Positions 1-36,268 of a stretch of DNA of 36,268 nt are shown in pieces. Numbering within the stretch: the first letter of the stretch is position 1; each line of letters opens with the position of its first letter. The notes under the pieces are model-generated. The model searched no databases, was not told where the DNA came from, and was given only the letters and a program-made list of their open reading frames with translations. The DNA is from Candidatus Woesearchaeota archaeon (GTDB taxonomy: Archaea > Nanobdellota > Nanobdellia > Woesearchaeales > GW2011-AR4): contig JAHFQA010000007.1 of the NCBI GenBank assembly GCA_023266475.1, positions 1 through 36,268 of the forward strand, in the 5' to 3' direction. The position numbers and the translations under genes were made by a program.

Positions 1-21
1 TTTACGTATAAAATTATTTTG

Positions 22-453
22 TTAAATCTCTTCCTTTAAATTTGCAGTAACAACCATTGTTAATGTAGATTGTATTTCTTTTTTGTCTTTCCTGAAATTC
101 AAAACAAACTCATGAAACTCATCGACATTCTCGAATTTCAGCTTTATAAGCATATCATATTCTCCAGTCACTCCAAAAACTTCCTTCACATGCTTATTTT
201 GCAGAATTTTGTTGTCAATATATTCAGTTGTTCCTCCTTTGACAAGCATGAAAACAATAAAATTTTCGCCTACAGCTTTGTTGTCCAGCTTTATCGTAAA
301 TTTTTCTATTACTTTGTCTTCAATTAATTTCCTGATTCTTTGATGGACAGTGCTGGGCCTTATCTTGGTTTTTTTTGCTATTTCCCTTATGGGTTCCCTA
401 GAATCTTCCTTAAGAATTTCTATTATTTTCTCGTCTTTGTTGTCAATCTCCAT
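22..453 (-). CDS. Lrp/AsnC-family transcriptional regulator
   Basis: 143 aa, the usual length for a full Lrp/AsnC protein. Residues about 6-55 form the winged helix-turn-helix (IIEILKEDSREPIREIAKKT followed by a recognition helix PSTVHQRIRKLIED). Residues about 60-140 look like the RAM ligand-binding domain, with the typical VFGVTGEYDMLIKL segment. The family binds DNA as dimers or octamers and commonly senses amino acids; the ligand here cannot be read from sequence. It is divergent from adenosylhomocysteinase, so control of methionine/SAM-cycle metabolism is a guess only. The ATG at 451-453 is the only sensible start. The predicted mRNA has an unusually structured leader of roughly 65 nt (separate entry). 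Confidence 0.93.
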   Translation of the reverse strand: MEIDNKDEKIIEILKEDSREPIREIAKKTKIRPSTVHQRIRKLIEDKVIEKFTIKLDNKAVGENFIVFMLVKGGTTEYIDNKILQNKHVKEVFGVTGEYDMLIKLKFENVDEFHEFVLNFRKDKKEIQSTLTMVVTANLKEEI

Positions 454-520
454 AGGGTCTTAAAGGCTCCCTGCAGTTAGAACTCAATATAGGGGGAAGT
501 TATTGCACGGGAGCCCCTAA
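454..520 (-). promoter_or_regulatory. Possible structured 5' leader of the Lrp gene
   Basis: Read on the minus strand, a TATA-like AAATTTAAATATTAG (about 541-556) predicts a transcript start near 520, so the lrp mRNA would begin with about 65 nt of leader. The leader contains a perfect 7-bp inverted repeat, GGCTCCC at 465-471 and GGGAGCC at 509-515. It also contains a competing pairing, AGGGG with CCCCT, that shares two bases with the first, so the two folds are mutually exclusive. Many neighbouring genes are near-leaderless, so this stands out. The repeat is visible; a regulatory role is inference. Confidence 0.4.
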
Positions 521-613
521 CAATTTTAGTAATTTTCCAGCTAATATTTAAATTTTTCTATTTTTGTCCAGTTTTTATAAAAAATTATGGAAATTTTCTA
601 ATATTTTATGAAA

Positions 614-652
614 AAAATATATAAATATCTACTATTAACGTTTGCTTGGTGA
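614..652 (+). promoter_or_regulatory. TATA box and RBS of adenosylhomocysteinase gene
   Basis: A TATA box (TATATAAATATC, about 619-630) lies some 30 nt ahead of the chosen ATG at 658. GGTGAT at 647-652 sits 5 nt before that ATG and serves as ribosome binding site. This decides the start against the TTG at 646 proposed by the longest ORF. Confidence 0.6.
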
Positions 653-657
653 TTCTT

Positions 658-1923
658 ATGGACAAAGGCGCTAATTATGAAGTAAAAGATTTAAAATTGG
701 CAGAGCAGGGAAAATTAAACCTCGAGATTGCTGAATCAAGAATGCAGGCACTGATGAAGGTCTGCCAAAGATTTAAGGCAGAAAAGCCTCTAAAAGGAAC
801 AAGAATTGGAATGGCATTGCATGTTACAAAAGAAACTGGCATTCTTGTAAGAACGTTAATTGCAGGAGGTGCAGAAGTTGCAATCACTGGCTGCAATCCA
901 TTAAGCACACAAGATGATGTAGCAGCAGCGCTTGCACAAGAAGGAATAAAAGTTTGGGCATACAAAGGGGAATCAAAAGACGACTATTACATGTACATAA
1001 ATAATGTAATTGCCTTCAAGCCAAACATTACAATTGACGACGGCTGTGATTTAGTTAGTGAAATTCACAAGAAACATCAGCATTTGATCAAGGACATGAT
1101 TGCAGGCTGCGAAGAGACAACAACAGGAATCATAAGATTAAAGGCTATGGAAAGGGATAATGCGCTAAAATATCCAATGATTGCTGTCAACGACAACAAA
1201 ACAAAGCATTTGTTGGATAATTATATAGGAACAGGTGAATCAACTTGGGATGGTATTAAAAGGGGAACTAATGTACTTGTAGCTGGCAAAAATGTTGTTG
1301 TGGCCGGGTATGGCTCTTGCGGAAAAGGAGTTTCGCTGAGAGCAAAAGGCATGGGCGCTAATATTATTGTAACTGAAGTTGATCCATTTAGAGCTTTACA
1401 GGCATTATATGATGGCTATCAAGTCATGAAAATGGATGATGCAGCAAAAATCGGAGATATCTTTATAACCGTAACTGGAGATATTAATGTTATAAAGACA
1501 AGACACATGGAAAAAATGAAAGATGGAGTAATCATCTGCAACTCCGGCCACTTTGACGTGGAGATTGATTACAAAGGATTGAAAGCAATAGCTAAGAGTG
1601 TAAAAGAAGTAAGACCATTAGTTGAAGAATTTACATTAAAGAATGGACACAAAATAACTTGTCTTGCACAAGGGCGGTTAGTTAATTTGTCCCTTGGCGA
1701 AGGGCATCCTAGCGAAGTTATGGATACTTCATTTTGCGGACAAGCATTAGCTTGCGAATATGCAACAAAAAATAAAGGAAAAATGAAGCCAGAAGTAATT
1801 CAGCTTCCGGAGGTAATAGATAATACTATTGCAGAGCTTAAGTTGGAAGCCTATGGCGTTAAAATAGATGAATTAGATGAAGAACAGATTAAATATCTAA
1901 ATAGTTGGGAAGAGGGCACTTAA
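658..1923 (+). CDS. ahcY: S-adenosylhomocysteine hydrolase (adenosylhomocysteinase)
   Basis: 421 aa from the ATG at 658. It catalyses reversible hydrolysis of S-adenosylhomocysteine to adenosine and homocysteine, clearing the product inhibitor of SAM-dependent methyltransferases in the cytosol. The substrate domain has TIDDGCDLVS and GCEETTTGI. The NAD-binding Rossmann domain carries VVAGYGSCGKGVSLRAKGMG (about residues 216-235), where many homologues have GYGDVGKG. The C-terminal part has GHFDVEID and LAQGRLVNLSLGEGHP. The protein ends at LNSWEEGT without the PxRY tail of eukaryotic enzymes, typical of archaeal and Thermotoga-type forms. It is transcribed alone, divergent from the Lrp gene. 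Length and motifs leave little doubt. Confidence 0.97.
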   Translation: MDKGANYEVKDLKLAEQGKLNLEIAESRMQALMKVCQRFKAEKPLKGTRIGMALHVTKETGILVRTLIAGGAEVAITGCNPLSTQDDVAAALAQEGIKVWAYKGESKDDYYMYINNVIAFKPNITIDDGCDLVSEIHKKHQHLIKDMIAGCEETTTGIIRLKAMERDNALKYPMIAVNDNKTKHLLDNYIGTGESTWDGIKRGTNVLVAGKNVVVAGYGSCGKGVSLRAKGMGANIIVTEVDPFRALQALYDGYQVMKMDDAAKIGDIFITVTGDINVIKTRHMEKMKDGVIICNSGHFDVEIDYKGLKAIAKSVKEVRPLVEEFTLKNGHKITCLAQGRLVNLSLGEGHPSEVMDTSFCGQALACEYATKNKGKMKPEVIQLPEVIDNTIAELKLEAYGVKIDELDEEQIKYLNSWEEGT

Positions 1924-2240
1924 TTTTTTAGAATAATCAAAGCAATAAAAAATAAAACTAATAAATCATAACGAAGCAAAATTAACAAATCGAGAGCAAC
2001 TTTAGGCTGCAAATTGCTAAAAGTAACTGCTTTTGATTTTTTTATTGAATATCACAAAAATCAAAGATTCATAGTAAATTAAAAATTTACGAGTGTGCTC
2101 AAAAATCTTTGATATTTGACATTTGGGAACTTGAAAATTTTTAAGTAATAGGCGAGCGAATTGGCAATAGGAGCAAACCGAGCACTAAATAATGTTGCGA
2201 AGCAACGGATTGAATCAAAAGTTAAAATTATTCAAAATTT
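1924..2240. other. Gene-free interval with small hairpins and one copy of a direct repeat
   Basis: This 317-nt stretch lies between the convergent ends of ahcY and the KaiC-like gene. No credible ORF is seen. It contains a short hairpin GTTGC-GAA-GCAAC near 2193-2205 and the first copy (2095-2125) of a 31-nt repeat whose second copy is at 3098-3128, beyond the KaiC-like gene. Transcription terminators for both convergent genes are probably here, but none is clear-cut. Confidence 0.5.
2095..2125 (+). repeat. Direct repeat copy A flanking the KaiC-like gene
   Basis: The 31-nt segment beginning GTGCTCAAAAATCT and ending TTTGACATTTG matches 3098-3128 at 28 of 31 positions in the same orientation. 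The two copies bracket the 2241-2981 gene. The second copy is more nearly self-complementary (TCAAAAATC...GATTTTTGA), so this may be a mobile or structured intergenic element. Confidence 0.65.
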
Positions 2241-2981
2241 TTACTTAAACACAGCTTCTTCCTTCTCAATAAGTGAAAATGGAGTCTGGTCGTATAATAC
2301 CTTTAATCCATCTGGACCAATTGTAATTGGATAGACATCCAAGCTGTGGTCTTGCCCCCTGAGCTTTGCAACTGTCAGCACCCTTTCAAAATAAGATCCC
2401 TTTCTGATTCTTGAAAGCATAATAATTCCTTCAAAAACAAAATCCATCATGTCATAAGTTAACCTGTCAAAATCGCTGACAGGCCTTTCAGATACTACCA
2501 TAAATGTAACTCCAGCTCCTCTCATTTGCTGTATGAAAATAAGAACTTGCCTCCTAAATTCCATGCTATTTCCATCTAATCTGGGGTACAAATACTCAAA
2601 AAATGTTAATGAGTCAAGAGCAACCCTTTTAATGCTGTTTCTCTTTATAGTATCAAGAAGCCCCTTTAAGGATGCAATCCCTCCTTTTAATGTTGCTAAT
2701 GGCTTTTGTGCAAGAATTATTTTTCCTTTGTCAATCATGGACCGAATGTCCATTCCAAGGTTGCTTGCACTCTGCTCTAATACGTCAAGGCTTTCTTCTG
2801 TGCTAATAAATATTCCATTTTCGTTGCAATCTTTTGCTCCGAAATATACAAACTCCAATGCAAGCAGCGTTTTGCCTGTGCCAGGCGCTCCTGTGATCAA
2901 AACAGAAGAATTCCTTCTTAGGCCACCCTTAAGAACATGGTCCAATCCCGGTACTCCAGTCTTTATACGCTCAATTGCCAA
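2241..2981 (-). CDS. Single-domain KaiC/RAD55-like RecA-superfamily ATPase
   Basis: 246 aa starting at a TTG (2979-2981) that has GGGTGAT about 8 nt upstream. It opens with the family pattern IKTGVPGLDHVLKGGLRRNS. Walker A follows as ITGAPGTGKT (about residues 29-38), then a KaiC-type STEES segment, and Walker B as RVALDSLTFF (about residue 119-128). The fold resembles one KaiC domain, as in archaeal RAD55-like proteins and the archaellum protein FlaH/ArlH. ATP binding is near certain; the partner is unknown. It is divergent from a pilus operon whose first gene is a P-loop-less relative, so a role in appendage regulation is plausible. It is flanked by direct repeats. Confidence 0.88.
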   Translation of the reverse strand: MAIERIKTGVPGLDHVLKGGLRRNSSVLITGAPGTGKTLLALEFVYFGAKDCNENGIFISTEESLDVLEQSASNLGMDIRSMIDKGKIILAQKPLATLKGGIASLKGLLDTIKRNSIKRVALDSLTFFEYLYPRLDGNSMEFRRQVLIFIQQMRGAGVTFMVVSERPVSDFDRLTYDMMDFVFEGIIMLSRIRKGSYFERVLTVAKLRGQDHSLDVYPITIGPDGLKVLYDQTPFSLIEKEEAVFK

Positions 2982-3324
2982 AAAAAATCACCCTTTTTAT
3001 TATTGTCAAAAACCATCCATCAGAGATGAGTGGCATGTTATATTTATGTATTTGTTACTTTATCGGTAGTTCTTCGAAAAATTGTTGAATTTTCGGAGTG
3101 CTCAAAAATCTGTGATTTTTGACATCTGATTCAGCGAATGTTTCGCAATGTGAAACTCACGAACGTAGTGAGATTATCCACCACTAGTTTGCCACCAATC
3201 ATAGATTTGGTGGAATTCTAACTCATTTAACTTATACTCATATAAAAGATTTATGTTTTTAACGCTTTAATACGAAAAGTTTATATTCATAGTAATAGAA
3301 TTATTAATCAAAAAAGTGGTGAAG
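2982..3324. other. Divergent intergenic region packed with inverted repeats
   Basis: This interval separates the KaiC-like gene from the pilus operon. It holds a run of short hairpin-forming sequences: CGAAAAATT...AATTTTCG (about 3075-3095), TCAAAAATC-TGT-GATTTTTGA (3102-3122), GCGAAtgttTCGC (about 3135-3148), CTCAC...GTGAG (about 3157-3173) and CCACCAA...TTGGTGG (about 3191-3213). A TATA-like ATACATAAATATAAC on the minus strand (about 3038-3052) could serve the KaiC-like gene, and AAGTTTATATTC (about 3278-3289) could serve the plus-strand operon. No ORF is credible. Confidence 0.5.
3098..3128 (+). repeat. Direct repeat copy B flanking the KaiC-like gene
   Basis: Second copy of the 31-nt element seen at 2095-2125 (28 of 31 identical). 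It includes a 9-bp near-perfect hairpin, TCAAAAATC/GATTTTTGA with a 3-nt loop. Confidence 0.65.
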
Positions 3325-3891
3325 ATGCTGGAATTAAAAGAAAGTTTCAAAAAAGAGATTAAAAGCCTGCAGGACTACATAATTCTATTGGCAGTTGATG
3401 CGAAAAATTATCAAAAGACAAGCATTGACGTGCTTAAGTTTCTTGTCAGCGATCAGCACATTCCTGGAGTTTACGTGACACTAAACAAGCCATATGAGAT
3501 TATGCTCAGAAATCTTTTAAGCAGCAATATTGATCCAAGGTTGGTTATCTTTATTGATGCCACCTCTAGGCAAGAAGGTGCAAAAAAGGTTGAAAATTGC
3601 TTGTACATTGGAAACCCAGAAAAATTAAGCGACTTGTCAGTTGCAATGGACCAGGCAATTAAGGCGCTCCCAACAGAAAAAAAATTCCTCATTTTTGATT
3701 CATTAAATACGCTTGCTATTTTCAACAAGCCAGCTACAGTGGCCAGATTTATTTATTTTTTGACTTCTAAGATGAGGGAGTGGAAAATAATGGGCATTAT
3801 TTTAACGCTTGAGAAAGAAACAGACATGTCTTTGATGGATGAGCTGACTCAATTTGCTGACGCCCGCATAAACATTGGAGGTGAACAATAA
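3325..3891 (+). CDS. KaiC-like protein lacking the P-loop
   Basis: 188 aa from the ATG at 3325, preceded by GTGGTG as ribosome binding site; the GTG at 3316 in the ORF track has none. The layout resembles a RecA/KaiC fold. A first strand YIILLAVDAKNYQKT sits where Walker A should be, but the GxxGxGKT signature is absent. A Walker-B-like strand KKFLIFDSLNTL remains (about residues 110-121), then a C-terminal half with MGIILTLEKETDM. I infer a degenerate, probably non-hydrolysing paralogue that may pair with an active ATPase. It is the first gene of the pilus operon and its stop overlaps the next start by one base. Confidence 0.75.
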   Translation: MLELKESFKKEIKSLQDYIILLAVDAKNYQKTSIDVLKFLVSDQHIPGVYVTLNKPYEIMLRNLLSSNIDPRLVIFIDATSRQEGAKKVENCLYIGNPEKLSDLSVAMDQAIKALPTEKKFLIFDSLNTLAIFNKPATVARFIYFLTSKMREWKIMGIILTLEKETDMSLMDELTQFADARINIGGEQ

Positions 3892-4286
3892 TGGTCAGTA
3901 CGCTTATTCTAATTGGATTCTCAACCATAATTTTCGGCGTTGCTTCTTTGGTTTTGATTTCAAAAGCAAGGAACAGACTGAGCCAAGGCTCAATAAGAAG
4001 GTATATGGACAATTTTGCCGTATGCCTTGCTTTCATTGTAATTTTTTCAGTGTGGCAGACTATAAGGAGCCTTCTAGGCATTGACATAAATGTATCAGAA
4101 TTTATAACCTATCCAGAATATATATTCCTGATTTTCGCTTACATAGCGTTTATTATAGCATCTTTCAGGGTTACAAAAATAAGCACTGAATTCGGATTCA
4201 AGGAAGATGGAAGAAAAATAGCAGAGATTGTAAAAGAAAAAGCTACAAATTCTAAACCGCTAAAATTGCAGAAAAAAAAGAGTTAA
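3891..4286 (+). CDS. Small membrane protein of the pilus operon
   Basis: 131 aa with a strong GGAGGTG ribosome binding site (3877-3883). Three hydrophobic segments are visible at about residues 3-23, 42-62 and 79-95, followed by a basic, cytosolic-looking tail rich in lysine. I recognise no named family. Its overlap with the preceding KaiC-like gene and position ahead of the prepilin genes suggest an accessory membrane role, possibly anchoring the KaiC-like protein. That role is inference. Confidence 0.7.
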   Translation: MVSTLILIGFSTIIFGVASLVLISKARNRLSQGSIRRYMDNFAVCLAFIVIFSVWQTIRSLLGIDINVSEFITYPEYIFLIFAYIAFIIASFRVTKISTEFGFKEDGRKIAEIVKEKATNSKPLKLQKKKS

Positions 4287-4287
4287 A

Positions 4288-4698
4288 ATGCAATTAAAAT
4301 CACAGGTCAGTATTGAGTATATGCTTATAATGGGATTTGTAACCGTGATGGCAATACCATTATTAATTCTTTATTTTGAATATTCCTCCAGCGCAAGAGA
4401 CTCTGTTGCAACAAGCCAAGCGCTTCAGATTGCCAGAAAAATAGTTGACTCAGCAGAATCAGTGTATTATCTAGGCCAGCCGTCCCAAACTACTTTAAAG
4501 CTTAATTTCCCTGATGGAATCTACTCAGCCAACCTTTCAAGCAAGGAAGTTGTCTTCAAGGTAAAAGTAGAGGCTGGAGTTACTGACGTGATTCAAATTT
4601 CCTCTGTCAATATTACAGGAAACTTGCCAACTTCACCAGGAATACATATCATAACAATTCAAGCTCAAAATGGCTTTGTTCAGATAACATCAAATTAA
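4288..4698 (+). CDS. Prepilin-like protein with class III signal peptide
   Basis: 136 aa. The N-terminus KSQVSIEYMLIMGFVTVMAI is an archaeal type IV prepilin signal: short basic leader, polar/charged junction with a conserved glutamate at about +5, then a hydrophobic helix that packs into the pilus core. Cleavage by a PibD/FlaK-like peptidase before Q or V is expected. The remaining roughly 100 residues look beta-rich and contain sequons (NLS, NIT). A minor pilin or tip component fits its place in the operon; the main pilins are probably the two at 15769-16768. Confidence 0.82.
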   Translation: MQLKSQVSIEYMLIMGFVTVMAIPLLILYFEYSSSARDSVATSQALQIARKIVDSAESVYYLGQPSQTTLKLNFPDGIYSANLSSKEVVFKVKVEAGVTDVIQISSVNITGNLPTSPGIHIITIQAQNGFVQITSN

Positions 4699-4712
4699 AA
4701 AAGAGGTGGATT

Positions 4713-5096
4713 ATGGATTCTAAAGCACAAATAAGTGCTGAATTTATTATTTTTTTAGGGTTGGCATTCCTGATAGCGCTGTCCTTTGAGTTCATATCTT
4801 TAGATCAGCTGAATGATTTCAGGCTGCAAAAGGAAAATGAAGCAATAAAAGATGTAGCAATAAAAATTCAGAAAGAACTGCTTACAGCAGCGGTTGTTGA
4901 AGATGGCTATGTAAGAACCTTTATTATTCCTGATGCGCTCGACAACATAAACTATTCTTTAACTCTTCAAAATTCAACGCTTACAGTCCAATCAAAAAAT
5001 AGCATCTACATTGCAGCCATTCCAGCAGTTTTAGGCAATTTGAATAAAGGCTCAAATTTAATCAATAAGACCGGGGGTGTTGTCCATATCAACTAA
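4713..5096 (+). CDS. Prepilin-like protein with class III signal peptide
   Basis: 127 aa with a good RBS (GAGGTG at 4703-4708). The N-terminus DSKAQISAEFIIFLGLAFLIALSF follows the class III prepilin pattern, with K-A-Q at the predicted cleavage site and a glutamate in the helix. The rest is a short exported domain with sequons NYS and NST. Probably a minor pilin. Its 3' end overlaps the next gene by 20 nt, so the two are translationally coupled. Confidence 0.82.
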   Translation: MDSKAQISAEFIIFLGLAFLIALSFEFISLDQLNDFRLQKENEAIKDVAIKIQKELLTAAVVEDGYVRTFIIPDALDNINYSLTLQNSTLTVQSKNSIYIAAIPAVLGNLNKGSNLINKTGGVVHIN

Positions 5097-6183
5097 GGCC
5101 CAAGCCTTTTTCATGGACTTTGCAATAGCTTTGATGTTGTTCGTAATTACATTGGTCGTTTACTATAGCTATATTGATAACTTTAATAAAGAGGACAAAG
5201 GAGATTTGAATATTATCCAGTCTGATTCAAAGGCAATTTCATCTTCTCTGGTTTTAAGCGGCTACCCAAGCAATTGGGACAATTCAACAGTTGTAAGAAT
5301 AGGGATAGCTGACGACCAAACACTTAACTTAACAAAACTTAGGTATTTTAAGGAGCTTAACTATTCAAGAACGAAAAAATATTTTGGAACAACATTTGAT
5401 TATTTTGTTTTTTTTGTTAACAGCAAGGATGAAGTCCAAAACATTATGGGTATATGTGGAGTTGGAAGCCCTATGGTAAGCACTTCTTATAACGTAAAGA
5501 GTGCATATTATTACAATGACCCTGCTAATTCCTTGTTAAAGAATTATATGATTAATGCTTTTAATTCCGACATTTATTTTGACGATATCAACATGCTTTC
5601 AAGCAATTTAAGCAAATATAGCCTAGTTATGTTAGAAAATCCATTATTAAGTTCTATTGAATTCAACAATTACAAAAGTAGTTTGGAAAATTACTCATCT
5701 AATGGCGGACTATTGATAATAAGCGGGGAATTAGCAAGTTCTCCTCCAAACAATATGGTTGGAGCGAATTTCCAGAAAAAAACAGGCCAGTCACAAAGCC
5801 AAAGGACAGCAATCGTTAATGGCACAGACTCTTATCTGCATATTACAGCTGGCCAAATCCTTGTATTTAATGAATATAATTATGTTGAAAACGCATCAGC
5901 TTCTAACTTTAAAGCGCTGGCAACATTCAATCAGACTGACGACAAGGCAATCGCAAAATGGAAATATGGCAATGGAACAATTTATTTTTTCGGCGGCTTT
6001 GATGCCATTTATTCTAATGGGAATTTCACTAAACTTATTGAGGATGGCGCAGCAGGTCTTGTGGGAGGAACTTGTCAGCCAATTAATGTCTCAAGCACAG
6101 GGCTGAAAAAACTTGTGAGGACTGTGCGCTATCTAAGCTACAATTCAAGGCTGACCAAAATGATATTATACTTATGGCAGTAA
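5077..6183 (+). CDS. Membrane-anchored secreted protein with a GATase-like domain
   Basis: About 368 aa. The start is GTG 5077 or TTG 5080, both inside the end of the upstream gene; the segment GGGGGTG supplies a coupled RBS. The N-terminus STKAQAFFMDFAIALMLFVI resembles a prepilin-type anchor. Residues about 165-315 (NMLSSNLSKYSLVMLENPLL, then NGGLLIISGELAS, then YGNGTIYFFGGFDA) look like a class I glutamine-amidotransferase/ThuA-like Rossmann domain, probably without the catalytic cysteine, as in surface proteins that reuse the fold. Sequons are frequent. The ending, rich in basic residues (KLVRTVRYLSYNSRLTKM), is unusual. Function unknown; part of the appendage operon. Confidence 0.72.
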   Translation: MLSISTKAQAFFMDFAIALMLFVITLVVYYSYIDNFNKEDKGDLNIIQSDSKAISSSLVLSGYPSNWDNSTVVRIGIADDQTLNLTKLRYFKELNYSRTKKYFGTTFDYFVFFVNSKDEVQNIMGICGVGSPMVSTSYNVKSAYYYNDPANSLLKNYMINAFNSDIYFDDINMLSSNLSKYSLVMLENPLLSSIEFNNYKSSLENYSSNGGLLIISGELASSPPNNMVGANFQKKTGQSQSQRTAIVNGTDSYLHITAGQILVFNEYNYVENASASNFKALATFNQTDDKAIAKWKYGNGTIYFFGGFDAIYSNGNFTKLIEDGAAGLVGGTCQPINVSSTGLKKLVRTVRYLSYNSRLTKMILYLWQ

Positions 6184-9100
6184 TAGATAGAAAAATTAAT
6201 TTAAGCAAAAAAAGTTTATGTATTTATAACATGAAAAAAGCTGTGTTTTTTACAATTGACAGTGTGCTAGCATCAGGAATTATAATAGTTGCTGTACTGC
6301 TTGTGGCAAATTTTTATTCTGTAGAGCAGCAAAAATCCAATCTAAATTACGCTTCTCAGGATATTGTAAGGGTATTTTCAACCATGGTAGTTGGGCAGGT
6401 AAATAATGACTACATCAATTCCCTTATTTCAAGCGGCCTTATTGCGAATGTAAACAATACTATAATCGAGCAAATTGGCGAGTTCTGGGCAGATGGAAAT
6501 GCAGATCTGGCAAAAAATTTTACAAGAAACCTGACAGAGGATATTATACCAGGCATTTTTGGTTTCAGCATTCTTGTTAATGGTGAGGAAATATATTCAA
6601 GGAACACTCCTTCAATTAGGGCATTGGTTTCCTCCAGAAAACTTGTGAGCGGAATTGCAAAGGCCAAGCCTACTCAAGGCTTTACAGGAAGAGTCTTATT
6701 AAATGGAATCAAAAGCAAGAAAACAAATGCTTATGTTTATTTTGGAGGGTATGAAGGTGATGGTAATTTAACAAAGAAACTAATCCTGCCGAATGATGTC
6801 ATTTCTATTAATAGCTCATATCTGGAAGTTGATGCCGCCTCAAATTTTAACCTGTATATTAACAATATCTTTTCCGGCACTTATGCAAAAGGTTCTGGTG
6901 GCGGTGGCAATATGCTCGCCGATAAGTGGAATATCAGCAATAATTATATTCAAAATTTTGTTTCAGGCGCCAATACTATAATTATAAACTTTACTGGCAA
7001 TGTAAGCAACAGCATTGCTGGTGGATTCTTAAGGGTAACTTACATTACATCTTCTTATAACGATACCCAAACTCCTGGATACACCAAAGAGTATCTTCCT
7101 GGAATTGATGGCGTCATAAATCTTTACTCCTCCTTTTATTCCCCTTTAGGATTGAATAATATGGGAATTTTTCTTCACTACTTAAGTCCCTACCAACTTT
7201 ACCTTACAATAGGAAATACAACAGTTTTTGAGAGCAATGGCTCAGCAGGAGAGCAGCAAATTTCAATTAATACTTCAAATTTGTCAGGCATGCTGGACTA
7301 TAGCGCATTAGCTGACAAGACAGTTCCACTAAGAATGGGATTAAAAGTCTTAACTTACGGAGGCCAAGGGACAAAAGCAGACGCTGTTTTGATAACAGAC
7401 AGGACAGGAAGCATGGACAGTTGTGACATCACTGTGAATTGTACATCCGGGCTTTGCGATTCTGATTCTGCTGGAGGCTGTCATGACAGAAGGGACAATG
7501 TTGCAATAAAATCTGACAAAAAATTCATAGATACAGTTTTGAGCTTATCAGGAAATAATGTTGGATTAGTTGGGTTTGGTCAAAGCCTTCAGCCTTACTG
7601 CGATTTTCATGATTTAAGTTCTGATAATGCATCATTAAAATATCAAGTTAGCAATTACTCAAATGCATTTTGCGGATACACCTGCATCTCTTGCGGAATT
7701 TTAGATGCAACAGAGCTTTTAACTGAACAACAAACATTATATGGGTTAAATCAAACGTCGTTTAAGAATACAACACAACGTACAGTTGGCGACCCCCCAA
7801 ATCCTGTTTCTGTAAAAGAAACTCTTCCTATTGCAGTGGACAAAACAAAATTCATAAAATCCAGACTGACAATTCTTGGCAGGAGTGTTAATGTTGATAA
7901 TGGTTATCTGCAATGTGTATATTTGAATAATAAGTATATTGGAAGAATGTGCGACAGCATATCTGATTGGCATACTTGCTCTTTCCCTTTAAAGCCAGAC
8001 TGGTTTAGTAATTCAAGTACCAATAATATCACAATAACAGGCGGCACCACAAGTGGATGCAATGCTACTTCAGGCACAAATGATAACTGGGATTTTAAGG
8101 ATGTGAAAATAACAACTTGGCAGACCAAAAATTCTGCAGTGAGTTTGACGTATAATTTTTCAAATGCCACCAACACCACAGTAGGAGACTCTCCAAACCC
8201 AAACATAGCTTCAGTCAACCTAAGCATCATAAGCAATGTCACTAAAATTAAATCTGCCACAATAGAGTTTGAAGCCATTGATGTTGATCCAAGTTATTTT
8301 GATTGTGTTTATATAAATGGAAATTATGTCGGCAGGGTAGATTATCAAAAATGGAACGGCACAAACCTATGGCAGAAGGTGCTTTTTGATGTGCCTGCAG
8401 TGTGGATAAGTAATGGCAAGAATCAAATAAATATAACAGGCGGCACTACTTCCGGATGCAAGAGAACTTCTGGAACAAATGACCAGTGGAAATTTAGAAA
8501 CGTAAATTTGAGCATTATTACTTCTGACGAAGGAAGTTTATACGACAGATTTAAATCAATGCTCGTTATGAGCGACGGCGAGGCAAACACAAAAATTGGA
8601 GATGGAGCAGGTCTTGATTCTGCTGGAGCAAGAAATGAGACTGTTGCAAAGGCTTGTGAAGCCCATGACTTATATGGAATTAATATTTTTGCTGTGTTAT
8701 TTGGTGATACCACTAACAGCAATGCTGTCAGGACATTAAACCAAACGGCTTGCTGTGACGATTGCTCGCACTTTTATACAAGTAATGATTCAGCTAGTTT
8801 GCTTGATATTTACACCGAGATTGCCCAGTCAATTATTAATATCGGATTTTCGTCACAATCAATAAATATTACCGGAGGCAATATTCAGAAAACAACGCTT
8901 TTTCCCGACTCTTTCATTGAGTTAAATTATTCTATTTTACAGCCTTCTTTTAATAAAATACCATTGTCTTTTGAAACAGACCGGTTTAATAATAATATAT
9001 CGACTGGAACACTGTACATATATCCAAATACCTCGGTTTTAGATGCAAAAGTAACTTCTTATTCAGGCAACAAATGGACAGACAATTTGGTAGTCAATGG

Positions 9101-9614
9101 GAATAATGTATACAGCCTGAATGTCTACAATTCGAACTATCTAATATTAGGTGATCCATTTATCGTTAATTTGCCAACTAGCCTAATAAACGAAGGAAGC
9201 AACACAATCACTATAAGCACAGGGCTTAACTCAACAAGCCCCACAGGTGGCTCAAATGACAGCAGGGCTTTATACACTTTATTGGTAAATGGATATGCTG
9301 ACTACAGCGCTGTTGTTGCAAAATCAGAAGGCTGCAGTTGGACTGTGTCTTTTGAAGATGAATCATCTTCATCAATAAAAGTCCCTCCTGATTACAGCGG
9401 AGCAGACATATGCAGCTATGCAGCCAAGACATTTGACGCAAATGACGCCCTGGACAATGCAGCTTATCAGTTGTTTAGAAACCTCGATATAGACAAAGAC
9501 GGCAAACTGGATGTGAACATTGAAGAAAAAAATCTTAATATCAATGCATTTAGCATATCCAAAGTTCCTTCTCTTTGGGGCCCTGCAATAATTGAAATAA
9601 GGGTATGGGGTTAA
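6174..9614 (+). CDS. Large secreted von Willebrand A domain protein, pilus-associated
   Basis: 1146 aa from the ATG at 6174; an ATG at 6231 (MKKAVFFTIDSVLASG) would place the hydrophobic anchor at the very N-terminus and may be the true start. Around residue 400 a VWA domain begins (KADAVLITDRTGSMDS; MIDAS-like DxTGS with threonine for the usual serine). It continues NVGLVGFGQ, is interrupted by two related cysteine-containing modules (about residues 532-655 and 667-782, each ending ITGGTTSGC...SGTND), and resumes at MLVMSDGEAN. Near residue 1104, DIDKDGKLDV is a calcium-loop motif. Sequons are abundant. By analogy with VWA tip adhesins of pili, an adhesin or tip role is inferred. It overlaps the previous gene by 10 nt. 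Confidence 0.82.
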   Translation: MAVIDRKINLSKKSLCIYNMKKAVFFTIDSVLASGIIIVAVLLVANFYSVEQQKSNLNYASQDIVRVFSTMVVGQVNNDYINSLISSGLIANVNNTIIEQIGEFWADGNADLAKNFTRNLTEDIIPGIFGFSILVNGEEIYSRNTPSIRALVSSRKLVSGIAKAKPTQGFTGRVLLNGIKSKKTNAYVYFGGYEGDGNLTKKLILPNDVISINSSYLEVDAASNFNLYINNIFSGTYAKGSGGGGNMLADKWNISNNYIQNFVSGANTIIINFTGNVSNSIAGGFLRVTYITSSYNDTQTPGYTKEYLPGIDGVINLYSSFYSPLGLNNMGIFLHYLSPYQLYLTIGNTTVFESNGSAGEQQISINTSNLSGMLDYSALADKTVPLRMGLKVLTYGGQGTKADAVLITDRTGSMDSCDITVNCTSGLCDSDSAGGCHDRRDNVAIKSDKKFIDTVLSLSGNNVGLVGFGQSLQPYCDFHDLSSDNASLKYQVSNYSNAFCGYTCISCGILDATELLTEQQTLYGLNQTSFKNTTQRTVGDPPNPVSVKETLPIAVDKTKFIKSRLTILGRSVNVDNGYLQCVYLNNKYIGRMCDSISDWHTCSFPLKPDWFSNSSTNNITITGGTTSGCNATSGTNDNWDFKDVKITTWQTKNSAVSLTYNFSNATNTTVGDSPNPNIASVNLSIISNVTKIKSATIEFEAIDVDPSYFDCVYINGNYVGRVDYQKWNGTNLWQKVLFDVPAVWISNGKNQINITGGTTSGCKRTSGTNDQWKFRNVNLSIITSDEGSLYDRFKSMLVMSDGEANTKIGDGAGLDSAGARNETVAKACEAHDLYGINIFAVLFGDTTNSNAVRTLNQTACCDDCSHFYTSNDSASLLDIYTEIAQSIINIGFSSQSINITGGNIQKTTLFPDSFIELNYSILQPSFNKIPLSFETDRFNNNISTGTLYIYPNTSVLDAKVTSYSGNKWTDNLVVNGNNVYSLNVYNSNYLILGDPFIVNLPTSLINEGSNTITISTGLNSTSPTGGSNDSRALYTLLVNGYADYSAVVAKSEGCSWTVSFEDESSSSIKVPPDYSGADICSYAAKTFDANDALDNAAYQLFRNLDIDKDGKLDVNIEEKNLNINAFSISKVPSLWGPAIIEIRVWG

Positions 9615-9615
9615 T

Positions 9616-10542
9616 ATGCCAAAAAAAGCAATTTTTTATACAACAGCTGCAATTGCACTAACAATAGTGATAATAGTTACATTCAGCGCATACACCACAT
9701 ATAAGCTAAGCGACAAAATGGACGTAATACAGACCCGAATTGATACTGTTAACTTTTTCATTAAAGATGTTGAAAAAGACCTTAATAAAGGAGCTTATAT
9801 AGCAGGATTCAGAACCCTCTTAAGTTTCAATCAATACATAACATCCAATGGAACATACATAGACGATGTAAACCTTAGGTTTAAGGAAGCTTTTCTAAAT
9901 GGGACAATCAAGCAGATGCCATTAAGCTTAATGCAAGGTTCTACCTTCACTGATTGGACAAGCAGAATTTCTGCAGAAGCCAGCAAGGTAGACATTAAAT
10001 TCAACCTTTCAGTAAATGACGTCAAGCTAAATCAAAGTGATCCATGGACAGTAGATATTGGATTAAATTTGAGCTTAGACATAGGGGATGTTAGAAATAC
10101 AAGCTATTGGATAAGAGAAAGGTACTTGATTACCCGAATAAGCATAGCTGGTTTTGAAGACCCGCTTTACGTAATTAACACCAATGGCAGAATCACAAAT
10201 CCAATAATAATATCAAACATAACTGATTTTGTTGTTAATGGAGACGTCAAAAACCTTTTAGTCCACACAAATAATTCTTATTATATCAGCCACAATGACT
10301 CGCCGAGCTTTCTGATGAGAATACAGGGAAATCTAACAAACTCAACATTCGGAATAGAGAGCCTTGTAAACCTGAACAAGCTCCAGCAGCAAGGCTTGTC
10401 AATAAAGGACAGGAGCATTGTTGACTACATATATTTCGGGACTGGAAATACCGTGAATTACAGAATTAACAACACACCAGAATGGTTTAAGATTGATGAG
10501 GGCCATTTGAATATTTATCAGGTTAGAAACATAACTATATAA
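9616..10542 (+). CDS. Membrane-anchored exported protein of the pilus operon, unknown family
   Basis: 308 aa, starting one base after the VWA gene's stop. An N-terminal transmembrane helix (AIFYTTAAIALTIVIIVTFSAY) is followed by an extracytoplasmic domain of about 280 residues with many sequons (NGT, NLS, NTS, NIT, NNS, NLT, NST). I do not recognise a named domain. It is the last gene before a short gap with its own TATA-like sequence, so it likely ends the first transcription unit. A structural or accessory role in the appendage is inferred from position only. Confidence 0.72.
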   Translation: MPKKAIFYTTAAIALTIVIIVTFSAYTTYKLSDKMDVIQTRIDTVNFFIKDVEKDLNKGAYIAGFRTLLSFNQYITSNGTYIDDVNLRFKEAFLNGTIKQMPLSLMQGSTFTDWTSRISAEASKVDIKFNLSVNDVKLNQSDPWTVDIGLNLSLDIGDVRNTSYWIRERYLITRISIAGFEDPLYVINTNGRITNPIIISNITDFVVNGDVKNLLVHTNNSYYISHNDSPSFLMRIQGNLTNSTFGIESLVNLNKLQQQGLSIKDRSIVDYIYFGTGNTVNYRINNTPEWFKIDEGHLNIYQVRNITI

Positions 10543-10558
10543 AAATTAAAAAACATAA

Positions 10559-10571
10559 CATTTTTAAATAA
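10559..10571 (+). promoter_or_regulatory. TATA box for the coiled-coil/ATPase/platform operon
   Basis: ATTTTTAAATAAAG (about 10559-10572) lies about 25-30 nt ahead of the ATG at 10594, the spacing expected for a leaderless or near-leaderless archaeal transcript. No Shine-Dalgarno sequence precedes that ATG, which supports this reading. Confidence 0.55.
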
Positions 10572-10593
10572 AGAATAACAAAAAATAATCAAG

Positions 10594-11739
10594 ATGGAAT
10601 CACAAAGCAGTTTTATAGAAACTGGTGTAGACAAATTAGTTAATCTTATTAAAGAAAGAGGAAGAATTGCATTGAGCGATGCCGCATCAGAGCTTGGAGT
10701 AAGCACAACAGTAATTCAAGAGTGGGTGGATTTTCTCGAGGATGAAGGGATTATAAGCGTTGAGTACAAGCTCACAAAGCCTTATCTTATAGATAGGAAA
10801 TTAACTAAAAAAGAAGTTGAGTCAAAGGCAAAAGAATTTAGTAGCAAGAAAGAAGTATTTATCAGAAAAGCAGAAGTAAGTTTGAGTTTTCTTGAAAAGC
10901 AGGCAGACGACTTGAAAAAAGTCAAGGAGGAGTTTGACAAGCTTAAGAACGAGCTTGGTTTTGAGCTTGATACAGTAAAGGACGATTTGCAGGAACTTGA
11001 AAAATACCAGCAGCTTAAGGAGGAATTGCAAAAGCAGGTTGAAGAGCAAAAGAACGAGGCTAAATCAAGGGTAGAGGAGCTTACAAGGGAAATTATAAGG
11101 GAAGAGAAAAAATACGAGGAATTATTAGACAACCTAAAAAAAGAGCAGGATGAATTAATAAGGGAAAAATCTGAAGCTCAGTCGATCGAGGAGAGCGAAA
11201 AAATACTGAATAAAAAACTGGCAGACCTAAAAGATTTGATAAGCCAAATTGAAAAAAAGGTTTCGGACGAAGATTCATCAATTAAAAATTCAGAATCGCA
11301 CATTACAAGGCTAGGCCAGCTTGCAGAAGAAATAAGGCAGCGGGCTGACGAGGAAAAGTCAATTTTAAGGCCTTTGGTAGAGAAAAGCAAAGAGCAAGGT
11401 AAAAAAGTTATGGAATTGCAGGACAAAATCGTAAAAAAAATAGGACAAAAGCAAAAAGATGTTTCAAATGTGAAAGACATAACAAAAAAAGTCAAGGATT
11501 TTTTTGACAAGAAATTGGCAGTTGTTAATTTGGTTGATAAAGTAAATAAAGACAGGGACGAATTGGAAAAAAGCCTTACCGAGCTGATAAGAAAGGCAAA
11601 ATCTTTCCAGTTAACAGCTAAAACTGGTGATGTTGGCAAAGATATGCTGGAGCTTGAGAAAAAATTCGGCGAAGTTAACAAAAAGAAAGGCATATTTGAG
11701 GAGGAGCTAAAGAAATTCACTTCATTTTTCAAAAGCTGA
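10594..11739 (+). CDS. Winged-helix plus long coiled-coil protein
   Basis: 381 aa. Residues about 8-65 form a winged helix (VDKLVNLIKERGRIALSDAA, ELGVSTTVIQEWVDFLEDEG). From about residue 70 to 330 the sequence is almost entirely charged heptad-like coiled coil, followed by a C-terminal stretch ending FFKS. There is no signal peptide or membrane segment, so it is cytosolic. It stands directly ahead of the pilus assembly ATPase. It could be a scaffold linking the ATPase to other cytosolic components, or a DNA-binding regulator. I know of no established function. Confidence 0.72.
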   Translation: MESQSSFIETGVDKLVNLIKERGRIALSDAASELGVSTTVIQEWVDFLEDEGIISVEYKLTKPYLIDRKLTKKEVESKAKEFSSKKEVFIRKAEVSLSFLEKQADDLKKVKEEFDKLKNELGFELDTVKDDLQELEKYQQLKEELQKQVEEQKNEAKSRVEELTREIIREEKKYEELLDNLKKEQDELIREKSEAQSIEESEKILNKKLADLKDLISQIEKKVSDEDSSIKNSESHITRLGQLAEEIRQRADEEKSILRPLVEKSKEQGKKVMELQDKIVKKIGQKQKDVSNVKDITKKVKDFFDKKLAVVNLVDKVNKDRDELEKSLTELIRKAKSFQLTAKTGDVGKDMLELEKKFGEVNKKKGIFEEELKKFTSFFKS

Positions 11740-11819
11740 TGAAAATAAAAATAAAGAATTTGCACAATGATTAGTTTTTCGTCGAAATATATTTTAATTT
11801 AAAAAAAGAGGTGTGTATT

Positions 11820-13466
11820 TTGTTAGAGAGATTTAGCCATAAAAAGTCTAAGGTAGTTGCATCTCTGCATCCCAGCAAAAGCAGCCAAGAAAGTGATGTT
11901 AATGTTTTGGGTTTGTCATCACTATCTCAAAGCCAAGAGATAAAGCAAAAAAAATTCGGTTTAAGTTCTGTTTCTGTCAATAAAGAAGTTATCAGCGTTG
12001 TTGCAACATATAATTTCACATCTGATGGTATTCCGATCACAATTATAATATATAATAAAAAAGGTGAATTCGTACCCATTTACGATGTCTCAATATCGAG
12101 CATCAGCAAAAATACTGAAATAATTCTTGAAAAAATAAGAGAGGAATTGACAGCACAAGTCAGCTTAGGGATGGTTGACATCCTTACTACAAAGGACACT
12201 GGAATAATTGAGAAGAGCTTTATAGATACAATAACAACTTTAATTAACAAGCATTTTCCTGATGCCGACGAACGGACAACAAATTTTCTTAAATCATACC
12301 TTATACAGAGAAGCCTTGGGCTCGGAAGCATAGAGATTCTAATGGACGATGTGAACCTTGAGGAAATAGCAATAAATGATTCTGAAGATCCTGTTTGGGT
12401 TTATCATGTAAAATTTGGCTGGCTGAAAACAAACATAATGATGCAGAGCGAAGACCAGACAAGGCACTATGCAACAATGATAGGAAGAAGGGTTGGAAGG
12501 CAGCTTACAATTCTTGAGCCATTAATGGATGCTAATCTAAAAGGAGGAGATAGGGTAAATGCAACACTTGAGCCTATATCCATAGCCGGCAATACGATTA
12601 CATTAAGAAAATTTGCAGCAAAGCCTTGGACAATAACAGATTTCATAAGCGCAAGCTCAATCTCTACAGAAGCTGCTTCATTGATTTGGCTAGGGGTGCA
12701 ATACGAATTATCAACTTTGATATCCGGAGGAACAGCAACTGGAAAAACCTCAATGCTGAATGTTGTTGCAAACTTTTTTCCGCCAAATCAGAGAATTATA
12801 AGCATAGAGGACACAAGGGAAATCCAGCTGCCAAAATTCCTGCATTGGGTGCCAATGATTACAAGGCTGCCAAACCCAGAAGGCAAAGGTGAAGTTTCAA
12901 TGCTTGACCTGCTTGTCAATTCATTAAGAATGAGGCCTGACAGAATAATTGTTGGCGAAATAAGAAGAAAAAGAGAAGCTGAAGTTTTGTTCGAGGCAAT
13001 TCATACTGGCCATTCAGTTTATGCAACAGTGCACGCGAACGATGCTGCTGAAACCATAACAAGGCTCACTAATCCGCCCATTGAGATTCCAAAATCAATG
13101 CTGCCAGCCATATCAATGATTGTCGTGCAGTACAGGAATAGAAGAACAGGTGTAAGAAAAACTTTCCAAATAGCAGAAATTTTGCCTGACTCAGATCCAA
13201 ACGTGCTTATACAGCTTGACATAAGAAAAGGTGTCTTGAAAAAAGTTGCAAATTCAAAATCACTTATGGCAACAATTGAGCTGTTCACTGGGTTGACAAG
13301 AAGCGAAATAAACAGGTCTACAAAGGAAAAAGAAATAATTTTGAAATGGATGGCCAAGAAAAATATAAACACTGTAGACAGTGTTGGAAGGGTAATGGCT
13401 GAATACTACACAAACAAAGCCAACTTAATGAGCACAGTCAAAAAAAATAAGCTACTGGGTGATTAA
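11820..13466 (+). CDS. Type IV pilus/archaellum-type assembly ATPase (GspE/FlaI/TadA superfamily)
   Basis: 548 aa from the TTG at 11820, 6 nt after GAGGTG (11808-11813); the GTG at 11811 overlaps that RBS and is unlikely. The N-terminal domain is followed by the secretion-ATPase core: LGLGSIEILMDDVNLEEIAI, then Walker A SGGTATGKTSML (about residue 301), an Asp box SIEDTREIQLP, Walker B RMRPDRIIVGEIRRKREAE (about residue 370) and a His box TGHSVYATVHANDAAETI. It is a hexameric cytoplasmic motor that energises pilin extraction and assembly. The two following genes encode its membrane platform. FlaI-like versus TadA-like cannot be settled without a tree; the absence of other archaellum genes favours a pilus. 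Confidence 0.95.
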   Translation: MLERFSHKKSKVVASLHPSKSSQESDVNVLGLSSLSQSQEIKQKKFGLSSVSVNKEVISVVATYNFTSDGIPITIIIYNKKGEFVPIYDVSISSISKNTEIILEKIREELTAQVSLGMVDILTTKDTGIIEKSFIDTITTLINKHFPDADERTTNFLKSYLIQRSLGLGSIEILMDDVNLEEIAINDSEDPVWVYHVKFGWLKTNIMMQSEDQTRHYATMIGRRVGRQLTILEPLMDANLKGGDRVNATLEPISIAGNTITLRKFAAKPWTITDFISASSISTEAASLIWLGVQYELSTLISGGTATGKTSMLNVVANFFPPNQRIISIEDTREIQLPKFLHWVPMITRLPNPEGKGEVSMLDLLVNSLRMRPDRIIVGEIRRKREAEVLFEAIHTGHSVYATVHANDAAETITRLTNPPIEIPKSMLPAISMIVVQYRNRRTGVRKTFQIAEILPDSDPNVLIQLDIRKGVLKKVANSKSLMATIELFTGLTRSEINRSTKEKEIILKWMAKKNINTVDSVGRVMAEYYTNKANLMSTVKKNKLLGD

Positions 13467-14295
13467 GATTAAAGGACGTTTTTTAAGCTCATTATTCCAG
13501 CGAATTGCGAAAGCTTCGCCCATGCTTAAGATTAAGCTTAAACAAGCCGGTATTGACGACAAGCCCGAAGACTTCATTAAAAAAACTTTTCTCTCTGCAT
13601 TTTATATGACAACCGGCATAGTCATTTTCCTGTTTTTTATTCTTGCAAAATTAAACCTGCTTAAGGGTATTTTGTTCCTGATTGTTCCATTCATATTCAT
13701 CGTAATGTTCTTTTACATGATAAGGCTTCCTGATCTTAGAATATCAAGACGAGAGAAAGAAATAGGCAAGGAGATTGTTTTTGCAGGCAGATTTATTATT
13801 ATAGAGATTGAATCTGGGGTTCCATTGTACAATGCAATGGTCAATGTTTCAAAAAATTTTAATATTGTTGGTAGGTATTTTAAGGAAATAACTGACAAAA
13901 TAGACTTAGGCACAAGCATGGAAGATGCATTAAATGAAGCGGCAGAACTGATTCCATCAGATGACTTAAGGAAGATACTTTGGCAAATAATTAATTCAAT
14001 GAGAACAGGATCAAATGTAGCCAGGTCGCTTTATTCTGTGGTTGACCAGATAACCAAGGAGCAGATAACCGAGGTATACAAGTACGGCAAAAAGCTTAAT
14101 CCTCTTGCAATGTTTTATATGATAATAGCCGTTATTCTTCCGTCTTTAGGCATGACAATGATGATAATACTATCTTCTTTCATAAAATTCCAGTTGAGCC
14201 TGACAATTCTGCTTGCTATAGCCGGCTTTCTTGGATTTTTGCAGTTTATGTTCATTTCATTAGTGAAATTTTCTCGACCAGCAATTGAATTTTAA
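13459..14295 (+). CDS. Pilus platform membrane protein, GspF/TadC-like (first)
   Basis: 278 aa, GTG start overlapping the ATPase stop by 8 nt. An N-terminal pair of membrane segments (about residues 35-55 and 62-83) precedes a T2SSF-type cytosolic helical domain (EIVFAGRFIIIEIESGVPLY, then SMEDALNEAAELIPSDDLRK and IINSMRTGSNVARSLYSVVD). Two more membrane helices follow at the C-terminus. This is a single T2SSF domain, whereas archaellum FlaJ carries two; a second gene of the same type follows directly. It forms the inner-membrane platform that couples the ATPase to pilin assembly. Confidence 0.9.
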   Translation: MIKIKGRFLSSLFQRIAKASPMLKIKLKQAGIDDKPEDFIKKTFLSAFYMTTGIVIFLFFILAKLNLLKGILFLIVPFIFIVMFFYMIRLPDLRISRREKEIGKEIVFAGRFIIIEIESGVPLYNAMVNVSKNFNIVGRYFKEITDKIDLGTSMEDALNEAAELIPSDDLRKILWQIINSMRTGSNVARSLYSVVDQITKEQITEVYKYGKKLNPLAMFYMIIAVILPSLGMTMMIILSSFIKFQLSLTILLAIAGFLGFLQFMFISLVKFSRPAIEF

Positions 14296-14297
14296 CC

Positions 14298-15581
14298 ATG
14301 CTCAGCATTAAAGGCGAATTCAATAAAAAAACTGAACCAACAAATCCAAATAAAATAATCGATAAACAAAAAAATAGATTTGATTTCTTTAAGAATATTT
14401 TTAAGAAAAAAGTGCATATGGATGCATCTGGAAAAATAGGCATTCCTACTCCTGCTACGCAGATAAAAGTTAGATTTTTTGATAAAATTAAAGGGCTTTT
14501 TAAAAAAAAGGAAAGTTCCGCTCAGCCGGAAAAAAGAATAGAGTTCTTTAAAAAAAAGCTCAAAAAGGCGCAGCAAAAAGATATAAAGGCGCAGGCCAGA
14601 CGGCAAAGAATTAAAAACTACCTAGACAGGGCTGGTATTGACATTAACCCTCAAAGAATATCCAAGATCTTCTTTAACCTTTCTGTGCTAATAAATCTTG
14701 CAATCTCGGCTTATTTAATTTATTATTTCTCGGTCACATACGGCATTACTTGGGGCACTGTAGTCGCTTCGATGATTGTGCTCTGGGTGCTTATTTTTGT
14801 GCTTTTGATATTCTTGCTTTGGATTATGTTTTATATTGCTGTTGACTTGAAGATATTCAAAAGAAAGCTTGACATAGAGGATGTTCTGCCGGATTTTCTT
14901 CAATTAACTGCTTCAAATATAAATGCTGGCATGACAATAGACAGGGCTTTATGGTTTGCAGTAAGGCCAAGGTTTGGAGTCTTGGCAAAAGAAATTGAAT
15001 CAATAGCAAAGGAAACGATGAGCGGCGCTGATTTAAAGGAGGCATTGGAAAGATTTGCAGCAAGATACGATTCAATTATTTTGAAAAGATCCATAAGCAT
15101 GCTCAATGAAGGAATAGCTGCAGGCGGACAAATCGGAGAATTGCTTAACAGAATATCCATTGACATACAGGAGCAAAAAGCTATGCTTAGAGAGATGGCT
15201 GCAAACGTCACAACTTATGTCATATTTATATCATTCGCCACAATTGTTGCTGCCCCGTTTTTGTTCTCTTTGTCGGGTGTCTTAATTGATGTAGTGCAAA
15301 ACTTAGGCAGTTCGCTTGGCTCAACCACAAATGCAGCTGCAAGCGCAGGAATACCATTAACATTTTCAGGCTCTGGCGTTACACCGTCAGACTTTAAGAT
15401 TTTTGCGGTATCCTCTTTGGCGATAACATCTTTTTTTTCCGCAATGATGATTGCAATCATAAAAAAGGGAAGTGTAAAATCAGGCGTAAAATACATTCCA
15501 ATCTTCATTTTCATATCTATTACACTCTATTTTATTGGTCAGACCTTGGCAGGAAAACTTATTGGGGAATTCTTTAAGTGA
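14298..15581 (+). CDS. Pilus platform membrane protein, GspF/TadB-like (second)
   Basis: 427 aa. A strongly basic, lysine-rich cytosolic N-terminal extension of about 100 residues (repeated FFKxxFKKK-like patches) leads to RIKNYLDRAGIDINPQRISK, two membrane helices, and a T2SSF domain (VLPDFLQLTASNINAGMTID, then MLNEGIAAGGQIGELLNRIS). Helices at about residues 305-340, 372-392 and 402-420 complete it. Together with the preceding gene it gives a two-protein platform. The long basic extension is unusual and might contact the ATPase or membrane lipids. Confidence 0.9.
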   Translation: MLSIKGEFNKKTEPTNPNKIIDKQKNRFDFFKNIFKKKVHMDASGKIGIPTPATQIKVRFFDKIKGLFKKKESSAQPEKRIEFFKKKLKKAQQKDIKAQARRQRIKNYLDRAGIDINPQRISKIFFNLSVLINLAISAYLIYYFSVTYGITWGTVVASMIVLWVLIFVLLIFLLWIMFYIAVDLKIFKRKLDIEDVLPDFLQLTASNINAGMTIDRALWFAVRPRFGVLAKEIESIAKETMSGADLKEALERFAARYDSIILKRSISMLNEGIAAGGQIGELLNRISIDIQEQKAMLREMAANVTTYVIFISFATIVAAPFLFSLSGVLIDVVQNLGSSLGSTTNAAASAGIPLTFSGSGVTPSDFKIFAVSSLAITSFFSAMMIAIIKKGSVKSGVKYIPIFIFISITLYFIGQTLAGKLIGEFFK

Positions 15582-15686
15582 ATTCTAATAAATATAAGTA
15601 GTAATTAAAATTAGACGATTGCACTTATTTCACAGTATTCCATATTTGAAATGATTAAATAGTATCCATTCCGAGAAAAATCTTGG

Positions 15687-15762
15687 AAAGATTTAAATAT
15701 TAGTTATTCAATTAATATTTAAAGTTAACATTTAGATAAAAAATGATTTTAAAAATGAGGTG
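15687..15762 (+). promoter_or_regulatory. Promoter and RBS of the major pilin genes
   Basis: AAGATTTAAATATTAG (about 15688-15703), and a second TATA-like ATTAATATTTAAAG (15711-15724), lie ahead of the first pilin. GAGGTG at 15757-15762 precedes the ATG at 15769 by 6 nt. The pilin pair is therefore likely transcribed apart from the assembly operon, allowing higher expression. Confidence 0.5.
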
Positions 15763-15768
15763 AAGTTA

Positions 15769-16218
15769 ATGAATAGTCTTTCTCGATTCAAAAAATCTCA
15801 AGCGGCTATGGAATTCTTGATGACTTATGGCTGGGCAATACTTGTTGTTCTTGCTGCCATTGCAGCTCTGGCGTACTTTGGTGTTTTAAGCCCTGAGAAA
15901 TTTTTGCCAGAGAAGTGTATTTTACAGCCTGGAATTGCATGTGTAAGCCACAAAGTAGAGCCTGCCAAAGTAACTCTTGTGATATCTAATGGCTTGGGAA
16001 GAACTATAATCGTAAACAGCATTGATGTAGGTGGATGCAGCGGAACGTTTACAGAGTCAATGATAAGTGGAGTGGACCATACTTTCGTTATAGGGGGCTC
16101 CTGCAGCAATGGCGTTGCAAAAGAAAAGTTTAAAGCTGATATCACCATGGGATATACGGAAAAGGACACAAATCTTACCAAGACTGTATATGGTAATTTA
16201 AATACAAAAATTGAATAA
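15769..16218 (+). CDS. Type IV pilin (class III signal peptide), copy 1
   Basis: 149 aa from ATG 15769; the GTG at 15760 in the ORF track lies within the RBS. The N-terminus SRFKKSQAAMEFLMTYGWAI has the archaeal prepilin pattern: basic leader, cleavage near SQ/A, E at +5, hydrophobic helix ALAYFGVLSP. A conserved body follows with KFLPEKCILQPGIACVSHKV, two cysteine pairs that could form disulfides, and a beta-rich tail. This QAAxEFLMTYGWAILVV type is widespread in DPANN archaea. It likely forms the main fibre built by the upstream ATPase and platform. The next gene is a paralogue with the same leader. Confidence 0.92.
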   Translation: MNSLSRFKKSQAAMEFLMTYGWAILVVLAAIAALAYFGVLSPEKFLPEKCILQPGIACVSHKVEPAKVTLVISNGLGRTIIVNSIDVGGCSGTFTESMISGVDHTFVIGGSCSNGVAKEKFKADITMGYTEKDTNLTKTVYGNLNTKIE

Positions 16219-16255
16219 TCATAGTAAAAATTATTTAAAAAATGAGGTGAAGTTA

Positions 16256-16768
16256 ATGATATCAAAGGAAAATCTAAAGAAACTTTTCGTGAATAAAAAA
16301 TCACAGGCAGCCTTGGAATTTATAATGACCTATGGCTGGGCAATACTTGTTGTTTTAGTAGCAGTTGGAGCCTTGGCTTATTTTGGAGTCTTAAGCCCAG
16401 ACAAGTTCCTGCCGAGCAAATGCACTTTACAGTCAGGATTGGCATGCATAGACCATAAAGTACAAGCAGCTCCTGCAGGTACGGGAAATGCCGGATTGGT
16501 CACAGTTGTACTCCAAAACTCGCTTGGATTTGATTTAAGCTCAGTTGTTGTTGGTGCTGGAGATTGCGGAAATTCAGGCTCAGGCGTTTCAATGGCAAAT
16601 GGGGCACAGGCAACCTTTTTAGTTAACTGTGTTGGTGGAGGCATTGCTGAACAAACGATAGCTGCTGCTACTTCGAAATATAATAAGCAGTTAAATGTCA
16701 GCTATACAATAGTTGATACTAGCCTGTCACATAAGAATTTGGGACAACTGACAGCTAGGGTTGAATAA
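16256..16768 (+). CDS. Type IV pilin (class III signal peptide), copy 2
   Basis: 170 aa. The ATG at 16256 is chosen because its upstream sequence AATGAGGTGAAGTTAATG is identical to that of the first pilin; the ORF-track start at 16211 overlaps the previous gene and lacks an RBS. The N-terminus KKSQAALEFIMTYGWAILVV and the motif KFLPSKCTLQSGLACIDHKV match copy 1, but the C-terminal half has diverged (glycine- and alanine-rich). The pair may be alternative or mixed subunits of one pilus. A T-rich run (16777-16788) follows and may terminate transcription. Confidence 0.92.
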   Translation: MISKENLKKLFVNKKSQAALEFIMTYGWAILVVLVAVGALAYFGVLSPDKFLPSKCTLQSGLACIDHKVQAAPAGTGNAGLVTVVLQNSLGFDLSSVVVGAGDCGNSGSGVSMANGAQATFLVNCVGGGIAEQTIAAATSKYNKQLNVSYTIVDTSLSHKNLGQLTARVE

Positions 16769-16775
16769 GCCCATT

Positions 16776-16788
16776 ATTTCTTTTTTTT
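16776..16788 (+). terminator. T-rich terminator after the pilin genes
   Basis: A poly-T tract (TTTCTTTTTTTT) begins 8 nt after the second pilin's stop codon. Archaeal RNA polymerase terminates at such tracts without needing a hairpin. Confidence 0.5.
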
Positions 16789-16861
16789 AAATTCTTTTAT
16801 AGTTTTTGTTAATGTAAAGTAAGCTTCTTAAGTATACACCTTCACTATACAATAATACGAG

Positions 16862-17003
16862 AGATGTGTGTGAGAACTCATCGCGTTGAAGCACACTCGC
16901 GTTCATCTACCATGCACTGTAACAGATAAATGTGTGCCCCTCATACATCTGCATACCCTAATACAAACGGGTTACCTTTAGCACTATGCTGTAAAAGGTC
17001 GTT
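16862..17003. ncRNA. Candidate structured RNA in a gene-free interval (strand unknown)
   Basis: This is the core of a 440-nt stretch (16769-17208) without ORFs; its GC content is visibly above the flanking AT-rich sequence. Three hairpins are seen: AGATG/CATCT enclosing GTGTG/CACAC (16862-16908), ATGTGTG-CCCCT-CATACAT (16930-16948), and a long one (16966-17003) with AACG/CGTT, ACCTTT/AAAGGT and AGCA-CTA-TGCT nested in register. Inverted repeats fold on either strand, so orientation is unclear; a TATA-like TTATTTAAAAC on the minus strand (about 17034-17044) is one promoter option. It does not show signatures I know for SRP RNA, RNase P RNA or C/D sRNA. Confidence 0.4.
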
Positions 17004-17208
17004 CTAGGATTGTTTACAAGCAAAATATGGTAGTTTTAAATAAGACTACAAAGATATTCAGATTGCCCTTAACAGAATAAAGAATACCTTAACCTAATTT
17101 TATAATTCTTATCTTCTCAATCATTATAAATAATAATTACATTTTTGTATAAAAATTTAGAAATTACACAAAAAATAAATTAAAAAAACAAATAGATAAT
17201 AAAATTCT
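17004..17208. other. AT-rich intergenic sequence, nothing recognised
   Basis: Between the hairpin region and the 3' end of the minus-strand surface-protein gene. A/T-rich with no ORF; the tracts of T on the minus strand near 17150-17200 may end transcription of the surface-protein operon. Confidence 0.3.
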
Positions 17209-17850
17209 TTACTCTGATTTCTTCTTCATCATGAAATAGCCAATAGCTGCCACAACAGCAATTATCAACACTACAATCCATGCTATTGCTGTTGTGCTTA
17301 ACCCCTTCTTAGCTTGAGGTTGTGGTGCTGGAGCAGGCGCAGGTGCTGGAGCAGGCGCAGGCCTAGGGCAATCTTGTACGCAATTATCTGAATTTTCTGT
17401 GCCTTCACATATGCCATCACCGCATCTAATTGCAGCTACAGTTAAGCCAGCAGGACTGCCTTCAGTGCCCTGACCACTAGGATCAAACCATACAATCTTA
17501 CCAAATGTATAAGAAGCCTCATTATTTGGAATATCAATCTTATATTCAACAGTTGCGCTGGCTGATGTTGGTGTAAATGACCATCCAAATCTGTTTTCTT
17601 TTTCCCTTACTGATATTGCGTCCTTAGATTCCTGCGCTCCTGTAACTATCCATTCTTTAATTTTTAATCCGGCAGGAATTACATCTTCTAATGTAAACAA
17701 TTTACCTGCTGTTGTACCGCCTATAGACAACGTAACTGTCAAAGTCTGGCCAGGCTGTATTCTTGAGGGCATATTTCTGCTAACGCTTCCTGCAAAAGCC
17801 GAAGTAGCCATTAAAATCAAAACCACAAATAATACTATTAGTTTTTTCAT
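17209..17850 (-). CDS. Secreted, C-terminally membrane-anchored surface protein
   Basis: 213 aa. It begins with a Sec signal peptide (MKKLIVLFVVLILMATSAFA). A beta-sandwich-like domain (about residues 22-135) with PSRIQPGQTLTVTLSI and DVIPAGLKI resembles DUF11/CARDB-type surface repeats. Next comes a cysteine motif CGDGICEGTENSDNCVQDCP (about residues 142-161), of a type I recall from many archaeal and bacterial surface proteins. A proline-alanine linker (PAPAPAPAPAPAPQPQ) follows, then a C-terminal membrane helix and a basic KKKSE tail. It lies 2 nt downstream of the giant surface-protein gene and is probably co-transcribed. Confidence 0.85.
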   Translation of the reverse strand: MKKLIVLFVVLILMATSAFAGSVSRNMPSRIQPGQTLTVTLSIGGTTAGKLFTLEDVIPAGLKIKEWIVTGAQESKDAISVREKENRFGWSFTPTSASATVEYKIDIPNNEASYTFGKIVWFDPSGQGTEGSPAGLTVAAIRCGDGICEGTENSDNCVQDCPRPAPAPAPAPAPAPQPQAKKGLSTTAIAWIVVLIIAVVAAIGYFMMKKKSE

Positions 17851-17852
17851 GT

Positions 17853-20800
17853 TTAACCACCGTAAAAAGTTCTAATGGCATCTATTATATCAAATGCTGT
17901 TTTAGTAGATGTTCCAGCGTAAAAGTCTCTTATCATGTCTATTATTGCAAATGCACTTGTTCCTGCCACTTTATTGCCAATTGCGAAATAGCTCAATCCT
18001 GGTGTTGTTGCTTCATAATATGCATTATTGCCATCGCTGCTTACCATTTTAGTCTCTAATTGATTCCATTTATCTCCACTGTATCTCCACAACGCCACAT
18101 TGGAATCAGCAACACCATTAGTTGAAAGCCATGACTTTGGAACTTTGAATTTAATTGCAATCTTTGAAGCATCTGCATCAGCTAAATTGCTCTTTGTTAT
18201 CTGCAAGTATTGATAAACTTTGGCTGAGGCTGAGGCTGACAATGGATTTGATTTTAGGCTGTCAACATTTAGTGAAGGGCTTGTAACAGTATTCTTGACG
18301 TCTATGGCTACATTAGTAACTGCGATGTCAGCGTTATTTATAGTTAAAGTGCCTGTTGAGCCTGCTGCCAAAGTATCCCATACTCTTCCTGCTGTTGCCT
18401 GAACATTTGCTGTTGTCGTAGTTGTTGTTGTTGCACTGCCACCACTGCTGCTACTTGAGGAAGTTGTAGTTGTGCTACTGGCTGCAGCGCTTGTTGCGAA
18501 GCTGAATACTGTTACGTTCATGTAGCAGTTTTCATTGAAGTCACAAACGGTTACATTAAAGTAATATGTCGTACCTGCTGTTAAACCTGTAAGGCTAACC
18601 ACCTGGGTAATATTAAAATCAGTCTCTGAAGCTGATGAAGTCAATGATGTGTTTGAAGTTCCGTAGCTGATTGTAGCATTAACTGACTCATTTGAGCCTG
18701 TAATTGTAACAGTTGCTGTTGTAGTGCTTACAGAGGATGTAACTTCCCCATTTTTTGGCGCTGTTTTATCAGAAACATTCAGCAGCAACACATATAAGTT
18801 TGCATTTCCATTAGCATCTGTAACTGTAAAGTTGATTGAGTAAGGATCGTTAGATGCAAGATTCTTAAACCTTTCAGTCTGTCCAATGCATACATTTCCA
18901 TTTTTGGTCATTGTTCTATTTACTCCTGACGAAGTAGAGCCATTTGTTATATATACGCATGATAGTGCATCTGAGGAAACTGTAATATTTGGAACAAACA
19001 TGCCAACTGTTTGATTATTTGTTCCAGGTGTGGTTGAATTTGCCGTTGGAATACTTGTATCATTAGTTACTAATACTATACTAAAGTGAGGGACAAAAAC
19101 AATAGTCCTTCCGTTTGAAGTGTAGTTCCAGCATGGAGTCGTGGTTGTTCTGGTAAATGCACTTGTGCACGCGCTTATATTTGTCCTTGTTGTCAAAGTA
19201 TTGATATCAGGCACCCACCAGAATTCCGGACCTGAACGAGTACCATTAGAATTGTTTAGTAAGAAAGTCACTGATCCATAATATGAATTATTATTGCCGA
19301 TAAACTCATTGATTGAAGTATTGAAGTACACTGATTTCAATATTGTGTTAGTCCAGTTATTATTAATTTGAGTTTTAAAAGTAACTGTTTTATCAGTTTC
19401 ATTGATATACGGAGTGAAGTTTATCTTATTCCAATTGGCAGCTGTACCATTAATGTCACTTAGGGTTATATTTATACTGTTATTCATATTATACAATATT
19501 TCAAATGTATTTCCATCAGTTTCATTTGTGCCATTGAATTGAACATAGCCATCGTTTGACCTGAAAACTTTGATGCTAACATTTGTCAAATTAGTCCCAA
19601 GCGCAATAGCCATGTATTGATTGATGCTGCTGTTGACATTTCCGAAATTAACAATTCCAGTTTGAGTAAAGGCTATTAAGCTACTATTTCTTGCATTGCC
19701 CAGGGTGTCATTTACAAATATTTTTACAGTATGTGTTCCAGGGGTGAAATTAACTGTCCTATTAATAAAAGTAATATTCTCTCCAGGATTATCTGATATC
19801 CATGAAAGGTTTGTTGATGCAAATCTTAAATCAAGAAGGGTAGGGCTTCCATCCAAGAAATAGCCAATGGAATCTATGATGCTTTCGCTGTCAAATACAG
19901 AAACATTAAGCACAGTAAAACCAGTAAACTGTGAGCCATCAGCTGGTGTATGTACCACAATAGATGGTGCGACATTATCAACTGTAAATGGAATCACTGT
20001 CGTGTTTGAATTACCTGCTGTATCTGTAACAGTAACAGTTAAGGTCCGGTTAGCCGAGGCTGTGTTGCAGTTGGATTCATTAAATGGGAATACTGTTGTT
20101 GAATTTGGAAATACAACTGTTCTGCTTGTATTACAGCTTGAAACATAAGTAAGATTGGCAACATTTATTGTTCCATCCACGCCGCCAAAAGTAAGCCCCA
20201 TTGAGGAGGTAATATTAGTGTAATTGATTGTTGCAATTCCTGTAATGGTGGAACTTGAAGTTGTAATGTTTACGAATATCAAGCCAGGCACGCTTCCACT
20301 CTGGATTGTAAATGTATTGAGCAGTTGCGCTGTATTATTGAAAGTATCTCTTGCAGTCACAACTATTACGTGTGTACCATTGGCTAATGGGCAGCCTAAT
20401 GTCGTTGCTATTGAAAATGAGCCATTTCTGTTTGCATTTGGATCAGAAGCAGTACCTGAAGATGGTACTCCAGCAAATTGCTTGAACTTGACACATAGAC
20501 CTGTAGATTCATTGGCAGCATCAGTTGTATCTATACTAATATTGATATGGGACAAGCCACTTCCTTCAATTATCGACCAGCTTGCCAAGAATGTTGTGGC
20601 AGATAAGTTTGAACCATTTATCGCAGCTGTTCCATTAATTGTTATCTCTGGCACTGTTGAATCATTTATCCTAATGGTCATATTTCTTGAATTTAGGTTT
20701 CTATTGCCTAATGTATCGTTAAGAACAAATCTAAATGATATATTCTGTCCTTCAAACATATTGTGTCCAGGAGGCACTGTAAATGTCATATTACTCCAGC

Positions 20801-22931
20801 CACCGGTTGCATTTGGTGTCACTTGAGTTGTATTTACGGTAAACCATTGTCCTGTAGAGAAGTTGAAAACCTGCAAATCAGCCATGAAAGGTACCGTTAA
20901 ATTATCACTCCAATTTGCAAATGCATAAAATGTTTTATTTTGCGCCCATGTTCCACCTCCTGCTGTCTGAGGATTTCCAGTTCCATTTAGGACACCAAGC
21001 TGAATAGAATTATTATCTCCAGTCACATTAACAGGAGAAGTTCCATTCGTGATGTTAAAGTAACCTTGAAGTGGAGGAACCATATCTATTGTAATATTAA
21101 AGGCGCTTCCAGTTACATTTAATGGATTGCTGTTATTGCTTGTATCACTAGCTGAAATATTTACTGTATAAGTTCCGTTTGAACTAAATGAGTATGTAAC
21201 ATTACATAATACGGAAGTTGTATTTTGCCTACTTACATTATCAGTTGTGTCACAAGTTAATCTTGTTGAACTGTCATTTGTATAATTGAAGTATGCTACA
21301 AGCGTGCCACCAAGCCAAATGCTTACATTTACTGTACCATTTGCAGTCAAGTTAATACCTGTTGAATTAATATCATTGACACTGAAATTTATGAGCAGGT
21401 TTGTTATAGGACTTGAACTGTTTCTGCTGCCAGTTGGGCTGCTTAAGGTTATATTTGGCTGGCCAAAGTCATTTGCACCTAAACCACCTGAAAAGTGGTC
21501 AACAAAGATATATGTATATCCAGTTGCTAATGCTGATTCTACTGCTGACCATCCCCAAGAGCCTCCTGTAAGCCAGCATGCACTATTAACTGGTATAACG
21601 CTTGTTGAATTGCCCAAGCTGAAAACTGTTGCATTACATTGATTGATTTTGAAACAGTTGGGATTGGAAGATGAAGTTCCATTACAGTACATATTCTTGC
21701 CGAATGTGCCTGGCATTTGAATTATACCAAATTCATAACGAACTGCACTTGGTATGAATTGTGCCACATCAACCCAAGTAAAGTTTGACTTATATCCTGA
21801 TCCTCCTGCAGCTGACCTAGATTCCGGCGTATTCGCGTCGTTTGAATAATTAGTCCTTGAGGCATTGCTGAACTGTCCCTCGTCAATTTTAGCGCCTACT
21901 ATATATACGGAATTGTTTCCGCTGAAGTTTAGAATGAATGAAAAGTTGCCTGCTATTGGGTTAAAAAATGTGCTTTCCGGTATGTCAGTGCCATTCCCAT
22001 ACCTGAAATCCATGCCAGGGAAACTAAATAATGTCCCGGAATTGCCTGGGCCGTCATTGAAAGTAATTGATGAGAATGCTTTTTCGATTTGAGTTACATT
22101 TCCCCCCATGATGACAATATCTCTCTGAGGGCTGCATGAAAGAGCACCCAACACATCACTGGCACAGAATATGACGCTATGAGCGCCAGGCCCAGTAAAA
22201 TTGCTGGCGAAATCTAAAATCGATGAAATATTAAAATAGTATACTTTTTTACCATTCACGAGAGTAGAATTCAACGTCATTGTCCTATTGACTGTCTCGT
22301 TTGTGTTGCCTGATGAGATTATAGAAGAAAAACTATTCATGGTAATATAAGTATAATTCGTGTTATTGTCAGTAATATTTACATAAATAGTGGCTCCGAC
22401 ATAAGATGTGATGTTTAAAAATCCACCATCTGTAAATACCCCTACTGGAGTTATTGTTTCAATTACCGGAGTCGAATTATCAACATAAAGAGTAAAGTTT
22501 GTGAAATTATATCCAGCTCCTACTCCTCCCTTATTTCCACAGCCGATGGCAAATGAAATATTACCATCCTTACCAACTGTATAATTTATATAGCTCAAGC
22601 CAGTAGTGCTGCCTGGTGCTGTGGCATTTGTTACATTTCCTGATGTTGATGAGTTTGTTGTTGCTTGCACCCAAGTGCCTGTTTCATTTGTCCACACTGA
22701 GCAGTTAGCACCAGCAACAGTCTCTGAATCGTCAGTCCAATTTGCATAAAAGCTAAAATTAAGCTTTCTGGAAGCATTCAATGAATAATTCGTCGGCGCA
22801 GCCAACCTGATTGAAACAGCATCAACAAAAAATGCGCCGAGGATGAAAATTAAGAATAATGAAAATAACAGCATTATGTTTAACTTTCCGTCTTTAGAAT
22901 TAAATAAATCGGCAAAACCCTCTTTTTCCAT
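17853..22931 (-). CDS. Giant N-glycosylated surface protein with PGF-pre-PGF-like domain
   Basis: 1692 aa from the ATG at 22929-22931, which has GAGGAG 5 nt upstream; the ORF-track GTG at 22937 is inside the RBS. A signal anchor (NIMLLFSLFLIFILGAFFVD) is followed by many Ig-like/cadherin-like modules (recurring VNVSxxDTxxNSN, TDTAGNSN, VNDTLGNARN patterns). A serine/threonine-rich segment (about residues 1480-1510) precedes a PGF-pre-PGF-like domain (WDTLAAGSTGTLTINNADIA ... KFKVPKSWLSTNGV ... YFAIG). The C-terminus carries no PGF-CTERM helix but two copies of AFxIIDxIRxFYxG. Sequon density is extreme, pointing to heavy AglB glycosylation. A cell-wall or adhesion role is inferred. Confidence 0.88.
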   Translation of the reverse strand: MEKEGFADLFNSKDGKLNIMLLFSLFLIFILGAFFVDAVSIRLAAPTNYSLNASRKLNFSFYANWTDDSETVAGANCSVWTNETGTWVQATTNSSTSGNVTNATAPGSTTGLSYINYTVGKDGNISFAIGCGNKGGVGAGYNFTNFTLYVDNSTPVIETITPVGVFTDGGFLNITSYVGATIYVNITDNNTNYTYITMNSFSSIISSGNTNETVNRTMTLNSTLVNGKKVYYFNISSILDFASNFTGPGAHSVIFCASDVLGALSCSPQRDIVIMGGNVTQIEKAFSSITFNDGPGNSGTLFSFPGMDFRYGNGTDIPESTFFNPIAGNFSFILNFSGNNSVYIVGAKIDEGQFSNASRTNYSNDANTPESRSAAGGSGYKSNFTWVDVAQFIPSAVRYEFGIIQMPGTFGKNMYCNGTSSSNPNCFKINQCNATVFSLGNSTSVIPVNSACWLTGGSWGWSAVESALATGYTYIFVDHFSGGLGANDFGQPNITLSSPTGSRNSSSPITNLLINFSVNDINSTGINLTANGTVNVSIWLGGTLVAYFNYTNDSSTRLTCDTTDNVSRQNTTSVLCNVTYSFSSNGTYTVNISASDTSNNSNPLNVTGSAFNITIDMVPPLQGYFNITNGTSPVNVTGDNNSIQLGVLNGTGNPQTAGGGTWAQNKTFYAFANWSDNLTVPFMADLQVFNFSTGQWFTVNTTQVTPNATGGWSNMTFTVPPGHNMFEGQNISFRFVLNDTLGNRNLNSRNMTIRINDSTVPEITINGTAAINGSNLSATTFLASWSIIEGSGLSHINISIDTTDAANESTGLCVKFKQFAGVPSSGTASDPNANRNGSFSIATTLGCPLANGTHVIVVTARDTFNNTAQLLNTFTIQSGSVPGLIFVNITTSSSTITGIATINYTNITSSMGLTFGGVDGTINVANLTYVSSCNTSRTVVFPNSTTVFPFNESNCNTASANRTLTVTVTDTAGNSNTTVIPFTVDNVAPSIVVHTPADGSQFTGFTVLNVSVFDSESIIDSIGYFLDGSPTLLDLRFASTNLSWISDNPGENITFINRTVNFTPGTHTVKIFVNDTLGNARNSSLIAFTQTGIVNFGNVNSSINQYMAIALGTNLTNVSIKVFRSNDGYVQFNGTNETDGNTFEILYNMNNSINITLSDINGTAANWNKINFTPYINETDKTVTFKTQINNNWTNTILKSVYFNTSINEFIGNNNSYYGSVTFLLNNSNGTRSGPEFWWVPDINTLTTRTNISACTSAFTRTTTTPCWNYTSNGRTIVFVPHFSIVLVTNDTSIPTANSTTPGTNNQTVGMFVPNITVSSDALSCVYITNGSTSSGVNRTMTKNGNVCIGQTERFKNLASNDPYSINFTVTDANGNANLYVLLLNVSDKTAPKNGEVTSSVSTTTATVTITGSNESVNATISYGTSNTSLTSSASETDFNITQVVSLTGLTAGTTYYFNVTVCDFNENCYMNVTVFSFATSAAASSTTTTSSSSSSGGSATTTTTTTANVQATAGRVWDTLAAGSTGTLTINNADIAVTNVAIDVKNTVTSPSLNVDSLKSNPLSASASAKVYQYLQITKSNLADADASKIAIKFKVPKSWLSTNGVADSNVALWRYSGDKWNQLETKMVSSDGNNAYYEATTPGLSYFAIGNKVAGTSAFAIIDMIRDFYAGTSTKTAFDIIDAIRTFYGG

Positions 22932-22988
22932 TATCACTCCTCTTTATTTATGGATATATGTGGCAAATTAAAGATTATTGATTGATAG

Positions 22989-23003
22989 CATATATTTAAA
23001 TCT
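22989..23003 (-). promoter_or_regulatory. TATA box of the giant surface-protein gene
   Basis: Minus-strand AAGATTTAAATATATGC (about 22988-23004) lies some 60-70 nt upstream of the start codon, which leaves room for a short leader with the GAGGAG ribosome binding site. Confidence 0.5.
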
Positions 23004-23100
23004 TTTGATTTACAATATAATAAATTTACTTTCAAACAATTTAACAATTCCAAAAATTTAATTCCAAACCCACTTTCCAAAATCCAAAAATTATAAAATA

Positions 23101-23118
23101 TTTAAACTTTTCGTTATT
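23101..23118 (+). repeat. 18-nt promoter-like motif, copy 1
   Basis: TTTAAACTTTTCGTTATT occurs here and again, identically, at 26486-26503; a shortened variant (ATTTTCGTTATTGG) is at 24202-24215. The TTTAAA part can act as a TATA box for the DUF192 gene 50 nt downstream. Confidence 0.55.
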
Positions 23119-23157
23119 TGTTAGGAAATAGATGAATTTTAGCCGATTTATGTCAAG

Positions 23158-23502
23158 ATGATGATAAAAAACATAACAAGAAACCTATTAATTTCGGATA
23201 ATGTAAAATTTTGCGGCGATATTTTCTCAAAAGTCACTGGCTTAATGTTATCAAGAAGAGGAAAATTATCTTTGATTCTTACGTTTAAGAGAGAAGAAAA
23301 AATTTCATTGCACATGTTTTTTGTTTTTTATCCGATTGATGTTTTATTCTTGGACAAAAAAAAGATTGTCGTTGATATAAAAGAAAATTTCAAGCCATTT
23401 TCCTTTTACACATCAAGAAAAAGGTCAAAATATGCTATCGAACTTCCTTTAGCAGCAATAAAAAATACAAATACAAGAATAGGCGATAAAATATCCTTCT
23501 AG
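23158..23502 (+). CDS. DUF192 (COG1430) family protein
   Basis: 114 aa, the typical size of the compact archaeal DUF192 proteins. Recognisable core: FCGDIFSKVTGLMLSRR, then LHMFFVFYPIDVLFLDKKKI and FKPFSFYTSRKRSKYAIELP. These match the family's GLMFR, MHTFFMRFPIDVVFLD and YVLELPAG landmarks. Structures of the family show a small beta-barrel; biochemical function is not established. There is no signal peptide, whereas many bacterial members have one. ATG 23158 and ATG 23161 are both possible starts. Its 3' end overlaps the convergent membrane-protein gene by 4 nt. Confidence 0.85.
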   Translation: MMIKNITRNLLISDNVKFCGDIFSKVTGLMLSRRGKLSLILTFKREEKISLHMFFVFYPIDVLFLDKKKIVVDIKENFKPFSFYTSRKRSKYAIELPLAAIKNTNTRIGDKISF

Positions 23503-23861
23503 TAGCTTTTGCTATTGGCATTGAATTTGTTGAACAAAATTGCCATAAGACACGAGAATATATAAATTAAAATTGCATTAAGAATCAATGCCGCTGGATT
23601 AAGCAAAACATTCCCGTATTTTATGAAATATTCTCCGAGAAATAAATCCTTCATCATGCTTTGTATTTTATCAGTATCCCCAGTGATAAAGTATTGGAGT
23701 GGAAATCCATAAGCACTGTAATAAAACGCAAAATTAAATCCAGCAGCAGACACGCTTTCCTTTGCTAAATAGAGGTAGACTATTCCAACAGATATAAATA
23801 CAAAAATCTTGAAAAAAGTCGGCTTGAGAAAATTTTTTATGCCAATGAATATCGTGTCCAT
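23499..23861 (-). CDS. Small membrane protein, unknown family
   Basis: 120 aa with two or three hydrophobic segments (about residues 16-33, possibly 40-55, and 85-110) and a short loop with charged residues between. I recognise no family. A TATA-like TTTTAAATATAAC (about 23879-23891, minus strand) lies about 20-30 nt ahead of the ATG, consistent with a leaderless transcript, and supports that the ORF is real. It is convergent with the DUF192 gene and upstream-adjacent to the divergently read tRNA gene. Confidence 0.6.
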   Translation of the reverse strand: MDTIFIGIKNFLKPTFFKIFVFISVGIVYLYLAKESVSAAGFNFAFYYSAYGFPLQYFITGDTDKIQSMMKDLFLGEYFIKYGNVLLNPAALILNAILIYIFSCLMAILFNKFNANSKSY

Positions 23862-23920
23862 GAAAATTAAGATTATATTGTTATATTTAAAATTATTGTA
23901 AATTCAAAAAAACAACAATC

Positions 23921-23929
23921 TTTAAATAA
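23921..23929 (+). promoter_or_regulatory. TATA box of the tRNA-Trp gene
   Basis: CTTTAAATAAC (23920-23930) is centred about 29 nt upstream of G1 of the tRNA, the expected spacing for an archaeal tRNA promoter with processing close to the transcript start. Confidence 0.6.
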
Positions 23930-23968
23930 CGAGAATAAAAACTATTCCTTATCGGGGACGTCGTATAA

Positions 23969-23985
23969 TGGAGCAATCCGTACAG
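23969..23985 (+). other. tRNA-Trp intron 1, D-loop, 17 nt (about position 15/16)
   Basis: Central helix GTAT (23963-23966) pairs with GTAC (23980-23983). Bulges are AA^T and AG^C, and the inner hairpin is GGA-GCAA-TCC with a GNRA tetraloop. No outer helix is obvious, so this is a relaxed HBh'-type motif. Removal restores A14, A15 and the C-C-T-G-G loop. CGTA occurs at both edges, so cuts could be shifted, but the A15-T48 pair favours this choice. Confidence 0.7.
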
Positions 23986-24009
23986 CCTGGTTATTATCAC
24001 CGGCTCCAG

Positions 24010-24054
24010 CATTGGAGCGATGAGTCTTAAAGACGATGAATTACTAAAGGTGAT
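24010..24054 (+). other. tRNA-Trp intron 2, anticodon loop, 45 nt (position 37/38)
   Basis: The 5' cut follows G37 (bulge AG^C) and the 3' cut precedes A38 (bulge AT^A). The central helix CTCC/GGTG has one T-T mismatch. The outer helix is the anticodon stem. An internal hairpin GTCT-TAA-AGAC is visible. GCGATGA and CGATGA resemble box C/C', but no box D (CTGA) is seen, so it is probably not the C/D guide carried by euryarchaeal tRNA-Trp introns. Confidence 0.82.
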
Positions 24055-24062
24055 ACCGGTGG

Positions 24063-24091
24063 ATTTTGGTAAGAAATTACTAAAAGCCGAA
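24063..24091 (+). other. tRNA-Trp intron 3, variable loop, 29 nt (position 45/46)
   Basis: Central helix CGGT (24057-24060, the 3' strand of the anticodon stem) pairs with GCCG (24086-24089). Bulges are GG^A and AA^A. The inner 9-bp hairpin TTTTGGTAA-GAAA-TTACTAAAA has a GNRA loop. Because the central helix uses anticodon-stem bases, this intron must be cut while that stem is open. Confidence 0.8.
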
Positions 24092-24104
24092 ATTAGGGTT
24101 CGAA

Positions 24105-24125
24105 ACAGCTTGTAGCTGACGAAAT
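24105..24125 (+). other. tRNA-Trp intron 4, T-loop, 21 nt (position 59/60)
   Basis: Central helix TTCG (24099-24102) pairs with CGAA (24120-24123). Bulges are AA^A and AT^T. The outer helix is the T-stem TAGGG/CCCTA and the inner hairpin is CAGCT-TGT-AGCTG with one unpaired A. This is a near-canonical bulge-helix-bulge, and removal gives a standard 7-nt TTCGAAT loop. Confidence 0.87.
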
Positions 24126-24199
24126 TCCCTACGTCCCCACTTTTTTGTTATTATTTATTTTTTTATTTTAAGAAATTTATTAATTAAAAATTATTGTTG

Positions 24200-24324
24200 A
24201 AATTTTCGTTATTGGGTTGCCATTAATGTTCACGGCAAGAAGAACTTATAGAATAAGCTAAAGGATAACTTCAAAATAAAAATCCATTAACGATTAGCAT
24301 TGAATGCGTATCCAATATAATAAA
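24200..24324 (+). repeat. Degenerate dispersed intergenic repeat, copy 1
   Basis: Ordered blocks CGTTATT (24208-24214), CAAGAAGAACT (24236-24246), AAAAATCCA and TATCCAATATAATAAA (24309-24324) recur in the same order at 35465-35612, with changed spacing. The last block serves as a likely TATA box for the heptose kinase gene in copy 2; here no plus-strand gene follows. Confidence 0.45.
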
Positions 24325-24355
24325 TCAAAAAAACAAAGAGTTCTACAGAAACTTA

Positions 24356-26428
24356 TCAATAATAAGCTTCCCCTTCTGCTTGGTCTGGAATTTCTTCGCC
24401 AATTGGTTCGCTTTCACCTTTTCCACCTTGAATGTACCGCTTAATGCCAAAAAACAGCCCAACTGCTGCAAGGAAAACAGCAGCTCCTATTAAAATAACT
24501 TCCAGAATACTCTTGAGAGTTGCAGCCAATGTGCTTTTTCCAGAAGCGACTACATTTCCTTTCAATGGAATCTGCTTCAATACACTGTCATCTGACTTGA
24601 CTGTAACTATGAATATTTGATCACCTAAAGTTTTGGTTTTTGCAGAAGTATAAATGTTAAGTGTCACGGACTCTTTAGTCTTCAATACAAACGTGTTTGA
24701 TTCGCTTAATCTCAAATTTGCCCAGTTTCCGCCGTCAAGCAGCAATGTATAGCTGTTTGAATCAGGTCCTTCATTTTTTAAAGTAATCGGGTATATAACT
24801 TCCCTGTCATCAAACACATCCTGCTTTGCTATCGGAATACTAATTATAAGCTTGTCATTGACTAATTCTTGAGGCTGTTCGGCCTTGCCAACAATAAATA
24901 CAGGAATTTCCTTAGCTTCTGTCTCACCGCTAAACTGAGAGGTTATTTCTGACCTGACGGTGTAAGTTCCTGTTGCCGCACCGTCTAATACGTTTAGTAT
25001 AAACTCCTCGCTAACCTCAGGAAGCTGGCTGTTTTTTATTTGGTCAATAAACTTTGTAGACGAAACTCCAAGCTCTGGAATGCTGACTCTTGCAGTTATT
25101 CCATCAAGAGGAATAACTCCTGAATTCTTGAATCTTAATCTTGCAATTAGATTTTTTCCTGCCTCAACGCTGTTTTCCGGGCTCAATGAAATGCTGCTTA
25201 TCACAAACGGGAATTTATTCTGGCTTATTTTCAAGCCGTATGATTTTTCCTCGGAATTGCCGTCTGCGTCGACAATCCTTACTTTAAGCTTAAAGTTGTT
25301 CTGCTCAAACCTGCTTATCAGCGGCAGTTTAAGAACTTTTGAAAGATGTATGTCTCTATTAATGTCAAAGGTTGAAGTAGCATCAGATACCACATCGCCA
25401 TTTTCAAAAGCCAAAACTACATCGACATGAGCATCTTTGACATCTTCAAGCGAAGTCAAGCTTACCCTAACATCAAGTTCTTTTTCGTTTTCGCTTATAA
25501 TAACAAAATTATTTTCATTTTCTGCAAGAGTCTTCTTGTCTGCCTCAACGCTGTCAATTGAAATATCAAGAGTTCTGCCAAATCCGATTCCAGGCAAACT
25601 TCCTCTTTGCATTCTAAGGCCATAAACTTTCTGCACAGAATGCCCTTCTGCATCTATTATTTTAACTGTCAATTCAAAAGAATCGCTATGCTTCATATTA
25701 TCCAGCAGCTCAAGAGTTAATAACTTTGAGGAGCTTGAATCTTGAAGTAAATCAAAATTTGTAGAGGCATCTGCTACAACATTGCCGCTGTTTAGGTCTT
25801 TAATAACTGCGTCAACATGAGCATCCACCAAATCCTCTAGAGCTGTAAATTCAACTAAAACATCAAAATCATTGCTTTTATCAATAAAATTAGACCTTGA
25901 CTCAGCAACTACTTTGCCATTCGCTTTAACCCTGTCTATTGAAACATCAAGTAATCCTCTTGAAATGAATGCAGAGCGCTTTGTAGTAATGCCATAGCTC
26001 TTTTGCTCAGACCTTCCCTCTGCATCTATGATCTTAATTGTTAAATCAAAATCAGTTTCTCTCTTCAAGCTATCAATCAAAGCCAAAGTTAAAGTTGCTG
26101 AAGAGCTTTGATTTTTTGCTAAGTCAAAAATATTTGTGGAATCCGATACAACATCGCCACTTGACCTGCCCCTCAAAACAGCTTGTATATGTGCATTTTC
26201 CAATGTCTCAAGTGCAGTAAAATCCACTATTAAAGAGAATACATCAGCATCTGGCACAAGATTCGTGCTTGAATCTGCGAGCACTCTACCATTTGCCCTT
26301 ACCCTGTCTACTGACACATCAAATGAGCCTGAAGAGCCAAATGAGGAACTGCCTGCATTGGCATAGCTGCTAATCAAAACCCCAAAAATCATCAAAAATG
26401 ACATTAAAGCAATAATCTTTTTATTCAT
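24356..26428 (-). CDS. Putative S-layer or cell-surface protein with three tandem repeats
   Basis: 690 aa. The signal peptide is MNKKIIALMSFLMIFGVLIS to about ANA. Three repeats of roughly 125 residues follow, each starting FDVSVDRVRANGRVLADSSTN, LDVSIDRVKANGKVVAESRSN or LDISIDSVEADKKTLAENEN and each ending KIIDAEGxSxxKxYGL. Two CARDB/NEW3-like domains (about residues 410-530 and 535-640) come next, then one membrane helix (about residues 648-672) and an acidic tail. This layout matches proteins usually annotated putative S-layer protein in DPANN genomes. Few sequons occur here, in contrast to the giant protein. Upstream GTTGGGGGTAAATG provides a possible RBS. Confidence 0.82.
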   Translation of the reverse strand: MNKKIIALMSFLMIFGVLISSYANAGSSSFGSSGSFDVSVDRVRANGRVLADSSTNLVPDADVFSLIVDFTALETLENAHIQAVLRGRSSGDVVSDSTNIFDLAKNQSSSATLTLALIDSLKRETDFDLTIKIIDAEGRSEQKSYGITTKRSAFISRGLLDVSIDRVKANGKVVAESRSNFIDKSNDFDVLVEFTALEDLVDAHVDAVIKDLNSGNVVADASTNFDLLQDSSSSKLLTLELLDNMKHSDSFELTVKIIDAEGHSVQKVYGLRMQRGSLPGIGFGRTLDISIDSVEADKKTLAENENNFVIISENEKELDVRVSLTSLEDVKDAHVDVVLAFENGDVVSDATSTFDINRDIHLSKVLKLPLISRFEQNNFKLKVRIVDADGNSEEKSYGLKISQNKFPFVISSISLSPENSVEAGKNLIARLRFKNSGVIPLDGITARVSIPELGVSSTKFIDQIKNSQLPEVSEEFILNVLDGAATGTYTVRSEITSQFSGETEAKEIPVFIVGKAEQPQELVNDKLIISIPIAKQDVFDDREVIYPITLKNEGPDSNSYTLLLDGGNWANLRLSESNTFVLKTKESVTLNIYTSAKTKTLGDQIFIVTVKSDDSVLKQIPLKGNVVASGKSTLAATLKSILEVILIGAAVFLAAVGLFFGIKRYIQGGKGESEPIGEEIPDQAEGEAYY

Positions 26429-26485
26429 TTACCCCCAACTCCATAGTATTAATCATACTCTTAAAGCTGGGAATACGCAGCCATT

Positions 26486-26503
26486 TTTAAACTTTTCGTT
26501 ATT
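26486..26503 (+). repeat. 18-nt promoter-like motif, copy 2
   Basis: TTTAAACTTTTCGTTATT, identical to 23101-23118, lies in the divergent promoter region between the S-layer-like gene and the geranylgeranyl reductase gene. Confidence 0.55.
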
Positions 26504-26558
26504 GGACAGTAGATACAAATCATGGTATACTATGAACTTGTACAGCAATATACTTTGC

Positions 26559-26573
26559 AGTATATATATAAAT
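26559..26573 (+). promoter_or_regulatory. TATA box that fixes the geranylgeranyl reductase start
   Basis: AGTATATATATAAAT (26559-26573) is centred 29 nt ahead of ATG 26595, so the transcript is predicted to be leaderless. It falls inside the longer ORF-track reading (from 26502), which is therefore unlikely to be the protein start. Confidence 0.65.
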
Positions 26574-26594
26574 CGCGCAAAACTACCAAAACCC

Positions 26595-27692
26595 ATGATA
26601 AGTATAATAGGCGCAGGCCCTGCTGGTAGCTATCTTGCCTTTTTGCTGGCAAAGCAGGGCAAAGAAGTTTCAGTGTTTGAGGAGCACGAGATAGTTGGCT
26701 CTCCTGTCCAATGCACAGGAATCATAACTCATTCCATCGAGAAGTTCTTCAAGCTGAAAAAAGAAGTCATAGCAAAAAGGCTGGACAAAGTTATTGTGAT
26801 AAGCAAGAACAGAAGAATAACAGTGAACGTAGATGAAATAGTCATGTGGCGCAATAAATTTGACCAGTTTGTTGCCGAAATGGCGCAAGCTGCAGGAGCC
26901 AAATTATTTGTTAATCACCAATTCTTGGGCTTTAACGGAAAAAACTCAATAAAAATCAAAGACAAAAAAAATAATAAAATAAAGGACATAAAGTCAGATA
27001 TCATTGTAGGCGCAGATGGGCCTTACTCAACTGTTGCAAAATCTGCTGGAATGAACTCAAATTCAAAACCTGTGAATTACATCGGAATGCAGGCAAAAGT
27101 AAAGCTGAATATGGACACAAGCTCATTTGAAACTCATTTCGGAAGTGATTTTCCAAACTTTTTCGGCTGGTGCGTTCCAGAATCTGAGGACACTGTGAGG
27201 CTAGGAATTGGGTGTTTCGAAAACACGCAGGAGCATTTTTACAAATTTCTGAAAAGCAGAACAGGAAAAAAAGATATTTTATGCTGGGAATCTGGATTGA
27301 TTCCATTATACAACCCAAAAAAAATAATACAAAAAGATAATGTTTACTTAATTGGAGATGCTGCAACTCAAGTAAAAGCCACTACAGGAGGCGGGATAAT
27401 TCCTTCTCTTAAGGCAGCGCAGACTTTAAGCGACTGTATTATAAACAACAAAAACTACAATAGGGTATTCAAAAAGCAATCAGGAAGGGAGCTTCTTTTG
27501 CACCTAAGGATAAGGAATTTATTAAACAAATTCTTAGATAAGGATTACGATAAATTGTTAAGCCTTATGGGCAAAGAAAAAGTTAGAAAGATATTGAAAA
27601 AGTATGATAGGGACACTCCAATACCTTTGGTTGCAAATCTCTTGCTTAAAGAGCCCAGGTTTCTACTATTCTCAAGAATGTTGTTTGCATAG
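26595..27692 (+). CDS. Geranylgeranyl reductase family FAD-dependent oxidoreductase
   Basis: 365 aa from ATG 26595. The first residues MISIIGAGPAGSYLAFLLAKQ are the FAD-binding GxGxxG Rossmann motif; the extra 31 codons of the ORF track look non-coding. Other landmarks are SPVQCTGIITHS, IVGADGPYSTVAKSAGM (about residue 137) and YLIGDAATQVKATTGGGIIP (about residue 250), typical of the GGR family. Characterised members hydrogenate the isoprenoid chains of archaeal lipids or the dolichol-type lipid carrier. Adjacent AglB makes the second role attractive, since archaeal N-glycans are built on partly saturated dolichol. The substrate is not determined by sequence. Confidence 0.9.
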   Translation: MISIIGAGPAGSYLAFLLAKQGKEVSVFEEHEIVGSPVQCTGIITHSIEKFFKLKKEVIAKRLDKVIVISKNRRITVNVDEIVMWRNKFDQFVAEMAQAAGAKLFVNHQFLGFNGKNSIKIKDKKNNKIKDIKSDIIVGADGPYSTVAKSAGMNSNSKPVNYIGMQAKVKLNMDTSSFETHFGSDFPNFFGWCVPESEDTVRLGIGCFENTQEHFYKFLKSRTGKKDILCWESGLIPLYNPKKIIQKDNVYLIGDAATQVKATTGGGIIPSLKAAQTLSDCIINNKNYNRVFKKQSGRELLLHLRIRNLLNKFLDKDYDKLLSLMGKEKVRKILKKYDRDTPIPLVANLLLKEPRFLLFSRMLFA

Positions 27693-27761
27693 AACAAATT
27701 CAAAATTCAACAAAAGCTTTTTAAAAGAATATCTATACCACGAAAATGGTGGTTACAACTA

Positions 27762-30700
27762 ATGGATCCAAAGGAAGATGATGATATCTCTATCGATTTT
27801 ACCAGAATAAAAGGTTTTTTCAAAAGCGAAAAGAAAGAAGAGAAAAGGCTAGAGGAGCACGCAAAAGAGCCTGCATCCGATAGTAAAGAAGAAGATCTAA
27901 ATATAGACTTCAGCAAATTCAAGAAATTCTTCAAAAGTGATGGAAAAGATGAGAAAGAGCACAAGGAAAAGCAATTTCAAGCAGCTGAAGAGAAAAAATC
28001 AGATGATGAATTGTCCTTTGATTTTGGAAAGTTAAAAAAATTTTTCAAATCCAAAGAGAAAGAAACATCATCAGATCAAGAAATATCTGTCAATTTTGAC
28101 AGCATAGTCCGTTTTCTCAAGAAATATGGTGTTGTCTTAATAGTGCTGATACCAATTATACTTTCAATCTATGTAAGAATGCAAGCAGGGCTTTTGCCCT
28201 TTGCCGACAGTTGGGCAAGTGCTTCAGTAATGAACGAAATGAGAGCTCAAATTGCCTCTGGCGTTGAAAAATCATATCCAAATTTGCCTGAGTCTAACAA
28301 AAACGAAATTGTCAACAGGGAATTTCAAAAGGCAGTCGATCAAAACAGGGCACAGATTGACCAGCGTATATTCGCAACGTCAGCATACATTAAGTCATTT
28401 TTTCAAGACGAACAAGGAAAGAATTACATGCCTGACATCGATCCATACTATTGGTTTAGGTATGCAAAAAATATCGTGGAACATGGGCATCCAGGCGACA
28501 CTCTTAAAGATGGATTGCCTTATGACAATCATCAGCTTGCTCCTGTTGGAAGGTATGTTTTTGCTGATAAATTCCATTCTTATTTCTTGGCATATTTTTA
28601 CAAGTTCCTCCATTTTTTTGCCCCTGATTTGAGCCTAATGCGTTCATTGTTTTATTATCCTGTTTTTGTTTCAGCATTATGTGTATTGCTTGTGTTCTTG
28701 ATTGCAAGAAAGATTGCGGGTAATTTTGGCGGTCTTTTAGCCGGACTCATGATGTCTATAAATTTTGCATTTTTGGGAAGGACATTGTTCGGGCATGCTG
28801 ACAGCGATGCATGGGTTGTGTTCTTTCCGTTGCTGATTACTTGGCTATTTGTTACAACAATTGACTCAAAGAGTTTAATAAAAATCGCGATTATAACAAC
28901 AATTGCAGGATTTTTTACAGGCGTTTATCCAACCGCATGGAGCGGATGGTGGTATATTTTTGACTTTTTGCTTGCAACTATAGGACTGACGTTTGTATAT
29001 CTTGTATTAATAAATCTTAAAGACATTAAAAGAAATATATTTTCAATTTTTTCTAATTTGTACATAAGAAACATCATTGCAGTGGGCTTTGTCTATTTCA
29101 TCTCAACTGCAATCTTTGTGACCTTATTTTCAGGATGGGATACTTTTAGTGGTAGTTTTCTAGGGCCATTAAGTTTTCCGTCTATTAAAGCTCCTACAAG
29201 CGCATCATTTTGGCCAAATGTCCTGACAACAGTTGCTGAGCTTAACGAAGGCTCCATGAACCAGATTATTAATTCTGTAGGCGGCATTTACCTATTCTTC
29301 ATTTCATTGGTTGGTATTGTTTTAGCCGTGTCGAGAACAGAAGGCGCAAAAAAATTTGACTATGTTTATATCTTAGGGTCTATTCTTTTATTTGCAGCCT
29401 TATATTTGCCACTTAAGATTATTCCACAGCTATATCAAAGTTTTAAAATAAACACTTTGCTTTTTTTAATGATTATTCCGATTTTTATTGGTATGGGTAT
29501 TTCTATAGTTAAAAAGGACCACACTCACGATTACCGGCTGTCTATACTGCTTTCTCTTTGGTTTGTTTCAACTATTTTTGCAAGCATTAAAGGCATCAGG
29601 TTTACATTATTGCTGGCTCCTGCATTCAGCGTGGCATTTGGAGTTGCACTTGGAAAAATCTACAATTTCCTTTTAAAATTCATGACAAAAGAGTTAAAGA
29701 TACATAAGTTAGTTGGAAGCAGCGTTTTGATCATTTTGTTGTTATTGATTTATGTTAATCCAATAAAAGGTGCTATTTCATCTGCGAGTTCTGACATACC
29801 CATAGTTAATGACGCGTGGTACGCTGCTATGGCTGCGATAAAGCAGAATTCAAGTGAAAATGCAATCATAACTTCATGGTGGGACTTTGGGCATCATTTT
29901 AAGGTTTTGGCTGATCGTCCTGTAACATTTGATGGGACAACGCAAACTAGGTGGCCGGCTCATTGGGTGGGTAAGTTGACTATGATCAATAATGAATTAC
30001 AAGCTATAGGTATTTTAAGAATGTTAGACTGCGGCGGTGATAACGCCAATTCTGAATTAATTAAGATAAATAATGACACACACCTATCACTAAAAATAAT
30101 AAATGAAATCGTTCTGCTTAAAAAAGGGCAAGCACAAAAAAAACTTCAAGATTATGGATTAAGCTCAAAGCAAAGTGATGTTGTTCTTACATACACTCAT
30201 TGCAATCCTCCTGAAGCATTCTACATTGCGTCGAATGACATGATAGGCAAGAGCGGAGTCTGGGCTCATTTTGGAAGCTGGAGCTTTGAGAGGGCAGATA
30301 TATGGCAAAATACAAGAGGTATGGGACAAGAAGACGCTGTCAATTACATGATTAAAAAATTTAACTATACAAAAGAACAGGCTGATAATTATTACTCTGA
30401 AATACAGGACATCATCAATGAGCCTGACGCAAATGTAAGGGATTCGAGAGCAAATGCATGGATTGCTCCATGGCCAGGCTACGGGGGAACAATGAACTGC
30501 AATAAGGAAGGCAATGGAACATACCTATGCCAGCCGATAAGTGTTGGAAGAGACAATAGTGGCAGGGATGTAATTGCTAGATTTCAAATTAACCTTAGCA
30601 ACTATGATGTTATTGCGTTAATGCAGCAAAATACGATAAGGCCAAGTATGGCTGCGTTCACAACTGATGACGGGCTATTTTTTAAAAATTTCAATGGAAC

Positions 30701-31058
30701 CACAATAGGGTATGGGATGACAATAATACCAAGAAATGAAAATGAGCTTAATGTTGTTTTGTCAAGCAGGGAATTAACAGGCAGCATGTTTACCAGAATG
30801 TTTTTTATGCAAGGCCATGGCTTAAAGTATTTCAAATTATTTAACCACCAGCGAATATTTCCAGGCTCGTCAATAGAAACAAATATTTATACATATAAGA
30901 TTGATTGGGAAGGCAAGAATGCAACTATTGTGGACGATTATGTAAAAAAAACAATTAATGCAGAAAAATTGGAGCAAACATCCAATGAAATTACGGCAAA
31001 TTTAATGCCAGACAATATGGGAAATAACAAGACAAATAAAACTGTAAATATTTCTTAA
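27762..31058 (+). CDS. aglB: STT3/AglB oligosaccharyltransferase
   Basis: 1098 aa. It transfers a lipid-linked glycan to Asn in N-x-S/T of exported proteins at the outer face of the membrane. A cytosolic N-terminal extension of about 120 residues carries four short repeats (DFTRIKGFFKS, DFSKFKKFFKS, DFGKLKKFFKS, NFDSIVRFLKK). Helices start at about residue 124. Catalytic landmarks are MPDIDPYYWFRY (about 223), GHADSDAWVVFF (about 344) and the signature SWWDFGHHF (about 704-712; WWDYG in most). A C-terminal soluble domain follows. It is followed without a gap by a GT2 gene. Plausible clients are the sequon-rich surface proteins in this window. Confidence 0.96.
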   Translation: MDPKEDDDISIDFTRIKGFFKSEKKEEKRLEEHAKEPASDSKEEDLNIDFSKFKKFFKSDGKDEKEHKEKQFQAAEEKKSDDELSFDFGKLKKFFKSKEKETSSDQEISVNFDSIVRFLKKYGVVLIVLIPIILSIYVRMQAGLLPFADSWASASVMNEMRAQIASGVEKSYPNLPESNKNEIVNREFQKAVDQNRAQIDQRIFATSAYIKSFFQDEQGKNYMPDIDPYYWFRYAKNIVEHGHPGDTLKDGLPYDNHQLAPVGRYVFADKFHSYFLAYFYKFLHFFAPDLSLMRSLFYYPVFVSALCVLLVFLIARKIAGNFGGLLAGLMMSINFAFLGRTLFGHADSDAWVVFFPLLITWLFVTTIDSKSLIKIAIITTIAGFFTGVYPTAWSGWWYIFDFLLATIGLTFVYLVLINLKDIKRNIFSIFSNLYIRNIIAVGFVYFISTAIFVTLFSGWDTFSGSFLGPLSFPSIKAPTSASFWPNVLTTVAELNEGSMNQIINSVGGIYLFFISLVGIVLAVSRTEGAKKFDYVYILGSILLFAALYLPLKIIPQLYQSFKINTLLFLMIIPIFIGMGISIVKKDHTHDYRLSILLSLWFVSTIFASIKGIRFTLLLAPAFSVAFGVALGKIYNFLLKFMTKELKIHKLVGSSVLIILLLLIYVNPIKGAISSASSDIPIVNDAWYAAMAAIKQNSSENAIITSWWDFGHHFKVLADRPVTFDGTTQTRWPAHWVGKLTMINNELQAIGILRMLDCGGDNANSELIKINNDTHLSLKIINEIVLLKKGQAQKKLQDYGLSSKQSDVVLTYTHCNPPEAFYIASNDMIGKSGVWAHFGSWSFERADIWQNTRGMGQEDAVNYMIKKFNYTKEQADNYYSEIQDIINEPDANVRDSRANAWIAPWPGYGGTMNCNKEGNGTYLCQPISVGRDNSGRDVIARFQINLSNYDVIALMQQNTIRPSMAAFTTDDGLFFKNFNGTTIGYGMTIIPRNENELNVVLSSRELTGSMFTRMFFMQGHGLKYFKLFNHQRIFPGSSIETNIYTYKIDWEGKNATIVDDYVKKTINAEKLEQTSNEITANLMPDNMGNNKTNKTVNIS

Positions 31059-31733
31059 ATGAAAATAAAAGAGATTTGGGCTGTAATTCCGGCCTATAAT
31101 GAAGAGCGAAATATCGCTAGCATAATTAAAAAGGCAAAAAAATATGTAGGCAATGTAGTGCTTGTTGACGACGGAAGCAGAGACAAATCAGCCAAATATG
31201 GAAAAGTTGCAGGCGCCATTGTCTTAAGGCATATAGTCAACTTAGGAAAGGGTTCAGCGTTGAAAACCGGCTGTGACTTTGCAGTTAAAAATGGTGCAAA
31301 ATTCATTATTGTGCTTGATGCTGACGCGCAGCATAATCCAGATGACATACCAAGGCTTGGAGAGAAATTGGAAAATAATGACATTGTCTTTAGTTATAGA
31401 AAATTGAGCGGTAAGATGCCTCTTGTACTTAGGTTTGGAAACTGGTTTATATCAAGTGCTGCAAAGTTTCTATACGGTATAAATCTTAAAGATACACAAT
31501 GTGGATTTCGTGCATTTACAAAAGAGGCCTACAAAAAAATAAGGTGGAACGCATCAGATTATTCTATGGAATCTGAGATGATATCAAGGGTTGGAAAGCA
31601 AAGATTAAAATATGCGCAGATTCCAATTGAAACAATCTACTCAGACAAATACAAGGGCACTACAGTAATAGACGGAATAAAAATTGTCTTGAACATGCTG
31701 TGGTGGAAATTGGCAAATGGAAACAAGTTGTAG
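31059..31733 (+). CDS. Family 2 glycosyltransferase, DPM1-like
   Basis: 224 aa, start immediately after the aglB stop. Motifs are VIPAYNEERNIASII (nucleotide binding), VVLVDDGSRDKSAKYGK and VLDADAQHNPDD with the metal-binding DxD, then QCGFRAFTKEA and a WWKLANG tail. There is no membrane segment. The family includes dolichol-phosphate mannose/glucose synthases, which charge the lipid carrier with a single sugar. Together with AglB it likely supplies or extends the N-glycan. The sugar donor is unknown. Confidence 0.9.
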   Translation: MKIKEIWAVIPAYNEERNIASIIKKAKKYVGNVVLVDDGSRDKSAKYGKVAGAIVLRHIVNLGKGSALKTGCDFAVKNGAKFIIVLDADAQHNPDDIPRLGEKLENNDIVFSYRKLSGKMPLVLRFGNWFISSAAKFLYGINLKDTQCGFRAFTKEAYKKIRWNASDYSMESEMISRVGKQRLKYAQIPIETIYSDKYKGTTVIDGIKIVLNMLWWKLANGNKL

Positions 31734-31740
31734 GTGAAAG

Positions 31741-32076
31741 ATGGTGCTCGGAATTCAAATTGCTGGTTTTTTGTTCGGGCTATTCATGATTTATTACTCT
31801 TTCCTAAACTACAAAAGAAAAGAGTTCACAGCCAAGGAGTTTACATTTTGGATTGTTCTTTGGGTCATTTTTATAATAGTAACTTTGTTTCCTTTTGTCT
31901 TGGATCCAATTGTAAAAACATTCGGCTTTTTCAGGACTCTTGACTTGCTTATTATAAGTGGGTTCTTATTTTTGATTATTTCGATGTTTTATATTTATAC
32001 AGTAATAAGGAAATCCCAAAATCAGGTTGAGACAATTGTAAGGGAGCTAGCAATAAAGAAGGGAAAAAGGAAGTAG
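31741..32076 (+). CDS. DUF2304 family membrane protein
   Basis: 111 aa with three hydrophobic helices (about residues 3-20, 33-52 and 66-90) and a basic tail ending KKGKRK. The pattern RKEFTAKEFTFWIVLWVIF and ISMFYIYTVIRKSQNQVETI matches DUF2304, a family found next to GT2 dolichol-phosphate sugar synthases in archaea and bacteria. AGGTG (31732-31736) overlaps the upstream stop codon, so it is coupled to the GT2. A membrane partner of that enzyme is the likely role, by association. Confidence 0.85.
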   Translation: MVLGIQIAGFLFGLFMIYYSFLNYKRKEFTAKEFTFWIVLWVIFIIVTLFPFVLDPIVKTFGFFRTLDLLIISGFLFLIISMFYIYTVIRKSQNQVETIVRELAIKKGKRK

Positions 32077-32097
32077 TTTTTCTGTTAAAATACTATG

Positions 32098-32110
32098 TAT
32101 ATATTTAAAT
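32098..32110 (+). promoter_or_regulatory. TATA box of the GT9 gene
   Basis: TATATATTTAAATAG (about 32098-32112) is centred about 28 nt before ATG 32133; the transcript is probably leaderless, as no Shine-Dalgarno sequence precedes the ATG. Confidence 0.55.
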
Positions 32111-32132
32111 AGCACGTAATATCACTTCAAAC

Positions 32133-33272
32133 ATGGTATTCATAATAAAAATTATTGACAAATATATAGTCAGCTTGCTGTGCAACTTTCTCGGATTTTT
32201 TAATAAAACAGCAAAAGTCAGCCATGTTGAATGCCGCAAAATCCTTGTAGTCCAGCTTTGGGGCGTTGGAGAAACGATTTTGACCTTGCCTGCAATTGAA
32301 GCATTGAGAAAAAAATTTCCCGATGGTGAAATAAATGTTTTGGCCACTTCAAGAAACAAAGATGTTTTTTTTGAGAACAAAAATATAAACAAAATCATTG
32401 CATTAAAACTCACTCCATTTTCTGTTCTTGGATTTATTTTTAAAAACATAAAAAAATATGAGTTAGCTATAGATATGGAAGAGTATCTTAATATTTCAGC
32501 AATAATTTCTTTCTTCGTTGCCAGGAAAACTTTTGGATATTCACATAATTCAAGGGCTAAATTATATTCAGAAAAGGCAAGGTACAACGACAAGCAGCAT
32601 TCTGTACAAACTTTTCTTGATTTGGTAAGATTATTAGGCATTTCTTATGATGCTGACAAATTGCCAGGATTAAATTATTCAAAAAATGACAGGAATTTCG
32701 TTGACAAGATTTTGAAAGAAAATAAAATTAAAAAAGGCGATTTTGTTGTCTGCATTGCTCCCGGGGCTGCAGAGTCCGCAAAGGCAAGAATGTGGCCATT
32801 TGATAGGTTTGCTGAACTATGCGACGAGATAATTGCAAAGTACAATGCAAAAATAATCTTTGTAGGCATCTTGAGCGAGAATGAATTAATAGAGAATGTG
32901 CTGAGAAGTATGGAGCAAAAAGATAAAACAATAAATACAGCTGGCAAAATAAGCCTAAATCAATTATTTTATTTGATAATTAAATGCAAATTATTCATTG
33001 GCAATGATGCAGGACCTATGCACATTGCAGCTGCGCAAGGTATTAAGACGCTTGGATTGTTTGGTCCAAATTTGCCCTTGAGATTTGGGCCCTATGGAAA
33101 AGGGAACATTGGATTATATAAGGGTTACAACTGCGAATTCAGCCCATGCATTAATGTGCATAAAGGCCAAGTTCCAGATTGCCTATACCCAAGAAACAGC
33201 AACGATTATCAGAAATGTATGAAGAATATAAGCGTCGATGATGTTTTGAAGGAAGTGGAAAAGTTGGTTTAA
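32133..33272 (+). CDS. Family 9 glycosyltransferase (heptosyltransferase-like)
   Basis: 379 aa, GT-B fold. N-terminal domain: KILVVQLWGVGETILTLPAI (family: RxxxxGDxxxTxP) and FPDGEINVLATSRN. C-terminal domain: CIAPGAAESAKARMWPFDRF, then LFIGNDAGPMHIAAAQGIKT and LGLFGPNLPLRFGPYG, the nucleotide-sugar-binding signature of GT9. Four cysteines cluster near the end (NCEFSPCINVHKGQVPDC), as in several heptosyltransferase homologues. Bacterial relatives add ADP-heptose to LPS core; an archaeon lacks LPS, so an S-layer or N-glycan acceptor is more likely. A heptose-phosphate kinase gene lies 2.4 kb downstream, supporting a heptose-type donor. It overlaps the convergent next gene by 4 nt. Confidence 0.9.
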   Translation: MVFIIKIIDKYIVSLLCNFLGFFNKTAKVSHVECRKILVVQLWGVGETILTLPAIEALRKKFPDGEINVLATSRNKDVFFENKNINKIIALKLTPFSVLGFIFKNIKKYELAIDMEEYLNISAIISFFVARKTFGYSHNSRAKLYSEKARYNDKQHSVQTFLDLVRLLGISYDADKLPGLNYSKNDRNFVDKILKENKIKKGDFVVCIAPGAAESAKARMWPFDRFAELCDEIIAKYNAKIIFVGILSENELIENVLRSMEQKDKTINTAGKISLNQLFYLIIKCKLFIGNDAGPMHIAAAQGIKTLGLFGPNLPLRFGPYGKGNIGLYKGYNCEFSPCINVHKGQVPDCLYPRNSNDYQKCMKNISVDDVLKEVEKLV

Positions 33273-34021
33273 TCGCCTACATGCACATACTCTCCATACG
33301 TGAAAAACCCAACAAGCTGTTTTATTTTTGCAAGCCTTGGAAACAAGTCCTTTTCCAGCGAAACTGAATTCTCGAACATTTCAAAAATCTCGGGCTTGAA
33401 GATATAAATGCCTGCATTGACAATATTAGTTGAATAGTGCCTTGGCTTTTCCTGAAAATCAACAACTAAATCTCCGTCAAGAATTGCTGTCCCATAGCTG
33501 CTTGTTTTTTCCCTTGTCATCAAGCCCATTGTGGCAAGCTTATCTGATTCGAGGTGCTTTTTTATCATTTTCAACAAATCAAAATTGTTATAAGTGTCTC
33601 CTGACATTACTATAAAGCTGCTATTTATCTTATCCTTCATCGCTTTCAATGCTTCTGCATTGCCTCTGGCTTGTTTTTCAACAATTTCTACGCTGATATT
33701 TGCACCAGAAATCCCGTCCAGCAGCTTAGTGATATTTCTTGTATGCTGCGTTATGACATACAGCTGTTTCACTCCATGATTTGCAAAAAACTCAATCTGC
33801 TGCTTTATTAAGGGCATTCCCCTAACTTCATTCAAAGCATTTTCCTGGTGCTCCCCTTTCAATAATAAAACAGCAGCGCTTGCAGACTGCTCCTGCAGCC
33901 CTTTTCTTAAAAAATATTCAATTGCCTGCGACCTGCTCCTTATCACTGAACCGTCCACTTTTGAATCTACCAGTTTCAACAATGAGTTATCTACAGATAT
34001 TGCAATCTTTGATTTTGGCAT
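33269..34021 (-). CDS. Ribbon-helix-helix / sugar nucleotidyltransferase-like fusion
   Basis: 250 aa. Residues 1-45 form a CopG-type ribbon-helix-helix (KIAISVDNSLLKLVDSKV, then RSRSQAIEYFLRKGLQE). Residues about 48-250 follow the NTP-transferase fold: VRGMPLIKQQIEFFANHGVK, FIVMSGDTYNNFDL, ILDGDLVVDFQEKP, NIVNAGIYIFKPEIF. The signature GGxGTRLxP loop is replaced by LLKGEHQENAL, so the nucleotide-binding glycines and catalytic arginine are missing. The enzyme half may therefore be a sugar-nucleotide or sugar-phosphate sensor driving the DNA-binding half, or a divergent enzyme. Palindromes lie over its own promoter and that of the divergent cupin gene. Confidence 0.85.
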   Translation of the reverse strand: MPKSKIAISVDNSLLKLVDSKVDGSVIRSRSQAIEYFLRKGLQEQSASAAVLLLKGEHQENALNEVRGMPLIKQQIEFFANHGVKQLYVITQHTRNITKLLDGISGANISVEIVEKQARGNAEALKAMKDKINSSFIVMSGDTYNNFDLLKMIKKHLESDKLATMGLMTREKTSSYGTAILDGDLVVDFQEKPRHYSTNIVNAGIYIFKPEIFEMFENSVSLEKDLFPRLAKIKQLVGFFTYGEYVHVGD

Positions 34022-34022
34022 G

Positions 34023-34123
34023 GTATGAATAAGTAGTGAAAAGTATTACTTTATATATATTTATATACTTCAATATATAATTGAAAGCGAAAAGCTTATA
34101 AATAAGGTATGAAAAGTTCATAC
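34023..34123. promoter_or_regulatory. Divergent promoter region with palindromic operator candidates
   Basis: Plus strand: TATA box CTTATAAATAAG (about 34095-34106), followed directly by the palindrome GTATGAA-AAG-TTCATAC (34107-34123), which would cover the transcript start of the cupin gene. Minus strand: TATA-rich stretch TATATAAATATATATAAAG (about 34051-34069), followed by the imperfect palindrome AGTAGT...ATTACT (34032-34050) and a half-site GTATGAA (34023-34029) next to the RHH gene's ATG. Placement between TATA and start is typical of archaeal repressor sites. The RHH fusion protein is the obvious candidate binder. Confidence 0.55.
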
Positions 34124-34136
34124 TATAGTGATAAAA

Positions 34137-34547
34137 ATGTCAGAAGAGGAAAAATTCAAAGAAGACAATGTTCAGCTTTTAGCAGAATTCAAAGGCGAGA
34201 GGCACGACCATGTCTGGGGATATGAGCTATGGGTTGAGAATAATGAAAAATACTGCAACAAGCTGCTGATTTTGAATAAGGGATTTGAATCAAGCTGGCA
34301 TTATCATGAGCACAAGGATGAGACATTTGTGATTATTCAAGGGCAAGTTTCGCTTACATATGCGAATAAATTAGGCGCACCTGCCCAGACAATAATTTTA
34401 AATGACGGGGATAAATTCAGATTGAAGCCAAAAGTTGTCCATACTTTTAAATCACTGGCACCTAAAAGCACCGTTATGGAAATATCAACAACAGAAGACG
34501 GGGATAATGTAAAGTTGCGCCCCGCAAGAAGATTAATCGAAGAATAG
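34137..34547 (+). CDS. Cupin-domain protein, mannose-6-phosphate isomerase type II-like
   Basis: 136 aa from ATG 34137; the GTG at 34128 lies too close to the predicted transcript start and adds only three residues. Single cupin barrel: GYELWVENNEKYCNKLLILN, then SSWHYHEHKDETFVIIQGQV supplying the His-x-His...Glu metal ligands, and LKPKVVHTFKSL with the last histidine. Such proteins resemble the C-terminal domain of bifunctional mannose-6-phosphate isomerase/mannose-1-phosphate guanylyltransferase. Its neighbours suggest sugar-phosphate isomerisation or binding for glycan synthesis. Substrate not determined. Confidence 0.88.
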   Translation: MSEEEKFKEDNVQLLAEFKGERHDHVWGYELWVENNEKYCNKLLILNKGFESSWHYHEHKDETFVIIQGQVSLTYANKLGAPAQTIILNDGDKFRLKPKVVHTFKSLAPKSTVMEISTTEDGDNVKLRPARRLIEE

Positions 34548-34558
34548 AATTCCAAGTG

Positions 34559-35458
34559 ATGAAAATGCTCGATTTCACTAAAATAAAAACAATCTCCATC
34601 AAGCAGAGAAAGAACAAGGTAAAGTTAAGTAACTTGATTAAGCCTGAGAATTCTAAATTACTTATTAAATCAAAAGATTTTGATGAATTAATAGATAAAA
34701 TAGTTAACACCCATAAAAATAAGAAACAGATTATCCTGATGATGGGTGCACATGTTATAAAAACTGGCATGAGCTTGCTGATTATAGACTTGTTGAAAAA
34801 AGGAATTATAAATCACATAGCAATGAACGGAGCTGGCCCTATTCATGATTTTGAGCTTGCTTTGGTTGGGGAAACATCCGAGTATGTTGAAAAAACAATT
34901 GAAGACGGGACTTTTGGAATGATTGAAGAGACTGGAAGCATACTTAATGAAGCAATCAAAGAAGGCGCAAATAACAACAACGGTATGGGTTATTCAATTG
35001 GAAAAAGAATAAATGACTTGAATCTCCCAAACAAGGAATACAGCATTCTATACAATGCTTACAAATTAAAAATCCCAGCTACTATCCATGTTGCAATTGG
35101 AACAGACATAATTCACCAGCATCCAAGCTGTGACGGAGCGGCTCTTGGACAGACATCGTACCATGATTTCAAGATTTTTGCTGAGAGTGTCACCAAGCTT
35201 GAAGGCGGGGTTATTTTGAACGTCGGTTGCGCCGTCATACTTCCAGAAGTTTTTTTGAAAGCCTTGACAATTGCAAGAAATATTAGCTGTAAAGTTGAGC
35301 ACATAACAGCTGCAAACATTGACATGATAGATCATTACAGGCCAAGGGAAAATGTCGTCAACAGGCCAACGTCATTGGGCGGAAGGGGATTTATAATAAT
35401 TGGAAAGCATGAAGATACAATTCCAACGTTACATAGAAAAATAATTGAAATGATTTAA
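34559..35458 (+). CDS. Deoxyhypusine synthase-like protein
   Basis: About 299 aa; GTG 34556, ATG 34559 and ATG 34565 are all possible starts, the last having GTGATG as potential RBS. The centre, IILMMGAHVIKTGMSLLIID and AMNGAGPIHDFELALVGET, resembles the deoxyhypusine-synthase NAD-binding fold. The region AIGTDIIHQHPSCDGAALGQ follows. The segment that carries the catalytic lysine in true deoxyhypusine synthase (GSDSGARPDEAVSWGK) is not found, so modification of aIF5A is doubtful. From memory, paralogues of this type sit in sugar-nucleotide and heptose clusters. Its place 9-12 nt after the cupin gene and ahead of a heptose kinase fits a glycan-precursor role; the reaction is unknown. Confidence 0.78.
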   Translation: MKMLDFTKIKTISIKQRKNKVKLSNLIKPENSKLLIKSKDFDELIDKIVNTHKNKKQIILMMGAHVIKTGMSLLIIDLLKKGIINHIAMNGAGPIHDFELALVGETSEYVEKTIEDGTFGMIEETGSILNEAIKEGANNNNGMGYSIGKRINDLNLPNKEYSILYNAYKLKIPATIHVAIGTDIIHQHPSCDGAALGQTSYHDFKIFAESVTKLEGGVILNVGCAVILPEVFLKALTIARNISCKVEHITAANIDMIDHYRPRENVVNRPTSLGGRGFIIIGKHEDTIPTLHRKIIEMI

Positions 35459-35464
35459 TTTTAG

Positions 35465-35612
35465 CGTTATTTATTTTTAATAAAAAATTATTGAGAGTGT
35501 CTATTATGTTAAGGACAAGAAGAACTGGAAACATTAAAATATAGCATTAACTAGAACTCGATAATAAAAAATACATTCAAAAATCCACAATAAAAATATC
35601 CAATATAATAAA
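35465..35612 (+). repeat. Degenerate dispersed intergenic repeat, copy 2, with promoter of the kinase gene
   Basis: Blocks CGTTATT (35465-35471), CAAGAAGAACT (35516-35526), AAAAATCCA (about 35579-35587) and TATCCAATATAATAAA (35597-35612) repeat the order seen at 24200-24324. The final block is centred about 30 nt ahead of ATG 35636 and is the likely TATA box of the kinase gene. Confidence 0.45.
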
Positions 35613-35635
35613 ATTCAAACTTACTAGAAAATAAT

Positions 35636-36268
35636 ATGAAGCAGAGATTATTAAAAATATTAGGAAAATTCAGAAATAAAAAAATTCTTGTTATAGGTGA
35701 TATAATGCTTGACAAGTATATATGGGGCGAGGTTTCAAGGATAAGCCCGGAAGCTCCTGTCCAGGTTGTAAATGTGATTAGAGAGACTTACGAAGCCGGC
35801 GGGGCTGCAAATGTGGCAAACAATGTGTCTGCGTTAAGCGGAAAGGCATTTATGGTTGGAATTGCAGGAAACGATGAGGCAAAAAATATACTGCTTAATG
35901 AATTGAAGAAAAAAAGAATAAACACCGACGGTATTTTCCTTGACAAAGACAAGCCAACAACCCAAAAAGTCAGGATCATAGGAAAAAGCCAACAGCTTTT
36001 AAGAGTTGATTACGAAAAGAAAGAGCATGTGCACCAAAATATTGAGCATTTCATAATCAAGTTTCTAGAGGAAAAAGTACCCGATGTTGATATAGTTATT
36101 ATTTCTGATTATGCAAAGGGTGTTATAACGGAAAATATAACAAGCAAGCTGATTCAGATATCAAGAGAGGAAAACAAGCCGATAATTGTTGATCCAAAGC
36201 CAAAGCACAGAAACTTATATGCAAATGTAACTTTGATTACCCCCAACAATGCAGAAGCAAGCGAAATG
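35636..36268 (+). CDS. D-glycero-beta-D-manno-heptose-7-phosphate kinase-like (HldE/RfaE kinase domain), partial
   Basis: 211 codons visible, open to the window end, so the 3' part is missing and the ORF track omits it. The PfkB/ribokinase fold is clear: KILVIGDIMLDKYIWGEVSR, ISPEAPVQVVNV and GGAANVANNVSAL match the RfaE first domain almost word for word. Later segments are TTQKVRIIGKSQQLLRVDYE, VVIISDYAKGVI and PIIVDPKPKHRNLY. The enzyme phosphorylates heptose-7-phosphate at C1 on the way to a nucleotide-activated heptose. It is unseen whether a nucleotidyltransferase domain follows, as in bifunctional HldE. A TATA box at about 35601-35612 and no RBS suggest a leaderless transcript. Confidence 0.92.
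   Translation, partial: MKQRLLKILGKFRNKKILVIGDIMLDKYIWGEVSRISPEAPVQVVNVIRETYEAGGAANVANNVSALSGKAFMVGIAGNDEAKNILLNELKKKRINTDGIFLDKDKPTTQKVRIIGKSQQLLRVDYEKKEHVHQNIEHFIIKFLEEKVPDVDIVIISDYAKGVITENITSKLIQISREENKPIIVDPKPKHRNLYANVTLITPNNAEASEM

What the first reader, a model, noticed from the sequence alone, without database searches (positions are those of the whole stretch)
33269..34021. DNA-binding RHH domain fused to a nucleotidyltransferase fold that lost its catalytic loop
The N-terminal 45 residues are a CopG-like RHH; the rest follows the sugar-nucleotidyltransferase fold, but GGxGTRLxP is replaced by LLKGEHQENAL. A gene-regulator half joined to a probably inactive enzyme half suggests a transcription factor that senses a nucleotide-sugar or sugar phosphate and controls glycan-precursor genes. 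This would be a one-component sensor with an enzyme-derived ligand domain.
Basis: partly seen in the sequence, partly recalled or inferred. Interest (0 to 1): 0.72.

Follow-up and report, generated by a model that had tools for sequence, protein, structure and literature searches.

The report
Dead sugar enzyme turned gene switch
In small uncultured archaea, a protein that joins a DNA-binding domain to a disabled sugar-activating enzyme sits beside the genes that make the building block ADP-heptose, and matching binding-site-like DNA lies at both promoters, so it probably senses a heptose intermediate and switches those genes on or off.

Summary
[quoted passage not shown] The GGxGTRLxP loop is shortened by 9 residues to LLKGEHQENAL, and the second metal Asp is His (H247). 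More than 50 Woesearchaeota orthologues share this state, under purifying selection. Paralogue clade B in the same genome keeps the same fusion with all catalytic motifs; clades C and D are degenerate. The gene is almost always divergent from an operon for ADP-heptose synthesis: GmhA or a cupin, HldD or a GSU2086-family protein, HldE kinase, GmhB, HldE adenylyltransferase. The shared intergenic region has a conserved palindrome, GTATGA-N5-TCATAC, between the TATA box and start of the operon, and three related half-sites at the gene's own promoter. The palindrome occurs once in the assembled 1.32 Mb genome; over 39 genomes, 22 of 25 exact copies lie beside this gene. The half-site equals that of NikR, the closest solved RHH. 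Best explanation: an autoregulated one-component repressor of the heptose operon whose dead enzyme domain binds a heptose intermediate. The ligand and sign of control are inferred. I found no published description.

The parts
33269..34021 (-). RHH-nucleotidyltransferase fusion gene (clade A), 250 aa
33887..34021 (-). RHH (ribbon-helix-helix) DNA-binding domain, residues 1-45
   Evidence: family-level Pfam RHH_1, NikR profile hit, model helices 12-20 and 30-44
33272..33880 (-). sugar-nucleotidyltransferase domain, residues 48-250
   Evidence: PF00483 E 2.3e-23; VTC1 Z 27.2; HddC 5xhw
33833..33865 (-). degenerate catalytic loop LLKGEHQENAL, residues 53-63, 9 residues shorter than in clade B
   Evidence: alignments
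33281..33283 (-). His247, in place of the second metal-binding Asp; invariant in clade A
34023..34049 (-). operator-like element 2 at the gene's own promoter: half-sites GTAATA / CACTAC / TCATAC, 11 and 10 bp apart
34050..34058 (-). TATA-like box ATATATAAA of the fusion gene, directly abutting element 2
   Evidence: sequence
34106..34124 (+). operator-like palindrome 1 of the divergent operon, GGTATGAAAAGTTCATACT (core GTATGA-N5-TCATAC, 34107-34123)
34097..34105 (+). TATA-like box TTATAAATA of the divergent operon, directly abutting palindrome 1
   Evidence: sequence
34128..34547 (+). cupin, first gene of the divergent operon (GTG at 34128; ATG at 34137 equally possible); takes the place of GmhA
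34556..35458 (+). GSU2086-family protein (deoxyhypusine-synthase-like); takes the place of HldD
   Evidence: NF052581 E 4.5e-126
35636..36268 (+). heptose-7-phosphate kinase (HldE domain 1), cut by the contig end; the rest is probably on contig C68
   Evidence: TIGR02198 E 5.1e-75
32133..33272 (+). heptosyltransferase-like GT9, convergent with the fusion gene, near AglB
   Evidence: PF01075, NCBIfam heptosyltransferase families

Best explanation
The protein is a one-component transcription regulator, most likely an autoregulated repressor, of the divergent ADP-heptose operon. RHH dimers bind 6-bp half-sites (GTATGA / TCATAC) spaced about one helical turn apart: two in the operon promoter and three in its own promoter, both between the TATA box and the start codon, where bound protein would block initiation (inferred). 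The C-terminal domain is a sugar-nucleotidyltransferase that has lost the triphosphate-gripping loop and the second metal Asp but keeps GD, EKP, N-x-G-x-Y and Glu223, so it can probably still bind a sugar phosphate or nucleotide sugar without turning it over. The ligand is most likely a heptose intermediate of the pathway it controls (heptose 1-phosphate or ADP-heptose), whose binding changes the DNA affinity of the RHH domains. Shown: fusion, motif loss, predicted fold, operon, operator-like sites and their specificity to the locus. Inferred: DNA binding itself, repression, ligand identity, direction of the response.
For: RHH domain. NT fold complete. Catalysis lost twice over: a 9-residue deletion in the loop and Asp to His at 247 in 51 of 51, while G120, D142, K192, N202, G204, Y206 and E223 stay almost or fully invariant. 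Palindrome GTATGA-N5-TCATAC upstream of 33 of 51 clade-A loci (39 of 51 for a looser two-half-site pattern), against 0 (8 for the looser pattern) in 15,300 dinucleotide shuffles. Exactly one copy in the own assembly. In 39 genomes, 22 of 25 exact 19-bp sites lie beside this gene, and the reversed control found none. Half-site identical to NikR's GTATGA-N16-TCATAC (PMC7055735), NikR being the nearest solved RHH. Genomes with the gene have the heptose kinase in 34 of 35 cases, genomes without it in 3 of 24; Fisher p 8e-12. Conserved divergent heptose operon. Paralogues B and C also stand divergent from sugar-metabolism genes and carry tandem repeats of related half-sites (7 of 7 and 5 of 6 loci).
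Against: No experiment exists. The RHH match of the window protein alone is below Pfam's gathering score. No ligand was tested; by sequence the domain is not specifically HddC-like (archaeal GlmU-type and mannose-1-P guanylyltransferase profiles score higher than HddC). Several outlying clade-A loci (L142, L145, L148, L155) show neither the palindrome nor the heptose operon. Activation rather than repression is not excluded. Genome relatives are not independent samples, so the Fisher value overstates the evidence.
Confidence: 0.72

Rival explanations
1. A DNA-binding regulator of the heptose operon whose nucleotidyltransferase domain no longer binds any small molecule and serves only as an oligomerisation scaffold or binds a protein partner.
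For: Loop and second metal Asp are lost; the operator evidence is independent of any ligand.
Against: Residues that in the family line the sugar and phosphate site (GD, EKP, N-x-G-x-Y, E223) stay almost invariant in clade A although overall identity falls to 43-60%; a plain scaffold would not need them.
Confidence: 0.17
2. A bifunctional, PutA-like protein: still an enzyme with altered chemistry or another nucleotide, which also regulates its own operon.
For: Sister clade B of the same fusion keeps GGxGTRL, the PK lysine region, GD, EKP and D-I-G and may well be an active enzyme with an RHH domain.
Against: Clade A lacks the triphosphate loop and the second metal Asp, and the operon already encodes its own heptose 1-phosphate adenylyltransferase, HldE domain 2.
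Confidence: 0.07
3. The RHH domain is an antitoxin or another accessory module and the gene does not regulate the heptose operon.
For: Many short RHH proteins are antitoxins; one of three PDB hits of the RHH profile is antitoxin Rv0298.
Against: No small toxin-like partner gene is conserved beside it; the conserved partner is a biosynthetic operon, and the palindrome sits at that operon's promoter.
Confidence: 0.03

Closest known systems
NikR (nickel-responsive RHH repressor)
   Same: RHH N-terminus is the nearest solved relative; same operator half-site GTATGA/TCATAC (PMC7055735); one-component sensor with a C-terminal ligand domain; in paralogue clade B the three strand residues at the aligned positions are R-T-T, as in NikR's RVTIT.
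   Different: Ligand domain is a nucleotidyltransferase fold, not the nickel-binding domain; half-sites 5 bp apart, not 16; strand residues K-A-S in clade A.
Trifunctional PutA
   Same: RHH domain fused to a metabolic enzyme that autoregulates its own genes (PMC5293562 abstract).
   Different: PutA's enzyme half is active and unrelated; here the enzyme half has lost catalytic motifs.
GMPPA, regulatory paralogue of GDP-mannose pyrophosphorylase
   Same: Non-catalytic sugar nucleotidyltransferase that binds the pathway product and regulates the active enzyme (PMC11228364 abstract); the GMPPA/GMPPB complex is among the top structural matches.
   Different: GMPPA works by protein contact with the active subunit, is longer at the C-terminus, and has no DNA-binding domain.
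HddC (D-glycero-D-manno-heptose 1-phosphate guanylyltransferase)
   Same: Same fold (5xhw, Foldseek E 5.6e-15), best PDB hit by sequence, heptose pathway context.
   Different: HddC is a stand-alone enzyme; clade A is fused to RHH and lacks the catalytic loop.
Paralogue clade B RHH-nucleotidyltransferase (same genome, G000:C36)
   Same: Same fusion, 34% identity over the whole length, divergent from sugar-metabolism genes (FBPase, aldolase, GAPDH).
   Different: All catalytic motifs intact; operator repeats are direct (TCATAY-N4-TCATAY) rather than a palindrome.

Membership tests
Ribbon-helix-helix (MetJ/Arc/CopG) superfamily | beta-alpha-alpha N-terminal domain related in sequence to RHH proteins | tested here: met
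   RHH_1 in 20 of 22 members; NikR profile hit E 2.5e-4; model with helices 12-20 and 30-44
Ribbon-helix-helix (MetJ/Arc/CopG) superfamily | dimer whose paired strands bind DNA | not testable with these tools
   only a monomer was modelled; conserved half-site repeats are consistent with DNA binding
Sugar nucleotidyltransferase fold (PF00483) | sequence and fold of the family | tested here: met
   83.5 bits over a cut-off of 21.2; Z 27.2 to VTC1
Active sugar nucleotidyltransferase | GGxGTRLxP loop | tested here: not met
   replaced by LLKGEHQENAL with a 9-residue deletion
Active sugar nucleotidyltransferase | second metal-binding Asp (D-I-G) | tested here: not met
   His in 51 of 51 clade-A sequences
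Active sugar nucleotidyltransferase | GD, EKP and N-x-G-x-Y motifs | tested here: met
   near invariant
NikR | C-terminal nickel-binding domain | tested here: not met
   NikR models match only residues 5-49; the rest is a nucleotidyltransferase fold
HddC | passes the curated HddC model | tested here: not met
   NF049965 40.5 bits against a cut-off of 300
One-component transcription regulator | DNA-binding and ligand-binding domains in one chain, with operator sites at target promoters | tested here: inconclusive
   architecture and operator-like sites found; ligand binding and DNA binding not measured

The most novel reading that the evidence does not exclude
A whole family of DPANN archaeal transcription regulators arose by fusing an RHH domain to a sugar nucleotidyltransferase. 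Different clades control different sugar operons (heptose, gluconeogenesis, UDP-glucose dehydrogenase) through NikR-like half-sites, and several clades have turned the enzyme into a pure sensor while clade B may still be an active enzyme, giving a series from enzyme to sensor.
Probability: 0.6. Interest if true: 0.75.

Novelty: new variant of a known kind. Interest (0 to 1): 0.64.

Why it matters
Very little is known about gene regulation in DPANN archaea. If right, this gives a regulator, its operator, its target operon and a short list of candidate ligands in one locus, all testable with purified parts. It joins two known ideas, RHH repressors and dead sugar nucleotidyltransferases acting as sensors, in a combination I did not find described. 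The paralogues with intact and lost catalytic motifs would let one follow how an enzyme becomes a sensor. It also points to a regulated ADP-heptose pathway in Woesearchaeota.

Tried and rejected
Sequencing error or pseudogene: rejected by more than 50 orthologues with the altered loop and by codon-position differences. A wide regulon: the exact palindrome occurs once in the assembly; counting sites with up to one mismatch, the pattern is no more frequent than its reversed control. First fold from 28 close orthologues modelled the RHH part poorly (pLDDT 34-49); a 77-sequence alignment fixed this. VIA-align lists only nucleotidyltransferases, so it does not test the RHH part. Literature searches for RHH-nucleotidyltransferase fusions, for ADP-heptose in DPANN, and for RHH in Woesearchaeota gave nothing relevant by title and abstract; the library is open-access only, so absence is weak evidence. 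Clade C locus L060 has no repeat in the stretch examined. Toxin-antitoxin reading rejected for lack of a conserved toxin-like partner.

Full report
What is there. The ORF at 33269-34021(-) encodes 250 aa. Pfam finds NTP_transferase (E 2.3e-23) and a weak RHH_1 match. The window is a whole contig (G000:C40) of an 88% complete, 1.32 Mb genome. The genome-contig scan places the orthologues in Candidatus Woesearchaeota and related Nanoarchaeota/Nanobdellota records.

RHH half. For the single sequence the match is below Pfam's cut-off, but 20 of 22 homologues match RHH_1, and a profile of the first 48 residues finds E. coli NikR (E 2.5e-4), antitoxin Rv0298 and P. horikoshii NikR in the PDB (species of the second NikR from my own knowledge of entry 2bj1). 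A first fold from 28 close orthologues modelled this part poorly. With 77 sequences the model reached mean pLDDT 89.7, pTM 0.80, with helices at 12-20 and 30-44. The strand is unpaired in the monomer, as expected for an obligate dimer (established knowledge of RHH proteins).

Enzyme half. Model residues 48-250 superpose on VTC1 (Z 27.2, 1.8 A, 200 residues); HddC and GMPPA/GMPPB are also found. Against clade B, the loop is 9 residues shorter. The second metal Asp is His in 51 of 51 clade-A sequences, His in clade C, Asn in 12 of 13 clade-D sequences (one gap) and Asp in all seven clade-B sequences. In contrast G120, D142, E191, K192, N202, G204, Y206 and E223 are invariant or nearly so in clade A. 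That these line the sugar and phosphate site is taken from established knowledge of RmlA and GMPP; the pocket was not inspected in coordinates. Differences to five near orthologues are 48-56% at codon position 3 against 14-18% and 9-12% at positions 1 and 2, so the gene is under purifying selection.

Family. A tree of 55 sequences gives clades A, B and C each as one group, with the Diapherotrites/Aenigmarchaeota sequences (here 'D') in one group, except L164, which joins B and keeps the loop (quick tree, some open forks). The own genome holds A, B (C36) and C (C26). Clade B stands divergent from class II FBPase, followed by class I aldolase and GAPDH; clade C from UDP-glucose 6-dehydrogenase and a sugar nucleotidyltransferase.

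Operon. Across clade-A loci the divergent operon holds GmhA or a cupin, HldD or a GSU2086-family protein, the HldE kinase, GmhB and the HldE adenylyltransferase. Of 53 loci, 41 have the kinase within the stretch held, and some of the rest are cut by contig ends. Gene A and the kinase co-occur: 34 of 35 genomes with A, 3 of 24 without (Fisher p 8e-12, not corrected for relatedness). On the other side, convergent, lie a GT9 heptosyltransferase-like gene, DUF2304, GT2 and AglB (AglB named from its sequence).

Operator. The intergenic region of the window holds GTATGA-N5-TCATAC at 34107-34123, directly after the TATA-like box of the operon, and GTAATA/CACTAC/TCATAC at 34023-34049, directly after the TATA-like box of the fusion gene. 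The palindrome is present upstream of 33 of 51 clade-A loci, against 0 of 15,300 shuffles; the three-half-site form in 16 of 51, against 0. It occurs exactly once in the own assembly. Over 39 genomes 22 of 25 exact 19-bp sites are beside gene A, with none for the reversed control; 21 of 23 genomes with gene A have it at the locus, and the other two (G001, G048) have GTATTACTTTTTCATAC there. NikR's operator is GTATGA-N16-TCATAC (PMC7055735): the same half-site at a different spacing. Clade B promoters carry TCATAY-N4-TCATAY (7 of 7; 1 of 2,100 shuffles) and clade C promoters TCTTAC-N5-TCCTAC (5 of 6; 0 of 1,800). The patterns for B and C were drawn from the same sequences they were counted on, so those two counts are descriptive.

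How it most likely works. RHH dimers sit side by side on half-sites one helical turn apart and block both promoters; a heptose intermediate in the dead enzyme pocket changes this. The operon already has its own adenylyltransferase, so the fusion protein is not needed as the enzyme. Precedents: PutA, an RHH-enzyme fusion that autoregulates (PMC5293562), and GMPPA, a non-catalytic sugar nucleotidyltransferase that binds GDP-mannose and regulates GMPPB (PMC11228364). Blocking of initiation, the ligand and its effect are inferences.

Limits. No biochemical evidence; the literature held is open-access only; relatives are not independent; some distant clade-A members have neither palindrome nor heptose operon.

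Noticed in passing
34128-34547 and clade-A loci L104-L157: The first gene of the heptose operon is either GmhA (23 loci) or a cupin (20 loci), never both; many genomes with the cupin have no GmhA match anywhere in the assembly, the own genome among them. The cupin may replace GmhA as sedoheptulose 7-phosphate isomerase.
   Followed up: partly
34556-35458 and clade-A loci L104-L157: The next slot is either a GSU2086-family, deoxyhypusine-synthase-like protein (16 loci) or an HldD-like ADP-heptose epimerase (23 loci), never both. GSU2086 may be an alternative enzyme for the same or a related step.
   Followed up: partly
G000:C36 (L002, L056): RHH-nucleotidyltransferase clade B with intact catalytic motifs, divergent from class II FBPase, class I aldolase and type II GAPDH, with direct repeats TCATAY-N4-TCATAY.
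   Followed up: partly
G000:C26 (L003, L057): RHH-nucleotidyltransferase clade C, degenerate, divergent from UDP-glucose 6-dehydrogenase and a stand-alone sugar nucleotidyltransferase.
   Followed up: partly
35636-36268: The heptose kinase gene is cut by the contig end; profile positions 165-314 are found at G000:C68:1-450, so the operon probably continues there.
   Followed up: no
33269-33272: The fusion gene and the heptosyltransferase-like gene are convergent and their stop codons overlap.
   Followed up: no
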